Position numbers and translations under genes: made by a program. A DNA stretch of 64,000 nt from an uncultured Opitutia bacterium (GTDB taxonomy: Bacteria; Verrucomicrobiota; Verrucomicrobiia; Opitutales; Opitutaceae). The notes below the pieces were generated by a model. It had not been told where the DNA came from. It searched no databases and saw only the letters and a list, made by a program, of their open reading frames with translations. Positions 1-64,000 of this stretch are shown here, one piece after another. Every line of letters begins with the position of its first letter. Within the stretch, counting starts at the first letter, position 1. The stretch is from positions 1 through 64,000 of the forward strand of contig CAIKHO010000042.1 of NCBI GenBank assembly GCA_903827245.1, written 5' to 3'.

Positions 1-20
1 TATCACCCTAGAGTCGACCC

Positions 21-284
21 ATGAACCAGCCCAACCGCCGGCGTGCCCGCGATCCGCGCCGCGACGAGATGACCCGTGCCATGATCGCGTGCAAACAGAA
101 GCTGCTGGAAGCGGAAAAACTGCCGGACGGGCCGGCCAAGGTTATCATGCAGAACGCCGCCATCGCGTTGCTCTCGAAGGACACTCCGAAACGTCCGGAT
201 CGCCGGAAGTCAAACGCATCGACTGGCTCCGCCCACAGTGATTCGGAATTGGCCGAACTGGCCCGTCAGTTATTGATGTCCTGA
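21..284 (+). CDS. Small basic hypothetical protein (87 aa)
   Basis: An 87-residue open frame starting at ATG 21, rich in Arg/Lys at the N-terminus (RRRARDPRR) with a middle segment likely to be helical (about residues 17-52). I do not recognise a family and see no membrane segment or signal peptide. It converges on recR, whose stop lies 38 bp away. The first 20 bases of the window contain CTAGAGTCGACC, which looks like a cloning polylinker, so the true upstream context and the start are uncertain; no Shine-Dalgarno is visible. The frame is longer than expected by chance only moderately at this GC content, so treat it as a probable rather than certain gene. Confidence 0.45.
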   Translation: MNQPNRRRARDPRRDEMTRAMIACKQKLLEAEKLPDGPAKVIMQNAAIALLSKDTPKRPDRRKSNASTGSAHSDSELAELARQLLMS

Positions 285-322
285 ACCCGGTCGCGGTCGT
301 TTCGCCCGACCAGCCGCGCGCG

Positions 323-919
323 TCAGGAATAATCGCGCCGGCCTTCGAGCGCACTCTTGAGCGTCACCGAGTCGGCGTAGAGCACGCCGCCTCCGCTGGG
401 CAGGCCAAAACCGATGCGCGTGATCTTCACCGCCCGGTCGGCCGGCAGGTGCTGCGTCAGGTAGTGGCAGGTCGCCTCGCCCTCGACGTCGTTCGAGAGG
501 GCCAGGATGAGTTCGCGCACCTCGCCCGTCGCCAGGCGCGCCAGCAGCGACTTCAGGTTGAGGTCGTCCGGGCCGACGCCGTTGATCGGCGAGAGTTTGC
601 CATGCAGCACATGATAGACGCCGCGAAATGCCGCGGATCGCTCCACGGCCACGAGATCTGGCACATGCTCGACCACGCAGACGACGCCTGCATCGCGCCG
701 CTCGTCGGCACAGATGGCACAAAGCCCGCCCTCGGCCAGGTTGCCGCAGCGCGGACAGCGTTTCACCGCCAGCGCCGCCTGCTGCAATGCCTCGACCAGC
801 ACCGGCAACTGTCCCGGCTTCTCCACCAGCAGGTGCAGCGCAATGCGCTCCGACGAGCGATAACCCAGGCCGGGCAGCTGCTTCAGCTGCTTCTGCAGCT
901 TCTCGAAGGCGGGAGTCAT
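323..919 (-). CDS. recR: Recombination mediator RecR
   Basis: A 198-residue RecR, the usual length. It acts with RecF/RecO to load RecA on gapped DNA. Visible order: N-terminal helix-hairpin-helix (LPGLGYRSSERIALHLL, residues 15-31), a Cys4 zinc finger (C55, C58, C67, C70 in CPRCGNLAEGGLCAIC), then the Toprim domain and the C-terminal Walker-B-like tail. The frame is open 21 codons further upstream, but MTPAFEKLQ matches the family start. It follows ybaB on the same strand, the usual ybaB-recR pairing; dnaX, the common third partner, is not present. The gap to ybaB (920-1023) contains inverted TTGAAAG repeats. Confidence 0.95.
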   Translation of the reverse strand: MTPAFEKLQKQLKQLPGLGYRSSERIALHLLVEKPGQLPVLVEALQQAALAVKRCPRCGNLAEGGLCAICADERRDAGVVCVVEHVPDLVAVERSAAFRGVYHVLHGKLSPINGVGPDDLNLKSLLARLATGEVRELILALSNDVEGEATCHYLTQHLPADRAVKITRIGFGLPSGGGVLYADSVTLKSALEGRRDYS

Positions 920-924
920 GGCGT

Positions 925-1012
925 AGTTGAAAGGTGAAAGGACAAAGTTGAAAGCCGGGCCCTGCGACTGGCTTTCATGCAACTTTCAACCTGCCACTTT
1001 CAACTGCGCGGC
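925..1012. repeat. Inverted TTGAAAG/CTTTCAA repeat cluster
   Basis: The gap upstream of recR contains GTTGAAAGGTGAAAGG and AGTTGAAAG on one side and CAACTTTCAACC plus ACTTTCAACTG on the other, so the two halves can pair imperfectly. It is non-coding and looks like one of the short dispersed repeat families of this genome. It sits between ybaB and recR and could act as a hairpin in the transcript. Confidence 0.5.
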
Positions 1013-1023
1013 ACGACCGCGCC

Positions 1024-1332
1024 TCAGAACATTCCCGGCATCTGGAATGCCGAGGTGACCTTCTGCATCTCGGCGTCGTTGTATTCCTTCGACTGCTTGG
1101 CGGCGTCCTGGATGGCGACGAGCAGGGTGTCCGCGACCAGCTTGGCGTCCTCCTTGAGGAATTCCGGGTCGAGCGTGAGCGCGAGGAACTTGCCTCCGCC
1201 GTTGACCTTGAGCTTCACGGCGCCGCCGCCGCTGGTGACCTCGATCTCCTTGGCCTCGAGCTGCGTCTGGAGCGCCTCGATGCCGCGCTGCATTTTCTGG
1301 GCTTGTTTGAGAAGTTTGCCTACGCCGGCCAT
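1024..1332 (-). CDS. ybaB: YbaB/EbfC family nucleoid-associated protein
   Basis: A 102-residue YbaB/EbfC protein, a small DNA-binding dimer found beside recR in most bacteria. The N-terminus MAGVGKLLKQAQKMQ is the classic YbaB start, followed by the VTSGGGAVKLKVNGGG core that forms the shared beta sheet. The open frame runs over 100 codons further upstream, but that stretch lies in the 1333-1666 repeat region and is not part of the family. Probably co-transcribed with recR downstream. DNA binding and nucleoid association are family knowledge. Confidence 0.93.
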   Translation of the reverse strand: MAGVGKLLKQAQKMQRGIEALQTQLEAKEIEVTSGGGAVKLKVNGGGKFLALTLDPEFLKEDAKLVADTLLVAIQDAAKQSKEYNDAEMQKVTSAFQMPGMF

Positions 1333-1666
1333 GGTATGTGTGGGTTGGGGTTGTGGATTTCGGATTGGGCCGGGCGCGGACGGCGCTGGCAAGTTCAGAG
1401 TGCAATGGGCCGTGTCAGGGTTTCGCTGCAGGATGCAGTGCCCCGGAGTTTTTGGCCACTGATTGCACAGATAAAACCCAAATGAATGCCTCCAAGCATC
1501 CGCCCCATCCGTGATCATCGGCGTAATCCGCAGCCAAAGTGATATGAGTTTTAAAAAAAACCAATCATCACCACGGATTCCGCGGATAAAACCTGGATGG
1601 AGAAATCCGCATCCGATCCATCCGTGCCATTGGTGTAATCTGTGGCCAAAAAATCCGTGGTTCGCT
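1333..1666. repeat. Intergenic block of long palindromic repeats
   Basis: Gap of 334 bp with no credible gene. It holds a composite inverted repeat. The left arm TTTGGCCACTGATTGCACAG (1451-1470) pairs with TGTAATCTGTGGCCAAA (1634-1650), and between them lie internal copies of ATCCGTG/CACGGAT-type segments. The same arm sequence recurs at 51264-51337, so this is a dispersed family. It separates ybaB from the downstream end of the epimerase gene. Confidence 0.75.
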
Positions 1667-2563
1667 CTACCCATTCAGCAGCGCGGCATAACCCTCGCGA
1701 AAACTGGGAAACGCCGGGCGCCAGCCCAGCGACTGCTTCAACCGGGCATTGGCAATGATGCGATCGGGCGTCGTGGCGCGGCGGCCCGCGGCCGGTGCGT
1801 CCGTGAATCGCGGCAGTGGCACGCCCAGACGCGCAGCGAGCCAGCCCGTGATTTCCCCACGGGTGGCGGCGGCATCGTCGGCTACGTTGAAAACCGCATC
1901 CTTCCGCTCCGTCGGCGCCAGCAGCGCCGCCCAGATCGCGGCGCAGATATCGTCGCGATGAATGAGGTTGAGGTGATCCTGCGCCCGGCCGCCGACTTCG
2001 CCGGCGCGCACCTGATCGAGCAGACGGTGGCGCCCCGGCCCGTAAATCCCGGCCAGCCGCAGGATGAACCAACGCGCACAGGCCCCCGCATGGTTGCGCA
2101 GCAGCGTTTCGGCTTCAAGCAGTACCTGCGCGGTGTCGCCCGCGCCCGCCGTGGAGGCCGCCTCATCGACTACCGCTCCCCCGCCCTGCGGATAGACCGA
2201 CGTGCTCCCGGTGTAAATGAACGTGCCCGCCGGTCCGCGCTGCGCCCAGGCAAGGATGGATCGCATACCTTCCACATAGCTGCGCCGGTAGCCCTCGACC
2301 CCGCCGCCGCCGGAACTCACGCAGTTGAGCACGAAGTCCGCGTCTCCGGGAATGCCGGCGTGCCAGGCGTCCCCCGCAAGTTCCGCCACCACCACTCCCA
2401 CCCCCGCGGCGCGCAACGGATCCGCCTTCGCGGCATTCCGCGTGAGCGCGGTCACCTTCAGGCCGCGGGCCACCGCCTGCCGCGCCATTTCGCCGCCCAC
2501 ATAGCCGCAGCCGAGGATCACGAGGTGTTTTCCTGAAAGATTTCCGTGGGCATCCGCCGTCAT
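1667..2563 (-). CDS. NAD(P)-dependent epimerase/dehydratase-like protein (extended SDR)
   Basis: A 298-residue extended short-chain dehydrogenase. The Rossmann fold begins with LVILGCGYVGGEMARQA (GxGxxG variant). FIYTGSTSVYPQ marks the Ser/Tyr strand, but the canonical YxxxK is not evident, so catalysis may differ from classical epimerases. FILRLAGIYGPGRH and LIHRDDICAAI are typical of YeeZ/YbjT-like NAD-dependent sugar epimerases. Start chosen at ATG 2563 with GAGAAG just upstream; the frame is open well beyond but overlaps the divergent DJ-1 gene. Only 18 bp separate the two start codons. Substrate unknown. Confidence 0.8.
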   Translation of the reverse strand: MTADAHGNLSGKHLVILGCGYVGGEMARQAVARGLKVTALTRNAAKADPLRAAGVGVVVAELAGDAWHAGIPGDADFVLNCVSSGGGGVEGYRRSYVEGMRSILAWAQRGPAGTFIYTGSTSVYPQGGGAVVDEAASTAGAGDTAQVLLEAETLLRNHAGACARWFILRLAGIYGPGRHRLLDQVRAGEVGGRAQDHLNLIHRDDICAAIWAALLAPTERKDAVFNVADDAAATRGEITGWLAARLGVPLPRFTDAPAAGRRATTPDRIIANARLKQSLGWRPAFPSFREGYAALLNG

Positions 2564-2581
2564 TCTTCTCAGGTTCGCACG

Positions 2582-3121
2582 ATGTCCACGGTTCTCGCAA
2601 TCCTCGCGGAGGGTTTTGAAGAAATTGAAGTGACCGCCCCGGTCGACCTGCTGCGCCGGGCGGGCGTCGAGGTGACCGTCGCCGCCCTGGGCGAAGGCAT
2701 CCATGTCACCGGCCGCAACGGCCTGACGATGCATGCCGACACGACCCTCGCGGCCGTGGAAACGCGCGAGTTCGACTGTCTTTTCCTTCCCGGCGGTCCC
2801 GGCGTGGCGCACCTGCGCGCCGATCCGCGGGTGCGCGCGCTCGTCCTGCGCCAGCAGGCCGCCGGCCGCTGGCTCGCGGCCATCTGCGCGGCGCCGGCGG
2901 TACTGCATGATGCGGGCCTCCTCGCCGGCCGACGTTATACCGCGCATTTTTCCGTGGCCAAGGAATTGCCGGCCATCCTCGCCGATGAACGCGTCGTGGC
3001 GGATGGCAACCTCCTCACCTCGCGCGGCGCGGGCACGGCGATCGATTTCGGACTTTTGCTCGTCGCCAAACTTGTCTCGCCCGCGAAGGCCAGAGAGGTC
3101 GCGCAATCCATCTGCGCGTGA
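2582..3121 (+). CDS. DJ-1/PfpI family protein (YajL/ThiJ-like)
   Basis: A 179-residue DJ-1/PfpI protein. Conserved parts: N-terminal VLAILAEGFEEIE with the acidic Glu next to the active site, and the nucleophile elbow WLAAICAAPAVL with the reactive Cys. Length matches YajL and DJ-1. Family members are implicated in protein deglycation or chaperone activity; the exact role here is inference. Start ATG 2582 is the first Met giving the standard MSTVLAILAEGFEE beginning; no strong Shine-Dalgarno. It diverges from the epimerase gene, so the two promoters must overlap in or near coding sequence. Confidence 0.88.
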   Translation: MSTVLAILAEGFEEIEVTAPVDLLRRAGVEVTVAALGEGIHVTGRNGLTMHADTTLAAVETREFDCLFLPGGPGVAHLRADPRVRALVLRQQAAGRWLAAICAAPAVLHDAGLLAGRRYTAHFSVAKELPAILADERVVADGNLLTSRGAGTAIDFGLLLVAKLVSPAKAREVAQSICA

Positions 3122-3311
3122 TTTTTTCCCGACGCATAATGCGTAATACCGCTCACTACCAACGTGATTGCGTTGGCGACGGCTTCGCTTAGGACTTTCT
3201 GGGCTGGGGTTAAAACCCTAGCAATTACCCTATGGGCCACTCCGCCCTTTCCCTTGCTCCGGTCACTTACGTGCGGGAAGTGACGGGGCGAAGCCATCCC
3301 GAACCAACACC

Positions 3312-4212
3312 ATGTGCGGCATAGCCGGATTTATCAGCGCGCAGGACACACCTGACGCCCGCTCCACGGCCGTCGGGCGCATGTGCACGAGCATGCTGCA
3401 TCGCGGCCCCGACGATGGCGGGATGGAAACCGTGGGCGACGCAACCCTGGGCATGCGCCGGCTCGCCATTTTCGATCCGACCCATGGACATCAGCCCATG
3501 GTGACGCCGGACGGGCGCCACATCCTGATTTTCAATGGCGCGATTTATAACTTCCGGGTCTTGCGTGATGAGCTGGCCGTGGCGGGTTATCCCTTTCGGA
3601 CCAATTGCGACACGGAAGTCCTCCTCGCGGCGTATGCGCGCTGGGGCGAACAATGCCTGCCGCGCCTGCAAGGCATGTTCGCCTTTGCGGTCTGGGATGC
3701 GCACGAAAGGACACTTTTCCTCGCGCGCGATCCGTTCGGCATCAAGCCACTCTATTACCACCAGGAAATTGGCGGGCGGCTGTTGTTCGCCTCGGAACTC
3801 AATGCGTTGCTCACCTCCGGGGCCTTCAACGCCGAGATCGACCCGCAGGCCGTGGCCGACTACCTCGCGTGGTTTGCCGTGCCGGCGCCGCGCACGATCT
3901 ACCGCGGCGTCCGCAGCCTGCGCCCCGGCGAATGCGCCACGCTGCGCGACGGCCACCTAGTGATCCGGAGCTACTGGAATTTCGGGTCCATGCGCCACGA
4001 CCAGGCGGTGTGTGCCACGCCGGAAGACTTCACGGCCGAGCTGCGCCGCCGCCTCGAGGCCACCATCCGGGCCCATGTCGTCGCCGATGTGCCCGTGGGC
4101 GCCTTTCTTTCCGGCGGCCTGGATTCCGCCATCGTCACCGGGCTGATGACGCGGCTCACCGGCACGCGGCTCAAGACGTTTTCCATTGGCTTCGCCGAGG
4201 CCGGCTACTCGG
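3312..4212 (+). pseudogene. asnB: Asparagine synthetase (glutamine-hydrolysing), 5' fragment only
   Basis: About 300 residues of an AsnB-type asparagine synthetase, half the usual length of about 600. Present: the class II glutamine amidotransferase domain starting MCGIAGF (nucleophile Cys2), RGPDD, FNGAIYNF, GMFAFAVWD, RDPFGIKPLYY, and the start of the synthetase domain with its PP-loop FLSGGLDSA. Similarity ends at IGFAEAGYSED (about 4210). The next bases encode a hydrophobic protein in another frame, and this frame stops at 4271. The rest of the synthetase domain is nowhere in the window. Such genes are common in polysaccharide clusters. The fragment cannot be a complete enzyme. A real deletion or an assembly join are both possible. 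Confidence 0.88.
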
Positions 4213-5371
4213 AGGACTGGTTGCAGTCGCCCTTTTCACGGCTGTCGGTGGCAGGGACGCACCCGCCCTGAAAGCCGCCGCCACCGTGCTGGGCCTGATG
4301 GCTTTTTTGGGGCCGTTGCCGGGCTGGTGGATTCTTTCGGTCCGTCCGGACATCTGGGCGCTCGCGCTCGAGACCGCCGGCGTGGCCGCCTTGCTTCTGC
4401 TGCACCAGAAACTCCCCCGGGCCGCGGTCATCGGCGCCGCGCTGCTCATCTACGCCGCATGGTCATGCAAGCAGACCTATGTCGCCGGGGCCGGAGCCTC
4501 GTTGATTTTCCTGCTCGCCCGGCGCAACTGGCGAGACGCGCTGCTGCTCGCCTCGCTGTCCGCACTCTTGGTGGTCCCGACCATCCTGATGCTCGGGCCC
4601 GATTACCGTTTCACGCAGCGTGCTGCCGCCATCGCAGCGGATTTTCAGCTTGAGACCGGTTGGGGCAACCTCGTGTCCGCGATCGAAAAATCATTTCCGC
4701 TTCTGCTGGCGCTGCCTCTCGTTTACCGGGCCTGGCGCGAGCAGGGTTTCCGCCCCGCCATGCCCTCGCTCGCCTCCGATGCACTCCTGCTCGGCACGGT
4801 CGGGCTGGGCCTCAGCCTGGCCGAAGCCCTTCCCGCCAGTTGCAAGAGCGGGGCGGCGACCAACTACTATTTCACCTGCTTCCTCATGCTGGGCCTTGCG
4901 GCGGTCGCAGCCTTTCGGCTGACCGCCGTTCGCTGGACCCCCTTTTTCGTCTGCAGCGCACTTGTTCTGCTGCTCGCCATGGCATCTTCCGGAAGGTTCG
5001 GCACCTTGTCGATCCGGCCGGAAGCGGAATTGCTCGCCCGGCGCTGGACGGCCTGGCAGCAACAGCCTGAACCGCGTTACAGCTCGGATTCCCGCCTCAA
5101 CCTGCCCTGGCTCCTGCATGATTCACCGCCCATCGTGCGCGCCTTTAACTACGAATGGGACCGGGCCCATCTCCGCCACTTCGAGGCCGGTGGCATCGGC
5201 GGATTGATTGAAAGTGGATTCTTCGCCTCCCTGCTTTTGCCGCGCGAGACCACGGACGTCTATGACCGCGGCCTGCTCTCCCTTTATATCCGGGAAGGCG
5301 AGGTCGCGGGGCTTGTGCTTTTCCGGCGTCGTGATCAGGTGTTCAGCAAGTCCGTCACGATCCATCCATGA
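4213..5371 (+). pseudogene. Polytopic membrane protein, 3' fragment (glycosyltransferase-like)
   Basis: From about 4213 a frame shifted relative to asnB encodes some 385 residues of an integral membrane protein with about eight hydrophobic segments (for example ALFTAVGG..., LLLASLSALLVVPTILML, YFTCFLMLGLAAVAAF, FFVCSALVLLLAMA) and a soluble C-terminal domain. The general look, an acyl/glycosyl-carrier type multi-TM protein with a C-terminal periplasmic domain, is compatible with GT-C or GT39-like enzymes, but I cannot assign a family. No start codon or signal exists at its beginning; it emerges straight from the asnB fragment, so the N-terminal part is missing. Its stop overlaps the next start (ATGA at 5368), so it was originally in one operon with the flavoprotein. 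Confidence 0.8.
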
Positions 5372-6759
5372 TTAAATCCTACGACTTCCTGGTCATCGGT
5401 GGAGGCAGCGCCGGCTACAACGCGGCACGGACCGCGGCGGCGAGCGGACAGCGGGTCGCGATCATTGACGGCGCCCGCCAGCTCGGCGGCCTTTGCATCC
5501 TGCGCGGGTGCATGCCCTCAAAAACCCTGCTGTACATGGCCGATGTGCTCCATCTCGCCCAGAAGGGCGCAACCTTCGGGCTGCGAATCCCCCGGGCGCG
5601 GGCGGACATGAAGGCCATCCATGCGCGGAAACTGAAAATCATCGGGGAATTTGCGGGTTACCGCGTGCAGGCGCTCAAAACCGGCCGCTTCGATCTCATT
5701 CGCAGCCATGCGCGTTTTGTGGATCCGCATACAGTCGAACTCTCCAACGGCCGGCGGCTGCACGGGAAGCATTTCCTCATCGCCACCGGCTCCAAGGTCA
5801 GTGTGCCCCCTGTGCCCGGGCTCAATGAGGTCAAGTTTTGGACGAGTGACGACATCCTCGACCTGAGTTTTACGCCGAAGAGCGTGCTGGTGCTCGGCGG
5901 CGGGATCGTGGCCTGCGAGCTTGCCCAGTTTTTAAACCGGATCGGCACCCGCGTCACGCTCATCCAGCGCAGCCCAAACATCCTGCGCGACCACTCCGGG
6001 GAGGCCAGCGCGGTGGTGCAGCAGGCGTTTGTCGATGAGGGCATCGAGCTGTTCGCCGGCACCCGGATCCAGGGCGTCAGCCAGGGCCCGCGGGGTGTCA
6101 CCGTCACGTTCCTGCACGACGGCCAGCGCATCACGCGGCGGGCTGAGCACCTCTTCAACGCCCTCGGTCGCGAGCCTAATACCACCGGGCTCAATCTCGC
6201 CGCCGCCGGCGTGAAAACCAAGCCCAACGGGCAGGTTATCATCAATCGCTGGCAGCAGACCAATGCGCCCCATATCTACGCGGCGGGCGATTGTTCCGGG
6301 CCGGCGGAAATCGTCCACATTGCCATCCAGCAGGGTGTGCTCGCGGCCCAGCACGCCGCTGGCATCAAGGGCCTCAAGGCCGTCGACTTCTCACTGTTGC
6401 TCAATGTCGTCTTCACCGACCCGCAACTCGCCACCATCGGCCGGCTCGAGCGAGAGCTGGACCAGGCCGGCACGCCTTTCATTCGCGCCAGCTACCCGTT
6501 CAACGACCATGGGAAATCGATCCTCATGGACGCCAATTACGGCTATGTGAAGATTATCGCGGAGCCGCGGAGAGGCCGCATCCTCGGGGCCGAGATTGTC
6601 GGCAAGGACGCCGGTGAACTCATCCATTGCTTCAGCGGCCCGCTGGCCATGCGCGCGACCGTCTTCGATCTGCTCCGGGCACCGTGGTATCATCCGACCC
6701 TCGCCGAGATCATCACGTACCCGCTCGAGGAAATTGCCGAACAGATCGGTAGTAAATGA
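5368..6759 (+). CDS. Dihydrolipoamide dehydrogenase/mercuric reductase-like flavoprotein
   Basis: A 463-residue class I pyridine nucleotide-disulphide oxidoreductase. Visible: FAD site YDFLVIGGGSAGYNAA, redox disulphide in GGLCILRGCMPSK (CxxxxC), NAD(P) site VLVLGGGIVACELA, second FAD motif IYAAGDCSG, and the C-terminal dimer/active-site motif WYHPTLAEIITYPLEE with the catalytic His-Glu pair. It is distinct from the bona fide LpdA at 33195 (LCILRGC rather than TCLNWGC). It is translationally coupled by ATGA overlaps to the membrane protein before it and the methyltransferase after it, so its physiological partner may lie in the glycan cluster rather than in a 2-oxoacid dehydrogenase. Substrate unknown. 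Confidence 0.87.
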   Translation: MIKSYDFLVIGGGSAGYNAARTAAASGQRVAIIDGARQLGGLCILRGCMPSKTLLYMADVLHLAQKGATFGLRIPRARADMKAIHARKLKIIGEFAGYRVQALKTGRFDLIRSHARFVDPHTVELSNGRRLHGKHFLIATGSKVSVPPVPGLNEVKFWTSDDILDLSFTPKSVLVLGGGIVACELAQFLNRIGTRVTLIQRSPNILRDHSGEASAVVQQAFVDEGIELFAGTRIQGVSQGPRGVTVTFLHDGQRITRRAEHLFNALGREPNTTGLNLAAAGVKTKPNGQVIINRWQQTNAPHIYAAGDCSGPAEIVHIAIQQGVLAAQHAAGIKGLKAVDFSLLLNVVFTDPQLATIGRLERELDQAGTPFIRASYPFNDHGKSILMDANYGYVKIIAEPRRGRILGAEIVGKDAGELIHCFSGPLAMRATVFDLLRAPWYHPTLAEIITYPLEEIAEQIGSK

Positions 6760-7520
6760 ACACCGTTGTCAGCAACGGGATCAAGCGGGTGTTGTCGCTT
6801 CCCTTCATCGCCCGCCTGCCGGTGCGCGTGCGCCGCGGCGTCGCAGCCGGCGCGCACTGGACCTTTTTTCCCTGGACCGCGTACTGGCGCGGCACCCATG
6901 AACCAGAGGTCCAAGCTCTTCTGGCGGGACTGATGGACTGGACCGGAAAGTCCGTCTGGGATCTCGGGAGCCACTTTGGATTGTTCGCGGTCGGGCTCGG
7001 TCGCCGCGTGGGCCCAACCGGGGCTGTTGCGGCCTTCGAGCCCCATCCGGATAACTTTGCCCGGCTGCGATTGCACCTGAGTCGGAACCATCTCGACTGG
7101 GTGCATCCATTTCAAATCGCGGCCTCAGATCACACCGGCCATGAGCGTCTCCTGATCTACAAGGGCGGTGCGTCCACCACGGCGCATCTTCTTTATGACG
7201 ATGAAACCCTGCACGCCGGCATCCCCTATTTCGATGTTGAGCTGCGTCCGCTCGACGAACTGGTGGACGAAGGCCGGATCCGCCCGCCCGATTTCGTGAA
7301 GATTGATGTCGAGGGCCACGGGCACCGGGCGCTGGCCGGTGCCATTCGCACCATTCGCGCACACCGGCCAGTGATCCTGATGGGGCTCCATAGTTTGGCC
7401 GAGGTGGCCGGCACCGAGGAACTGCTCCAGCCGCTAGGGTATGTATTTGAGCCGGTAAAACCAGGAGCGCCTCCCGACCGGATTGGCTGGGATTACCTGC
7501 TGCGTCCGGCCGCCAGGTAG
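6756..7520 (+). CDS. FkbM family SAM-dependent methyltransferase
   Basis: A 254-residue FkbM-type methyltransferase. The SAM motif I is VWDLGSHFGLFAVGLGRRVG, followed by VAAFEPHPDNFARLRLHL (FEP motif of the family) and the diagnostic FVKIDVEGHGHRAL motif. These enzymes O-methylate sugars or polyketides; in a neighbourhood with asparagine synthetase and a membrane protein fragment, methylation of a surface glycan is a fair inference. Starts inside the stop codon of the upstream flavoprotein (ATGA at 6756), indicating an operon. It ends 66 bp from the convergent hisA. Confidence 0.88.
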   Translation: MNTVVSNGIKRVLSLPFIARLPVRVRRGVAAGAHWTFFPWTAYWRGTHEPEVQALLAGLMDWTGKSVWDLGSHFGLFAVGLGRRVGPTGAVAAFEPHPDNFARLRLHLSRNHLDWVHPFQIAASDHTGHERLLIYKGGASTTAHLLYDDETLHAGIPYFDVELRPLDELVDEGRIRPPDFVKIDVEGHGHRALAGAIRTIRAHRPVILMGLHSLAEVAGTEELLQPLGYVFEPVKPGAPPDRIGWDYLLRPAAR

Positions 7521-7586
7521 CGTAAGGCCGGGCTCCCGGCGGGCACAATCACGGGAAGAACGCGGCGAATCCCGCGTGCGGCCGAT

Positions 7587-8324
7587 TCAGCGCCTCTCCG
7601 TTCGCGCGATACCCAAAAGATCGTCGAGCTCCACGCGCTTTTCGTAAAGCGCCTTGCCGACAATCACGCCGTCGAGGTTGACACAACGCAGCGCGAGCTC
7701 CGCCAGGGCCGAGACATCCTCGCGCCGGCTGACTCCGCCACTGGCAATGACCCGGGCCTTCACCGCCGTGAGCATGGCCTCCTGCGCGAGCAAATTCGGC
7801 CCGGTCAGCATGCCGTCTGTGCCGATATCCGTGTAGATGAGCGTGGCCACGCCCAGCCCGTCCATGCGCCGCGCCAGCGCGAGAGCTCCCGTGCCAGTGG
7901 TGGCCACCCAGCCCTTGGTCGCCACCTGGCCGTTTTTCGCATCGATGCCGACCGCCACCTGGGCACCGTACGCCCGCACCAGTTCGGCGATGAATTCCTC
8001 GCTCTCGGCCGCGCGCGTGCCGATGACCACCCGGCTGACCCCCAGCCCGAGCGCCCGATCCACGGCGGCGCGGGTGCGCAGGCCGCCGCCGAGCTGCACC
8101 TTTAGGCCCACGGCGGCGATGGCCTTGACCACCGCCAGGTTCTGCGGCTCGCCGGCAAACGCACCATCGAGATCCACCACGTGCACCCAGGCACTGCCCT
8201 GCGCCTTGAAGAGGGCCGCCACCTCCGCCGGATTCTCCGCGTAAACGGTCTCTTGGTCGGCGCGCCCCTGCGTCAGCCGTACACAACGGCCGCCCTTGAT
8301 ATCAATCGCGGGATAGATGGTCAT
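7587..8324 (-). CDS. hisA: Phosphoribosylformimino-AICAR ribotide isomerase HisA
   Basis: A 245-residue TIM-barrel HisA, fourth step of histidine synthesis. The start MTIYPAIDIKGGRCVRL carries the first catalytic Asp (PAIDI) and the phosphate-binding QLGGGLRT and IASGGVS loops are present; the second catalytic Asp lies in YTDIGTDGM. VGIDAKNGQVATKGW is typical. No other his genes are adjacent. It is divergent from the M42 peptidase with 48 bp between starts, in which a GCAAAGGCGC-type repeat fragment lies. Confidence 0.95.
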   Translation of the reverse strand: MTIYPAIDIKGGRCVRLTQGRADQETVYAENPAEVAALFKAQGSAWVHVVDLDGAFAGEPQNLAVVKAIAAVGLKVQLGGGLRTRAAVDRALGLGVSRVVIGTRAAESEEFIAELVRAYGAQVAVGIDAKNGQVATKGWVATTGTGALALARRMDGLGVATLIYTDIGTDGMLTGPNLLAQEAMLTAVKARVIASGGVSRREDVSALAELALRCVNLDGVIVGKALYEKRVELDDLLGIARTERR

Positions 8325-8329
8325 TCGGA

Positions 8330-8366
8330 AAAACGCTTTGCGCCCAGACGCAAAGGCGCGAGACTA
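8330..8366. repeat. CTTTGCGC/GCAAAGGCGC short repeat
   Basis: Between hisA and the M42 peptidase lies ACGCTTTGCGCCCAGACGC followed by AAAGGCGCGAG. Related CCTTTGCGCCTTTGCG text recurs upstream of prfC (about 49451-49480) and GCGCAAAGAG after hemF (53829). It is a short dispersed family occupying the space where promoters for both divergent genes would be expected. Confidence 0.5.
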
Positions 8367-8372
8367 AAACCC

Positions 8373-9440
8373 ATGCCTTCCTACCAAGTTCCCGCTTTCC
8401 TTGCCGAACTCCTCCATGCCCGCTCGCCTTCCGGCTATGAGGGGGAGGCCCAGGCGGTTTTTGACCGTCACGTGAAGCCGGCCGCCGACACCTACGCGCA
8501 GGATGCGCTGGGCAACCGCCTCGCCACGCTTAACCCTCCGGGTGATCCTGTCCTCATGCTCGCAGGCCACATGGATGAACTCGGCCTCATCATCACGTAT
8601 GTGAACAAGGACGGCTTCATCTACTTTGACACCATCGGCGGCCATGATCGCACGGTCATTTCCGGCCGGCGCGTCATCATCCAGACGGCAAACGGGCCCG
8701 TGAAGGGCGTGACGGGCAAGCGGGCCATCCACCTCATGGACGAGGCCGACCGAAAAAAGGTGCCCGAGATCCACGAGATCTGGATGGACATTGGCGCCCG
8801 CTCGAAAAAGGAGGCGCTCGAGCGCGTGGCCATCGGGGATGTGGCCACCTACGACCACGAACTTGAGCTGATTCACGGCAGCATCGGGACCGCCCGCGCC
8901 TTCGACAACAAGGTTGGCGCCTACATCGTGGGGGAGACTCTCATCCGCCTGGCCCGGGAGAAGAAGAAGCTCGCGGCCAGGGTGGTCAGTGTCGCCACCG
9001 CCCAGGAGGAGATCGGCGTCCGCGGGGCAACGACCTCGGCCTATGCGGTGAATCCGCATATTGCCGTGGCGGTGGATGTTGGCCACGCCACCGACCACCC
9101 GGACTGCGACAACCGCAAATACGGCGAAACGAAACTCAGCGGCGGCCCGATCATCTGCCGCGGGGCGAATATCAATCCAAAGGTGTTCGACCGCCTGCTC
9201 AAGGCCGCCAAAAAACTCAAGATCCCCTACCAGCTCGAGGCCGACCCCCGTCCCACCGGGACCGATGCCCGCGCCATCCAAATGGGCCGTGGCGGCGTGG
9301 CCACCGGGTTGATCAGCGTGCCGCTGCGCTACATGCACACGCCCAGCGAGGTCGTCGACCTGGAGGACGTCGAGCGGTGCGTGCAACTGCTGGTGGAATT
9401 CGCCAAGGGTCTCGAGCCCGGCGATTACGCCCACTGGTGA
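8373..9440 (+). CDS. M42 family metallo-aminopeptidase
   Basis: A 355-residue peptidase of the M42 (tetrahedral aminopeptidase/FrvX) family. Zinc ligands and catalytic residues are in order: AGHMDELG (His-x-Asp), RAFDNKVG (bridging Asp), AQEEIGVRG (catalytic Glu plus ligand Glu), VDVGHATD (Asp) and YMHTPSEVVD (His). Cytosolic, oligomeric, dinuclear enzyme that trims N-terminal residues from peptides. ATG 8373 gives the family start; the frame is open further upstream through hisA. It ends against a bidirectional terminator shared with clpX. Confidence 0.92.
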   Translation: MPSYQVPAFLAELLHARSPSGYEGEAQAVFDRHVKPAADTYAQDALGNRLATLNPPGDPVLMLAGHMDELGLIITYVNKDGFIYFDTIGGHDRTVISGRRVIIQTANGPVKGVTGKRAIHLMDEADRKKVPEIHEIWMDIGARSKKEALERVAIGDVATYDHELELIHGSIGTARAFDNKVGAYIVGETLIRLAREKKKLAARVVSVATAQEEIGVRGATTSAYAVNPHIAVAVDVGHATDHPDCDNRKYGETKLSGGPIICRGANINPKVFDRLLKAAKKLKIPYQLEADPRPTGTDARAIQMGRGGVATGLISVPLRYMHTPSEVVDLEDVERCVQLLVEFAKGLEPGDYAHW

Positions 9441-9455
9441 CCGGAGTCTTTACGC

Positions 9456-9490
9456 CAAAAAAAGCCGCGACCCAAGTCGCGGCTTTTTCC
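9456..9490. terminator. Bidirectional rho-independent terminator
   Basis: Perfect 9-bp stem AGCCGCGAC / GTCGCGGCT with a CCAA loop, preceded by seven A and followed by five T, so it can end transcription on both strands. It lies between the convergent M42 peptidase and clpX genes. Confidence 0.92.
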
Positions 9491-9505
9491 TTTAAAATCC
9501 AAGGC

Positions 9506-10801
<1,296 letters not shown>

Positions 10802-10857
10802 GGCGCGAAATTGTCGGGCGGCGGCGGCGGGTGTCGAGCGGCGAGTTGACGCGCAAC

Positions 10858-11478
10858 TCAGGCGGCCGTCTGCACCACGAGGGTCTGCGCCTCGCGGGTG
10901 GATTCCACGACATGGTCGACGATCCCGTAGGCCTTGGCCTCGTCGGCGCTCATGTAGTAGTCACGATCCGAATCCTTCTCCACCTGTTCGGCGCTCTTGC
11001 CCGTATGTTTCGCGATGGTCTCGTTGAGCGTCTTCCGCCAGCGGATGATTTCACGCGCGGCGATGGCAATGTCAGCAGTCTGGCCGCCCGCGCCGCCGCT
11101 GGGCTGGTGGATCATCACCCGGCTGTTGGGCAGGGCAAAACGCTTGCCCTTCGTGCCGCCCGCAAGGAGCACGGTGCTCATGCTGGCCGCCATGCCGATG
11201 CAGTAGGTGGCGATGTCGTACGGCATGAACCGCATCGTGTCGTAGATGGCCATGCCACCCGTCACCACGCCGCCGGGCGAATTGATGTAAATATAGACGT
11301 CCTTCTTGGCATCCTCCATCTGCAAGAACAGCAGTTGGGCGATGACCAGGTTCGCAACCATGTCGTCGATCGGCGTGCCGATGAAAATGATGCGGTCCTT
11401 GAGCAGGCGGGAATAGATGTCCATCGACCGTTCACCGCGGCCGGTGCTTTCGAGGACAATGGGGACGTAGTAGCTCAC
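10858..11478 (-). CDS. clpP: ATP-dependent Clp protease proteolytic subunit ClpP
   Basis: A 206-residue ClpP serine peptidase. Catalytic triad visible: Ser99 in GMAASMST, His124 in VMIHQPSGG, Asp173 in [11 protein letters not shown]. It forms the double heptamer chamber fed by ClpX, encoded 56 bp downstream. Tig ends 20 bp upstream, so all three are likely co-transcribed. The N-terminus [20 protein letters not shown] retains the usual axial-loop segment. Confidence 0.97.
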
Positions 11479-11498
11479 GGATTGGGTTGGTTTCGCGC

Positions 11499-12824
11499 TT
11501 AGGCAGGCTTCGGTGCTGTGGTGGTCACCGTAGCCTTGGAAACGAGAAAATCAACCGACTTGTCGAAAATGATGGATTGCTGGACCGAGCGCAGCTGCTC
11601 GCGGTCCTTGGTCAGCTCCTTGATGAGCTTGTCGGGCTTCTGGTTGGTGCGCATCGCCTCGCGGTAGATGAAATTATCGATGTCTGACTCCGTCACCGTG
11701 ATTTTCTCGGCCTCCGCGATCTTCGCGAGGACGAACTGCAGTTTGACCCGGTTCGTGGCGGCTTTGCGCGCGCCCTCGAAGAGCTCCTTTTTGTCCTTTT
11801 CAAACTGCTCCGACGCCACGCCGCGGCGCATGTTTTCCTCGATGAACTGGCGGAGCACACCCTGCGTCTCGGCCTCGACGAGGCTTTGCGGGACGGGGAA
11901 ATCGATCTTCGCCGCCAGCAGGTCGGACACCTGCCGGCGCTGCGCGGCCCGATTCTGATATTCCTTCTGCATCTTCAGGTTGGTGCGGACCTGGTTTTTC
12001 AAGCCTTCAAGATCGTCGACCTTCTGGGCCTTGAAGAATTCGGCGTCGAGCGGCGGCAGAACGCGCTCGCGGATTTCCTGCACGTCGACGGCGTAAACCG
12101 CGGCCTTGCCCGCCAGCGCCGGCACGGGGGCAAACTCCGCGGGGAACGAAATCTCGACGCTCTTCTTGTCCCCGGCCTTGAGGCCGGCGAGCTGGCGGCC
12201 GAGTCCCGGGATGACGCCCTCCTGCGTACCCTCCACCTCCTCCCAGGTCTGGGGGACCTTGCCATAAATCTGCTTGTCCGGCACGAGCTCCGCAATGGGT
12301 TTGCCCTCAGAGGCTCCCTCGTACGCTAGCTTGACGTAGTCCCCCTTCTGGGCCGGCCGGTCGGCTACTTTAAAATCGGCGCGTTCGGCACGCAGGCCTT
12401 CAATCACGCTGTCGACCTCCGCATCGGTCACGTCCGTCGACTCGATTTGGGTCGGCAGGCCCGTGTACTCCGGCAACTGGAACTCAGGGCGCACGTCGAC
12501 CGTGATCGTCACCGCCGCGGACAAGCCGGATTCGATCGCCCCCTCCTCGACATTAACGATGTTAAGCACATCGAGTTTCTTGTCCTCCAGGGCCCCGCGA
12601 TAGGCCTTCGCGACGACCTTTTGCTTGAACTCGTCGGCGATCTCCTTGCCGAAGCGCTTGGTGACCATGGCCGCGGGCGCCTTGCCGGGACGGAAGCCGG
12701 GCAGGCGGGCCAGCTTGGTGTATTCCCCGACCACGGCCTGGTGTTCGGTGTCGACTTCGCTCTTGTCGAGCGTGACGACGAGACTCTTGCGGGTTTCGGA
12801 GAGGTCGTTGACTTGGATGTTCAC
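11499..12824 (-). CDS. tig: Trigger factor (ribosome-associated peptidyl-prolyl isomerase)
   Basis: About 441 residues, normal for trigger factor. Domains in order: ribosome-binding domain with the signature [11 protein letters not shown] (standard GFRxGxxP loop), a PPIase FKBP-type domain ([11 protein letters not shown] onward) and the long helical C-terminal chaperone arms. No ATG fits; the best start is GTG 12824, which gives [17 protein letters not shown], the usual family beginning. The frame is open another 63 codons into the divergent tsaB gene. It heads the tig-clpP-clpX operon. Confidence 0.93.
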
Positions 12825-12949
12825 AGGAGGAAAGGCGCGGAGGTTTTCTACCGGGAGAATTGTCAACGCTACGGCGCGGGCGCCGGCGGTCAATGCCGGA
12901 TTCTGCGCGCTTGCGCGTGGTGCGCGCCCGCCGTTTCGTGAAGGAGGAA

Positions 12950-13585
12950 ATGACAAGCCTTCGCCAACTTCTAGCCACCCAGGCGCCGGTGCTCCTGCTC
13001 GACGCCGCCTCAATGCGGGTTCAGGCCGGGCTCTTGGCCGCCGATGGTTCGGCCCGGTGGCAGACCTCCGATGAAGAAGCGGGCGTGGGGATATTTCGCT
13101 GCGTGGAGGCCCTGGGATTTGACCTGAACGAGGTGCGGGGCTTCGCCTTTTGTGAAGGTCCGGGATCCGTGCTGGGGGTTCGCACCACGGCCATGGCGCT
13201 CCGCACCTGGCGGGCGTTGGCCTTGCGGCCGGCCTTTGCCTATTGCAGCCTGGCCCTCGTCGCCCACGCCCACGCGCAACAGGATATCGCGGTGATCGCC
13301 GATGCCCGGCGCGATTCGTGGCACCACTACACGATTGGCGGCGGATTGCAGCGGATTCCCGCGGCGGAACTCAGCGGCCACTTGATTATGCCTGGCGGAT
13401 TTCGTCATTGGTCGCCACTGCCGGCCGGCGTGATGACCGCCTCCTATGATCTCGCCGACCTGCTGCCCCGCACCGCCCGAAGCGAACTGTTTCGCGAAAC
13501 GGAGGCCCCCGACGCATTTCTGCACGAAGAGCCCGGTTATGCGACATGGACACCGCATGTTCATCGCGCACCCGCGACGCAATGA
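12950..13585 (+). CDS. tsaB: tRNA threonylcarbamoyladenosine biosynthesis protein TsaB
   Basis: A 211-residue actin-fold protein matching TsaB, the partner of TsaD in making t6A37 on ANN-decoding tRNAs. Conserved parts: N-terminal LLLDAASMRVQAGLL, and GFAFCEGPGSVLGVRTTAMALRTW, the TsaB GPGSFTG-like motif. A very good Shine-Dalgarno (AAGGAGG) sits 4 bases before ATG 12950 and fixes the start. Its stop overlaps alr (ATGA at 13582). Divergent from tig; the shared promoter region is 12825-12949. Confidence 0.87.
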   Translation: MTSLRQLLATQAPVLLLDAASMRVQAGLLAADGSARWQTSDEEAGVGIFRCVEALGFDLNEVRGFAFCEGPGSVLGVRTTAMALRTWRALALRPAFAYCSLALVAHAHAQQDIAVIADARRDSWHHYTIGGGLQRIPAAELSGHLIMPGGFRHWSPLPAGVMTASYDLADLLPRTARSELFRETEAPDAFLHEEPGYATWTPHVHRAPATQ

Positions 13586-14736
13586 TCTCGCCTGCGACCA
13601 ACAACCGTCCACTCCGATGCTGGGCCGAGATCGACCTCGCCGCGCTCGAACGCAACCTGAGGCTGATCCGGGCCTCGCTGCCCGGCGGCATGCGCTACGT
13701 CGCGGTCGTGAAGGCGGACGCCTACGGGCATGGCCTGCACCATGTCGCCGCCCGCCTGATGCATTCCGGCGCGGATTTGTTTGCCGTCGCGAACGTGACC
13801 GAAGCCGCCGCACTGCGTGAACTCGGTCCCGGCTGGCCCATCCTCGTGCTTGGCCCGTTGCTGCCAGAGGAGGATCGCTTCCTGGCCGATTACGACCTGG
13901 CTGCCACCGTCTCCTCGCCGGAGGAAGTCGTCCGCTTCAATGCCATCGGACAGGCCGCGGGGCGGGCCATTCCCATCCACCTTAAAATTGACACTGGAAT
14001 GGGCCGGCTGGGTGTCTGGCACGAACACGCGGAAAGGCTTTACCGGCAAATTATCGCTGCTCCGCACGTACTTCTCGCCGGGGTTTACACGCATTTTGCG
14101 AGCCCCGACGACAATGTCGTTTTCACCGACGAGCAGAGGCGCCGGTTTCTTGCCGCGCTAACGCGGTGCGAAGGCATCAAGCTCGATGAACTGTTTGTAC
14201 ACGCCGACAACAGTGCGGGCATCGAGTCCATGCCGGGTGCGAGCCCGTTCAACGCCGTGCGCATCGGCCTGCTGCAATTTGGCATCCTGCCCCATCCGAA
14301 TTCGTTGCTTGCACAGGTCAGGACTGAACCGGTGTTCAGTTTTCACACCCGGGTTGGCTTGGTGAAGGCGCTCCCCGGTGGCACCACGATCAGCTATGGC
14401 TGCACGCACACGCTGACCCGCGATTCCACGGTCGCCATCCTCTGCGCAGGCTACGCCGATGGCATACCGCGGGCAGTCAGTAATCGGGCCCAGGTGCTCA
14501 TTCACGGACTGCGTTGCCCGGTGCTTGGACGCGTGACGATGGATCAGACGATTGTCGACGTAACCGATGTACCCGGTGTCGCATGCGGCGACGAAACGGT
14601 ACTGGTCGGCCGGCAGGGCACCGCCGAGATTACCATCACGGAGTTCAGCCGCTGGGCTGATACCATCCCGTGGGAAACCCTCTGTTCCGTCACTAAGCGC
14701 GTGCCACGGATGTATCGCACCGTGCTCGGAGTTTGA
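13582..14736 (+). CDS. alr: Alanine racemase
   Basis: A 384-residue PLP-dependent fold-III racemase making D-alanine for peptidoglycan. The PLP lysine is K44 in VVKADAYGHG, and the second catalytic base is the Tyr in ISYGCTHT. Other family motifs: LKIDTGMGRLG, HADNSAG, VRIGLLQFG, and the substrate loop VTMDQTIVDV. ATG 13582 overlaps the tsaB stop, so it is translationally coupled. A frame extension of 12 codons upstream is inside tsaB and not needed. Confidence 0.96.
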   Translation: MISPATNNRPLRCWAEIDLAALERNLRLIRASLPGGMRYVAVVKADAYGHGLHHVAARLMHSGADLFAVANVTEAAALRELGPGWPILVLGPLLPEEDRFLADYDLAATVSSPEEVVRFNAIGQAAGRAIPIHLKIDTGMGRLGVWHEHAERLYRQIIAAPHVLLAGVYTHFASPDDNVVFTDEQRRRFLAALTRCEGIKLDELFVHADNSAGIESMPGASPFNAVRIGLLQFGILPHPNSLLAQVRTEPVFSFHTRVGLVKALPGGTTISYGCTHTLTRDSTVAILCAGYADGIPRAVSNRAQVLIHGLRCPVLGRVTMDQTIVDVTDVPGVACGDETVLVGRQGTAEITITEFSRWADTIPWETLCSVTKRVPRMYRTVLGV

Positions 14737-15133
14737 GCGCACGTCGCGCCCCGAACCGACATGCCAAGGCGGCATGCGTGACGTAAGACTTTACGCAATA
14801 AAGGGAAAGTAGATCTTAAAAAGACTGATAACGAATGATGACATAGGGGTATTACCCTATTTTGTTGTTGCTGTAAATCAAGGTTCGGATTTCATATCTA
14901 TCACTTGGTTATGGATCTTCTCGACGCTCAACTTACGCGGCGTGTTCTGGCGAGCACGGTGTTGGCTTATTGATGGCTCGGAGCAACTCACGGCTAGCCG
15001 GTGTAATTTCCGAACCCGTCCGGGCGCACCGCACGTCAAAACTTAAGCCCAATGATCTTCAGAGCGTCCGAAGCAGGTTCCGGCCCGACGCGCGCGATCA
15101 CAGCTGAAGAGAGATAGCCTTCAGGACAGCCGA
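14737..15133. other. 397-bp intergenic region with lower GC and a palindrome
   Basis: No convincing gene between alr and ugd. Roughly 14790-14935 is clearly AT-richer than the surroundings. It contains the near-palindrome ATAGGGGTATTACCCTAT (14843-14860), which looks like an operator. Two tiny coupled frames follow (14911-14973, 20 codons, and 14973-15107, 44 codons, TGATG overlap); neither has a Shine-Dalgarno or a family I recognise, so they may be remnants of a lost gene. Confidence 0.55.
14843..14860. promoter_or_regulatory. Near-palindromic operator-like site
   Basis: ATAGGG and CCCTAT arms flank a GTATTA core in an AT-rich stretch of the alr-ugd gap. The symmetry and spacing fit a dimeric regulator, for example a LuxR/FixJ-type response regulator, but no regulator gene is next to it and both flanking genes end here (alr and ugd converge), so what it would control is unclear. 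Confidence 0.3.
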
Positions 15134-16492
15134 CTATTTACCGATACCGTGGGCCCTGAAACCAATCGCTTTCAGTTTGGCCAGATCCAAAATATTCCTG
15201 CCGTCAAATGCGAACGCCGGCTTGTTCATCGCGGCAAAGATACGCGCGAAATCAAGCTGCTTGAACTCATCCCATTCAGTCACCACCGCAATCGCATGAG
15301 CTCCCTCTGCTGCTTCGTAGGCACTCGAGGCGATAGTGAGTCGGGGGTCTTGCTTCCCCTTCCCTAGTATATCGGACCGGATTTCATCGGCCGGAACCTT
15401 CGGGTCATACACCACGACCCGCGCTTGCTCGGCCAACAGATCCCGGCAAACGAATATCGCCGCTGATTCCCGGGTATCATTTGTATCCTTCTTGAAGGCG
15501 AATCCGAGCACGGCAATTTTCTTGTCTGCGACAGAATTAAAAAGCGACCGTACGATCTTGGTCGCGAAACGTCGCTTCTGCCAGTCGTTCATCTTCACGA
15601 CACTCTCCCAGTAGGCCGCCACTTCCGGCAGGCTGAAATGGTCGCACAGGTAGACCAGGTTCAGGATGTCCTTTTGGAAACATGAGCCGCCGAAACCGAC
15701 CGAGGCCTTGAGGAATTTGGATCCAATCCGTGAATCCCGGCCGATGGCACCGGCCACTTCATCGACATCGGCGCCCGTCGCCTCGCAAAGCGCAGAGATC
15801 GAGTTGATGGACGAAATCCGCTGCGCCAGGAATGCATTGGCTACAAGTTTCGAGAGCTCCGACGACCACAGGTTGGTCGTGAGAATGCGGTCACGCGGCA
15901 CCCAGTGGGCATATACGTCCACCAGCGTCTTGACCGCCGCGTCTCCCTCCGGCGTGCGCTCGCCCCCGATCAAGACCCGGTCGGGATTATGCAAGTCGGC
16001 AATGGCCGTGCCTTCGGCCAGAAATTCCGGGTTGGAAAGCACCGCAAACCTGACACCCCGGGCATTGGCCCCGAGGATGTCCTTGATCGTCTCGGCCGTC
16101 TTTACCGGGATCGTGGATTTTTCGACGATGATCTTCGGCGTCGTGGCGATCTCCGCGATCGTGCGTGCCACCGACTCGATGAATCGCAGGTCCGCCGCCC
16201 GGCCGGCTCCCACGCCATAGGTCTTGGTCGGCGTATTGACCGCCACAAAAATGATGTCGGCCGCCTTGATCGCACCATGAACATCAGTTGAAAAAAACAG
16301 GTTTTTCCCCCGGGTTTGCCGCACGACTTCGTCGAGACCGGGCTCGTAGATTGGCAGAGTGTCCGAATTCCACGCGGCAATTCGCTCCGCGTTCATGTCG
16401 ACGACCTTCACCTCAATCGCCGGGGCCTTGAGGGCGATCATCGCCATGGTTGGTCCCCCGACATAGCCAGCGCCAATGCAACAGATTTTCAT
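15134..16492 (-). CDS. ugd: UDP-glucose 6-dehydrogenase, eukaryote-like
   Basis: A 452-residue UDP-glucose dehydrogenase producing UDP-glucuronate for surface polysaccharide. Rossmann motif [21 protein letters not shown]-binding [13 protein letters not shown], catalytic Cys271 in [11 protein letters not shown], and C-terminal NAD/hexamer domain [18 protein letters not shown]. Compared from memory with the human enzyme, long segments are near identical ([39 protein letters not shown]), far closer than to typical bacterial Ugd/TuaD. The start [10 protein letters not shown] is clear. It lies downstream of ftsH on the same strand with 127 bp between, so it may have its own promoter. Confidence 0.95.
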
Positions 16493-16619
16493 ACAAGATA
16501 AGGAGGCGACATTGGACCTTGCCGCCCCGAATCCAAGGCCCTTTTTACGGGACTAACTATATGGGCCAAAAAAAGGCCCGGAAAATTCCGCGCCTTCATC
16601 TAAGTGTAATTCGCCGGAC

Positions 16620-18620
16620 TCAGGCTGGGGCCGCAGCGCCGCCCGCGATATGCTCCGCTGCGGGAGTTTTTTCCGGGGACTTCCTGCCCGGCGTCTTGTC
16701 TTCCACCTTGGGCGGTGGGGCCACGATCACCGGGGTGCGGATTTCGCCAAATTGGAGGATCTCGAGCACATGCTTGCCCTCAATGGTCTCGTATTGCAGC
16801 AGCGCCTCGGCGATCTTGTCGAGGGCAGGCCGCTTCTCGATAATGATGACCTTGGCCCGCTCGTACTGTTCGGCGATAATGCGATGGATTTCCTCGTCGA
16901 TCTTGCGCGCAGTCTCCTCGGAAACGTTCTCATTGCGGGTGATATCCCGGCCAAGAAAAACCGTGTCGTGATTGTCGCCAAAGGCAATTGGTCCAAGCGG
17001 GCTCATGCCCCAGTCGCACACCATGTGGCGCGCGATCTTGGTCACCTGCTTGATGTCGCCGGCGGCTCCACTGGAAATGTCGCCCAGCACGGTTTCCTCC
17101 GCGATCCGTCCGCCCAGTCCCATGGCGATCTGGTTGAGCATGCGCTTCATCGCATGGGTTAAAATATCCTTCTTGGGGATGAACATCGTGCTGCCCAAGC
17201 TGCGGCCCCGCGGAATAATCGTGACCTTGTGCACAGGCATATGCCCGTCATCCAGCACCGCCTGCACCAGCGCATGGCCGGCCTCATGGTAGGCGGTGAG
17301 CTTCTTTTCCTCGTCGTCCATTACCCGGCGCCGTTCCCGGCCAAACTGGACCTTCTCGCGTGCATCCTCGACGTCGATCATCTCGACCTTCTTCTTGCCT
17401 CGGCGCGCGGCCAACAAGGCAGACTCGTTTAATAGATTGGCCAGTTCGGCCCCCGAAAGGCCGGGCGTGCCCCGGGCAATGATCGCGAGGTCCACGGTAT
17501 CGGCCAGGCTGATCTTGCGGGCATGCACGCGCAAAATCTGTTTGCGTCCCACGAGGTCGGGCAGATCAACGTAAATCTGGCGGTCAAAACGGCCCGGGCG
17601 CAGCAAGGCGCTGTCCAGCACATCGGGCCGATTGGTCGCCGCAATAATGATGACACCTTCCGTGGTATCGAAGCCGTCCATTTCAACCAGGAGCGAGTTC
17701 AGGGTCTGCTCGCGCTCGTCGTTGCCGCCGCCGAGCCCGGCACCGCGCTGACGGCCCACTGCATCGATTTCGTCGATGAAAATCAGGCAGGGCGCGTTCT
17801 TGCGCCCCTGCTCAAACATGTCGCGCACGCGGCTGGCGCCAACGCCGACAAACATCTCGACAAAGTCGGAGCCTGAAATGCTGAAGAAAGGCACCTCTGC
17901 CTCGCCGGCAACGGCTTTCGCCAGCAGGGTCTTCCCGGTGCCGGGAGGGCCAACCATCAGGATGCCCTTGGGTATCCTGCCGCCCATTTTCTGGAATTTT
18001 TTCGGATCCTTCAAAAACTCAACCACCTCGCTCACCTCCTCCTTGGCTTCATCGCAACCGGCGACATCCGCAAACAGCACACGATCGCGATCACGCGTGA
18101 GCAGCTTGGCGCGGCTTTTGCCGAAGTTGAGGGCGCCCCGCCCGGCCTGGCGAAGTTGCCGGACGAAAAGGAAATAAAGCAGCCCGATGATGATGACGAA
18201 CGGCACCACTTGCTGAAGGATGGCCGTGACCAGCGTGGTGGCCGGAGGCTCGTCGAACTTCTGTGATTTTTGCAGGCGTTCCAGATTGGCGTCGGTCAGC
18301 CAGCCGGAGGACGTGAAATTGGCGTTCGGGCTGCCCGCGGCGAGCGGCTCGGTCGACCGGCCGGTAATCACCACCCAGTCACGGCCACCGGAGCCCTCGC
18401 GCCGGATGGTGCCGTCGAGAATCTTGCCCTGCTCGGCGAGTTCAACCACCCGCTGCAGCTTGATTGCTGCCGGTCCGGACTGGATATCCGGCCTCCAGAC
18501 CAAAAGCGCAATGACGGCGGCGATAATCGCCAGCCACACGAGCCATGCCTTGGAGAAAAAATTCTCCGGGGGCAGTTTCTTCAGAGGACGGCGCTTGGAC
18601 TTGTTTTCAGGTTCAGGCAT
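16620..18620 (-). CDS. ftsH: ATP-dependent zinc metalloprotease FtsH
   Basis: A 666-residue membrane AAA protease. Two transmembrane segments (about residues 23-42 and 133-151) flank a periplasmic domain. AAA module: Walker A GPPGTGKT, Walker [12 protein letters not shown], second region of homology [18 protein letters not shown]. Zinc site HEAGH with the third ligand downstream ([10 protein letters not shown] region). The C-terminal tail is Pro/Ala/Lys-rich. It degrades unassembled membrane proteins and short-lived regulators. tilS ends 48 bp upstream, the widespread tilS-ftsH order. Confidence 0.97.
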
Positions 18621-18668
18621 TTAGTGGGTTGGACTAGGACGCCAAGCTGTAGGTTCCCGGTTCATAAG

Positions 18669-19739
18669 TCAATTAGACCGCCTTGGAATCTGCCGGCCTT
18701 CTTTCAACACCCGGGCGGGGCGCCGGCGCTCAAACTCCAAATGACCGCGGCGAATGACTGCAAAGCTCTCCGCGCCCAGGCTGTGCCGGGTGGCTCGCCC
18801 CGCCTCGACTGAGGCCAAAAGTGATGCAAAGCCCTGCCGCGAAAGGCCGGCCGCCTCGGGCCGGGCAAGCAGCCAGCGGTGAAGCGCACGCCGGATGACA
18901 GCCCGTGGCTTGCCGGACAATCTTCGCAAATCAAGCGCGCCGTCACCCCGCGGAAAGTAAAGGTCCGCCGACCAGGCCTCGAGCGCGGCGGCGTCTTCTT
19001 CGAGCAGCTCACGGGAAAGCGCAATTCCTCCGAGGGCGTCACGCCCCGCGGCACGGCGCCATGCCGGAAGGACGGTGCGGCGGATCCGGTTGCGAAAAAA
19101 ATCATTTCCCGCGTTCGTTGCGTCCTCCCGCCATTTGCCTCCTGCAGAGCGCAACCCGGCGGCAATCTGTGCCTTCTTCAACGTCAGGAGCGGCCGCAAA
19201 TGCACGCGCCCGTCATGCATCGCGTGCAAGGGCCGGGGTGCCGCCAGCCCCACGGTGCCGCTGCCGCGGGCCAGGCGCATGAACATGGTTTCCGCGATAT
19301 CGTCCTGCTGGTGTCCAAGCCACAAAACACGGCATCCGATCGCGCGGAGCTTGCGCTCGAAAAACCCAAACCTCGCCATGCGCGCCTCCGCCTCGCTCGC
19401 CCCGCTGTGCGCCGCCCGCCATCGCGCGGAAAAATATCGCACACCCAGACCGCGGCACACCTGTCGGCAGAAGGCCTCGTCCCCATTGGATTCGCGCCCG
19501 CGCAGGCGATGATTGAAGTGCAATGCCACGAGCTTTTCGCGCCGGTGCGGCCAGTGGGCCCAGAGCAACAGCAACAGCGCGAGCGAATCGGCTCCACCGG
19601 AAAAGGCCACCGCCCATGGCCCGCGCCGCGCGGGTTTGACCCCAGCCCAAGCCAGCACCGCGGGATGCAGCTGTTCTCGCGTCAGTGCTGCGGCGAGTCT
19701 TCCGGCACAGTCGGGCCAGTTGATTTTGTGGGCGGGCAT
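18669..19739 (-). CDS. tilS: tRNA(Ile)-lysidine synthetase TilS
   Basis: About 356 residues. N-terminal PP-loop ATPase domain with AVAFSGGADSLALLLLLW (SGGxDS), the family motif FNHRLRGRESNGDEAFC, and LGHQQDDIAETMFMRLARGSG (HxxDDxxET). A shorter C-terminal region follows with KWREDATNAGNDFFRNRIR, the TilS tRNA-binding motif (WREDxSNxxxxxxRNxxR). It modifies C34 of the CAU-anticodon tRNA-Ile. ATG 19739 begins MPAHKINWPD; the longer open frame runs into serS. It lies between serS and ftsH in one strand block. Confidence 0.93.
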   Translation of the reverse strand: MPAHKINWPDCAGRLAAALTREQLHPAVLAWAGVKPARRGPWAVAFSGGADSLALLLLLWAHWPHRREKLVALHFNHRLRGRESNGDEAFCRQVCRGLGVRYFSARWRAAHSGASEAEARMARFGFFERKLRAIGCRVLWLGHQQDDIAETMFMRLARGSGTVGLAAPRPLHAMHDGRVHLRPLLTLKKAQIAAGLRSAGGKWREDATNAGNDFFRNRIRRTVLPAWRRAAGRDALGGIALSRELLEEDAAALEAWSADLYFPRGDGALDLRRLSGKPRAVIRRALHRWLLARPEAAGLSRQGFASLLASVEAGRATRHSLGAESFAVIRRGHLEFERRRPARVLKEGRQIPRRSN

Positions 19740-19809
19740 CGGGGCGGGACCCTGCTTCCATGAGCTGGGGCGGCGCCAATCAAACCCCGGCAGGCACTCG
19801 CGTCCACCC

Positions 19810-21078
19810 TCAAGCAAACGACAGCCACTCCTGCCCAAAATGCGGGACCAAGGCCGCCGGGATTTTAACCCGGCCGTCGGACTGCAGGTTGTTTTCCAGC
19901 AGGGCCGCCAGCACGCGCGGCACCGCCAGGCCCGACCCGTTCAGGGTATGCACAAGCTCCGGCTTGCCCGAATCTTTCGAGCGGAAGCGGATTTGGGCGC
20001 GGCGGGCCTGAAAGGCCTCGAAATTCGAGCAACTCGAAACCTCGAGCCACCGCTGCTGGCCGGCCGCCCACACTTCAAGGTCGTACTTCTTCGCCTGCGC
20101 AAAACCAAGATCGCCCCCGCACATCAGCAACACCCGATAGGGCAGATCCAGCTTGTGCAGCAGCCGCTCCGCATCGCCCCGCAATTTCTCCAGTTCGTCG
20201 TAGCTGGTCGAGGGATGCACCCACTTGAGCAGTTCAACCTTGTCGAATTGGTGGAGTCGGTTGAGCCCGCGGACATCCTTGCCGTAACTGCCTGCCTCGC
20301 GGCGGAAACACGGCGTGTAGGCGCAGCGATAGACGGGCAGCGCCGCCTCGTCGAGAATCTCGTCCCGAAAGAAGTTTGTCAGCGGCACCTCCGCCGTCGG
20401 CACCGCGTACAGTTTGTCCGCCGTTTCATACATCTGCCCTTCCTTGTCCGGCAGCTGGCCGGTGGCGGTGGCGCTGGCGGCGTTCACGAAGATCGGCGGG
20501 CTCACCTCCACGTAGCCGGCCTTAGCGTTCTCGGCCAAAAAAAAGTTCAGGAGCGCCCGCACCAGCCGCGCGCCGTCGCCAATGAAAAACGGAAAGCCCG
20601 CGCCGGTCACCTTCGCCCCGCGTGCAAAATCAAACAGGCGGTCAAAGCCCGCGATCTCCCAGTGCGGGAGGGCGTGGGGACGCGGTTCGGCGTGGGCACC
20701 GTGCAGCGACTGGACGATATTGGCCTCCGGGTTCCGGCCCTCGGGCACGCTCGCGTGCGGAAGATTCGGCAGCGTAAGCATCGCCTGGCGCCACTTCTCC
20801 TCGGTCTCCTTCAGGCCCGCCTCGCGCTCCTTCACCAGCGAGGAGACGCTTTTCATTTCAAGCACCTTGGCCTGGAATTCCGGCGAGCCCTTCGGCATCG
20901 TCGCCATCGCGTTGTTCGCGGCCTTCTGCCGGCCGCGGAGCGTTTCCACCTCCTGCAGCAGCGTGCGCCATGCCTGGTCGAGCGCGAGCACCGCGTCGAG
21001 GTCGGTGTCGAGATGTTTCCGGGCGATCGCAGCCCGGACGAGGTCGGGCGATTCGCGGATGAGTTTGGGATCGAGCAT
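19810..21078 (-). CDS. serS: Seryl-tRNA synthetase
   Basis: A 422-residue class II synthetase of usual length. The N-terminal coiled-coil tRNA arm covers about residues 30-100. Catalytic core: motif 1 region around GYVEVSPPIFV, motif 2 CFRREAGSYGKDVRGL, and motif 3 NGSGLAVPRVLAALLENN. TAEVPLTNFFRDEIL is the serine-specific TxE loop. Start MLDPKLIRESPD is standard. It begins 6 bp after the upstream GT9 gene stop, so it may share a transcript with the LPS core genes. Confidence 0.97.
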   Translation of the reverse strand: MLDPKLIRESPDLVRAAIARKHLDTDLDAVLALDQAWRTLLQEVETLRGRQKAANNAMATMPKGSPEFQAKVLEMKSVSSLVKEREAGLKETEEKWRQAMLTLPNLPHASVPEGRNPEANIVQSLHGAHAEPRPHALPHWEIAGFDRLFDFARGAKVTGAGFPFFIGDGARLVRALLNFFLAENAKAGYVEVSPPIFVNAASATATGQLPDKEGQMYETADKLYAVPTAEVPLTNFFRDEILDEAALPVYRCAYTPCFRREAGSYGKDVRGLNRLHQFDKVELLKWVHPSTSYDELEKLRGDAERLLHKLDLPYRVLLMCGGDLGFAQAKKYDLEVWAAGQQRWLEVSSCSNFEAFQARRAQIRFRSKDSGKPELVHTLNGSGLAVPRVLAALLENNLQSDGRVKIPAALVPHFGQEWLSFA

Positions 21079-21084
21079 GGCGTG

Positions 21085-22068
21085 TTAGTTGTTGCGGGCG
21101 TTCCCCACTGGGCGGGTCTGGGTCGAGTCGATGCGTTGAAACCGGGCGAAAACTTCCTTCACGGACAGGAGCTTGAGGTCGCCGACCGGGGCCTGGACGA
21201 CAAAATTGGTGGGGCCGTTGAGCGGATACGGGCCGAAAATACGCGGATCCGTCGGCCCGAAAATGCCCAGCACGCGGACCCCCAGTGCCGCCGCCAGATG
21301 CATCGGGCCGCTGTCGTTCGTGATGACCCAGTCGGCCCGCTTGATGAGCGCGGGCAACGAAACGATGCTGGTGTTGCCCGTCAGGTTCAGGAACTGCGAG
21401 GGCGGAAAGGCATCGCGGTCGGGCACGTAGTTGCTGCCGGCCCAGACCACCTTGCGCGCCTTGTCCTCGCGCAGGAGAAGCTCCGTGAACTGCTTGAACC
21501 CCGTCCAGCGCTTGTCCGCCCGGCGGCTGTCGGGGAAAATCAGGATCGGCTTCGCCCCGCCGCGGCCATCCGCAAACTTGAGATTGAGATTTTGCACCTC
21601 GCGAAACTTCAGCATGCCGCGCAATTCGGCCTTGGCGCCGAGCACCGGGCAGAACTGCAGCACGATTTCCAGACCGTGGCTGCGACGGCCTTCCGGCGGC
21701 AGCGGCACCTTCTGGTTGTAAAACATGCCCGACATCTCGCGCGCATCGCTGCGCCCGACCTTCCGCTTCGCCTTGACGCGCGAGGTCATCAGGCCGGTCC
21801 GCAGGAGACCCTGCAGGTCGAAGACATAGTCGAACTTCGTCCGGCGCACTTCCTTCATCAGGCGGAGGAATCCCTTGGCGCCGCCATTGCGCTCAAAGAC
21901 ATAGACGTGATCCACCGCCTCGCACGCCCGCACCATCGGCGCGAACATCTCCCGCACGATCCAGGAAACGTGGAGGTCGTCGCACTGCGCCTTCAGCGAG
22001 GTGGCTAGCTGCAGGCCGTGCACGATGTCGCCCATGGCCTGGGTTGCAATGATGAGGATTTTTCGCAC
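21085..22068 (-). CDS. Glycosyltransferase family 9 (heptosyltransferase-like)
   Basis: A 327-residue GT9 protein. N-terminal ILIIATQAMGDIVHGLQLATSL is the GD(I/V)xxxxP-type start of heptosyltransferases. The C-terminal nucleotide-sugar site is VITNDSGPMHLAAALGVRVLGIFGPTDP. FDYVFDLQGLLRTGLMT and IFPDSRRADKRWTGFKQFTEL are typical of WaaC/RfaF-like enzymes. It would add a heptose or related sugar to the LPS inner core at the cytoplasmic face of the inner membrane. It is a close paralogue of the gene at 23036, with a Kdo hydroxylase between them. The specific sugar cannot be told from sequence. Confidence 0.88.
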   Translation of the reverse strand: MRKILIIATQAMGDIVHGLQLATSLKAQCDDLHVSWIVREMFAPMVRACEAVDHVYVFERNGGAKGFLRLMKEVRRTKFDYVFDLQGLLRTGLMTSRVKAKRKVGRSDAREMSGMFYNQKVPLPPEGRRSHGLEIVLQFCPVLGAKAELRGMLKFREVQNLNLKFADGRGGAKPILIFPDSRRADKRWTGFKQFTELLLREDKARKVVWAGSNYVPDRDAFPPSQFLNLTGNTSIVSLPALIKRADWVITNDSGPMHLAAALGVRVLGIFGPTDPRIFGPYPLNGPTNFVVQAPVGDLKLLSVKEVFARFQRIDSTQTRPVGNARNN

Positions 22069-22143
22069 GTGAGGGGAGGCACGCCCGGGAACTCACCGGT
22101 CGCACGGGTGAATCCCGCGGGACGGCGGATCGGGGCGGCCGGA

Positions 22144-23019
22144 TCAGATCAGCGCCCGGCCCGTGAGCCGCTCCAGGATGCGCAGCGGGGATTTGCCCGT
22201 GTCGAGCATGCCGCTGAGCGGAAGGGCAAAGGTCTGCTCGAATTGGTGCTGGCCGGAAAGCGCCGCGTGGGAAACCGAATCCGTGAACGTGATCCAGGTC
22301 GTGCCCGGGATGATCTCCACCGGCGTCTGCCCGACCCGGCCCTGGTAACCCAGGTCGGACTTCATCGCATCGTGCAGGCCCAGCATATAGTGATCGTATT
22401 CCGTGCGCAGTTTTTTCGTGAGCCGCAACAGGCGCAACAACCGCGCACTTCCGGGCAGCGGCGGCTTGAGGCCGGGCAGGAAATGACGCGCCACATCCTC
22501 AAACGGCTCGCCGAGCCGCCAGACCCGCGGTTTGCCGTGGGGATTGACGTTGCAGAACATGCGGATGATTCGGTCGCCATGGGTCGGCAGCGTGGGAAAC
22601 GCATCGACGTGGACCCGCGTGTCGTCCTTGCGCCACGAGCTCTTGCGGCCGGCAATCTCCGCGGGTCGCAGGCTGGCGCGCTGGACCTTCAGCGTATCGT
22701 TGTAGTGGGGAAAAAGTTTCCGCATCAGCCCCTGCGCCGCCTTCGAATAGCGCGCGATGACCGCGCGGATCGTCTCGGCCTCGGCTCCCGTGCAGACCGT
22801 GCCGCCAACCTTGTCCGTCCAGGGGGTGTAACTCACATTCTTGGCTTTGCCGAGGATCCGGGGGTCCAGCAGCTTCTGCTCCTCCGGGGTCATGGCAAAG
22901 GCCAGGCCCGGCAGCATGATCACCGAGCCGTCCTCCAGCGCGGAGGTCGCCTCGCGCTGGATGTCGGCCGGGAACCGCTGGTCCCAGGTGGCTTGGTGGA
23001 TTTGCACGATGGTTTTCAT
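22144..23019 (-). CDS. kdoO: Kdo hydroxylase family Fe(II)/2-oxoglutarate dioxygenase
   Basis: A 291-residue protein recognised as the Kdo 3-hydroxylase (KdoO) family. The Fe(II) ligand region is DTRVHVDAFPTLPTHGDRIIR (HxD), then FCNVNPHGKPRVWRLGEPFE and a distal WITFTDSVSHAALSGQHQFEQTF segment with the second His. KdoO hydroxylates Kdo in the lipopolysaccharide core to give Ko-type sugars. Position between two GT9 core genes fits this well. Start at ATG 23019 (MKTIVQIHQATW); the open frame extends 14 codons upstream into the previous gene. Only 16 bp follow that gene's stop, so an operon is likely. Confidence 0.85.
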   Translation of the reverse strand: MKTIVQIHQATWDQRFPADIQREATSALEDGSVIMLPGLAFAMTPEEQKLLDPRILGKAKNVSYTPWTDKVGGTVCTGAEAETIRAVIARYSKAAQGLMRKLFPHYNDTLKVQRASLRPAEIAGRKSSWRKDDTRVHVDAFPTLPTHGDRIIRMFCNVNPHGKPRVWRLGEPFEDVARHFLPGLKPPLPGSARLLRLLRLTKKLRTEYDHYMLGLHDAMKSDLGYQGRVGQTPVEIIPGTTWITFTDSVSHAALSGQHQFEQTFALPLSGMLDTGKSPLRILERLTGRALI

Positions 23020-23035
23020 GGATGAGCAGGTGGAA

Positions 23036-24013
23036 TCAGGACGAAATCTGGTGCATGCCAAACACGGCGGGATCGGCTTTTTTTAACAGGTAAAGGACTT
23101 CCTTTGGACCCAACAACCGCAAATTTCCCCCGGGGGCACACACGGCGAGATTCGTCGGGCGGCCCGGCGGATAAGGTCCGTAAAGCGTCACGTCGGTCGG
23201 GCCAAAGACCCCGAGGACTTTCACCTCCAGCGCCGCGGCCAGGTGCATCGGGCCGCTGTCGTTCGAAATCACCCATGATGCCTGCCGCAGCAGGGCCGGC
23301 AGGTCGGTCAACTTCGAGCGTCCGGTCACGTTGAAGAATCTGCCGGGAAAAGCCGCGCCACCCGGGAACGGCAGCAAACGATCTCCCGCCCAGACCACGC
23401 TGCAGCCGGGATTTTCTCGCAGCACCATCTTGGTCAACTCCCCGAAGCCGCCCCAGCATTTCTCCTCGCGGCGGCTGTCGGGAAACATCACCACGGCCTT
23501 TCTGTCCTGCGGCAGACCCGCCAGGTCCATCATGGGCTGACCCGGCGCGCGGAAGACGGGCGGACCGCGCAGTTCGACCTTCGCGCCGAATGCGCCGCAG
23601 AATTCCAGCAGGATATCCAGCGCGTGGCTGCGTCTTCCGGCGGCCGGAAGTGGCACCCGCTCATTGTAGAAAAGTCCCGAGCCCTCACGGCAGTCAGTCC
23701 GGCCGATCCGGCGCCGGGTGCGTGCCCGCGCGGCCATCAACCCCGTGAGGAAGCGGCCTTGCATGTCGATCACCGCATCAAACTCGGGGGTCTTCAGCTC
23801 CCGCAGCACGGCGGACATCCCCCGCAGCAGGTTCCTGCGCCGGAAGATGATGGTCCGGTCCACCGCCGCGCAAATTTGCACGAGGGGCGCAAACGGCTCC
23901 TGCGCCACCCAGGTTACCTGCACGCCCGGCACCTGCTCCCGCAGCGACGTGATCACCCGCAAGCCGTGGACGATATCGCCCAGCGAGGAGGTTTTGATGA
24001 CGAGGACTTTCAT
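23036..24013 (-). CDS. Glycosyltransferase family 9 (heptosyltransferase I-like)
   Basis: A 325-residue GT9 enzyme starting MKVLVIKTSSLGDIVHGLRV, the typical WaaC opening (KTSSLGD). C-terminal donor-binding segment VISNDSGPMHLAAALEVKVLGVFGPTD. It is clearly homologous along its length to the GT9 at 21085, including RRIGRTDCREGSGLFYNERVP against KVGRSDAREMSGMFYNQKVP, so the two arose by duplication. First gene of the leftward LPS core run GT9 - kdoO - GT9 - serS. The start region faces the divergent acyltransferase fusion gene 105 bp away. Confidence 0.9.
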   Translation of the reverse strand: MKVLVIKTSSLGDIVHGLRVITSLREQVPGVQVTWVAQEPFAPLVQICAAVDRTIIFRRRNLLRGMSAVLRELKTPEFDAVIDMQGRFLTGLMAARARTRRRIGRTDCREGSGLFYNERVPLPAAGRRSHALDILLEFCGAFGAKVELRGPPVFRAPGQPMMDLAGLPQDRKAVVMFPDSRREEKCWGGFGELTKMVLRENPGCSVVWAGDRLLPFPGGAAFPGRFFNVTGRSKLTDLPALLRQASWVISNDSGPMHLAAALEVKVLGVFGPTDVTLYGPYPPGRPTNLAVCAPGGNLRLLGPKEVLYLLKKADPAVFGMHQISS

Positions 24014-24118
24014 GGAGTGAGTCCGTGGATTTGGGTTTTGCCTTCCGGCATCGCAATCTCAAACGCGCCCCTGTCTTGACGCACCCACGCACGCGTTCCC
24101 TCATCAGGTTTCCTCCCT

Positions 24119-26011
24119 TTGGCCCTTCTGATCCTCAAACTCCTTGGTCGCACCCTCGCCCTCCTCCCCGAGCCGGTCCTCCAGGGCGTGGCCGCGGTCC
24201 TCGGGGATTTTATTTTTTTCTGCCTGCCCCGCCGGCGCCGGATCGTGCTGTCCAACCTGCAGCACGCGTTTCCCGACCGGACGCCCGCCTGGCGCCGCGC
24301 CCTTGGCCGGGAGAGCTGCCGCCGGCTGATCGAAACCGGCCTGCTTTCCCTTGCCACGCCTTTTCTCAGTGTGACCCGCCTGCGGCGGATCGTCCGGCTG
24401 TCCCCGGAATTGTCGGCCGTCTTTGCCGCCCACCATGCCGCACCGGCCGCCTCCCTGATCTGCTCCCCGCACCTCGCCTACTGGGAGGCCCAGACCAGCA
24501 TGGCGCTGGCGTTGCCCGACCCACTCCCGGAATTCGGCATCATCTTCCGGCCGGTCGACAACCCGGCGGCGGACGAATGGGTCCGGCGCTCGCGCGAGCG
24601 GTTCGGGATGCGCCTGCTGTCACGCCGGGAGGGATTTGCGGAGGCCTTGAAAATCCTGTGTCGGAAGGGATTTGTCGGCGTGCTGTTCGACCAAAATGCC
24701 GGCATGCAGGGCGCACTCACCACTCTTTTCGGCCGCGTCTGTTCCACCACCGAGTTGCCCGGTCTCATGGCGAAAAAATTCGACGCACGGGTTTACGGCA
24801 TTTTCCCGCGCCGCCGGGCCTTCTGGCGCGTCGAGATCGGGCTGCAGCCCATCGCCAGTGACGGCACCACGGCCGGCGTGACACTCACCCTCAACCGCTG
24901 GCTGGAGACGTTGCTCGCCGCGGATGACAACCTATGCGCCTCGTGGCTCTGGGTGCATGACCGCTGGCGCCATCAGGATGTGCCGGCAAAGCGTTTTCGT
25001 CTCGAATCAAAACGCGACCTGCTCGGCCCGCGTGAAACGACGGTCCTTCCGCGCAAAACCCGGATATGGATACGCCTGCCGAACTGGCTGGGCGACGTGG
25101 TCATGGCGCTTCCACTCATCCGGGCTTTGCATAGGTCCCGGCCCGACGCCGAGATCACCTTGATCGCCCGGCCGCAGTTCCTGCCCCTGCTGGAGGCCTG
25201 GGGCGTCGCGGACCGGCTCCAAGCCCTGCCGCGGCGTGGTCCCGGGTATTTTGCCCACTTTTGGCGGGCCCGCCACGAATATCCCGATGTTTACCTCCTC
25301 CTGACCAACTCGGCGCGCGGTGACCTTGAAGCCTGGCTCGCCCGCTGCCCGCAACGCTTCGGTCTCGCGCGGCCCGGGCGTTCGCGCCCGTTGCTGACCC
25401 ACCGCTACCGGGTGCCGGCCGATTTCGACGAAGCCCGCCACCACCAGTTCGGACTCTGGGAAAACCTGTTCAGGCATTTTGGACTCAATACGACGCCTGA
25501 TCTCGCACCGTTTTCCATGGGCAACGCCATGCCTGCCCAAGCCATCGCGCTGATCTGCGGGTCCGAAAACACCCCGGAGAAGCGCTGGCCGGTCGCCCAC
25601 TGGCGCGCGCTCATCGACGCATTCCCCGACCGCCAGTTCGTGCTTTTCGGGACAGAGCGCGACAAGCCCATCACCGCCGCCGTCGCCCGTGACTTTGCCC
25701 CCGCCCGGGTCTCTGATCGCGCGGGCCAGACCAGCCTGCCGGCCTTTGCCCGCGAACTGCGCGCGTGCGCCCTGCTTGTCACCAATGATACCGGGGGCAT
25801 GCACCTGGCCAACGCGTCCGGGGTTCCTCTCATCGCGCTTTTCGGGCCGACCAACCCCCTGCGCACCGGCCCGGTATTTTCCGCCCCGTGCCGGATCCTG
25901 CAGCCGGCCGGCTGCCCGCCGACGGGCGGCGGAGCGCTCGAGGCGCTGGCGCCTGCCACGGTGATCGGCGCCGTGCGCGAGTTGCTGGCCGCGCCAGCCA
26001 CCGGCGTTTAG
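24119..26011 (+). CDS. Fused lipid A acyltransferase (LpxL/HtrB family) and heptosyltransferase (GT9)
   Basis: A 630-residue two-domain protein. Residues 1-295 are LpxL/HtrB type: hydrophobic N-terminus, VLSNLQHAFPDRTPAWRR, the HX4E acyltransferase motif in SPHLAYWEAQ (about residue 118), GVLFDQNAGMQGALTTLFGR and the WVHDRW segment. Residues 315-630 are a GT9 heptosyltransferase II-like domain: IRLPNWLGDVVMALPLIRAL, ICGSENTPEKRWPVAHWRAL, LVTNDTGGMHLANASGVPL, ALFGPTNPLRTGP. These are normally separate proteins acting on lipid A and on the core. The frame is open without interruption across the join. The best start is TTG 24119; there is no upstream ATG. Same LPS locus as the divergent GT9 and kdoO genes. 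Confidence 0.88.
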   Translation: MALLILKLLGRTLALLPEPVLQGVAAVLGDFIFFCLPRRRRIVLSNLQHAFPDRTPAWRRALGRESCRRLIETGLLSLATPFLSVTRLRRIVRLSPELSAVFAAHHAAPAASLICSPHLAYWEAQTSMALALPDPLPEFGIIFRPVDNPAADEWVRRSRERFGMRLLSRREGFAEALKILCRKGFVGVLFDQNAGMQGALTTLFGRVCSTTELPGLMAKKFDARVYGIFPRRRAFWRVEIGLQPIASDGTTAGVTLTLNRWLETLLAADDNLCASWLWVHDRWRHQDVPAKRFRLESKRDLLGPRETTVLPRKTRIWIRLPNWLGDVVMALPLIRALHRSRPDAEITLIARPQFLPLLEAWGVADRLQALPRRGPGYFAHFWRARHEYPDVYLLLTNSARGDLEAWLARCPQRFGLARPGRSRPLLTHRYRVPADFDEARHHQFGLWENLFRHFGLNTTPDLAPFSMGNAMPAQAIALICGSENTPEKRWPVAHWRALIDAFPDRQFVLFGTERDKPITAAVARDFAPARVSDRAGQTSLPAFARELRACALLVTNDTGGMHLANASGVPLIALFGPTNPLRTGPVFSAPCRILQPAGCPPTGGGALEALAPATVIGAVRELLAAPATGV

Positions 26012-26055
26012 CTTGCGCCGCCGGCTTTGCCCCGCATGCCTCTTGCCCTGTTCCG

Positions 26056-27030
<975 letters not shown>

Positions 27031-27061
27031 TCACCTTGGCCGCATCGCCATTTTCACCCTC

Positions 27062-28045
27062 ATGCCGGACCCGATCCTAGAGCTTAGGGACGTCAAGACC
27101 CACTTCCCCATCCAGCGGGGCTTTTTCATCAAGCGACAGGCCGGCGTGGTGAAGGCGGTCGATGGCGTGACCCTGTCGCTCCAGCGCGGCGAGGTGCTGG
27201 GACTAGTCGGCGAATCGGGCTGTGGCAAATCCACCCTCGCCCGCACCATCATGCAGCTGGTTCCCACGACCGGCGGCACCGTCGTGCTCGAGGGCAAAAA
27301 CCTGGCCAGCGGTTCCGCGGCCGAGGTCCGGCGGACCCGGCGCGACATGCAGATGGTCTTCCAGGATCCGTATGCCTCGCTCAACCCGCGCATGACGGTC
27401 TTCGCCACCCTGGCCGAACCCCTGATCGTGCACCGGGTCTGCCCGCGAGCCGAGGTCACGGCGCGAGTCATCCGCCTCATGGAGACGGTCGGCCTCGCCC
27501 CGCGCTTCATGCAAAAGTACCCGCATGAGTTTTCCGGCGGCCAGCGCCAGCGCATCGCGATCGCCCGCGCCCTGGCGCTCGAGCCCAAGGTCATCATCGC
27601 CGACGAGCCCGTGTCGGCCCTCGATGTCTCCATCCAGGCCCAGATCCTGAACCTCCTCGCCGAACTCGGGCGCAGGATGAACCTGAGCCTCGTCTTCATC
27701 GCCCACGATCTTTCCGTGGTGAAGCATATCTCCGACCGGATCGCCGTGATGTATCTCGGCCGCATCGTCGAACTCGGGCCCGCCGCGGATGTAATCGAGC
27801 GCCCAAGGCATCCCTACACTCGCGCCCTCGTCAGCGCCATTCCCACGCCCAATCCCGACGTGGAACGGACCCGGCAGCGCATCGTCCTCGCTGGTGACCC
27901 TCCCTCGCCGATCGATCCGCCCGCCGGCTGCGCCTTTCATCCACGCTGCCCCCATGCGCGGGAGATCTGCCAGGCCGCCGTTCCTCCGCTCATGCCCGAC
28001 AGCCCGGCGCGCGAGGTCGCGTGCGTGCGGCTCGCAGAAATCTAG
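27062..28045 (+). CDS. Oligopeptide/dipeptide ABC transporter ATPase (DppF/OppF type)
   Basis: A 327-residue ABC ATPase, partner of the preceding gene. Walker [10 protein letters not shown]-loop [10 protein letters not shown], signature [15 protein letters not shown], Walker [16 protein letters not shown]-loop IAHDLSVV, and the C-terminal [15 protein letters not shown] cluster of peptide importers. DppF/OppF proteins pair with DppD/OppD to power uptake of di- or oligopeptides. No regulator or permease lies in the interval that follows. Confidence 0.92.
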
Positions 28046-28171
28046 GTATCGCCGACACCCCTGGCCGCGAATATGTCGGCTTCCCGCTACTTTTTCCGCG
28101 CCAGCCCGTCTTGCCCACGGACAGTCTGATGTAGAGTTTGTATTACCGCTCCCCCCCTCCTCCCAAATCCC

Positions 28172-29494
28172 ATGCCCCTCACCCGACGCGATTGGCTCAA
28201 ATATACCGGCGGCGCCATGCTCGCCACCTCGCTCCCTCGCTCGCTCTCTGCCGCCTCCTCCGACTCCTTCGCCAGCCTCGCCTCCCGCTATGCGGCTCCC
28301 GACAACATCCAGCCCTACCTTCGGGATTGGGAACAGCCGATGTTCAACATCCCCGGCCAGATCAAGGCGCCAGTTAAAATCGCCTCGGTCGAGATGTTGA
28401 AGGTGGAGAACAACTATTTTGTGCGGACGCGTTCCACCGACGGTGCCGAGGGCATCACCGGCACGAAGCAGGTCGAGGACTTCATCCCGATGTTCGAGCA
28501 TCTCGTGGCGCCCCACTTCGTCGGCAAGGACGCCCGCGACATCGAGTCGCTGGTCGACTATGTTTACCGCGAGAACTACAAGCTCGCCAGCATTCCCCTC
28601 TGGTGCTGCATCGCCTACGCCGAGCAGAGCGCGCTCGATTTGCTCGGCAAGGTCGCCAACAAGTCCGTGGGGGCGCTGCTCGGCGGTGTCGTTCGGACCG
28701 AGATTCCAGTCTATCTCTCGGGCTCGCCGCGCAATACCACTCCCGAGGAGGAGGTGGATGTCTATGTCCGCGGCTTCGCCGAGACCGGCGCGACCGCCGT
28801 GAAATTCCACATGGGTGGGCGCATGAGCCGCAACCTCGACACCTATCCGGGCCGCACCGAAACCCTGCTGATCCACGCCCGGGAAAAACTCGGCGACAAG
28901 GCCCTGCTCATGGCCGATGCCAACGGCTCCTACGACGTGCCCCAGGGCATTCGCATCGGCCGCCTGCTCGAGAGCCTCAAGTACGAGTTCTTCGAGGAAC
29001 CGTGCCCGTTCGAGGAGCTGTCGGAAACGATCGCCGTGGGCCAGGCACTCAAGATCCCGATCGCCTTCGGCGAGCAGAACTACAGTTTGTGGCAGTTCGA
29101 CTGGATGCTCCGCAATGGTGTGATGCAAATTGCGCAGCCCGACATCAATTACAACGGCGGCCTGATCCGCGCCAGGCGGGTGGCGCGCATCGCCGAGAAG
29201 CTCGGGCGAACCTGCGTCCCCCACAATACGCAGACCGGGATGACCTCGAGCAACATCGTGCAGTTCTCCTCCTGCACAAAAAATGCCTCGCCCCTGATGG
29301 AATACCCGTGGCGCGCCCCGCAACGGCCCTCCTCGTGGTACAAGCCGGATTTCAAAATCACCGGCGGAAAAATCCAGGTGCCCTCCACTCCCGGCATGGG
29401 TCTCGAGATCGATCCCGATTACCTGAAAAAGGCCACGGTCATCTGCAAGCTCGACAAGGCCGTGCCGGGTGGCGGCAACGGCACGGGCACCTGA
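28172..29494 (+). CDS. Enolase-superfamily protein (mandelate racemase/MLE-like) with Tat signal
   Basis: A 440-residue protein of the mandelate racemase/muconate lactonizing group. The N-terminus LTRRDWLKYTGGAML has a twin-Arg motif and a hydrophobic stretch ending ASSDS, so Tat export is predicted. Barrel motifs: VKFHMGG (first catalytic Lys), MADANGSYD (metal Asp), FEEPCPFEE (metal Glu), AFGEQN (metal Glu), VPHNTQTGMTS (catalytic His). The specific acid-sugar or peptide substrate cannot be told. It follows two peptide-transporter ATPases after 126 bp; whether this is functional is unknown. Confidence 0.85.
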   Translation: MPLTRRDWLKYTGGAMLATSLPRSLSAASSDSFASLASRYAAPDNIQPYLRDWEQPMFNIPGQIKAPVKIASVEMLKVENNYFVRTRSTDGAEGITGTKQVEDFIPMFEHLVAPHFVGKDARDIESLVDYVYRENYKLASIPLWCCIAYAEQSALDLLGKVANKSVGALLGGVVRTEIPVYLSGSPRNTTPEEEVDVYVRGFAETGATAVKFHMGGRMSRNLDTYPGRTETLLIHAREKLGDKALLMADANGSYDVPQGIRIGRLLESLKYEFFEEPCPFEELSETIAVGQALKIPIAFGEQNYSLWQFDWMLRNGVMQIAQPDINYNGGLIRARRVARIAEKLGRTCVPHNTQTGMTSSNIVQFSSCTKNASPLMEYPWRAPQRPSSWYKPDFKITGGKIQVPSTPGMGLEIDPDYLKKATVICKLDKAVPGGGNGTGT

Positions 29495-29653
29495 CCCGGA
29501 AGGATTTCATCCGCGAGGTCAGGGCCCAAGGTCGGGAACCGGAGAGTCAATGGGCCGGCCCACATTGGACCGAGCGCGGTCAAGTCTCAGCCAGACTCAC
29601 GCAGTTGATGATTTCGCCTATCGCCGAAAATGGGGAATCGTTCGCTTGGTCCA

Positions 29654-29723
29654 GATAGGAGCCTGCTTGCAGGCGATTTTAGGTCGGTCCACGCCGCTCA
29701 TCGCCTGCGGGCAGGCTCCTACA
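29654..29723. repeat. REP-like inverted pair (GTAGGAGCCTGC type)
   Basis: GATAGGAGCCTGCTTGCAGG (from 29654) is followed at 29701-29722 by its inverse, GCCTGCGGGCAGGCTCCTAC, with about 24 bp between: a two-arm REP/REPIN layout. Each arm also has internal dyad symmetry. Pseudomonas REP sequences share the GTAGGAGC head. Lies between the enolase-superfamily gene and trmL, which converge. Confidence 0.85.
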
Positions 29724-29779
29724 ACGGACTGACGGCGACTTCAGGCCCGGAGAATCGCCTGATGACCGCGGGGTTCCTG

Positions 29780-30277
29780 CTAAACGGGCGGCCCCGGGCG
29801 CAACTGCCGCAACGCCTCGTAGCACGCGATGCCGGCGGCCGTGCTGAGATTGAGCGAGCGCAGTCCGGGATTGGCGTGCGGGATCGTCACGCGCGTTGCC
29901 GCCAGCTCGTCGTGCAGCCAAGTCGGGGCTCCTTCCCCTTCGTTGCCAAAGACCAACCCGTCGTTGTCGGCATAACGCACGTCCCAAAAGCTCTGCTCCG
30001 CCTTGGTCGTAAAGAGCCACAGGCGCCGGGGCGCAAGCGGGCTCGCGCGAAAACCGGCCCAGTCCGCGTGCTCATGCACGTCGAGGGCTTTCCAATAATC
30101 CATGCCCGCCCGCCGCAGGTTCCGGTCGTTGATCACAAAGCCGAGGGGATGGATCAGGTGCAGCCGCGAACAGGTCAGCGCGCACATGCGGCCGATATTT
30201 CCGGTGTTCTGGGGAATCTGGGGCGCAAGGAGCACGAGGTGCAGCACAGGAGCATTCTGGATCACGTGCGGCCTCAT
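29780..30277 (-). CDS. trmL: tRNA (cytidine(34)-2'-O)-methyltransferase TrmL
   Basis: A 165-residue SpoU-family (SPOUT) methyltransferase, the compact TrmL type without an extra RNA-binding domain. Motifs: APQIPQNTGNIGRMC (motif 1), LVFGNEGEGAP (motif 2) and IPHANPGLRSLNLSTAAGIACYE (motif 3, knotted SAM site). It methylates the wobble base of tRNA-Leu. Start chosen at ATG 30277, just before VLHLVLLAPQ; the frame is open 19 codons further. Divergent from the response regulator. Confidence 0.9.
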   Translation of the reverse strand: MRPHVIQNAPVLHLVLLAPQIPQNTGNIGRMCALTCSRLHLIHPLGFVINDRNLRRAGMDYWKALDVHEHADWAGFRASPLAPRRLWLFTTKAEQSFWDVRYADNDGLVFGNEGEGAPTWLHDELAATRVTIPHANPGLRSLNLSTAAGIACYEALRQLRPGPPV

Positions 30278-30429
30278 ACAAGCCGGCAGCGGGTGCCCGG
30301 GGCAGTGCGTGTTTCTACGTAGCGGACAGGCCAATCGCTAAGTAATATTAGACCCCTTCCGGCCGGGTTCATACTTTACCGCAGTTGGCCGCACGCTAAT
30401 AGTTGCCCCGCCAGCAGCCGCATCCTGCC

Positions 30430-30858
30430 GTGAAACCAACCACCGGAAAAGCCATCGTGATCGTGGACGACGAGAAATCCTACGTCGACCTGTTGTCCGA
30501 GCTCATCAAGGAGCATTTCGTGAATCCAATCATCACGTTCACACGGCCGCTAGAGGCGCTGGAAGCACTGCCCCGGATCGATGTCGGCATCGTCGTGACA
30601 GATTATTACATGCCCCAGCTGACCGGGCTTGAGCTCATCGTCCGGGCGCGGGCGCTCAAGCCTGGCATTCCCTTTCTGATCATCACCGGCCATGGCATGC
30701 ACCTGTCGGAAGAGGATTTTTCCCACCTGCCCGAATTGCGGGCCGTCTTGCACAAGCCGCTCGGCTGGCGCCAGCTGGCCGACGCCATCGTCACCCACTG
30801 GCCTTCCGCCTCCCGCGCCATCACGACCGAGGCCAAGGCCGACGTCTTTCTTCCCTGA
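30430..30858 (+). CDS. Receiver-domain-only response regulator
   Basis: A CheY-like receiver of about 142 residues with no output domain. Acidic pocket IVIVDDEKS, phospho-acceptor Asp in VVTDYYMPQLTG, conserved Thr in IITGHG, and Lys in LHKPLGW. The start is GTG 30430 or TTG 30403; I prefer the former since KPTTGKAIVIVDDE directly precedes the fold. There is no histidine kinase in the neighbourhood, so the phosphodonor is unknown. Two further stand-alone receivers lie at 42997-43823 and are more alike to each other. Confidence 0.88.
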   Translation: MKPTTGKAIVIVDDEKSYVDLLSELIKEHFVNPIITFTRPLEALEALPRIDVGIVVTDYYMPQLTGLELIVRARALKPGIPFLIITGHGMHLSEEDFSHLPELRAVLHKPLGWRQLADAIVTHWPSASRAITTEAKADVFLP

Positions 30859-30906
30859 CGGCCGGCCGCTGGGGATTCGCGCCCGGCGCGGATCAGGCCC
30901 GCCGCA

Positions 30907-31383
30907 TTAACCGCGCTGGAACTTGATCGACCGGCGGACCTCGCCGAGTTCGGCCTTGTTCTTCAGGTCATCGCGCTTGTCGAAGAGCTTCTTGCCGGTG
31001 CCGAGCGCCACCTCGACCTTCACGAGCGCATCCTTGAAATACATCCGCAACGGCACCAGTGCCCGGCCGCCGGCATCGAGCGCCTGGGCGATCTTGCGGA
31101 TCTGGTGCCGGTGCAGCAGGAGTTTCCTCACCCGGCGCGCATCGTGGTTGTTGATGTTGCCAAAGGCATATTGCTCGATGTGCGCGTTGTGCAGCCAGAG
31201 CTCGCCCTTCTCGACCCGGCCGAAGGCGTCCGTGATCTGGGCCCGGCCGGCCCGGATGGACTTCACCTCGGTGCCGCGCAGCTGGATGCCCGCCTCGAAA
31301 CGCTCATCGACAAAATAATCACGGAGCGCCTTGGAATTGCGGATTTCCGTGTAGCGGCGGGGATCTTTTTTTTGCGCGCTCAT
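30907..31383 (-). CDS. smpB: SsrA-binding protein SmpB
   Basis: A 158-residue SmpB, partner of tmRNA in trans-translation. Hallmarks: NSKALRDYFVDERFEAGIQL, GTEVKSIRAGRAQITDAF, LWLHNAHIEQYAFGN, the Arg-rich HDARRVRKLLLHRHQI, VALGTGKKLFDKRDDLKNK with the C-terminal basic tail. Start MSAQKKDPRRYTEI at ATG 31383. The ssrA RNA gene itself is not in this window. rpoZ lies upstream on the same strand and ends in a terminator. Confidence 0.95.
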   Translation of the reverse strand: MSAQKKDPRRYTEIRNSKALRDYFVDERFEAGIQLRGTEVKSIRAGRAQITDAFGRVEKGELWLHNAHIEQYAFGNINNHDARRVRKLLLHRHQIRKIAQALDAGGRALVPLRMYFKDALVKVEVALGTGKKLFDKRDDLKNKAELGEVRRSIKFQRG

Positions 31384-31407
31384 GGCTGGTCGACACATCC
31401 CTGCATG

Positions 31408-31442
31408 AAAAAGGCGGCCCCGGCAATCGCCGTGCCGCCTGC
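31408..31442 (-). terminator. Rho-independent terminator of rpoZ
   Basis: On the minus strand the sequence reads GGCGGC ... GCCGCC followed by a run of five T (AAAAA at 31408-31412 on the plus strand). It lies just after the rpoZ stop and before smpB, so it would separate the two transcripts or attenuate read-through. Confidence 0.75.
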
Positions 31443-31465
31443 AGGATGCGAAAGTTGCCGGGCGA

Positions 31466-31666
31466 TCAGTTCTCGCCGACCTCGAAGCTGATCTTGCCCT
31501 CGCTGATTTCACGCAGGGCCGTGTCCTCGGCGGAAAGCTTCTCGAGGGATTCCACGAGCGGACGGTTGCCGCGCCGGAGCTGCTTCACGCGGCGGGAGAC
31601 CACGTTGATGAGCATGTTGGGATCGTGAATGACCTTCAGGGCCTCTTTGATGTAATCGTCTCTCAT
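31466..31666 (-). CDS. rpoZ: RNA polymerase omega subunit
   Basis: A 66-residue omega subunit. The conserved block is NMLINVVSRRVKQLRRGNRP and LSAEDTALREISEGKISF, matching the RRARQ...ALREI pattern of RpoZ. Omega wraps the beta-prime C-terminus and aids assembly of RNA polymerase. It is shorter than the E. coli protein (91 aa) but has the whole core. The start MRDDYIKEALKVI at ATG 31666 fits. Convergence is with smpB on the same strand through a terminator. Confidence 0.85.
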   Translation of the reverse strand: MRDDYIKEALKVIHDPNMLINVVSRRVKQLRRGNRPLVESLEKLSAEDTALREISEGKISFEVGEN

Positions 31667-31775
31667 GGATGGAGGTGGGCGGAAATGGAAGGTGTACCAG
31701 TAGGGCCGGGACGTGGAGCGTCAAGGGTCAATTTCCCGGCTTGCCCACCCCTTTTCGGACCGGCGACGCTCGGCC

Positions 31776-32096
31776 ATGCTTATCGCCTGGACCACGGTCG
31801 CAGCACGCTCCGACGCCGAGCGGATGGCCGCTGAAATCATCGGCCTGCGGCTGGCAGCTTGCGTGCAGATCGAGGGGCCTGTGACGTCGCTCTATCGCTG
31901 GGCCGAGCAAGTGCAGCAGACCGAGGAGTTTCGGCTTTGCCTCAAGTTCGCCCCGGAACAGGCCACCGCCCTCTCCGCCTGGGTGCAGGAGCACCATCCC
32001 TACGATACCCCGGAATGGATTGTCGTCCGCGCCACCGATGTGGGAGAAAAGTACTTGTCATGGGTCAGGTCGACCTCTAGCAATCCGCCCCTTTAA
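31776..32096 (+). CDS. cutA: Divalent-ion tolerance protein CutA
   Basis: A 106-residue CutA1 trimer-forming protein. Core motifs: MLIAWTTVAARSDAERMA, LRLAACVQIEGPVTSLYRW (the conserved AACV), EEFRLCLKFAPEQ, and EHHPYDTPEWIVV (HPYxxPE signature). Family proteins bind metals and resemble PII; function is uncertain. Start ATG 31776. Followed after 27 bp by the small basic protein. Confidence 0.93.
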   Translation: MLIAWTTVAARSDAERMAAEIIGLRLAACVQIEGPVTSLYRWAEQVQQTEEFRLCLKFAPEQATALSAWVQEHHPYDTPEWIVVRATDVGEKYLSWVRSTSSNPPL

Positions 32097-32123
32097 CAGT
32101 CCGCTAACCTCTCCCTCACCGTC

Positions 32124-32279
32124 ATGTCCCAGCACAAAAGTCTCCAAGGCGCCAGTGGCCTCGTCGTTAAACGCAACGTCCTCAAGCGCTTCGAGCGCGT
32201 TGAAATCCTGCGCAAGCGCAGCCAGTGGAAGGCCGGCGACCGCGTCGTGGGCCTCCGCAAGACGAAGCCCGACGTCTGA
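32124..32279 (+). CDS. Small basic protein of the Verrucomicrobia/Chlamydia type (51 aa)
   Basis: A 51-residue, strongly basic protein: MSQHKSLQGASGLVVKRNVL, then KRFERVEILRKRSQWKAGDR and a KTKPDV end. I recognise it as the small basic protein family conserved in PVC bacteria and thought to relate to rRNA/ribosomes. About a third of residues are Lys or Arg, consistent with RNA binding. ATG 32124 and stop 32277-32279 are clear, and a strong terminator follows, which supports a real gene. Function unknown. Confidence 0.85.
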   Translation: MSQHKSLQGASGLVVKRNVLKRFERVEILRKRSQWKAGDRVVGLRKTKPDV

Positions 32280-32299
32280 TTTTTTCCGCCCCTTTTCCC

Positions 32300-32335
32300 G
32301 GCAGGCAGCTTCCACTGCCTGCCTTTTTTATTTTC
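32300..32335 (+). terminator. Rho-independent terminator after the small basic protein
   Basis: Stem GGCAGGCAG / CTGCCTGCC with a 6-base loop followed by TTTTTTATTTT. Positioned 20 bp after the small basic protein stop and just before the DedA gene start (32342), so the DedA gene needs its own promoter or read-through. Confidence 0.93.
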
Positions 32336-32341
32336 CGCCCC

Positions 32342-32968
32342 ATGCACGCTCTCCTCGATCGACTCATCGCGTGGTACCAGCATTCCCTTGAAACCGGTGG
32401 TTATCCGCTGATCGTGCTGCTCATGGCGGTCGAAAGCTCGATCGTGCCGCTGCCCAGCGAACTGGTCATCCCCTTCGCAGCGCACCTCGCCTACACCAAG
32501 GGCAACATGACCCTGGCCGGCATCGTGATCGCCGGTACCCTCGGATCATGGGTCGGTGCGACCGTCATGTACTGGGCCTCGCGCTGGGCCGGGCGGCCAC
32601 TCGTGCTGCGCTATGGCAAGTTCTTCGCCATCCCTCCGGCCAAGGTCGAACAGGCTGAACGCTGGTCGACGCGCTTTGGCAGCTTCGGTATCTTCGCCTC
32701 GCGCCTGCTGCCGGTTGTGCGCCATCTCATCGGCATCCCGGCCGGCATTGTGCGGATGAACTATTTCAAGTTTTCACTGTTCACGCTGGTCGGCGCCGGT
32801 GCCTGGTGCGCCGTGCTCGCCTGGGTTGGCGTGAAGGCCGGCGAAGACACCGCGCTCATGAACGGGGAGCTGCATCAGATCCTAGTCTGGATCGTCGCCG
32901 CGCTGGCCGTGCTCGGAGCCATTTACTATTTCTTCGTCCATCGTTTCATCCGCGAGGAACCGAACTGA
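32342..32968 (+). CDS. DedA family (SNARE-associated) membrane protein
   Basis: A 208-residue DedA protein with about five hydrophobic segments. Signature parts: VESSIVPLPSELVIPFAAHLA with the conserved Glu and Pro residues, GSWVGATVMYWASRWAGR, and SRLLPVVRHLIGIPAGIVRM, the Arg-containing reentrant segment of the family. DedA proteins flip undecaprenyl phosphate or phospholipids and support envelope homeostasis. Start ATG 32342; the preceding terminator suggests independent expression. Confidence 0.92.
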   Translation: MHALLDRLIAWYQHSLETGGYPLIVLLMAVESSIVPLPSELVIPFAAHLAYTKGNMTLAGIVIAGTLGSWVGATVMYWASRWAGRPLVLRYGKFFAIPPAKVEQAERWSTRFGSFGIFASRLLPVVRHLIGIPAGIVRMNYFKFSLFTLVGAGAWCAVLAWVGVKAGEDTALMNGELHQILVWIVAALAVLGAIYYFFVHRFIREEPN

Positions 32969-33083
32969 CGCATCCGGCAAGGTTCGGCTGCAGGCCGGCC
33001 TGCCAGCCGGTTGAGGAAGTGGACTGGAAAACGGCTTGAATTCGCAGCGGCCGGCTTAAAGCTGACCCCTCAGGGTTTTTCCC

Positions 33084-33158
33084 GCGAGCGTAGCACAATG
33101 GATAGTGTAGTGGCCTCCGAAGCCATTGATCTGGGTTCGATTCCCAGCGCTCGCACCA
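33084..33158 (+). tRNA. tRNA-Arg (anticodon CCG)
   Basis: A complete cloverleaf. Acceptor stem GCGAGCG pairs with CGCTCGC, discriminator A, and CCA is encoded. D arm GCAC/GTGT, anticodon stem GTGGC/GCCAT around loop CTCCGAA giving anticodon CCG (reads CGG Arg), T arm CTGGG/CCCAG with TTCGATT. All stems pair, with only G-U exceptions. 75 bases including CCA. Confidence 0.97.
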
Positions 33159-33194
33159 ACCTTCGCCAAGCCTGCGACAACACGGAAGGAAGAC

Positions 33195-34592
33195 TCAGAT
33201 GTGGATCGCCTCGCCCGTCGTCGCCGCGGCCGCTTCCATCACGGCCTCGCTCAACGTCGGGTGGGCATGGATTGTGTGGTGGATTTCCTCGACCGTTGCC
33301 TCGAGCTCAACCGCCAGGCCGTACTCGGCGATCAGCTCGGTCGCTTCCGCGCCGATAATGTGCGCACCGTAAATCTCCCCGGTCTTCGCATCGCTGATCA
33401 CCTTGACGAATCCTTCGCTCTCGGCCGAGGCCACGGCCTTGCCTGACGCCGTAAAGGGAAACTTGCCGACCTTGTAATCGAGCTTCTTCTCCTTGGCCGC
33501 CTGCTCGGTCAGCCCGGTGCTGGCCACCTGCGGCTGGCAGTAGGTGCAGCCGGGAAAATTCTTCACCCGGTGCGGCCGGCCGTGGCCGAACATGCCGTTG
33601 ACCGCGCTGACCGCCTCGAAGGTGGCCACATGCGCCAGCCACGGGGGCCCGATGATGTCGCCGGCGGCGTAGATGCCCTTCACGTTCGTCTGGTAGTCGT
33701 CGCCGACTTTCAGGTAATTGCGGTCGAGTTCGAGCTTCACGTTTTTCGAGAGGACCCCTTCAAGGTTGGCCACGACTCCGATCGCGGAGAGCAGGGTCTC
33801 GGCCTCGACCTCCTCGCTCTTCCCGTCCTTCACGAGGGTCAGCTTGACGGAGGTTTTGCCAACCTGGAAATTTTCGCACTTTGTCCCTGTCCGGATGACG
33901 ATGCCCTGCTTTTCGAAGGCCCGGTGCAGGGTCTTCGCCACCTCTTCATCCTCCACCGGCAGGATCTGCGGCAGCATCTCGACCAGCGTCACTTTTGTGC
34001 CGAACGCGTTGTAGAAATAGGCGAACTCCACACCGATGGCACCCGCGCCAACAATAACGATGGACTTCGGCAGCGTCCGGCCCGCGAGCGCCTCGCGCGA
34101 GGTCATCACACGCACCCCATCCACCGGCAGGTCGGGAATGCGCCGCATCTTGCAGCCGGTCGCAATGAGGATGTTCTTCGCCTTGAAAAACTTCCCTTTG
34201 TGCTCGCCCTCGGTGATCTCGACCATCCCGGGCACGGTCACCTGCCCCCTGCCCACGAAGTAATCGACCTTGTTCTTCTTGAAGAGAAATTCCACGCCCT
34301 TCGCCATCTGGCCGGACACCGTCCGCGAGCGGTCCATGACCTTCGCAAAGTCGAACGACACGTCCTTCACCGTGATGCCGAACGTCTCGGCCTTCTTGAT
34401 CTTCTGGTAGAGCTCGGCGCTCTTCAGCAGCGCCTTGGTCGGGATGCAGCCCCAGTTCAGGCACGTGCCGCCGGCCCGCTCCAGTTCGATGCAGGCGACC
34501 TTTTTCCCGAGCTGCCCGGCGCGGATCGCTCCGGCGTAGCCGGCGGGACCGCCGCCAATGACAATGAGATCGTATTCCGTGGTATCAGCCAT
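33195..34592 (-). CDS. lpdA: Dihydrolipoyl dehydrogenase
   Basis: A 465-residue E3 component of 2-oxoacid dehydrogenase complexes. FAD motif YDLIVIGGGPAGYAGAIRA, redox pair in GGTCLNWGCIPTK, NAD motif IVIVGAGAIGVEFAYFY, IYAAGDIIGPP, and the catalytic HTIHAHPTLSEAVMEA (His-Glu pair). Start MADTTEYDLIVIG at ATG 34592. The E1/E2 genes are not in this window, so it stands alone. It is the canonical E3, unlike the LCILRGC paralogue at 5368. Confidence 0.95.
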   Translation of the reverse strand: MADTTEYDLIVIGGGPAGYAGAIRAGQLGKKVACIELERAGGTCLNWGCIPTKALLKSAELYQKIKKAETFGITVKDVSFDFAKVMDRSRTVSGQMAKGVEFLFKKNKVDYFVGRGQVTVPGMVEITEGEHKGKFFKAKNILIATGCKMRRIPDLPVDGVRVMTSREALAGRTLPKSIVIVGAGAIGVEFAYFYNAFGTKVTLVEMLPQILPVEDEEVAKTLHRAFEKQGIVIRTGTKCENFQVGKTSVKLTLVKDGKSEEVEAETLLSAIGVVANLEGVLSKNVKLELDRNYLKVGDDYQTNVKGIYAAGDIIGPPWLAHVATFEAVSAVNGMFGHGRPHRVKNFPGCTYCQPQVASTGLTEQAAKEKKLDYKVGKFPFTASGKAVASAESEGFVKVISDAKTGEIYGAHIIGAEATELIAEYGLAVELEATVEEIHHTIHAHPTLSEAVMEAAAATTGEAIHI

Positions 34593-34666
34593 GCGCTCAA
34601 ATTCGCACCGCACCCGGAACCGTCAAATGGAAACCGCGGCCCTGCCGCGCCCGCCATCGTCGCGGA

Positions 34667-35089
34667 TCAAATATCGATCACGTCGTCCCGCTTCGGCGGC
34701 GCTTGGCCGCCCGGCGGCGGTCGCCGGCCGGAGGAACTGCGCAGGAAGCGGCTCAGGACAATGTTGGTCACGCTCACGATCAGCGAACCCAGCAGGGCCG
34801 ACCCGAAACTTTTCACCTCGAACCCGTCCACGAGCCGGCCGACCCAGAGAAAGAGCAGCGCATTGATGAAGACGACTCCCAGGCCCATTGTCAGCAGGAT
34901 GAACGGCAGCGTGAACAGGAGCAGCAACGGCCGCAGGACCGCGTTGAAAACGCTCAGCAGCGCCACGACCCACAGTAGCGTCCCCGCATCGTGGTGATAA
35001 TCGATGCCGGGCACGATGGCGGCGGCCAGGGCCACGCCCAACGCCAGCACCGACCAGCGCACGAGCAGGTTGACGAGAGGATGCTTCAT
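34667..35089 (-). CDS. YvlD/phage-holin-family four-helix membrane protein
   Basis: A 140-residue membrane protein with four hydrophobic helices: LLVRWSVLALGVALAAAIVPG, LLWVVALLSVFNAVLRPLLL, LPFILLTMGLGVVFINALLF and SALLGSLIVSVTNIVLSRFL. The layout and the WSVLALGVALAAAIVPGI and NAVLRPLL motifs match the widespread YvlD (PF04020-like) family of unknown function. The C-terminal tail is Pro/Arg-rich. Start MKHPLVNLLVRW at ATG 35089. Divergent from the GT4 gene. Confidence 0.82.
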   Translation of the reverse strand: MKHPLVNLLVRWSVLALGVALAAAIVPGIDYHHDAGTLLWVVALLSVFNAVLRPLLLLFTLPFILLTMGLGVVFINALLFLWVGRLVDGFEVKSFGSALLGSLIVSVTNIVLSRFLRSSSGRRPPPGGQAPPKRDDVIDI

Positions 35090-35129
35090 CGAGTGGAGTC
35101 TCACTCTCTTCCCGGCGCCGTCCCGATCA

Positions 35130-36224
35130 ATGAAAATCCTCGTCCTCCAAGACCACCTGCGCAGCGGCGGGACCGAGCGCCAGTCCGTCCTGCTCGCCCG
35201 GGCCTGCGCTGCAGCGGGCCATGAGAGCCTGCTGCTCACCTTCCGCCCGGGCGGGGTGTTGGCACCCACCGTGGGCCCGTCGGTGACGCACCGGGCGCTG
35301 CAATCGTTCGACACCGGCCTCGACTGGTTCGCCCCCGGCCTGATGCGGACCGTCGCTCGGTTTCAGCCCAATTTCATCCTCTGCATGGGCCGGATGGCCA
35401 ATTGTTATGCCGGATGGCTGCAGGACCGCTGGCCCGGCCTCGCCGTCATCGCCACGATGCGTACGGGCAAGCCGCTGCCGTGGATGTTCCGCCGCTCGCT
35501 GCGGCAGGTCCGCCATATCGTGGCCAACAGCCACGAGGCCCGGCAGACCCTCGTCAACACCCACGGTATCACCGCGGAAAAGATCACCGTCATCTACAAT
35601 TCGCTCGTCTTCCCGCCGGAAACCGCGGCGGCGCGCGACGAGGCCCTGCGCGTGAAATGGGGCGCCTCCCCGGCGACCAGCGTCCTGCTGAATGTCGCCA
35701 TGTTCCGCCCCGAGAAGAACCAGCGGGAGCTGATCGAGATTGTCGGGGACATGCCCCGCGATTCCAATCTTCAGCTCTGGCTGGCCGGTGACGGCCCGGC
35801 GCGGGCCGAGTGCGAGCGGCTGGTCGCCCACCGCGGCTGGGGTGACGTCGTTAAATTCCTCGGCTACGACCCCAACCCGACGTCGCTCTATGCCGCCGCC
35901 GGCTTCGCCGTGCACGCCTCCTGGAGCGAATCGCTTTCGAATTTTCTCATTGAGGCCCAAGCCCATGGCCTACCCTCGGTGGCTTACGCCGCCCAGGGGA
36001 TCGCCGAATGCGGCATCCCCGGCGAAACCGGTTTCGTCATTCCCCGCGGCGATCGCGCGGCCTTTCGCACTGCGCTGACACAGCTTATCCGCGAGCCAGT
36101 AGCCGCTCGCACCCGTCGCGCCGCGCGTGCCCGCACGTTTGCCCGGGAAACGTTTGATCCGGCCCGGCAGTCCGCGTCGTACCTCGCCCTGTTCCAAAAA
36201 ATCGCCCCTGCGCCCGCGCCATGA
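35130..36224 (+). CDS. Glycosyltransferase family 4
   Basis: A 364-residue GT-B enzyme. Start MKILVLQDHLRSGGTERQSV with the glycine-rich acceptor loop; middle linker ITVIYNSLVFPPE; donor domain VAMFRPEKNQRELI, LWLAGDGPARAECERL, VKFLGYDPNPTSLYAAAGFAVHASWSES (with the GT4 EX7E-type segment ESLSNFLIEAQ). It transfers a sugar from a nucleotide donor; acceptor unknown. Stop overlaps the start of the next gene (ATGA at 36221), so the two are co-translated. Confidence 0.9.
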   Translation: MKILVLQDHLRSGGTERQSVLLARACAAAGHESLLLTFRPGGVLAPTVGPSVTHRALQSFDTGLDWFAPGLMRTVARFQPNFILCMGRMANCYAGWLQDRWPGLAVIATMRTGKPLPWMFRRSLRQVRHIVANSHEARQTLVNTHGITAEKITVIYNSLVFPPETAAARDEALRVKWGASPATSVLLNVAMFRPEKNQRELIEIVGDMPRDSNLQLWLAGDGPARAECERLVAHRGWGDVVKFLGYDPNPTSLYAAAGFAVHASWSESLSNFLIEAQAHGLPSVAYAAQGIAECGIPGETGFVIPRGDRAAFRTALTQLIREPVAARTRRAARARTFARETFDPARQSASYLALFQKIAPAPAP

Positions 36225-36994
36225 CCAACCGGCAGCGTCTCCATCTCATCGAGGTTTACCTCCGCGACCACCGTTACGCCGACCTGCACACGCTGGCGGC
36301 CCGGTTCACGATCTCGCTGTCGACGGTGCGCCGCGCACTCGACGAGTTGGAGGAGAAGGGGGTCGTCCGCCGGCATCATGGCGGGGCCTCGCTCGTCGAG
36401 ACCGATGTGCTCACGCAGGAGCACGATTTCACCGCGCGCGACCTGCATCATACCGCGGAAAAATTTGCCATCGCCCGCCTGGTCGCCGGACAAGTGCGGC
36501 CTGGCATGAGCGTCATTCTGGACGGTGGCAGCACCACCTACGCCGTCGCCCGCCTGCTGGCGGCGAAACGTCTCCAGGTCATCACCAACTCGCTGCCCAT
36601 TGCCGGGCTTTTCAGCGAGATCGGTGGTCAGGAAACCATCGTGACCGGCGGCAGCATCTACGGCCGGCTCGGGGTGCTCGTCGGGCCGTTGTGCGAGCAA
36701 TCGTTCGAGCAATCGCATGCCGATGTCGCCATCCTCGGCGGCGCGGGCATCACCGCGGCCGGGGTCTGGAACTTCAACGCCCTGATTGTTGCCGCCCAGC
36801 GCCGGATGATCGCCGCGGCCGACCGCACCATCTTCGTCCTCGATAACTCCAAGTTCGGCCGCATGGCGCTCAGCCTCACCACCGGCTTCGACGCACGCTT
36901 CACCATCGTCACCGACACCAAGCCTGCACCGGAAGTGACCCGGGCGATTCATGCCGCCGGCGCCAAGCTAACCCTGACGGAAGGCAACCGATAG
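36221..36994 (+). CDS. DeoR/GlpR family transcriptional regulator
   Basis: A 257-residue sugar-metabolism regulator. N-terminal helix-turn-helix: HTLAARFTISLSTVRRALDELE and VVRRHHGGASLV, the DeoR signature. C-terminal sugar-phosphate-binding domain: MSVILDGGSTTYAVARLL and VTGGSIYGR, DVAILGGAGI. It usually represses sugar-use genes and is released by a sugar phosphate. Translationally coupled to the GT4 gene, an unusual pairing. Its target is unknown; the only close genes are those two and uvrA. Confidence 0.92.
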   Translation: MTNRQRLHLIEVYLRDHRYADLHTLAARFTISLSTVRRALDELEEKGVVRRHHGGASLVETDVLTQEHDFTARDLHHTAEKFAIARLVAGQVRPGMSVILDGGSTTYAVARLLAAKRLQVITNSLPIAGLFSEIGGQETIVTGGSIYGRLGVLVGPLCEQSFEQSHADVAILGGAGITAAGVWNFNALIVAAQRRMIAAADRTIFVLDNSKFGRMALSLTTGFDARFTIVTDTKPAPEVTRAIHAAGAKLTLTEGNR

Positions 36995-37137
36995 GGCATT
37001 CGACCGCCGGCCGGCGGGAGAATGGGTCGCAGGGGATGCCCGTTCCGCCGGTCCGCGGCGGGAAAGCCGCTTCTGCCCTAAGTTATTTCCGGCCTGATCG
37101 CTCAAGAAATTTGCCTTCCCGGAATCCGTGCTCATCC

Positions 37138-40100
37138 GTGCCCGCCGTGACCAAGAAAGCCGCCGCCACCCACACTTCCCCGCCCGAGTGCATCCGTCTG
37201 CGGGGGGTGCGGCAGAACAACCTGAAGGGCTTCGACCTCGATGTGCCGCTCGGCCGCTACATCGTCGTCACCGGGCTGAGCGGCGCGGGCAAGTCCTCCC
37301 TGGTCTTCGACACGCTCCACGCCGAGGGCCAGCGGCGTTACGTCGAGACCTTCAGCGCCTACACCCGCCAGTTCCTCGACCTCCTCGACAAGCCCAAGGT
37401 CGACTCGATCGAAAACATCCGCCCGTCGATCGCCATCGAGCAGACCAACACCGTCAAGAACTCGCGCTCGACCGTCGGCACCATGACGGAATTGACCGAT
37501 TTCGCCAAGGTCTGGTTCAGCCATGTGGCCGAGTGCTTCGACCCGGCCACCGGCGAAAGGGTCGAGGATGACAATCCGCAGAGCATCTGGCGAAAAACCG
37601 CGGCCACCCGGGAAGGTCAGGCCGTCATCATCGCCTTTCAGGTCAGTCGTCCCGCCAGCCTCACTTGGCTGGAGATCCTGAAAAACCTCAAGGGCCAGTC
37701 CTATGTCCGCGTGCTCGCTCCGGGCATCGGCGGCTCCCAGGCCGTGCAACGGGTCGACGATCTTATTGCCGATCCCAAAACGCTCGCCGACGCCACCCGC
37801 CTCTTTGTCGTCCAGGACCGCGTGACTGTTTCCGCCGCGCAGAAGTCACGCTTCCTCGAGGCCGTCGAGGCCGCGCTGCACTTCGGCCGCGGCGAGGTGC
37901 ATCTCTTCGTCGCGGAGACGCTGGTGGAACTCGGGCATTACTCGCGCGGCCTGCACTCGCCCAGGACCGGCCGCACTTTCCGTCCCGCCACGCCGGCGCT
38001 TTTTTCCTTCAATTCACCCCTCGGGGCGTGTCCGAAATGCCGCGGCTTCGGTCGCGTCATCGATGTCGATTACCGGCTGGCCCTTCCCGACCAGTCGCTC
38101 TCCATCGACAACGGCGCGATCAAATGCTGGGAGAGCGAGATCTACGGCGAATCCAAGAAGGACCTGCTCGTCTTCACCCGGAAGAATAAGATTCCCACCC
38201 ACGTCCCCTTCGCCTCTCTCACCGCCGAGCAACAGGCTTACATCATCGACGGCGAGCCGGGTTACGGCGAAGTGAACGGCAAGCCGTGGCCGAAGTACTG
38301 GTACGGTCTCAAGGGGTTCTTCCGCTGGCTGGAAAAGAACACCTACAAGATGCACGTGCGCGTCTTTCTTTCGCGCTACCGCACCTACAATCCCTGCCCC
38401 GACTGCCACGGCCAGCGCCTTCAACCCGAGTCCCTGTGCTGGAAGTGGCGCGGTCGCACCCTCCCCGAGCTTTACCGGCTCCCGGTCAGCGAACTGCTCG
38501 ATTTATTGCCGGGCGCCCGTCCGCCGCGCGACGACCGCCAGTCCGGTCTCGCCTATGATTCGATCCTCACCCGCCTGCGGTACCTGCGGCAGGTCGGCCT
38601 CGACTACCTCACGCTCGACCGCCCGTCGAAGACCCTGTCCGGCGGCGAGGTCCAGCGCGTCAACCTCACCAGCTGCCTCGGCACGTCGCTGATCGACACC
38701 CTGTTCGTCCTCGACGAACCCAGCGTTGGGTTGCATCCCCGCGACATCGACCGGCTGATTGCCATCATCCGCTCGCTCACCGACGCCGGCAACACGGTGG
38801 TCGTCGTCGAGCATGACGAGGCGATGATCCGTGCCGCCGACCATGTCATCGAAGTCGGCCCCGAACCCGGCGGACGCGGCGGGCACATTGTTTTCCAAGG
38901 CCCGGTCGCCTCCCTCCTGGAATCCCCGGCCAGCATCACCGGCGCCTATTTTTCCGGCCGGCAGACCGTGGAGACACCCGCCGCGCGCCGCTCCGTTCCG
39001 CCGGGCCACCCCGCCCTGCATTTCACGAACGTGACCAAGCACAACATTGCCGGCCTGTCGTTCCAGGTGCCGCTGCAACGCTTCGTCTGCCTGAGCGGCG
39101 TCTCGGGCTCGGGCAAATCCACGCTGCTCGACAACGTGATCCACCAAGGGCTGCTGACCCAGCGGCTGCAACTCGCCGCCGACCCCGCCATGATCGAGGC
39201 CCTGCGCAGCGACCGGGAGTTTTCCGAGATTGTCCTCGTCGATCAGTCGCCGCTCTCCCGCACCCCGCGCTCCAACCCCGCCCTTTACACCGAGGTCTGG
39301 GAACTCATCCGCGAGCTTTACGCCGGCACGCCCGCCGCGCAGGAGGCCGGTTTCAGCGCCTCCAGTTTTTCCTTCAACAGCGGCGACGGCCGTTGCGATC
39401 ACTGCCTGGGCCTCGGCTATGAACGGGTGGAAATGCAGTTTCTCTCCGATGTCTTCGTGCCCTGCCCCGTCTGCGACAGCCGCCGTTTCAAACCCGAGGT
39501 GCTCGCCATCCAATGGAACGGTCGGTCCGTCGCCGACCTGCTCGCCACGAGTATCACCGACGCGTTGCCGCTCTTCGCCGCGCACGTGGATATCCAGCAA
39601 CGCTTGGCCGCGCTCGAGTCGGTCGGCCTCGGTTATCTCACGCTGGGCCAGCCGCTCAACACCCTCAGCGGCGGCGAGTCCCAGCGCCTCAAGCTTGTCC
39701 GGTATCTCGGCACGTTTGCCGGCAATGCCGCCTCCGACTCTGCCGCGCTCTCTCCACCGTCCCCTGTCACCCGTCCCCCGTCCCCTGCCGCTCCAGCCGG
39801 CGCCCTGCTCCTCTTGGACGAGCCCACCACCGGTCTGCACCGTCATGACGTGAAGCGTCTCCTCGGGGTGCTGCAGGCGCTGGTCGACCGCGGGCACAGC
39901 ATCGTCGTCATCGAGCACAACCTCGATGTGCTGAAGTCCGCCGACTGGATCCTCGAGGTCGGCCCCGAGGCCGGCGCCGGCGGCGGCCGCATCGTCGCTG
40001 CAGGCCCGCCCGAAACCATCGCCCGCGCCGCCACCGCCACCTCCCCTTTCCTCCAGGCCGCGATGGAAAGGTATCATGTGACACGCGACCCTTTCCCGTC

Positions 40101-42972
40101 GCTCGCGGCGGCGGAGGACGCCGCGCCTTACGCCCCGGGCCTCGCGCCTCACGCCTTGGAAATCACCGGCGCCCGCGAGAACAACCTCAAGAATCTCTCC
40201 CTCTCCATTCCTCACCGGCAGTTGTCCGTCGTCACCGGGGTTTCCGGCTCGGGCAAGTCCACCCTCGCGTTCGACATCGTGTTCGCCGAGGGCCAGCGGC
40301 GGTTCATGGAATCCATGTCGCCGTACGCCCGGCAGTTCGTCGAGCAACTGCCGCGGCCGGCCCTGGACCAGCTCACGGGTATTCCCCCGACCGTCGCGAT
40401 CGAGCAGCGGGTGACCCGCGGCTCGCGCAAATCCACCGTCGCGACCATCACGGAGGTCGCCCAGTACCTGCGCCTCCTCTACGCGCGGCTCGGCATCCAG
40501 CATCATCCCGACACCGGCCGGCCCGTCGCCCCGCTCTCGCCGGGCGCGCTGAAGAAACTGCTCGCCCGCGTGCTCGCCACCCCCAAGGCGAAAAAAGCGA
40601 AGCACCTCTACCTCTGCGCCCCCCTGATCCGCGGCCGCAAGGGCCACCACCAGCCCATCGCCACGTGGATCGCCGGCCAAGGTTACGAGTTGATGCGGGT
40701 GGACGGGCGGCTGACCCGGACGGACGCGTTTCAAAAACTCGACCGCTACAAGGAGCACGATGTCGAGGTGGTCGTCGCGGATCTGAAAAAGATTGAAGCC
40801 CCCGGCCAGAGGCCAGAAGCCGGATCAAAACATCTGGATAAGGCCCGGCCATCATCGGAACAGCCCCCTCCAATCTCGCCCAATGCCGCGCTCGAAACCG
40901 CGCTGCGCATCGGCAAGGGCGCGTGCTTCCTGCTCACGCCACAGGGCGAGGTGCTTTCCGGGTTCTCGACCACGCGCACCGACATCGAGACCGGCGAGTC
41001 ATTCCCCGAGCTGGATCCCAAGAATTTTTCCTTCAACTCGCCGCGCGGCTGGTGCCCGGCCTGCCGCGGGCACGGGCGCATTTTCCCGTGGATGCTCGAA
41101 CCCGAGGAGGACGACGAGAACGATCCCCTCGCGCGCCTGCGGGCGTTCGGGATCGACTCGGCCGAGGATGTCTCGGACGAGGGCCAGCCGTGCCCCGAGT
41201 GCCGTGGCGAACGCCTCAACCGCATCGGTCGCGCCGTGAAGCTTCCCTTGCGCGGCCGGCTGCCCCCCCTTTCCCTGCCCGGACTCCTGCGCGGGACACC
41301 CGCGCAGCTCCTGGCCAATCTGCGCTCGCTTGAGCTCGATGCGCGCGGCCGGCTGATCACGCGGGACATCGTCCCCCAGATCGAGGAACGCCTGAAGTTT
41401 CTCGACCATGTCGGGCTCGGTTACCTGTCGCTCGACCGCCCGACGGAAACCCTCTCCGGCGGGGAGGCGCAGCGCATCCGCCTGGCTTCGCAACTCGGGT
41501 CCAACCTCTCCGGTGTGCTCTACGTCCTCGATGAACCCAGCATCGGCCTGCATGCCCGCGACAACGACCGCCTGATCGAAACCCTCGAGGCCCTGCGGGC
41601 GAAGGGCAACACCCTCCTCGTCGTCGAGCACGACGACGAGCTGATGGCCCGGGCCGACCACATCATCGACCTGGGCCCCGGCGCCGGCGTGCATGGGGGC
41701 GAACTGCTCGCCAGCGGCACCCCGGCGGAAATCAAGCGCAGCGACAAATCGCTGACGGGCCTTTTTCTGGCGAAGGGCATTGTCCATCCCCTGCGTGGTG
41801 CCTACCGGCCTCTGGTGTCCCCCGAGGCCACCGTCCGCTCGCGCGCGTCCAGCACACCCCGATCAGCGCCGGCCTGGCTCGAACTGCGGGGCGCCCGCTT
41901 CCGCAACCTCAAGGGCTTCGACCTGCGGCTGCCGCCCGGCCGGCTCGTCATGGCCGCCGGTCCGAGCGGCGCGGGCAAGTCCACGCTGTTCCGCGACCTG
42001 CTGCGCCCAGCGGTCAGTCACGCCATCAAGGCGAAAAAGGCCCGCCTCGGCGGGCAGGAATTCGTCCGGGCCACCGATTTCTCCGACGGCAGCCTTGCCT
42101 CCTCCACCGATCCCTCGGTGCTGCCTTTTCAAGAGCTCACCGGGGCCAACACGTTCCGATCAGTGATCGAGGTCGACCAGGCTCCCATCGGCAAGACCCC
42201 GCGCTCCACGCCCGCCACCTATCTTGGCATCTTCGACCTGATCCGGCAGTTTTTCGCCTCCCTCCCCGACGCCAAGATCCGCGGCTACACGGCCTCCCGT
42301 TTTTCCTTCAACACCGCCGGCGGACGCTGCCCGACCTGCGAGGGCGCCGGCCGCATCAAGTTCGAGATGGCGTTCATGCCCGACACCTACCTGCCCTGTG
42401 ACGACTGCCGCGGGCTGCGCTACAGTGCGGAACTGGCCGATATCACCTGGAAGGGGAAAAACATCGGGGAAGTGCTGCAGCTCACCTTTGAGGAAGCCGC
42501 GCCGTTCTTTGATTTCCATTCCCAGCTTTCCCAGGTGTGCCGGCTCATGGTCGACTGCGGCCTGGGTTACCTCACGCTCGGGCAAAGCTCGCCCACCCTC
42601 TCCGGCGGCGAGGCCCAGCGCCTCAAGCTTGTCACGGAACTGTCCGCCGGGCTCGCCACCTACCGCGAGCGCAGCCGGGGCGAACTTCCGCGCAACCTCT
42701 ACCTGCTCGAGGAACCCACCATCGGCCTGCATCTGAGCGACTGCGAAAAACTCATCCGGGTACTGCATTCGCTCGTGGACCAGGGCCACACGGTCGTCGT
42801 CATCGAGCACCATCTCGACCTTCTCGCCGAGGCGGACTACATCGTCGAGCTGGGGCCGGTGGGCGGCCCCGACGGCGGAGCGTTGATGTACCAGGGCGAA
42901 CTGGCCGGCTTGATGAAAGTAAAACGCAGCCCCACCGCCCCCTACCTGCGCGCAAAATTGAACAAGGTTTGA
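37138..42972 (+). CDS. uvrA: Double-length excinuclease ABC subunit UvrA (tandem fusion)
   Basis: About 1,944 residues, twice the usual UvrA. It contains four ATPase modules in two UvrA-like halves. Walker A motifs: GLSGAGKSS (about residue 46), GVSGSGKST (653), GVSGSGKST (1034), GPSGAGKST (1607). ABC signatures are LSGGE at about 499, 842, 1439 and 1820. Zinc-type CxxC pairs recur, as CPKC, CPDC, CDHC, CPVC, CPAC, CPEC, CPTC and CDDC. The fourth Walker B reads LLEEPT instead of LLDEPT. Two loops carry insertions (39718-39806 and 40791-40878). Starts GTG 37138 or 37147 lie in a repeat-like segment; ATG 37036 is the long alternative. UvrA finds bulky DNA lesions; long fused UvrA is known in Chlamydia. 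Confidence 0.9.
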
Positions 42973-42996
42973 GCGCGCGCCAAACTTGGACGCCCA

Positions 42997-43386
42997 TTAC
43001 TCCGCCAGCGCCTGGTGGATGACTTTGATCAGCTCGGGGGTCGACACGGGCTTGATCAGGCAGGCGGACAAACCCGCCAGGGCCACGCTGCGCGAGATCA
43101 GGTCGGGGTTGATGTAGCCCGTCAGCAAAATGCGCCGGGCCCCGGGATGCAGCCGGGCCAGTCGCATGAGAAATTCCAGGCCCTGCTCCCCCGGCAGCAG
43201 CTGGTCGCACACAATCACGTCGTACTGCCGTGTGGCTGAAAGCATCGTCGCTTCCTCCGCGCTGGAGGCGACCTCGACGTCGAATTCCGTCTTCAGGCCC
43301 TGGCGCAGCGCGTCGAGCAGGGGCAGTTCGTCGTCAATCACCAGGACGACGGGGCGCGGCGCAGGAACTGGTCCGGACGCAGGCAT
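42997..43386 (-). CDS. Receiver-domain-only response regulator
   Basis: A 129-residue CheY-like receiver without an output domain. VVLVIDDELPLLDALR acidic pocket, acceptor Asp in VIVCDQLLPGEQG, Thr in ILLTGYINPD, Lys in LIKPVSTPELIKVI. It starts 5 bp after the stop of a second stand-alone receiver (43392), and both share the sequence KPVS-(T/V)-x-ELIKV(I/V) at the end, so they are tandem paralogues. No kinase nearby. It converges on uvrA with 24 bp between stops. Confidence 0.9.
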   Translation of the reverse strand: MPASGPVPAPRPVVLVIDDELPLLDALRQGLKTEFDVEVASSAEEATMLSATRQYDVIVCDQLLPGEQGLEFLMRLARLHPGARRILLTGYINPDLISRSVALAGLSACLIKPVSTPELIKVIHQALAE

Positions 43387-43391
43387 CGCGC

Positions 43392-43823
43392 TCAGCCGGC
43401 ACCCACGCTCTGGTCGTGAAGCTTAGCCGCGTCCTGCACCACCTTGATCAACTCGGCGACGGAAACGGGCTTCAACAGGTAGCGGAAAAGTGCGGCTTCA
43501 TTGACACTCCGCAGGAGCATCTCCGGCTTCATGTAGCCGGTCACCAGGACGCGCTGCATGTGCGGGTGCTCCTCGCGCGCCCGCACCAGGAAGCTCATCC
43601 CGTTTCCGCCCGGCATCAGATGGTCGGCGATGACCACCTTGAACGTCTTCTTGTGGAGGATGAACTCGGCTTCCCGGACCGATCCCGCGGTCGTAACCTC
43701 GAAATAGGGTGAAAGTGCCGCCGCGAATACGTCCAGCAGGGCCGGTTCGTCGTCGATCACGAGGACTGCCGACTTTTGGGGATTGTGGGCCGCATCAGCT
43801 GGCTTGGGCTCCGGGGAATTCAT
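43392..43823 (-). CDS. Receiver-domain-only response regulator, tandem paralogue
   Basis: A 143-residue receiver domain. AVLVIDDEPALLDVF acidic pocket, acceptor Asp in VVIADHLMPGGNG, Thr in VLVTGYMKPEML, Lys in LLKPVSVAELIKVV. The long N-terminal extension of the open frame overlaps the divergent repeat protein and is not needed; ATG 43823 begins MNSPEPKP. It is first of a two-gene unit; receiver proteins of this sort often act as phosphate sinks or in relay systems (inference). Confidence 0.9.
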   Translation of the reverse strand: MNSPEPKPADAAHNPQKSAVLVIDDEPALLDVFAAALSPYFEVTTAGSVREAEFILHKKTFKVVIADHLMPGGNGMSFLVRAREEHPHMQRVLVTGYMKPEMLLRSVNEAALFRYLLKPVSVAELIKVVQDAAKLHDQSVGAG

Positions 43824-43959
43824 CGTAAGCCACGCTGGCTCGCGTCCCGTTGTTGGCAATCCAAACCGGTGTAACCCGGCACAGCCTGTTCCGGTGAAAA
43901 TTCCGGAAGGTTTCGGTTTGCGTCGTTTCCAACCGTGCGTTGCCTGAGTGTCATCCCGG

Positions 43960-44985
43960 ATGGAACAGATCGATTTGCATGCTGCTGCCAGAAAAGGCTC
44001 GCTCGCCAGCCTGCCGCGCGAGGCCGTGACTGTCGCCCGCCTGATCGAGCGCAACGCCGCCGGCCATACCCCGCTGCATGCGGCCGCCCGCCACGGCTGC
44101 CTGCGCGATCTGCCCCCGGGAACGCTTAACGCCGCCCTCCTCGCCCTGCGCAACGACTCGGGCTATACACCGCTGCACCAGGCGGCGCTCGGCGGCCATC
44201 TCGACCAGGTGCCGGGTGAACTGCTGACGTCTGACGCACTGCTGCAGTGCAGCAATGCCGGCTACACGGTTTTCCACAGCGCCGCCGGCCTTGGCCATCT
44301 CGATCAATTACCCGCGGGCCTGCTCACCGCCGAGGTCATCAACCAGCGCACTCACCTCGGCAACACCCTCCTCCACGAGGCCGCGGAACACGGCGCCATC
44401 GACCGGCTCCCAGCCGGTGTGCTCACCGCGGCCCGCCTGCTCGAGAAAAACATCAGCGGCGAAAACGTTTTCCATGTGGCCGCGCTGAATGGCCACCTTG
44501 ACCAGATCCCCGTGGAACTGATCACCTCCGCCGCATTCGTCGAGCGGACCAATGCCGGTGACACCGCGATCCATGCCGCCGCCATCGCGGGCCATCTCGA
44601 ACAGATCCCGGCCGCTTTCCTCACGCGCGAAAACCTGGTCCTCGCCAGCAATTCCGGGTTCACCGCGATCCATGCCGCCGCCGAGACCGGCCAGCTCGAC
44701 AAGCTGCCCCCTTCCATTTTCACCACCGACCTCCTGCTGACACGCAACGACAACGGCGACACACCCCTGCACGCCGCCGCATACGAGGGCCATCTCGACC
44801 AGGTGCCCGTCGTGCTCCTGACCGAGCAGACGATCAATGCGCGTAACTACGATGGCATCACTGTTGCCCGCACGGCGCTGGAGCGCGGCTTTTCCGGACA
44901 GATTCCCCTGCAAGTCCGGCCCAAGCCCGCCGGCCCGATCTCACGTTTCCTCACCAAGCTCGGCGGCTCGCGCCCGCCGTTTTAG
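43960..44985 (+). CDS. Protein of nine or more perfect 33-residue ankyrin-like repeats
   Basis: A 341-residue protein almost wholly built of 33-residue repeats from residue 6 to about 305. The consensus is G-(D/N/Y)-T-x-(L/I)-H-x-A-A-x-x-G-H-L-D-Q-(I/V/L)-P, then x2-(L/F)-L-T, x3-L-L, x2-R-N-x2. The H-A-A core matches the first helix of ankyrin, but the usual second helix and loop are replaced by the LDQIP..LLT block. Eight units lie in register, plus a first degenerate one and a terminal partial one. There is no signal peptide or membrane segment. GTG 43948 is an alternative start. It diverges from two receiver genes. Function unknown; repeat proteins of this type usually bind other proteins. 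Confidence 0.88.
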   Translation: MEQIDLHAAARKGSLASLPREAVTVARLIERNAAGHTPLHAAARHGCLRDLPPGTLNAALLALRNDSGYTPLHQAALGGHLDQVPGELLTSDALLQCSNAGYTVFHSAAGLGHLDQLPAGLLTAEVINQRTHLGNTLLHEAAEHGAIDRLPAGVLTAARLLEKNISGENVFHVAALNGHLDQIPVELITSAAFVERTNAGDTAIHAAAIAGHLEQIPAAFLTRENLVLASNSGFTAIHAAAETGQLDKLPPSIFTTDLLLTRNDNGDTPLHAAAYEGHLDQVPVVLLTEQTINARNYDGITVARTALERGFSGQIPLQVRPKPAGPISRFLTKLGGSRPPF

Positions 44986-46561
<1,576 letters not shown>

Positions 46562-46627
46562 GCCAAGGCGCTCATCCTTGCCGGGGCACTCCTTGCTGAC
46601 GCTCCACGGCAGTTTTTCTGGTCCACC

Positions 46628-46658
46628 GGCCGGGCCTCATTGGCCCGGCCTTCCTTTT
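46628..46658 (+). terminator. Rho-independent terminator of eno
   Basis: Perfect 9-bp stem GGCCGGGCC / GGCCCGGCC with a TCATT loop, followed by TTCCTTTT. It is 67 bp after the eno stop and before the exported coiled-coil protein. Confidence 0.88.
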
Positions 46659-46844
46659 CGTCCGTGGAACCGTCTGATCCAAAACGCGTCATTCGTTGCG
46701 AGGTCACACCGGTCGTCTCGAACTTTGCATTCTCCGTGTTCGCAGCCCCACCCAGCTGCTTTCCGCCAGCCTATCCCCTCGACTCCGCGCTTCCCGGTCC
46801 TAAACTTCGCTTCTACCCGGGTCCGCCGACCGATCTTCACCCAC

Positions 46845-47468
46845 ATGAAAGCTCCCGTCCTTTCGCTCGCCCTGTTCCTTGCCTGCCCGTTAGCGGCCAT
46901 GCGTGCCGCGGATGACCCTAACACGCCTTCCAGCCCCAAATCGGATGCCCCGAAGGATGCGCCCGCCGATGACTCGAAGGGCAAACCAGCCAAGCCCTCG
47001 CCCGCTCCTGCGGACAATGCCGGCAAAGACGGAAGCACAGCTGCCCCGACACCAGCTCCAAAGGATGCCGCCGACAAGAACACCGCGGCCAAACCCGCCA
47101 AGACGCCGCCCGAGCCGGCCACCGTGTTGCCCCAGGTCGAGGTCCGGCGAAACCGGCTCGTCGAAATCGACCGCCAGATCATGGACCTCGAGGACGAAAT
47201 CGCCCGGGAAAAGAAGAAGACGAAGTCGACCGAAACGGACAAGGCGCTGAATGATTCGCGTGTTTCCACCGCCGCGGCCGTGTTCGGCGGCTCCTCGGCA
47301 GAGAGCCGCGAGTCGCTCGCCGCCCAGCGCGTGAGCCTGATGGAGGCCGAACTCGGCCTGCTCGAGCTCAGCGCGGCATCCAAGACCAAGGCGGAAAAAG
47401 ACGATTACCAAAAGCAGGCGCTCGAGCTCCGAGCGATGCGCCGCGATCTTGATCGCGGCGCCAAGTAA
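46845..47468 (+). CDS. Exported protein with Lys/Pro/Ala linker and coiled coil
   Basis: A 207-residue protein I cannot assign to a family. It has a signal peptide (MKAPVLSLALFLACPLAAMR, cleavage about residue 22), then about 75 residues rich in Pro, Ala, Lys and Asp (low complexity), then a charged helix-rich region VRRNRLVEIDRQIMDLEDEIAREKKKTKS and a second helical half, likely coiled coil. Periplasmic or secreted placement is likely. Start ATG 46845; the frame is open upstream through intergenic DNA. It is downstream of the eno terminator. Confidence 0.7.
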   Translation: MKAPVLSLALFLACPLAAMRAADDPNTPSSPKSDAPKDAPADDSKGKPAKPSPAPADNAGKDGSTAAPTPAPKDAADKNTAAKPAKTPPEPATVLPQVEVRRNRLVEIDRQIMDLEDEIAREKKKTKSTETDKALNDSRVSTAAAVFGGSSAESRESLAAQRVSLMEAELGLLELSAASKTKAEKDDYQKQALELRAMRRDLDRGAK

Positions 47469-47508
47469 GGCGGGCGCCAGGCCCGCGCACCGCCGGCCGA
47501 CGTTGCCC

Positions 47509-48762
47509 TCAGTCCGCCTGCACGACGTAACCGCGCAGGTATTCGCTCTCCATCATGGTCACGAGCACCGGATGATCCGGGGGCTGGTGGCAGAATTCCT
47601 TCACCCGCACCTTGCGCTTAGCGTCGGCCGCGGCCTCGGCCAGCACGCCGCGCAGTTCGGCATCCTGCATGTGGTGTGAACAGGTGTAGGTGGCCAGCAC
47701 ACCGCCGGGCGCCAGCCGCTGGAGGGCGCGCAAATTGATTTCCTTATAGCCGCGCAGCGCTCCATCGAGCGCGCTTTTCGATTTCGCGAACGGTGGCGGG
47801 TCGAGGATGATGACGTCCCACAACGGGTCGCCTGCGCGCGAGGCGTCATTGAGCCAGTCAAAGACGTTGGCGACGGCAAACTCGGCCTTCACGCCGTTCC
47901 TTTCCGCGTTGCGCCGCGCCGCGGCGATGGCGTCCTCCGCGCTGTCGAGCCCGAGGACCTGCGTCGCGCCGGCCCGCGCCGCATGCAGCGCGAACGGGCC
48001 TTGGTTGCAAAACGCGTCGAGCACCCGCTTTCCCGCGCAGTATTTCGCGACCAGGGGATGCTGCGCGCGCTGGTCGAGGTAAAACCCCGTCTTCTGTCCG
48101 CCCTGCAGGTCGAGCCAGTACTCAAACCCGTCAATCCGCACCCACCGCGGCTCCCACGCCCGCCCGGAGCGCGTATGCACTTCCATCGGCAGGCCCTCGA
48201 GCCGACGGATCGGCGCATCGTTCCGGAAAATGATTTCCGCCGGCTTCACCACCTCGGCCAGCACGTCGCCCACCAGAACCGATCGCTTCTCCATCGCCGC
48301 CGTCTGGATCTGCACCACCAGCGTCTCGCCAAACTGGTCCACCACGAGGCCAGGCAGGTCATCCGACTCGGACCAGACGAGCCGTCGGCAGGCGCCGGGA
48401 GTAATTGGAAATTGGGAGTTGGGAATTGGTTCCGAACTCTGCGCCACTCGCGTGTCCGCGGTGCCGCCCCCCTCGCCCCTCGCCCCTTCGCGGCGTGCGA
48501 CGGCCCGCTCAATCGCCCCGCGCAGATAGGCCGCGTTGAGCGCCGCACGCTCACGGCTGAAGCGCCGCCACACGATCTGCGACCTCGAGTTGTAAATGCC
48601 TGTGCCTAGGAAGCGGTCCGCCCGGTCGCGGCACTCGACCACCTCGCCGTCATACTCGGCCGGCAGCAGGGCCTCGACCTCATTGGCGAACACCCACGGA
48701 TGTCCCGCGAGCACTCGCGGCTTGGCGTTGGGTTTAAGCTTAAGCGATGGAGCCGGCGACAT
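47509..48762 (-). CDS. rlmI: 23S rRNA methyltransferase RlmI family, with in-frame repeat insertion
   Basis: A 417-residue RlmI-like enzyme, a class I SAM-dependent rRNA m5C methyltransferase. N-terminal PUA-like domain (LKLKPNAKPRVLAGHPWVFANEV), middle domain, then the SAM domain with VLDAFCNQGPFALHAARAGA, LGLDSAEDAIAAARRN and the catalytic ILDPPPFAKSKSAL plus YTCSHHM. Residues about 92-121 (REGARGEGGGTADTRVAQSS... to ...TPG) are an unusual low-complexity stretch absent from the family, matching the repeat-like DNA at 48395-48500. Overlaps 23 bp with the small membrane-protein frame. Confidence 0.88.
   Translation of the reverse strand: MSPAPSLKLKPNAKPRVLAGHPWVFANEVEALLPAEYDGEVVECRDRADRFLGTGIYNSRSQIVWRRFSRERAALNAAYLRGAIERAVARREGARGEGGGTADTRVAQSSEPIPNSQFPITPGACRRLVWSESDDLPGLVVDQFGETLVVQIQTAAMEKRSVLVGDVLAEVVKPAEIIFRNDAPIRRLEGLPMEVHTRSGRAWEPRWVRIDGFEYWLDLQGGQKTGFYLDQRAQHPLVAKYCAGKRVLDAFCNQGPFALHAARAGATQVLGLDSAEDAIAAARRNAERNGVKAEFAVANVFDWLNDASRAGDPLWDVIILDPPPFAKSKSALDGALRGYKEINLRALQRLAPGGVLATYTCSHHMQDAELRGVLAEAAADAKRKVRVKEFCHQPPDHPVLVTMMESEYLRGYVVQAD
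48395..48500. repeat. Repeat-like insertion inside rlmI (in frame)
   Basis: Two low-complexity blocks sit inside the rlmI coding frame: GGAAATTGGGAGTTGGGAAT (48406-48425), the widespread gggaattggg repeat, and GCCCCCCTCGCCCCTCGCCC (48472-48491). The C-rich block resembles those inside prfC and hemF and before ileS. It does not disturb the frame. Confidence 0.75.
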
Positions 48763-48949
48763 GGCCGACGTTATCGCGCCTCAGGCCGGCGGTAGAAGCT
48801 AAAACATCAACCCGGGCGAGCGCAGGCCGGCCTTTGAAGTGGAAGCCGAGCTCGTCCTGATAACCCTCGGGCGCGTTCTGTAAGCCGCGAATCATCAGAA
48901 AAGAGCCGGTCAGCACGCAGGCTGCGATAAGGTAGGTTAACGTGATCAT
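48740..48949 (-). CDS. Small single-pass membrane protein (69 aa)
   Basis: A 69-residue frame starting MITLTYLIAACVLTGSFLMI, a single N-terminal hydrophobic helix followed by RGLQNAPEGYQDELGFHF and a polar tail. It overlaps the start of rlmI by 23 bp. Small proteins with this shape occur in this group, but I cannot name a family, and the overlap lowers confidence. No Shine-Dalgarno is obvious. Confidence 0.5.
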   Translation of the reverse strand: MITLTYLIAACVLTGSFLMIRGLQNAPEGYQDELGFHFKGRPALARVDVLASTAGLRRDNVGHVAGSIA

Positions 48950-49496
48950 GCGAACACAGTACCAAATGAGGCGTGGTTGCGGTATCAGGGTTTCTACGTG
49001 ATCACATCTAGGTGAATCACGTAGACACCCTGCCGCTTCATTCCGCGATTGGATCCACAAGATATTTTTTAGCAGCACCTTAGATAGATGCAGCGGACGG
49101 CAAATGTCTCGTGAACCAGACGTTCTCCCATATCACGGGTCCGCCGGTGACACTTTCGACAATTGCCCGCCGGCAGCACTCGCGGCAGAGTTCGAAGAAA
49201 GAGCCGGATGGCCTTCAAGTCCATATCATTCATATCCCCAAAGTTTCGCGGCATAACCGGCAAACTTGAGAGGACGACGCATGATACCTTTTCGACTTTT
49301 CACCACCGCATCGGCGCCAAGGATTTTTTCATGGAATTCCTGCAACGCAGCCGGCGGTTGCAGGAGCGGCTTTACGCCGCGGTTGCCTGATGCGGCGCGC
49401 AGACGGCTGCGGCGGTAGGCCGCTTCCAGTGCCGCACGTCACCAAATAATCTTCCCCTTTGCCCCTTTGCGCCTTTGCGTGAGGCTCCTATTTTTC
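48950..49496. other. 547-bp gap with inverted repeat and degenerate REP
   Basis: No convincing gene. At 48986-49032 lies a 17-bp inverted repeat, CAGGGTTTCTACGTGAT pairing with ATCACGTAGACACCCTG (one mismatch), around a 13-bp spacer. A degenerate REP, GCAGGAGCGGCTTTACGCCGC, is at 49360-49380, and CTTTGCGCCTTTGCGTGAGG-like repeat at about 49455-49485 precedes prfC. Two short overlapping frames of 64-75 codons exist but have no supporting features. Confidence 0.6.
48986..49032. promoter_or_regulatory. 17-bp inverted repeat, possible operator or hairpin
   Basis: CAGGGTTTCTACGTGAT and ATCACGTAGACACCCTG pair with one mismatch across a 13-bp spacer. It is in AT-richer intergenic DNA upstream of the small membrane protein at 48740-48949 (reverse strand). 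A related core TTTCTACGTAG lies upstream of trmL (30310-30320), so this may be a regulator site used at more than one gene. Confidence 0.45.
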
Positions 49497-51209
49497 ATGT
49501 CGCCCGCCGCTGAAATCGCCCGCCGCCGCACCTTCGCGATCATTTCCCATCCCGACGCGGGCAAGACCACGCTCACGGAGAAGTTCCTGCTGTATGGCAA
49601 CGCCATCCACCTCGCGGGCGCCGTCACCGCCCGCAAGAACCAGCGCGCCACCGCTTCCGACTGGATGGAACTCGAGAAGCAACGCGGCATTTCCATCAGC
49701 TCGACCGTCCTTCAGTTCGATTACGCCGGGTACGCCGTCAACTTGCTCGATACTCCCGGCCACAAGGACTTCTCCGAGGACACCTACCGCGTGCTCACGG
49801 CAGTCGACGCCGTGGTGATGGTGATCGACGCCGCGAAGGGCATCGAGGCCCAGACCCGCAAGCTCTTCGAGGTCTGCCGCCGCCGCGGCGTCCCGATCTT
49901 CACGTTCATGAACAAGTGCGACCGGCCCACGCTCAATGCGTTCGCGCTGCTCGACGAACTCGAGAGCGTGCTCGGCCTGCAGTCCTCGCCCGTGATTTGG
50001 CCGCTCGGCAACGGCCCCTCCTTCCGCGGCGTGTTCGATCGCCGCTCCCAAGAGGTCCACCTTTTCGAGCGCGTCCCCGGCGGCAAATATCAGGCACCCG
50101 TCAATGTCAGCTCGCTCGATGATCCGGTCGTGCGGAACAAGCTCGACGAATACACTTATCGCGAGGTCACCGAGCAGCTCGCGATGCTCGACGGCGCCGG
50201 CCATCCCTTCGACCTCGCCGCGGTCCGCGCCGGCCAGCAGACCCCGGTTTACTTCGGCAGCGCCGTGAACAACTTCGGCATCCAGCTCCTCCTCGACGGC
50301 TTCCTCCACGACTCCGTCCCGCCCCAGCCCCATCGGAACGCGGCGGCCGTTGGAGAGGCGACCTCCCGGTCGCCTGGACGCGACCGGGAGGTCGCGGTTC
50401 CAGCCGGCAGCTCTTTTCCTCGCCCCTCGCCCCTCACGCTCGCCCCTCCGATCATACCCGTCGGGTACGACCGGTTTTCCGCCTTCGTCTTCAAGATCCA
50501 GGCCAACATGGATCCGAAGCACCGCGACCGCATCGCTTTCGTGCGCATCTGCTCGGGCAAGTTCACGCGCGACATGATGGTCACGCACCAGCGCACGGGT
50601 AAAACCGTCCGCCTTTCCTCGTCCCACAAGCTCTTCGGCCAGGAGCGCGAAACCGTTGACGAGGCCTGGCCCGGCGACGTCATCGGGCTTGTCGGCCACA
50701 GCGAATTCGGCATCGGCGACACGCTCACCGAGGACAAGTCGATCGTGTACGACGAAATCCCCCGCTTCCCGCCCGAGGTCTTCACTTTCATCAGCAATCC
50801 GAATCCCTCCGATGCGAAGAAATTCCGCGCCGGCCTGGAGCAGCTTTTGCAGGAGGGCGTCGTGCAGTCCATCACCCTGCGCGCAGGCATGACGACCTCC
50901 ACGCTCCTCGCGGCCGTCGGCACGCTCCAGTTCGAGGTCGTCCAGTTCCGCCTTGAGAGCGAATATGGCGCCGCCTCCCGGCTCGACCCGGTCAACTGGA
51001 CGATCATGAAGTGGCTGGCGCCCGCGGATCCCGCGGCCAAGCTGCCCGACCCATCCCGTTTCATCATCGCCAGCGGCGTCGCCTTCGGCACCGACAAGCT
51101 CGGCCAGCCCGTCGGCCTGTTTCCCAACGACTGGACACTGCGCTACTTCGTGGAAAAAAATCCCGAGGTAAAACTGCACGACCTGCCTCTCGAACAAACC
51201 GAACGCTGA
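49497..51209 (+). CDS. prfC: Peptide chain release factor 3, with in-frame palindromic insertion
   Basis: A 570-residue RF3 (usual about 530). GTPase motifs: SHPDAGKTTLTE (G1), LLDTPGHKDFSED (G3), FMNKCDR (G4). Then VYFGSAVNNFGIQLLLDGF, VFKIQANMDPKHRDRIAFVR, and the C-terminal LQFEVVQFRLESEY core. RF3 recycles RF1/RF2 from the ribosome. About residues 280-322 (DNA about 50334-50465) form an extra stretch in place of the short linker before the FKIQANMDP domain, holding a perfect inverted repeat. The frame stays open. Start ATG 49497; the first MRLC... codons belong to a repeat-like segment. Confidence 0.95.
   Translation: MSPAAEIARRRTFAIISHPDAGKTTLTEKFLLYGNAIHLAGAVTARKNQRATASDWMELEKQRGISISSTVLQFDYAGYAVNLLDTPGHKDFSEDTYRVLTAVDAVVMVIDAAKGIEAQTRKLFEVCRRRGVPIFTFMNKCDRPTLNAFALLDELESVLGLQSSPVIWPLGNGPSFRGVFDRRSQEVHLFERVPGGKYQAPVNVSSLDDPVVRNKLDEYTYREVTEQLAMLDGAGHPFDLAAVRAGQQTPVYFGSAVNNFGIQLLLDGFLHDSVPPQPHRNAAAVGEATSRSPGRDREVAVPAGSSFPRPSPLTLAPPIIPVGYDRFSAFVFKIQANMDPKHRDRIAFVRICSGKFTRDMMVTHQRTGKTVRLSSSHKLFGQERETVDEAWPGDVIGLVGHSEFGIGDTLTEDKSIVYDEIPRFPPEVFTFISNPNPSDAKKFRAGLEQLLQEGVVQSITLRAGMTTSTLLAAVGTLQFEVVQFRLESEYGAASRLDPVNWTIMKWLAPADPAAKLPDPSRFIIASGVAFGTDKLGQPVGLFPNDWTLRYFVEKNPEVKLHDLPLEQTER
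50358..50395. repeat. Perfect 16-bp inverted repeat inside prfC
   Basis: GCGACCTCCCGGTCGC and its exact reverse complement GCGACCGGGAGGTCGC, with CTGGAC between (38 bp). It is translated in frame as EATSRSPGRDREVAV. Further downstream, about 50413-50455, is a C-rich CTCGCCCCTCGCCCCTCACG block. Both lie between conserved domains of RF3. Confidence 0.95.
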
Positions 51210-51263
51210 TCGCCGGCGCTTGGCGGGCAGCCGTGATTTCCCCGTGAAATGATGCAGAAAAAA

Positions 51264-51337
51264 TTTGGCCACTGATTGCACCGATAGCACAAATATTGGT
51301 CTTCAATCTGTGCCCATCGGTGCCATCAGTGGCCAAA
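51264..51337. repeat. Long palindromic repeat (TTTGGCCACTGATTG type)
   Basis: Left arm TTTGGCCACTGATTGCACCG (from 51264) pairs with CGGTGCCATCAGTGGCCAAA (to 51337), 21 of 22 bases, with about 30 bp between. It is a second copy of the family at 1451-1650 and lies between prfC and dacA. It can form a strong hairpin in RNA. Confidence 0.9.
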
Positions 51338-51476
51338 AATTCCGGATGCCGTCTATAATCCATGGCTATCCGTGGCAAAACGCCTGCCTCCCGTTTTTCT
51401 CTGCCGGATTTCCCGCATGGCCCGATCCTCCCTTCTTTCTGCTCGCGCCGCAGGCGAAAGTTTTCCTCCTTGGCGG

Positions 51477-52529
51477 ATGATTTTCTCACGCCTCGCCCGC
51501 GTTCTCCTTCCTCTCCTGGCCGTGCTGCCAATGGCCGCCAGGTCGTCCGGAGCCGACCAGATCCGCTCCAAGCCGACCCGGCCGGGCGCGGTCATTACCG
51601 GCGGTTACAAGGGCGCCATCATCATGGACGCCGCCACGGGCAACGTCCTGTTCGAGGACAATGCCGATCTCGTCAGCCCGCCCGCGAGCATGACGAAGCT
51701 GATGACCTTCGCCGTCCTCTCGGACAAGCTGAACAGCGGCTCCCTCACCCTGCAGACGCCCGTCCGCATCACGCCGGCTGACGCCGCGATCGGCGGCACG
51801 CAGGTCTACCTTGACCCCCGGGAAACCTTCCCCGTCGAGGAGCTGATTTACGCGATGATGATCCAGTCCGCCAACGACGCGGCCCATGCCCTGGCCCGGG
51901 CCGGTGCCGGTTCCACCGAGGCGTTTGTCGAGCTCATGAACGCCAAGGCCCGCGAGCTGGGCATGGCGCACACGACCTTTCGCTCGCCCCATGGACTGCC
52001 CCCGTCCGACCGCAAGGTCGCGGAAGGCGACCTCACCACCCCGCGCGACTTCGCCCTGCTCAGCCGCTATCTGCTGCTCAAGACCGACGTGCTGAAATAC
52101 ACGTCGGTCCGCCAGCGCCCTTTCGGCAGCCCGCCTCGCGCCAAGCCGTTCGACATGGTCAATCATGACAACCTGCTCGGGAAAGTCGCCGGCGTCGACG
52201 GGCTCAAGACCGGATTCACCAATGGGGCCGGCTTCTGCCTCTCCGCCACCGCCCAGCGCAACGGGCGCCGGGTGATCGTGGTCACCATGGGCGGCGCCAG
52301 CCAGGCCAATCGGGACCGCAAGGTGATCGAGTTGCTCGAGCGCGGCTTCACCCTGCTTCCCCCAGGCGGCCCGGCCTTCGCGACCGCGCCGGCAGCGGCC
52401 AAACCGGAAGCCGGTTCCCCCATCTCGCTCGCGCCCTTGCAGCCCTCGGAAAAAGCGGCGGCCAGCCCGGTCTCGGCCGCGACTGGAGGAGAATCCTCGA
52501 TCAGGATCATCGTGCCCGGCGCCAAATAG
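51477..52529 (+). CDS. D-alanyl-D-alanine carboxypeptidase (peptidase S11, DacA/PBP5 type)
   Basis: A 350-residue penicillin-binding protein trimming peptidoglycan pentapeptides. Signal peptide MIFSRLARVLLPLLAVLPMA, cleavage about residue 22-28. Active-site triad: SMTK (SxxK), SAN in IQSANDAAHALA (SxN), and KTG in GLKTGFTNGAG. The C-terminal part is Ala/Pro-rich rather than the amphipathic membrane anchor seen in E. coli PBP5, so it may be soluble in the periplasm. Start ATG 51477 gives the clean signal peptide. Confidence 0.92.
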   Translation: MIFSRLARVLLPLLAVLPMAARSSGADQIRSKPTRPGAVITGGYKGAIIMDAATGNVLFEDNADLVSPPASMTKLMTFAVLSDKLNSGSLTLQTPVRITPADAAIGGTQVYLDPRETFPVEELIYAMMIQSANDAAHALARAGAGSTEAFVELMNAKARELGMAHTTFRSPHGLPPSDRKVAEGDLTTPRDFALLSRYLLLKTDVLKYTSVRQRPFGSPPRAKPFDMVNHDNLLGKVAGVDGLKTGFTNGAGFCLSATAQRNGRRVIVVTMGGASQANRDRKVIELLERGFTLLPPGGPAFATAPAAAKPEAGSPISLAPLQPSEKAAASPVSAATGGESSIRIIVPGAK

Positions 52530-52876
52530 GACGGAGGAATGACCGGCACCGCGAATAAGCCGGAATAGCCGCCATGCCGGAGCGGCATGATGAGATCATT
52601 GTGGCCGACATCAGGAGGCTGGGATTCCTCCATCTCGGCTTTCCCTCCGATTGTCTCCTGTAAGATTCCCGATCCTTGATTCTTTTACAGGAGACAATCC
52701 GAGGTCGATCCGAGTGAACCACCGTCACCCAGTCGGGCGGTCGCATCAGCCGCTGCAGCCGAAACAACGAGGCTGCCTCTGGTGATCCATTTCGCGACCT
52801 CACCGGATCTCGCGTATAAAATCGTTCTCGTTCTCGCTCCCGTTCCCCGTTCTCCTTGCCAATCAGGAACGATGCC
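52530..52876. other. 347-bp gap with strong inverted repeat
   Basis: No gene seen. It includes the hairpin at 52649-52699 and a CGTTCTCGTTCTCGCTCCCG-type repeat at about 52822-52860 also found at about 45107 before eno. The hemF promoter and ribosome site would fall just before 52877. Confidence 0.6.
52649..52699. repeat. Perfect 15-bp inverted repeat
   Basis: GATTGTCTCCTGTAA and TTACAGGAGACAATC are exact reverse complements separated by about 21 bp. No T-run follows on the plus strand, so it is not a typical terminator. It could be an operator, a folded RNA element or the end of a small mobile unit; nothing else marks it. Confidence 0.85.
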
Positions 52877-53827
52877 ATGTCCTCCCCACCCGACGTCACC
52901 GCCGTAAAAACCTACCTTCTGGGCCTGCAGGACAGCATTTGCACCGCGCTCGAGGCCGAGGAAACCGGCGCCCGGTTCCAGCAGGACGCCTGGGAGCGCC
53001 CCGAGGGTGGCGGTGGTCGCACCCGCGTCCTCTCCGGTGGCGATGTCTTCGAAAAGGCGGGCGTGGCCTTCTCGCATGTCCGCGGCACCAAGCTGCCTCC
53101 GTCCGCCACCGCCCATCGCCCCGAGCTGGCCGGCCGGGCCTGGCAGGCCCTCGGCGTCTCGCTCGTCATCCACCCGCGCAATCCGTACGTGCCCACCGCC
53201 CACGCCAACGTCCGCTTCTTCATCGCCGGAGCGGCCGACCTCTCGCCCCTCGCCCACGGCCACTCCGCGTCCGCCCCGCCGACATGGTGGTTCGGCGGCG
53301 GCTTCGACCTCACGCCGTACTACGGCTTCGAGGAGGACGCCGTCCACTGGCATCGCACCGCACGGGCCGCCGTCAGTCCGTTCGGCGCGACCCTCCATGC
53401 GCGGATGAAAAAAACCTGCGACGACTATTTCTTCCTGAAGCACCGCGGCGAACCCCGCGGCATCGGCGGGTTGTTCTACGACGACTTCAACGAGCCCGGC
53501 TTCGACCAAAGCTTCGCGCTCACCCGCAGCGTCGGCGACGCCTTCATCCCCGCCTACCAGCCCATCGTCGCGCGGCGCAAGGCCACGCCCCACGGCGACC
53601 GCGAGCGTCAGTTCCAGCTTTACCGCCGCGGCCGTTACGTGGAGTTCAACCTCGTCTGGGACCGCGGCACGCTCTTCGGCCTCCAAAGCGGCGGCCGGAC
53701 CGAGTCGATCCTCATGAGCCTGCCGCCGCTGGTGCGCTGGGACTACGACTGGAAACCCGAGTCGGGTTCACCCGAGGCCAAACTGTACGACGTATTCCTT
53801 AAGCCCCGCGACTGGGCAGCAGTGTAG
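52877..53827 (+). CDS. hemF: Oxygen-dependent coproporphyrinogen III oxidase, with an insertion
   Basis: A 316-residue HemF, converting coproporphyrinogen III to protoporphyrinogen IX. Motifs: [51 protein letters not shown] (signature), [19 protein letters not shown], and [23 protein letters not shown]. An extra run ([14 protein letters not shown], about residues 121-134) lies just before the WWFGGGF motif and matches a CTCGCCCCTCGCCC block in the DNA, 53239-53252. Start ATG 52877. First of hemF-hemE-hemG. Confidence 0.95.
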
Positions 53828-53968
53828 GCGCAAAGAGGCTCGAAATGGCCCAAACCCAGACCTTCCTTATGGATTTTTTCGCGTCATCTCGTGTCTTTTC
53901 ATGGCCAAAGCTCCGAAGTTCGGCCTCAAACCACACCACTCCCCATCTTTCTTGTGGCAACCTTCCCA

Positions 53969-55000
53969 ATGAATAGCCGCGAACGCTTCCTCGCCGCCTG
54001 CGCCTGCACCCCGCTTGATCGCCCTCCGGTCTGGATCATGCGGCAGGCCGGGCGCTACCTGCCCGAGTACCGCGCCCTCAAGGCGAAGTCCTCGTTCCTC
54101 GAGATGGTCCGCACCCCGGCCCTCGCCGCCGAGGTCACCCTCCAGCCGCTGCGCCGCTTCGCGCTCGATGCCGCCATCCTTTTCTCCGACATCCTCGTCA
54201 TTCCCGAGGCCCTGGGGCAGGGCTACAAGTTTCGCGACGAGGGCGGCATCGCGATGGAATACCGCCTCGAGACCCGTGCCCAGATCGAGGCCCTCGCGCC
54301 CGCCGCCGCCGTGCCGGAACGGCTCCGCTACGTCGCCGACACGCTGGCCTTGCTCAAGCAGGAACTTGCCGGCCAGAAAATGCTGCTCGGTTTCGGCGGG
54401 TCTCCCTGGACGCTCGCGACCTACATGGTGGAGGGCGGCAGCTCCGACGAGTTCGAGCGCATCAAGCAGCTTTTCTACACGGACCGCGCCATGTTCGACG
54501 CGCTCTTGGAAAAGATCACCGCCGCCCTGATCGCCTATTTTGAGATGCAGATCCGTGCCGGGGCCGACGCCATCCAGATCTTCGATTCCTGGGGCGGCAT
54601 CATTGCCGGCCCGGACTATGAGGCGGCTTCACTCCAATGGATCCGGCGGATCATCGCCGTCCTGCCGAAGGATTTTCCCGTCATCCTTTACGCCAAGGGC
54701 ACCGCGCCCCACCTCTCCGACCAGGCGTTCAGCGGCGCCAAGGTGCTGAGTGTCGACTGGACCAACGACCTCGCCATCGTCCGCCGGACCCTCCCGGCCA
54801 ACGTCGCCGTGCAGGGCAACCTTGATCCGGTCCTGATGAACACCACCCCGGACATCGTCCGGCGCGAAACCACCCGTCTCCTCGAGTCGATGCGCGGCAC
54901 CGCCGGCCACATCTTCAACCTCGGCCACGGCATCATGCCCCAGGCAAAAATCGAGTGCGTGTCAGCACTGGTCGAGACCGTGACTACTTGGAAGAATTGA
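53969..55000 (+). CDS. hemE: Uroporphyrinogen decarboxylase
   Basis: A 343-residue HemE. MNSRERFLAACACTPLDRPP start, WIMRQAGRYLPEYR (substrate-binding motif with the catalytic Arg-Arg), FSDILVIPEALGQ with the active-site Asp region, GFGGSPWTLATYMVEGG, FDSWGGIIAG and FNLGHGIMPQ. It decarboxylates four acetate chains of uroporphyrinogen III. It feeds hemF encoded just upstream, so gene order is not pathway order. Start ATG 53969. Confidence 0.96.
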   Translation: MNSRERFLAACACTPLDRPPVWIMRQAGRYLPEYRALKAKSSFLEMVRTPALAAEVTLQPLRRFALDAAILFSDILVIPEALGQGYKFRDEGGIAMEYRLETRAQIEALAPAAAVPERLRYVADTLALLKQELAGQKMLLGFGGSPWTLATYMVEGGSSDEFERIKQLFYTDRAMFDALLEKITAALIAYFEMQIRAGADAIQIFDSWGGIIAGPDYEAASLQWIRRIIAVLPKDFPVILYAKGTAPHLSDQAFSGAKVLSVDWTNDLAIVRRTLPANVAVQGNLDPVLMNTTPDIVRRETTRLLESMRGTAGHIFNLGHGIMPQAKIECVSALVETVTTWKN

Positions 55001-55129
55001 AAGTCTGCCGGCTGGGCCCGGACTCCGCTCCGCGTCGGGCAAAAGGACCTTCCCGGTGGCAAACGGAGTCGCCGCCCTGGCGGATTGGCCAGCACCCGGA
55101 AGCAGCGAAGCATCGCCAAACGAAAAGTC

Positions 55130-56536
55130 ATGTGGCATGTCTCCCCCTTTCCTGTGCCCCCCGCGTTAAACGAAAAAAAAATCATCGCCGTCCTCGGCGG
55201 CGGAATCACCGGGCTCGCCGCCGCGCACCGGCTCACGACGCTCGGTCATCGCGTGCAGGTCTTTGAACAAGGCCGGCTACTGGGCGGCGTCATCCGCACC
55301 GAGCTGGCGGGCGGCTGGCTCATTGAAGCCGGGCCCAATTCATTCCAGGAAAGCGCGCTGGAAATCACCGCCCTCCTCGACGAACTCGGCCTCGATCGTG
55401 ATCGCGTGGAGGCCAGCCCCGCGGCCAGAAACCGCTACCTCGTGCGCGGCGGCCGGCTCGTGCCCTTGCCCATGTCGCCCCCGGCCTTTCTCGGGTCGCC
55501 GTTGTTTTCATTTCCCGCCAAGCTCCGCGTGCTCGCCGAGCTGTTTTTCCGGCGCAGAACGCGCCCGAGTGACCTCAGTCTCGGTGACTTCATGCGCTCC
55601 CATTTCGGCCGGGAACTGGTGGATTATGCCATCCAGCCGTTCGTCAGCGGCATCTATGCGGGCGATCCGGAAATGCTCTCCACCCGTTACGCTTTTCCCA
55701 AGCTGTGGGAGCTCGATCGGACCCACGGCTCCCTGCTGCGCGGCCAGCTCGCCCGCGCCCGGGTCAACCGGGCGCAGGGGACGCCCTCGATGGCGAAAAT
55801 CATCTCGTTCCGGCGCGGCCTGCAGACCCTGCCCGACGCCCTCGCCGCCCGCCTGCCTGCCGGATCCGTGACGCTTGGCGCCCAGGTCGAGCGGATCACG
55901 GGTGGCGGCTCGCACTGGTCCGTCACCTGGCACGACGGACGGCTGTCTCACACTGAGAAGTTCGATGCCGTCATCGCCGCCCTGCCAGCCGCAGCCCTGG
56001 CCCGCCTTCCCATCGGAGCAGCCGGTGAAAGCCCCCTCGCCGGGCTGGAATCCGTCGTCGCTCCCCCCGTTTCAACCCTGTTTCTCGGGTTCCGGCGCGA
56101 TCAGGTGACTCATCCGCTCGACGGCTTCGGCGTGCTGGTTCCCGCCCTGGAAAAGCGTGCCATGTTGGGCGTGCTTTTTTCCTCCACGCTTTTTCCCGGC
56201 CGCGCGCCCGAGGGGCACGTCGCCCTCACGGTCATGATTGGCGGCTCGCTCCAGCCCGACCTGGCTTCCCTGCCGCCAGATCAACTGTGGGCCGCCGTCC
56301 GCCACGACCTCCGCGACCTGCTCGGCGTCAGCGGCGAGCCGGTCTTTCTGCGCCACACGTTCTGGCCGCACGCCATCCCGCAATACAATCTCGGCCACGG
56401 CCGCCACCTCGCGGCCATGGCGGCCTGCGAACAGGCCAGCCCCGGCCTCTTCCTCGGCGGCAATGTGCGCGACGGCATTGCCCTCCCCGACTGCCTGCGC
56501 GCCGGCCTTGCCCTCGCCGAAAAAGCCGCCCGATAG
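55130..56536 (+). CDS. hemG: Protoporphyrinogen oxidase (HemG/HemY type)
   Basis: About 468 residues of an FAD-dependent protoporphyrinogen oxidase. N-terminal FAD motif IIAVLGGGITGLAAAHRL, GGVIRTELAGGWLIEAGPNSF, LVDYAIQPFVSGIYAGDPEMLSTRY and C-terminal PGLFLGGNVRDGIALPDCL. It follows hemE with 129 bp in between and completes the last three steps of a protoporphyrin-dependent haem route with hemF and hemE. Start ATG 55130 (MWHVSPFPVPP) or ATG 55085; the former fits better. Confidence 0.92.
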   Translation: MWHVSPFPVPPALNEKKIIAVLGGGITGLAAAHRLTTLGHRVQVFEQGRLLGGVIRTELAGGWLIEAGPNSFQESALEITALLDELGLDRDRVEASPAARNRYLVRGGRLVPLPMSPPAFLGSPLFSFPAKLRVLAELFFRRRTRPSDLSLGDFMRSHFGRELVDYAIQPFVSGIYAGDPEMLSTRYAFPKLWELDRTHGSLLRGQLARARVNRAQGTPSMAKIISFRRGLQTLPDALAARLPAGSVTLGAQVERITGGGSHWSVTWHDGRLSHTEKFDAVIAALPAAALARLPIGAAGESPLAGLESVVAPPVSTLFLGFRRDQVTHPLDGFGVLVPALEKRAMLGVLFSSTLFPGRAPEGHVALTVMIGGSLQPDLASLPPDQLWAAVRHDLRDLLGVSGEPVFLRHTFWPHAIPQYNLGHGRHLAAMAACEQASPGLFLGGNVRDGIALPDCLRAGLALAEKAAR

Positions 56537-56606
56537 GCCGCGGATCCATTCCTCGCCACTTGTATTATTAGACCGGCATTCCCACCTCGCCCCCGTCCCT
56601 CGCCCT

Positions 56607-56628
56607 CCACGTCGCGAACGCGACGTGG
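56607..56628. repeat. Perfect 9-bp palindrome CCACGTCGC/GCGACGTGG
   Basis: CCACGTCGC GAAC GCGACGTGG lies within a C-rich CTCGCCCCCGTCCCTCG stretch just before the ileS start at 56681. The C-rich flank resembles the blocks inserted in prfC and rlmI, so it may be a relative of those. It could shape the ileS leader. Confidence 0.75.
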
Positions 56629-56680
56629 TCTCCCTTGACTCACCCGGGGTGCGTCTTAGCCTCGCCCACTTTTCTCCGGC

Positions 56681-59539
56681 ATGGCGCAAGACTTGAAAGA
56701 CACCCTGCAGCTCCCGAAGACCGATTTTCCGATGCGTGCGGGGCTGGCGCAACGCGAACCGGTGCGGGTCGCCCATTGGGAAAAAATGGGTCTCTACGAG
56801 GCCATCCAGCGCAAGCGCGCCGCCGCCGGCGCCCCCGCTTTCGTGCTCCACGACGGCCCGCCCTTCACCAACGGTGACCTGCACCTCGGCCATACGCTGA
56901 ACAAGACCCTCAAGGACCTGATCAACCGCTACAAGTCCATGCGCGGCTTCCGCACACCGTACGTCCCCGGCTGGGACTGCCACGGCCTGCCGATCGAGCA
57001 AAAGGTCACCGCCGAACTGCGCGAAAAGAACGAAACCGTCACGACCGCCCAGTTGCGTGCGAAGTGCGACGCGTTTGCCGAGTACTGGATCGGCCGCCAG
57101 CGCACCCAATTCCAGCGCCTCGGGGTCCTAGCGGATTGGAAAAACGAATATAAAACCAAAGCTCCCGCCTTCGAGGCCGACATCCTGCGCACCTTCTCAG
57201 CGTTCGTCGAAAACGGCCTGACCTACCGCGCCAAGAAACCCGTGTACTGGTCCATTCCCTTCGAGACCGCCCTCGCTGAGGCCGAGATCGAATACAAGGA
57301 CCACACCTCCATCGCCATCTGGGTAAAGTTCCTCGTGCCGACCGACGAGGCCGCGAAATTCGGCCTTCCGACCGACAAGCCACTCTACATCGTCATCTGG
57401 ACCACCACGCCATGGACGATCCCCGCGAACATGGCCATCGCGCTGCATCCGACCGTGGACTATGTCGTCGCGGACGTTGGTGCCGAACGAATGATCGTCG
57501 CCGAGGCCCTGCTCGGCGCCGTCGTCTCCGCGGCCAAAATCGAACCGGCTCCCACGGTCGTTGCCCGACGCAAGGGCGCCGAACTCGAGAAACTCGCCGC
57601 CCGCCATCCGTTCATCGAACGCGCCTCCCCCGTCGTGCTCGCCGATTATGTCACGACCGACAGCGGCACCGGCGCCGTCCACACCGCGCCCGGCCACGGC
57701 GCGGACGACTATCTCACCGGCCTGAAGTACAAACTCGAGATCTACTGCCCCGTCAGCGACGACGGCAAATATCTCGACGACGGACGCATCCCGGCCGATC
57801 TGGTCGGCCTTACGACGCTCGAGACCGTCGAGGACCTCGCCGCCAAGAAGCCGGCGCCCGCCAATCTCGCCGTCCTCAAAAAACTCGCCGTCGCCAACGC
57901 CCTGCTGGCCAAGGCCAAGTACCTGCACAGCTACCCACATTGCTGGCGTTCCAAGACTCCGATCATCTTTCGCGCCGTGGACCAGTGGTTTGTCGCCCTC
58001 GACAAGAACAACACCCGCACCACCGCTCTCGCCGAGATCGCCACGATCGCCGCGCACCAGGGCTGGATCCCCGCGTGGGGCGAGGCCCGTATCCGCGGCG
58101 CCGTTGAGATGCGCCCCGACTGGTGCATCAGCCGCCAGCGTTCCTGGGGCGTGCCCATCCCCGCGTTCTTCGACGCCAAGAAAAACGCCTACCTTGACGC
58201 TGGCGTCGCCCGCGCCGTCGCCGACAAGATCGAGAAACTCGGGTCCAATCTCTGGTACGACACCACGGCCGCGCAAATCCTCGAGGGCGTGAAGCTCCCC
58301 GCCGGCTGGCCCGCCGCCGCTGAGCTCACCTGTGGACGCGACACGCTTGACGTGTGGATCGACTCCGGATCCTCGCACGCCGCCGTGTTGAAACGGGGCC
58401 AGGGCAACACATCGTGGCCCGCGGATCTCTACCTCGAGGGCAACGACCAGCACCGCGGCTGGTTCCAGTCCTCACTCTGGACGAGCGTGATCGCCTATGG
58501 CGCCGCGCCGTACAAGGCCGTCCTCACCCACGGCTTCATCGTCGACGAGGAGCGCAACAAGCTCAGCAAGAGCAACACCTACCAGAAGCCCCAGACCAAC
58601 GATGCCTATCTCGCCGAGTATGGCGCCGATGTCATCCGGCTCTGGATCTCCTCCCAGAATTTCCGCGACGACATTCCGATCTCGAAGGAAATCCTCTCGC
58701 ATGTCAGCGAAACCTACCGCCTGACCCGCAATACCTTCCGCTACCAACTTTCCGTGCTCCACGACTTCGACCTCGCGCAGCATGCCGTGCCTCCCGGGCA
58801 GATGGACACGCTGGATCGTTGGGCGCTGCACCAGACGGCCACGCTGCTGAGGGAATGCGAGAAGGCTTACGACGCCTATGAGTTCCACCGCGTCTACCAG
58901 CTCTGCAACCAGTTCTGCGCGGTCACCCTCTCCGCGACCTACCATGACATCCTCAAGGACCGGCTCTACACGCTCGGCAGCGGCTCCCCGCTCCGCCGTT
59001 CCTCGCAGACCGCCATCCATCACATTTTCCAGACGCTCGTGAAGGTCCTCGCGCCCATCCTCACCTTCACGGCCGATGAGGCGTGGGCCTTCGCCACCGC
59101 CAGGATCGAGTACACCGCCGACTCCATCCACCTCCAGGACTGGCCCGTGGCGCCCGCCACGTGGACCAATGGCGAGGTCGAGGCCGACATCGCGGCACTC
59201 CTCAAGGTGCGTTCCCAGGTCAACGAGGCCATCGAGCCGTTGCGCGCCGCCGGCAAGCTCGGGAAATCGCTCGACGCCGCCGTCACGCTGACGGGACCCA
59301 ACGACGATGCGGTGTTCCGCGTGCTGGAGAAACATCGCGACTTTCTTCCCGAACTTTTCATTGTCTCGCATGTCACGTTGGTGCCCGCGACGGGTGCCAT
59401 CCTTTCCGCCGGCGCCCGTCCCTGCAGCGAGCTCAACTACGTCCGTTGCCCGCGCTGCTGGCGCTGGGTGCCGGCGCTCGAGGCCAGCAGTCACGGCGAG
59501 GTCTGCCCGCGCTGCGCCGAGGCCCTGCAGTCCGCCTGA
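56681..59539 (+). CDS. ileS: Isoleucyl-tRNA synthetase
   Basis: A 952-residue class I enzyme. HIGH motif present as GDLHLGHTLN, KMSKS as NKLSKSNTY, editing (CP1) domain with the TTPWTIPANMAI strand, and a C-terminal zinc-type segment CPRCWRWVP ... CPRCAEAL. It charges tRNA-Ile and edits Val. Start MAQDLKDTLQLPKTDFPMRAG at ATG 56681 is standard. It heads ileS - dksA-like - lspA with 17-52 bp gaps. Confidence 0.97.
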   Translation: MAQDLKDTLQLPKTDFPMRAGLAQREPVRVAHWEKMGLYEAIQRKRAAAGAPAFVLHDGPPFTNGDLHLGHTLNKTLKDLINRYKSMRGFRTPYVPGWDCHGLPIEQKVTAELREKNETVTTAQLRAKCDAFAEYWIGRQRTQFQRLGVLADWKNEYKTKAPAFEADILRTFSAFVENGLTYRAKKPVYWSIPFETALAEAEIEYKDHTSIAIWVKFLVPTDEAAKFGLPTDKPLYIVIWTTTPWTIPANMAIALHPTVDYVVADVGAERMIVAEALLGAVVSAAKIEPAPTVVARRKGAELEKLAARHPFIERASPVVLADYVTTDSGTGAVHTAPGHGADDYLTGLKYKLEIYCPVSDDGKYLDDGRIPADLVGLTTLETVEDLAAKKPAPANLAVLKKLAVANALLAKAKYLHSYPHCWRSKTPIIFRAVDQWFVALDKNNTRTTALAEIATIAAHQGWIPAWGEARIRGAVEMRPDWCISRQRSWGVPIPAFFDAKKNAYLDAGVARAVADKIEKLGSNLWYDTTAAQILEGVKLPAGWPAAAELTCGRDTLDVWIDSGSSHAAVLKRGQGNTSWPADLYLEGNDQHRGWFQSSLWTSVIAYGAAPYKAVLTHGFIVDEERNKLSKSNTYQKPQTNDAYLAEYGADVIRLWISSQNFRDDIPISKEILSHVSETYRLTRNTFRYQLSVLHDFDLAQHAVPPGQMDTLDRWALHQTATLLRECEKAYDAYEFHRVYQLCNQFCAVTLSATYHDILKDRLYTLGSGSPLRRSSQTAIHHIFQTLVKVLAPILTFTADEAWAFATARIEYTADSIHLQDWPVAPATWTNGEVEADIAALLKVRSQVNEAIEPLRAAGKLGKSLDAAVTLTGPNDDAVFRVLEKHRDFLPELFIVSHVTLVPATGAILSAGARPCSELNYVRCPRCWRWVPALEASSHGEVCPRCAEALQSA

Positions 59540-59556
59540 ATTTTCTTACTACCGCC

Positions 59557-60453
59557 ATGCCCACCAAAAAGAAACCCGCCCCCGCGAAAAAGCCTGCCGC
59601 GCCTGCAGGCAAAACCGTTTCCAAAAAAATCCCGCCGGCCAAACCGGCCGTTGTTCCCGTGAAGAAAACCAAGACCGATTCCACCAGCAAGGCCTCCGCG
59701 TCCCGCGATGCCCTGCGCACCCGCATTCTCGGCGCCAAGAAAAAGCCGGCCAAGCCCATCGCCTTCAGCCTCGACGAGGTCCGCGCCATCGCGAAGACCG
59801 TCACGGCCAAGGACGCCAAGGCCCGGGACGCCAAGGCCGCCCTGCCCGGGGCGCCCGTGAAGAAAACCGACCTGAACGCGAAGGTGCTCAAGCCCGCCGC
59901 CCCGACCCACGTGAAGGCCGCGTCGCTCGCCGACATCCTGGGCTTCAACCCCAAGAAGGCCAAGTCCGCCGAGGCGGCGGAGGAGAAGGACGTGCCCGAG
60001 AAGTTCAAGCGCTTCTACAAGCTCCTCTTCGACCTGCGCAAGCACCTCACCGCCGGCATCGAGCTGCATTCCGAGGAGACGCTCAAGCGCTCCTCCAAGG
60101 ACGACGCCGGCGACCTCTCCGCCTACGGCCAGCACATGGCCGACGCGGGCACCGACACCTTCGACCGCGACTTCGCCCTCAGCCTCGTGTCCAGCGAGCA
60201 GGAGGCGCTCTCGGAGATTGATGCCGCCATCAAGCGCATCCACGACGGCAGCTACGGCGTTTGCGAGATCACGCAGAAGCCGATCGCCAAGGAGCGCCTG
60301 CTCGCCGTGCCCTTCACCCGCTACTCCGCCGGCGCGCAAAAGGAACTCGAGCGCAACCGTCACCGTTCCCGCACGCAGGCCGGCCTGTTCGGCGAGCTCG
60401 GCGAAGAGGGCGCCAAGATCGAGGAGGACAGCGGCGGGGGCGGCGACGAATAG
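59557..60453 (+). CDS. DksA/TraR-family protein with long basic N-terminus and degenerate zinc finger
   Basis: A 298-residue protein. The first about 130 residues are Lys/Ala/Pro-rich (PAPAKKPAAPAGKTVSKK), like histone H1 tails. The rest is a DksA/TraR-type coiled coil plus terminal domain: DRDFALSLVSSEQEALSEID and the IKRIHDGSYGVCEITQKPI signature. The usual CxxC...CxxC zinc ligands are reduced to a single Cys, so a zinc-free variant is likely. DksA modulates RNA polymerase with ppGpp. It sits between ileS and lspA as in related bacteria. DNA binding by the basic tail is inference. Confidence 0.83.
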   Translation: MPTKKKPAPAKKPAAPAGKTVSKKIPPAKPAVVPVKKTKTDSTSKASASRDALRTRILGAKKKPAKPIAFSLDEVRAIAKTVTAKDAKARDAKAALPGAPVKKTDLNAKVLKPAAPTHVKAASLADILGFNPKKAKSAEAAEEKDVPEKFKRFYKLLFDLRKHLTAGIELHSEETLKRSSKDDAGDLSAYGQHMADAGTDTFDRDFALSLVSSEQEALSEIDAAIKRIHDGSYGVCEITQKPIAKERLLAVPFTRYSAGAQKELERNRHRSRTQAGLFGELGEEGAKIEEDSGGGGDE

Positions 60454-60505
60454 GCGCCAGCCCGCCCCTTGTGGCGCCGGACCACGTCCGGCACCGCTCC
60501 TCTCC

Positions 60506-61021
60506 ATGGACCCGACCCTCGCGCCGCCCGCCACGCCCTGGCAGCGCGTGCACGCGTATCGCGTGTTGCTCGTGCTCGCGGTCGCACTCTTCGTCTTGGA
60601 CCAGGCCACCAAGGCCTGGATCGCCGGCCGCCTGCCCTACGGCACCTATGGCGAGCCCGGCGCCATCGCCGTGGTGCCCGGATTCTTCTACCTGATCCAT
60701 GTCGGCAACACCGGCGCCGCCTGGAGCATGCTCACCGGTAAAAGCGGCCTCCTTGCCATCCTCGCGGTGGCCACGCTCGGCGCGATCTTTCTCTGGCGGC
60801 GGGCCCTCGGCCTGCGCGCGCTCATTGTCCAGGTCAGCTTCGGCCTGCTGTGCGGCGGCATCGCCGGCAACCTTTCCGACCGGATCGTGCACGGCCATGT
60901 GATCGATTTCATCGACCTGCACTTCGGCAGCTACGTCTATCCCACGTTCAACGTCGCCGACTCCGGCATCTGCGTTGGCGTGGTGATCTACCTCTGGCAC
61001 ACGCTGCGCGCACCGGAGTGA
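60506..61021 (+). CDS. lspA: Prolipoprotein signal peptidase LspA
   Basis: A 171-residue signal peptidase II cleaving lipoprotein precursors. Four hydrophobic segments, catalytic Asp residues in GNLSDRIVHGHVIDFID and FNVADSGICVGV, and the conserved N-terminal LDQATKAWI motif. Start MDPTLAPPATPW at ATG 60506. It is the last gene of the ileS - dksA-like - lspA run and is followed by a REP pair. Confidence 0.95.
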   Translation: MDPTLAPPATPWQRVHAYRVLLVLAVALFVLDQATKAWIAGRLPYGTYGEPGAIAVVPGFFYLIHVGNTGAAWSMLTGKSGLLAILAVATLGAIFLWRRALGLRALIVQVSFGLLCGGIAGNLSDRIVHGHVIDFIDLHFGSYVYPTFNVADSGICVGVVIYLWHTLRAPE

Positions 61022-61040
61022 GGCCGCCGCTCTCCGGACG

Positions 61041-61113
61041 GTAGGAGCGGCTTTACGCCGCGATCCCTTCCTGTCAGTCGCCCCCGGTCATCGCGGCATA
61101 AAGCCGTTCCTAC
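61041..61113. repeat. REP-like inverted pair (GTAGGAGCGGC type)
   Basis: GTAGGAGCGGCTTTACGCCG (61041-61060) and its inverse CGGCATAAAGCCGTTCCTAC (to 61113), about 33 bp apart. The two-arm REPIN layout is the same as at 29654-29723. It lies between the convergent lspA and yicC genes. Confidence 0.9.
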
Positions 61114-61138
61114 AGGGCAATCCGCGCCATCGCCGCAC

Positions 61139-62007
61139 TCACTCCACGTTGGCAATCTGCTCCCGCACGCGCTCCAGCTCGTTCTTCAGCTCGATGACGG
61201 CCCGCGAAATCGTGAGGTCGTTCGCCTTGCTGCCAATGGTGTTCACCTCGCGGCCGATCTCCTGCAGGATGAACTCCGACTTGCGGCCGATCTCGGCCTC
61301 CGACCGCAGGAGCGCCGCAAACTGCTCGAAATGGCTGCGCAGCCGCGTGAGTTCCTCGGTGACGTCGCAGCGGTCGGCGAACAGCGCGATTTCCTTCAGC
61401 ACGCGCTCGTCATTCAGGTCGAGCTCCAGCTCCGCCTGCCGCAGCCGCTGCAGGAACTGTTCGCGGTAGGCTGCCGGCACCGCCGGGGCGCGGGTCGCGA
61501 TCGCGTCCACCTGCCGCCGCAGAATCTCCAGCCGCGCCAGAAAATCGACGAGCAAGGCCTCGCCTTCCCGCGCGCGCATGGCCGCAAAGCCCCGCAGCGC
61601 CTCGCCCAGGGTGGCCAGAACGGTCGCAGTCGCAGCCTCCGCCGCCGGCAGCTCCGCGGCCTTCCGCTGGGAATTGGCAATGGACCACAGCAATTCGGGC
61701 GTCGGCTCGAAACGCACCCCGCGCACCTCGGCCAGCGATTCGAGCCGGTCGAGTGCGGCACCGACCTCGGTTTCATCCCAGACAATCTCGCTCGCGCCCT
61801 TGGACCCGGTCAGCTCGATCACCACGCTCACGCGCCCGCGGGCCGCGACCTTGCGCACCTGCTCCCCCACCAGGGCCTCCAGGCTCTCCCACTCGTCCGG
61901 CAGCTTCACGGCCAGGTCGAGCGTCTTGCGGTTCACCGCGCTCACCTGGACCGTCAGCGTATAGCCCGCGATGGTGGAGGTCGCGCGACCGTAACCGGTC
62001 ATGCTTT

Positions 62008-62011
<4 letters not shown>
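61139..62011 (-). CDS. yicC: YicC family endoribonuclease
   Basis: A 290-residue YicC protein. [19 protein letters not shown] (start MxSMTGYGR is diagnostic), [36 protein letters not shown] and the C-terminal [19 protein letters not shown]. Family members are RNases that act on small RNAs or mRNA. Its ATG overlaps the trpB stop (ATGA at 62008-62011), so it is translationally coupled to trpB, an unusual pairing. Confidence 0.93.
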
Positions 62012-63231
<1,220 letters not shown>

Positions 63232-63477
63232 GGGAGCGCCAAACGTGGGCGCTCGGCCGCGGCGAATCAACGGCGAACTTGGCGGCCGGAACCAGCGCGG
63301 GCCGGTCTGGCCCGCACACTCCGCCGGTTTTCCCCTGACGCTTCTGACCATTGCTCGGTCCCCTCGCACCATGGACTCGGGTTCGAACCGCAAATAATGC
63401 TCGTCCGCCTGCGTAACGAACCGCTGTTTGTGTCCGTCAATCCAACGCTTCCAACCAACCCCAAAGGGAGAAACCCC

Positions 63478-64000
63478 ATGCAACCTCACCACCTCCGCCC
63501 TCTTGGGCGCGCCTTCCGCCCGATCCCGATCAGCCTTGGCCTGCTGGCGCTGCTGGGCAGCAGCCTCGGCCTGGCCTCCCTTGGCGTCGCGGCAGAACAG
63601 ACGGTGCCGGCCAATCCGCCGGCCCGCAGCGGGCAACCGCCCGCCGGTCCACGCGCCGGTTTGCCGCCGTTCCCGGTGCCGGGGAACAAACACGCCTCCT
63701 TCAAGGAAGGCCTGCCCACCTTCTGGATCGTCGGCGACTCGACCGCAAAAAACGGCCGGGATGATGGCAGCGAGGGCGGACGCTGGGGCTGGGGCCATGA
63801 AATCGACCGCTATTTCGACCTCGGCAAAATCAACGTGGAAAACCAGGCGCTGGGCGGCACCAGCAGCCGCGATTTCATCACGCGCGGCCATTGGGAGAAG
63901 GTGCTGGCCCAGGTGCAGCCGGGCGATTTCGTGGTCATCCAGTTCGGCGCCAACGACGGCGGCGGCAAGATCGACGACCAGCGGGCGAGAAAATCCATCG
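63478..64000 (+). CDS. SGNH/GDSL hydrolase (rhamnogalacturonan acetylesterase-like), truncated by window end
   Basis: At least 174 residues of a secreted esterase. AAAGGGAG (63463-63470) 7 bases before ATG 63478 is a good ribosome site. A signal peptide with hydrophobic core [18 protein letters not shown] is followed by a Pro/Gly-rich linker. SGNH blocks: block [12 protein letters not shown] (Ser), block [14 protein letters not shown] (Gly), block [14 protein letters not shown] (Asn). The Asp-His block lies beyond the window. Such enzymes remove acetyl groups from plant pectin, fitting a polysaccharide degrader (inference). Confidence 0.88.

Follow-up and report, generated by a model that had tools for sequence, protein, structure and literature searches.

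Short palindromic repeats that lie within bacterial reading frames are known from several systems. In the available text of Di Nocera et al. 2013 (PMC3733652), intragenic REPs are reported from Opitutus terrae and other bacteria; the GTAG REPs described there are hairpin monomers, often dimers, that are dispersed and mostly intergenic, with some lying within ORFs in which they code for 20 to 30 residues. The same text characterizes a CGTC REP superfamily by its CGTC/TGTC/CCTC tag, an 8- to 9-bp stem, and AT at stem positions one and two, and it equates R. conorii RPE-6 and RPE-4 with CGTC repeats. REPINs, as presented in the accessible part of PMC8049555, are REP doublets that form hairpins, the inverted partners being separated by a short spacer that varies, and singlets also occur. 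Rickettsia palindromic elements (RPEs), according to the consulted portions of PMC2229807 and PMC3767692, are palindromic repeats carried in frame by unrelated conserved proteins, where they are tolerated; the same portions raise possible hotspots, as for biotin ligase in Rickettsia and Wolbachia. The Coxiella QMITE, which we compare by its description in part of PMC5896051, is palindromic and sometimes in frame in an ORF but measures 150 to 400 bp. The initial annotation of the DNA studied here knew of no such description in Verrucomicrobia, a statement overtaken by the intragenic REPs of O. terrae in the available text of PMC3733652. That article was the only relevant one in the open-licence literature on REPINs in Verrucomicrobia and on intragenic REPs with RAYT or Opitutus, and RF3 is absent among the genes named in those parts of its main text that were available. 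In open-licence titles and abstract openings, we found no report of a palindromic insert in RF3 or of palindromic repeats in Opitutaceae.

The element considered here lies in prfC of an uncultured Opitutia bacterium (the host), within the 64,000-nt stretch of DNA that was analyzed (the window). The gene (positions 49497 to 51209, plus strand) encodes peptide chain release factor 3 (RF3; 570 aa) and was identified from its ORF and its RF3 family match. Its open frame runs from a TTG at 49467 to 51209, with the ATG at 49497 taken as the start. The full open frame and a match of 681 bits to the NCBIfam RF3 model, split into two stretches that flank the linker, bear out the earlier statement that prfC is intact. 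The insert sits between the GTP_EFTU domain match (residues 9 to 268) and the domain II match (residues 327 to 412). The nearest named RF3 relatives are metagenome-assembled genomes (MAGs) labelled Verrucomicrobia, Opitutae, or Opitutaceae (the last being L069). An antisense frame of 600 aa over prfC (window positions 49488 to 51290, minus strand) is probably a G+C effect.

Between the two domains lies a REP pair, a REPIN-type element of 53 nt (50350 to 50402, plus strand), which together with G50349 forms 18 codons of RF3, residues 285 to 302 (VGEATSRSPGRDREVAVP). By comparison with the monomer consensus, the left REP monomer (50352 to 50375, plus strand) has the tag GGAG, an 8-bp stem (AGGCGACC/GGTCGCCT), and the loop TCCC, and the right one (50378 to 50401, minus strand) has the tag GGAA, the stem CCGCGACC/GGTCGCGT with its outermost pair broken, and the same loop. 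The 16-bp arms at 50358 to 50373 and 50380 to 50395 are perfect reverse complements, as the initial annotation had claimed, and are nested in a 23-nt, 87% inverted repeat at 50351 to 50402. Each half is a small hairpin with the tag GG[AG]G, a stem of 8 bp, and a TCCC loop; being inverted, the halves can together form one long hairpin. The RF3 copy contains no stop codon in any frame. Its arms are the same in DNA and unrelated as peptides, which fits a young insertion. The window holds no copy other than that in prfC; allowing three mismatches gave no surplus over shuffled sequence.

Elsewhere in the host genome, the element is abundant. Its 16-nt core has 55 exact matches in the 3.55-Mb assembly (0 for the reversed control) and 86 with at most one mismatch (3 for the control), so the palindrome is not a chance occurrence. 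An element model built from 33 aligned two-arm copies, from which the RF3 copy was excluded, gave that copy a score of 66.1 bits (E 6.7e-10) in a search of the host genome. The same search returned 119 matches that represent at least 65 distinct loci, a lower bound since 150 of 6745 first-look candidates were scored by the RNA model. One-mismatch cores at three loci (L057, L058, and L060) lie inside open frames, carry no tag, and were not counted as elements. The suspected repeat is therefore a dispersed family, and an old loop without dispersed kin is ruled out by the core counts. It is scarcely credible that an old RF3 loop happens to contain a palindrome or that MAG assembly produced an artefact: sister genomes do have linkers of equal length and the assembly is fragmented (91 contigs), but the exact cores are many, further in-frame copies exist, and the spacer of the RF3 copy is unique among the 34 listed pairs, so that it is no simple chimeric join to one of them.

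The 71 monomers examined, which were selected by their core, share the layout GNTGG[AG]G followed by an 8-bp stem, NNGCGAC[CG], with a loop that is nearly always TCCC. The tag adjoining the stem is GGAG in 49, GGGG in 14, and something else in 8; GTAG, GYAG, GYRG, GTRG, GTMG, and GTGG do not occur. The two outermost stem pairs covary (CA/TG in 19 monomers, CG/CG in 15, and AC/GT in 15), and the remaining 22 are spread over twelve minor combinations, some of them mismatched; the outermost pair is C-G in 39/71 and A-T in 21/71. Inverted two-monomer copies number 34 in the host genome, with spacers of 6 to 15 nt in a search that allowed 4 to 16, and single-arm copies also occur (e.g., L010 and L017). 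Motifs of the TTTCAAAC / GTTTGAAA kind adjoin some copies (L004, L011, L013, L019, L020, L028, L045, and L051), which look as if they had been inserted into a larger palindrome; in a strict search, 8 of 57 elements had the outer TTTCAAAC palindrome as a neighbor, one of them on both sides.

Across 200 genomes of the family, the exact core is concentrated in one genus: 55 matches in the host, 91 in its genus-mate G061, none in its genus-mate G017 (98% complete), and 0 to 2 in each of the other 197. The gap in G017 reflects either a recent burst in the host and G061 or a loss. A looser pattern, GGRGNNGCGACN6GTCGC, was present in 50 of 120 genomes, led by G003 (135 matches), G061 (105), and the host (90), followed by seven genomes with 19 to 27; reversed controls gave 0 to 2 per genome, so genomes with one or two matches are uninformative. 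This wide distribution points to a wider family, of which the CTCCCG variant has expanded in this genus.

RF3 structure was predicted with AlphaFold2 from 36 RF3 sequences. The predicted fold matches known RF3 structures (7siq, E 2.5e-58). When the host protein is aligned with the 7siq chain, 44 of its residues (280 to 323), set between two aligned stretches, lie opposite 10 residues of that chain. Mean pLDDT of the model was 80.2, falling below 50 at residues 284 to 315 and also at 41 to 68, outside the insert. The insert region is thus predicted to be disordered, in agreement with the proposal of a tolerated loop. Since the RF3 copy has no stops in any frame, a frame-keeping insertion or replacement would only lengthen or rewrite a flexible loop and so be tolerated; its effect on RF3 would be near-neutral.

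We compared the linker with those of relatives, searching 80 family genomes for RF3, of which 68 showed one by the listed matches. We analyzed 66 of these loci (all but those of G011 and G056), and 65 linkers could be read. Both the median and the commonest length is 36 residues; the host linker has 58, and 12/65 have at least 57. Two near relatives (L148 and L149) and a genus-mate (L177) have linkers of 58, 57, and 57 residues without a REP pair. The initial estimate of about 40 extra residues is therefore roughly right relative to distant RF3s such as 7siq (44 versus 10) and wrong relative to the family median (22 extra) or the near relatives (0 to 1). The palindrome is absent from the RF3 of the nearest relatives, and its likeness lies dispersed in the host genome, the reverse of what is expected of an old loop shared by all close relatives and resembling no other DNA. 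The RF3 of G061, the other core-rich genome (72% complete), was searched for and not found.

What some of the long linkers of relatives carry instead are heptamer arms, in L148 and L177 for example CAAGTAACAAGT and ACTTGTTACTTG, and in some linkers the arms are in inverted orientation. The host linker begins (50332 to 50349, plus strand) much like relatives without the REP pair (host ATCGGAACGCGGCGGCCG, L148 CACCGGAACGCGGCGGCG). Downstream of the pair is a C-rich, heptamer-like (CTCGCCC) tract (50418 to 50448, plus strand), with a period of 7, 76% matches, and 8% indels. The C-rich block had been read as a piece of the repeat, but CTCGCCCC is a distinct low-copy period-7 tract (in the host genome, its 17-mer matches exactly at 2 sites and with one mismatch at 4), and some palindrome-free relatives carry other heptamers at that place. 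Compared with L148 and L177, the host has a C-rich tract only where the right-hand heptamer arm lies, and the REP pair occupies the place of the left arm; by position, the tract appears akin to the relatives' right arm. Stringent lag-7 arrays were detected in 6/65 linkers (L148, L152, L154, L170, L178, and L188), compared with 0/387 control segments of equal length, taken from these loci, at any lag from 3 to 14; the L177 linker passes only at lag 14, and the host C-rich tract fails the stringent lag-7 test. Either the left heptamer arm was replaced or the REP pair was inserted before a deletion. Because the RF3 and MnmA loops of near relatives are similar in length and different in sequence, rather than clean empty sites, replacement is as likely as plain insertion, and we infer that the REP pair replaced the left heptamer arm. 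Heptamer tracts also occur elsewhere in the window: a PUA and SAM-methyltransferase protein (47509 to 48762, minus strand), presumably RlmI-like, has two in frame between its domains (48403 to 48429 and 48469 to 48487; units AATTGGG and CCCCTCG), much as in the prfC linker. We found no report of heptanucleotide repeats in Opitut* in the open-licence literature.

Could the hairpin have been kept for a role in RNA, slowing the ribosome as it passes from the GTPase domain to domain II or shielding the mRNA? Folding of the linker RNA gives a perfect stem of 16 bp at -66.7 kcal/mol (z -2.42; 3/200 shuffles equal it), and some sister linkers have inverted heptamer arms. However, the commonest linker is 36 residues long, those of that length that were read have no such repeat, and sequences vary among genera. 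We consider an RNA role improbable.

Open frames over the copies were inspected at all 65 host loci, and genic calls were based on these frames, on G+C at third codon positions, and on family matches rather than on a gene finder. Besides prfC, four internal in-frame copies were recognized by reading, each with family support or a homologous partner: in PDH E2 between the lipoyl and E3-binding domains (L007), in MnmA (L043), in a DEAD_2 helicase that we take to be DinG-like (L194), and in a TIR-domain protein after the TIR domain (L202). Two further in-frame copies lie near N termini, in a DegT-type aminotransferase (L034) and in L048, and may be untranslated. Inspection of other loci with open frames, such as L003, L010, L053, L055, L197, L200, L203, L204, and L206, did not lead to a genic call; by count, the remaining host copies are intergenic or undecided. 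The helicase of the genus-mate G017 is about 23 residues shorter at the site of the copy, and some other relatives are intermediate. At the MnmA loop, both genus-mates, G017 and G061, have a similar length and other sequence, and most of the more distant relatives have short loops. Residues ~636 to 670 of the L194 helicase match other places in the host genome and in G017 and may be a further translated repeat.

These copies bear on whether the inserted peptide was recruited for a function in the protein. In 7/7 genic copies, the second arm is read in one frame, as DREVA, DREIA, or DGDVA (D-[RG]-[ED]-[VI]-A), with the other frames open too; were the frames equally likely, the probability of such agreement would be (1/3)^6 over all seven, or (1/3)^4 over the internal five, all copies being preselected as genic. 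Against recruitment, predicted order is low, the peptide is unconserved among genera, and the arms are still perfectly complementary in DNA. True domestication is thus slightly less probable even than an RNA role. Of the mobile element domestication proposed in the initial annotation, the mobile-type dispersed repeat stands; domestication as a useful function does not, tolerance being sufficient.

The same loops also carry repeats in other genera. With the element model at E <0.01, 2/66 RF3 loci were detected, those of the host and of G024 (the next had E >=0.29). The G024 copy (58.8 bits, E 1.6e-9) carries the loop variant particular to that genome, which has 20 pattern matches with this copy included. 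The RF3 of G023 (L150) contains GTAGTCGGGGTCCCTGACCCCGG, a GTAG REP. The core of this repeat occurs at 20 sites in G023, 24 in the host, and 70 in G003 (controls, 0), and in G003 the repeat flanks a Y1 transposase (L305). The RF3 linker therefore bears REPs in three genera. We examined G023 and G024 because their RF3 linkers looked odd and inspected the remaining 19 sites in each. By reading, 7/20 GTAG REP sites in G023 are in frame: in RF3, MnmA, a TIR-domain protein, an ABC-F protein, L348 (which matches a dipeptidase model below cut-off), and RecD2 twice, the last being two in-frame copies of one GTAG REP (L351/L352). In G024, 4/20 are in frame: in RF3, CarB, L329 (which matches glycosyltransferase models below cut-off), and RsmA. 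In both MnmA and the TIR-domain protein, the same loop or linker bears repeats in the host and in G023, and these are unrelated REPs. As G023 was picked for its RF3, only these two proteins count as independent sharing. The GTAG repeat as written has stops in the other forward frames, so the constancy of its frame is trivial, unlike that of the GG[AG]G family.

One explanation for this recurrence is that unrelated repeats preferentially land or are retained in a few loops, the RF3 linker among them, because these are exposed, long, and rich in hairpin or heptamer DNA. The REPs of three genera in the RF3 linker, the MnmA loop and TIR-protein linker struck in both the host and G023, and the restriction of lag-7 arrays to linkers (6/65 versus 0/387 control segments) argue for this. 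However, tolerance with survivor bias predicts the same pattern, G023 and G024 were chosen for odd RF3 linkers, and RF3 is the only one of four genic sites in G024 to recur in the host. We regard such a preference as possible, though doubtful. Marginally better placed, but still tentative, is the proposal that the RF3 linker, the MnmA loop, and the TIR-protein linker serve as lasting landing pads, in which GG[AG]G REP pairs, GTAG REPs, and heptamer arrays succeed one another by in-frame insertion and replacement. If that is true, conserved proteins include a segment of translated mobile DNA that keeps turning over.

No match to the Pfam Y1_Tnp model was found in the host assembly. Such matches were present in 107 of 120 family genomes, with two in G061 and one in G017. 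Among 32 matches in nine relatives, eight of which have at least 19 pattern matches, the element model was applied at 30 Y1_Tnp loci and hit none, so the idea that the element sits beside the relatives' Y1 transposases was set aside. One of the two G061 loci (L291) holds a core-like 16-mer with 2 mismatches, and a permissive scan, run with no control, placed GTAG or GTGG hairpins at about a dozen of the 30. The host genome itself has 24 sites of the GTAG-type REP core CGGGGTCNNNGACCCC, yet no Y1 transposase was found there. The transposase may have been lost after the expansion, or it may act in trans; both are possible, and we infer that a Y1 (RAYT-like) transposase, which the assembly no longer contains, mobilized the element in trans. 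REPINs persist in E. coli genomes that lack RAYT, according to the accessible part of PMC8049555, so a missing Y1 lowers the case for REPIN membership but does not exclude it.

Taken together, these results make it highly probable that the segment is a REP-pair (REPIN-like) copy of a family expanded in this genus, which lies in the RF3 linker that joins the GTPase domain to domain II and is tolerated there. The RF3 insertion itself is real, probably recent, and tolerated. The family appears to be a non-Rickettsia counterpart of RPEs that offers recent copies, sister genomes lacking them, and orthologous loops struck by different repeats. It makes a long-standing question testable, namely whether certain loops are preferentially reached or insertions are merely tolerated there, and RF3 and MnmA are both open to assay in standard laboratory strains.

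The resemblance to RPEs suggested by the initial annotation holds for layout, in that the repeat is dispersed, in frame, and tolerated in loops, as RPEs are in the consulted portions of PMC2229807 and PMC3767692; in the host it lies in several unrelated conserved genes (prfC, PDH E2, mnmA, the helicase, and the TIR-domain protein). Kinship does not follow, as the two are likened by description and not by sequence, and the host element is 53 nt long versus 105 to 146 nt for RPEs in the available part of PMC2229807. Like the GTAG REPs in the available text of PMC3733652, the host family consists of dispersed hairpin monomers, often paired, some within ORFs, and O. terrae belongs to Opitutaceae, probably the family of the host too. 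Its tag, GG[AG]G, differs from GTAG and the variants listed there and from CGTC, so that 0/71 monomers have the tag of the GTAG superfamily. Unlike the REPs of that text, it has no adjacent transposase that we could find, and unlike the REPINs described as RAYT-mobilized in the accessible part of PMC8049555, it has no RAYT found in the host. An in-frame REP insertion is thus a known kind of event, probably in this very family. What we take to be new is the GG[AG]G-tagged family, the insertion in RF3, and the reuse of protein loops by different repeats, although the first two could already appear in the figures or additional files of PMC3733652, which lie beyond the text available. With many dispersed hairpin monomers, inverted pairs with short variable spacers, and singlets, and with a cognate RAYT (Y1) transposase the one REPIN hallmark not found in the host, the layout of the element is that of a REPIN with an unusual tag.
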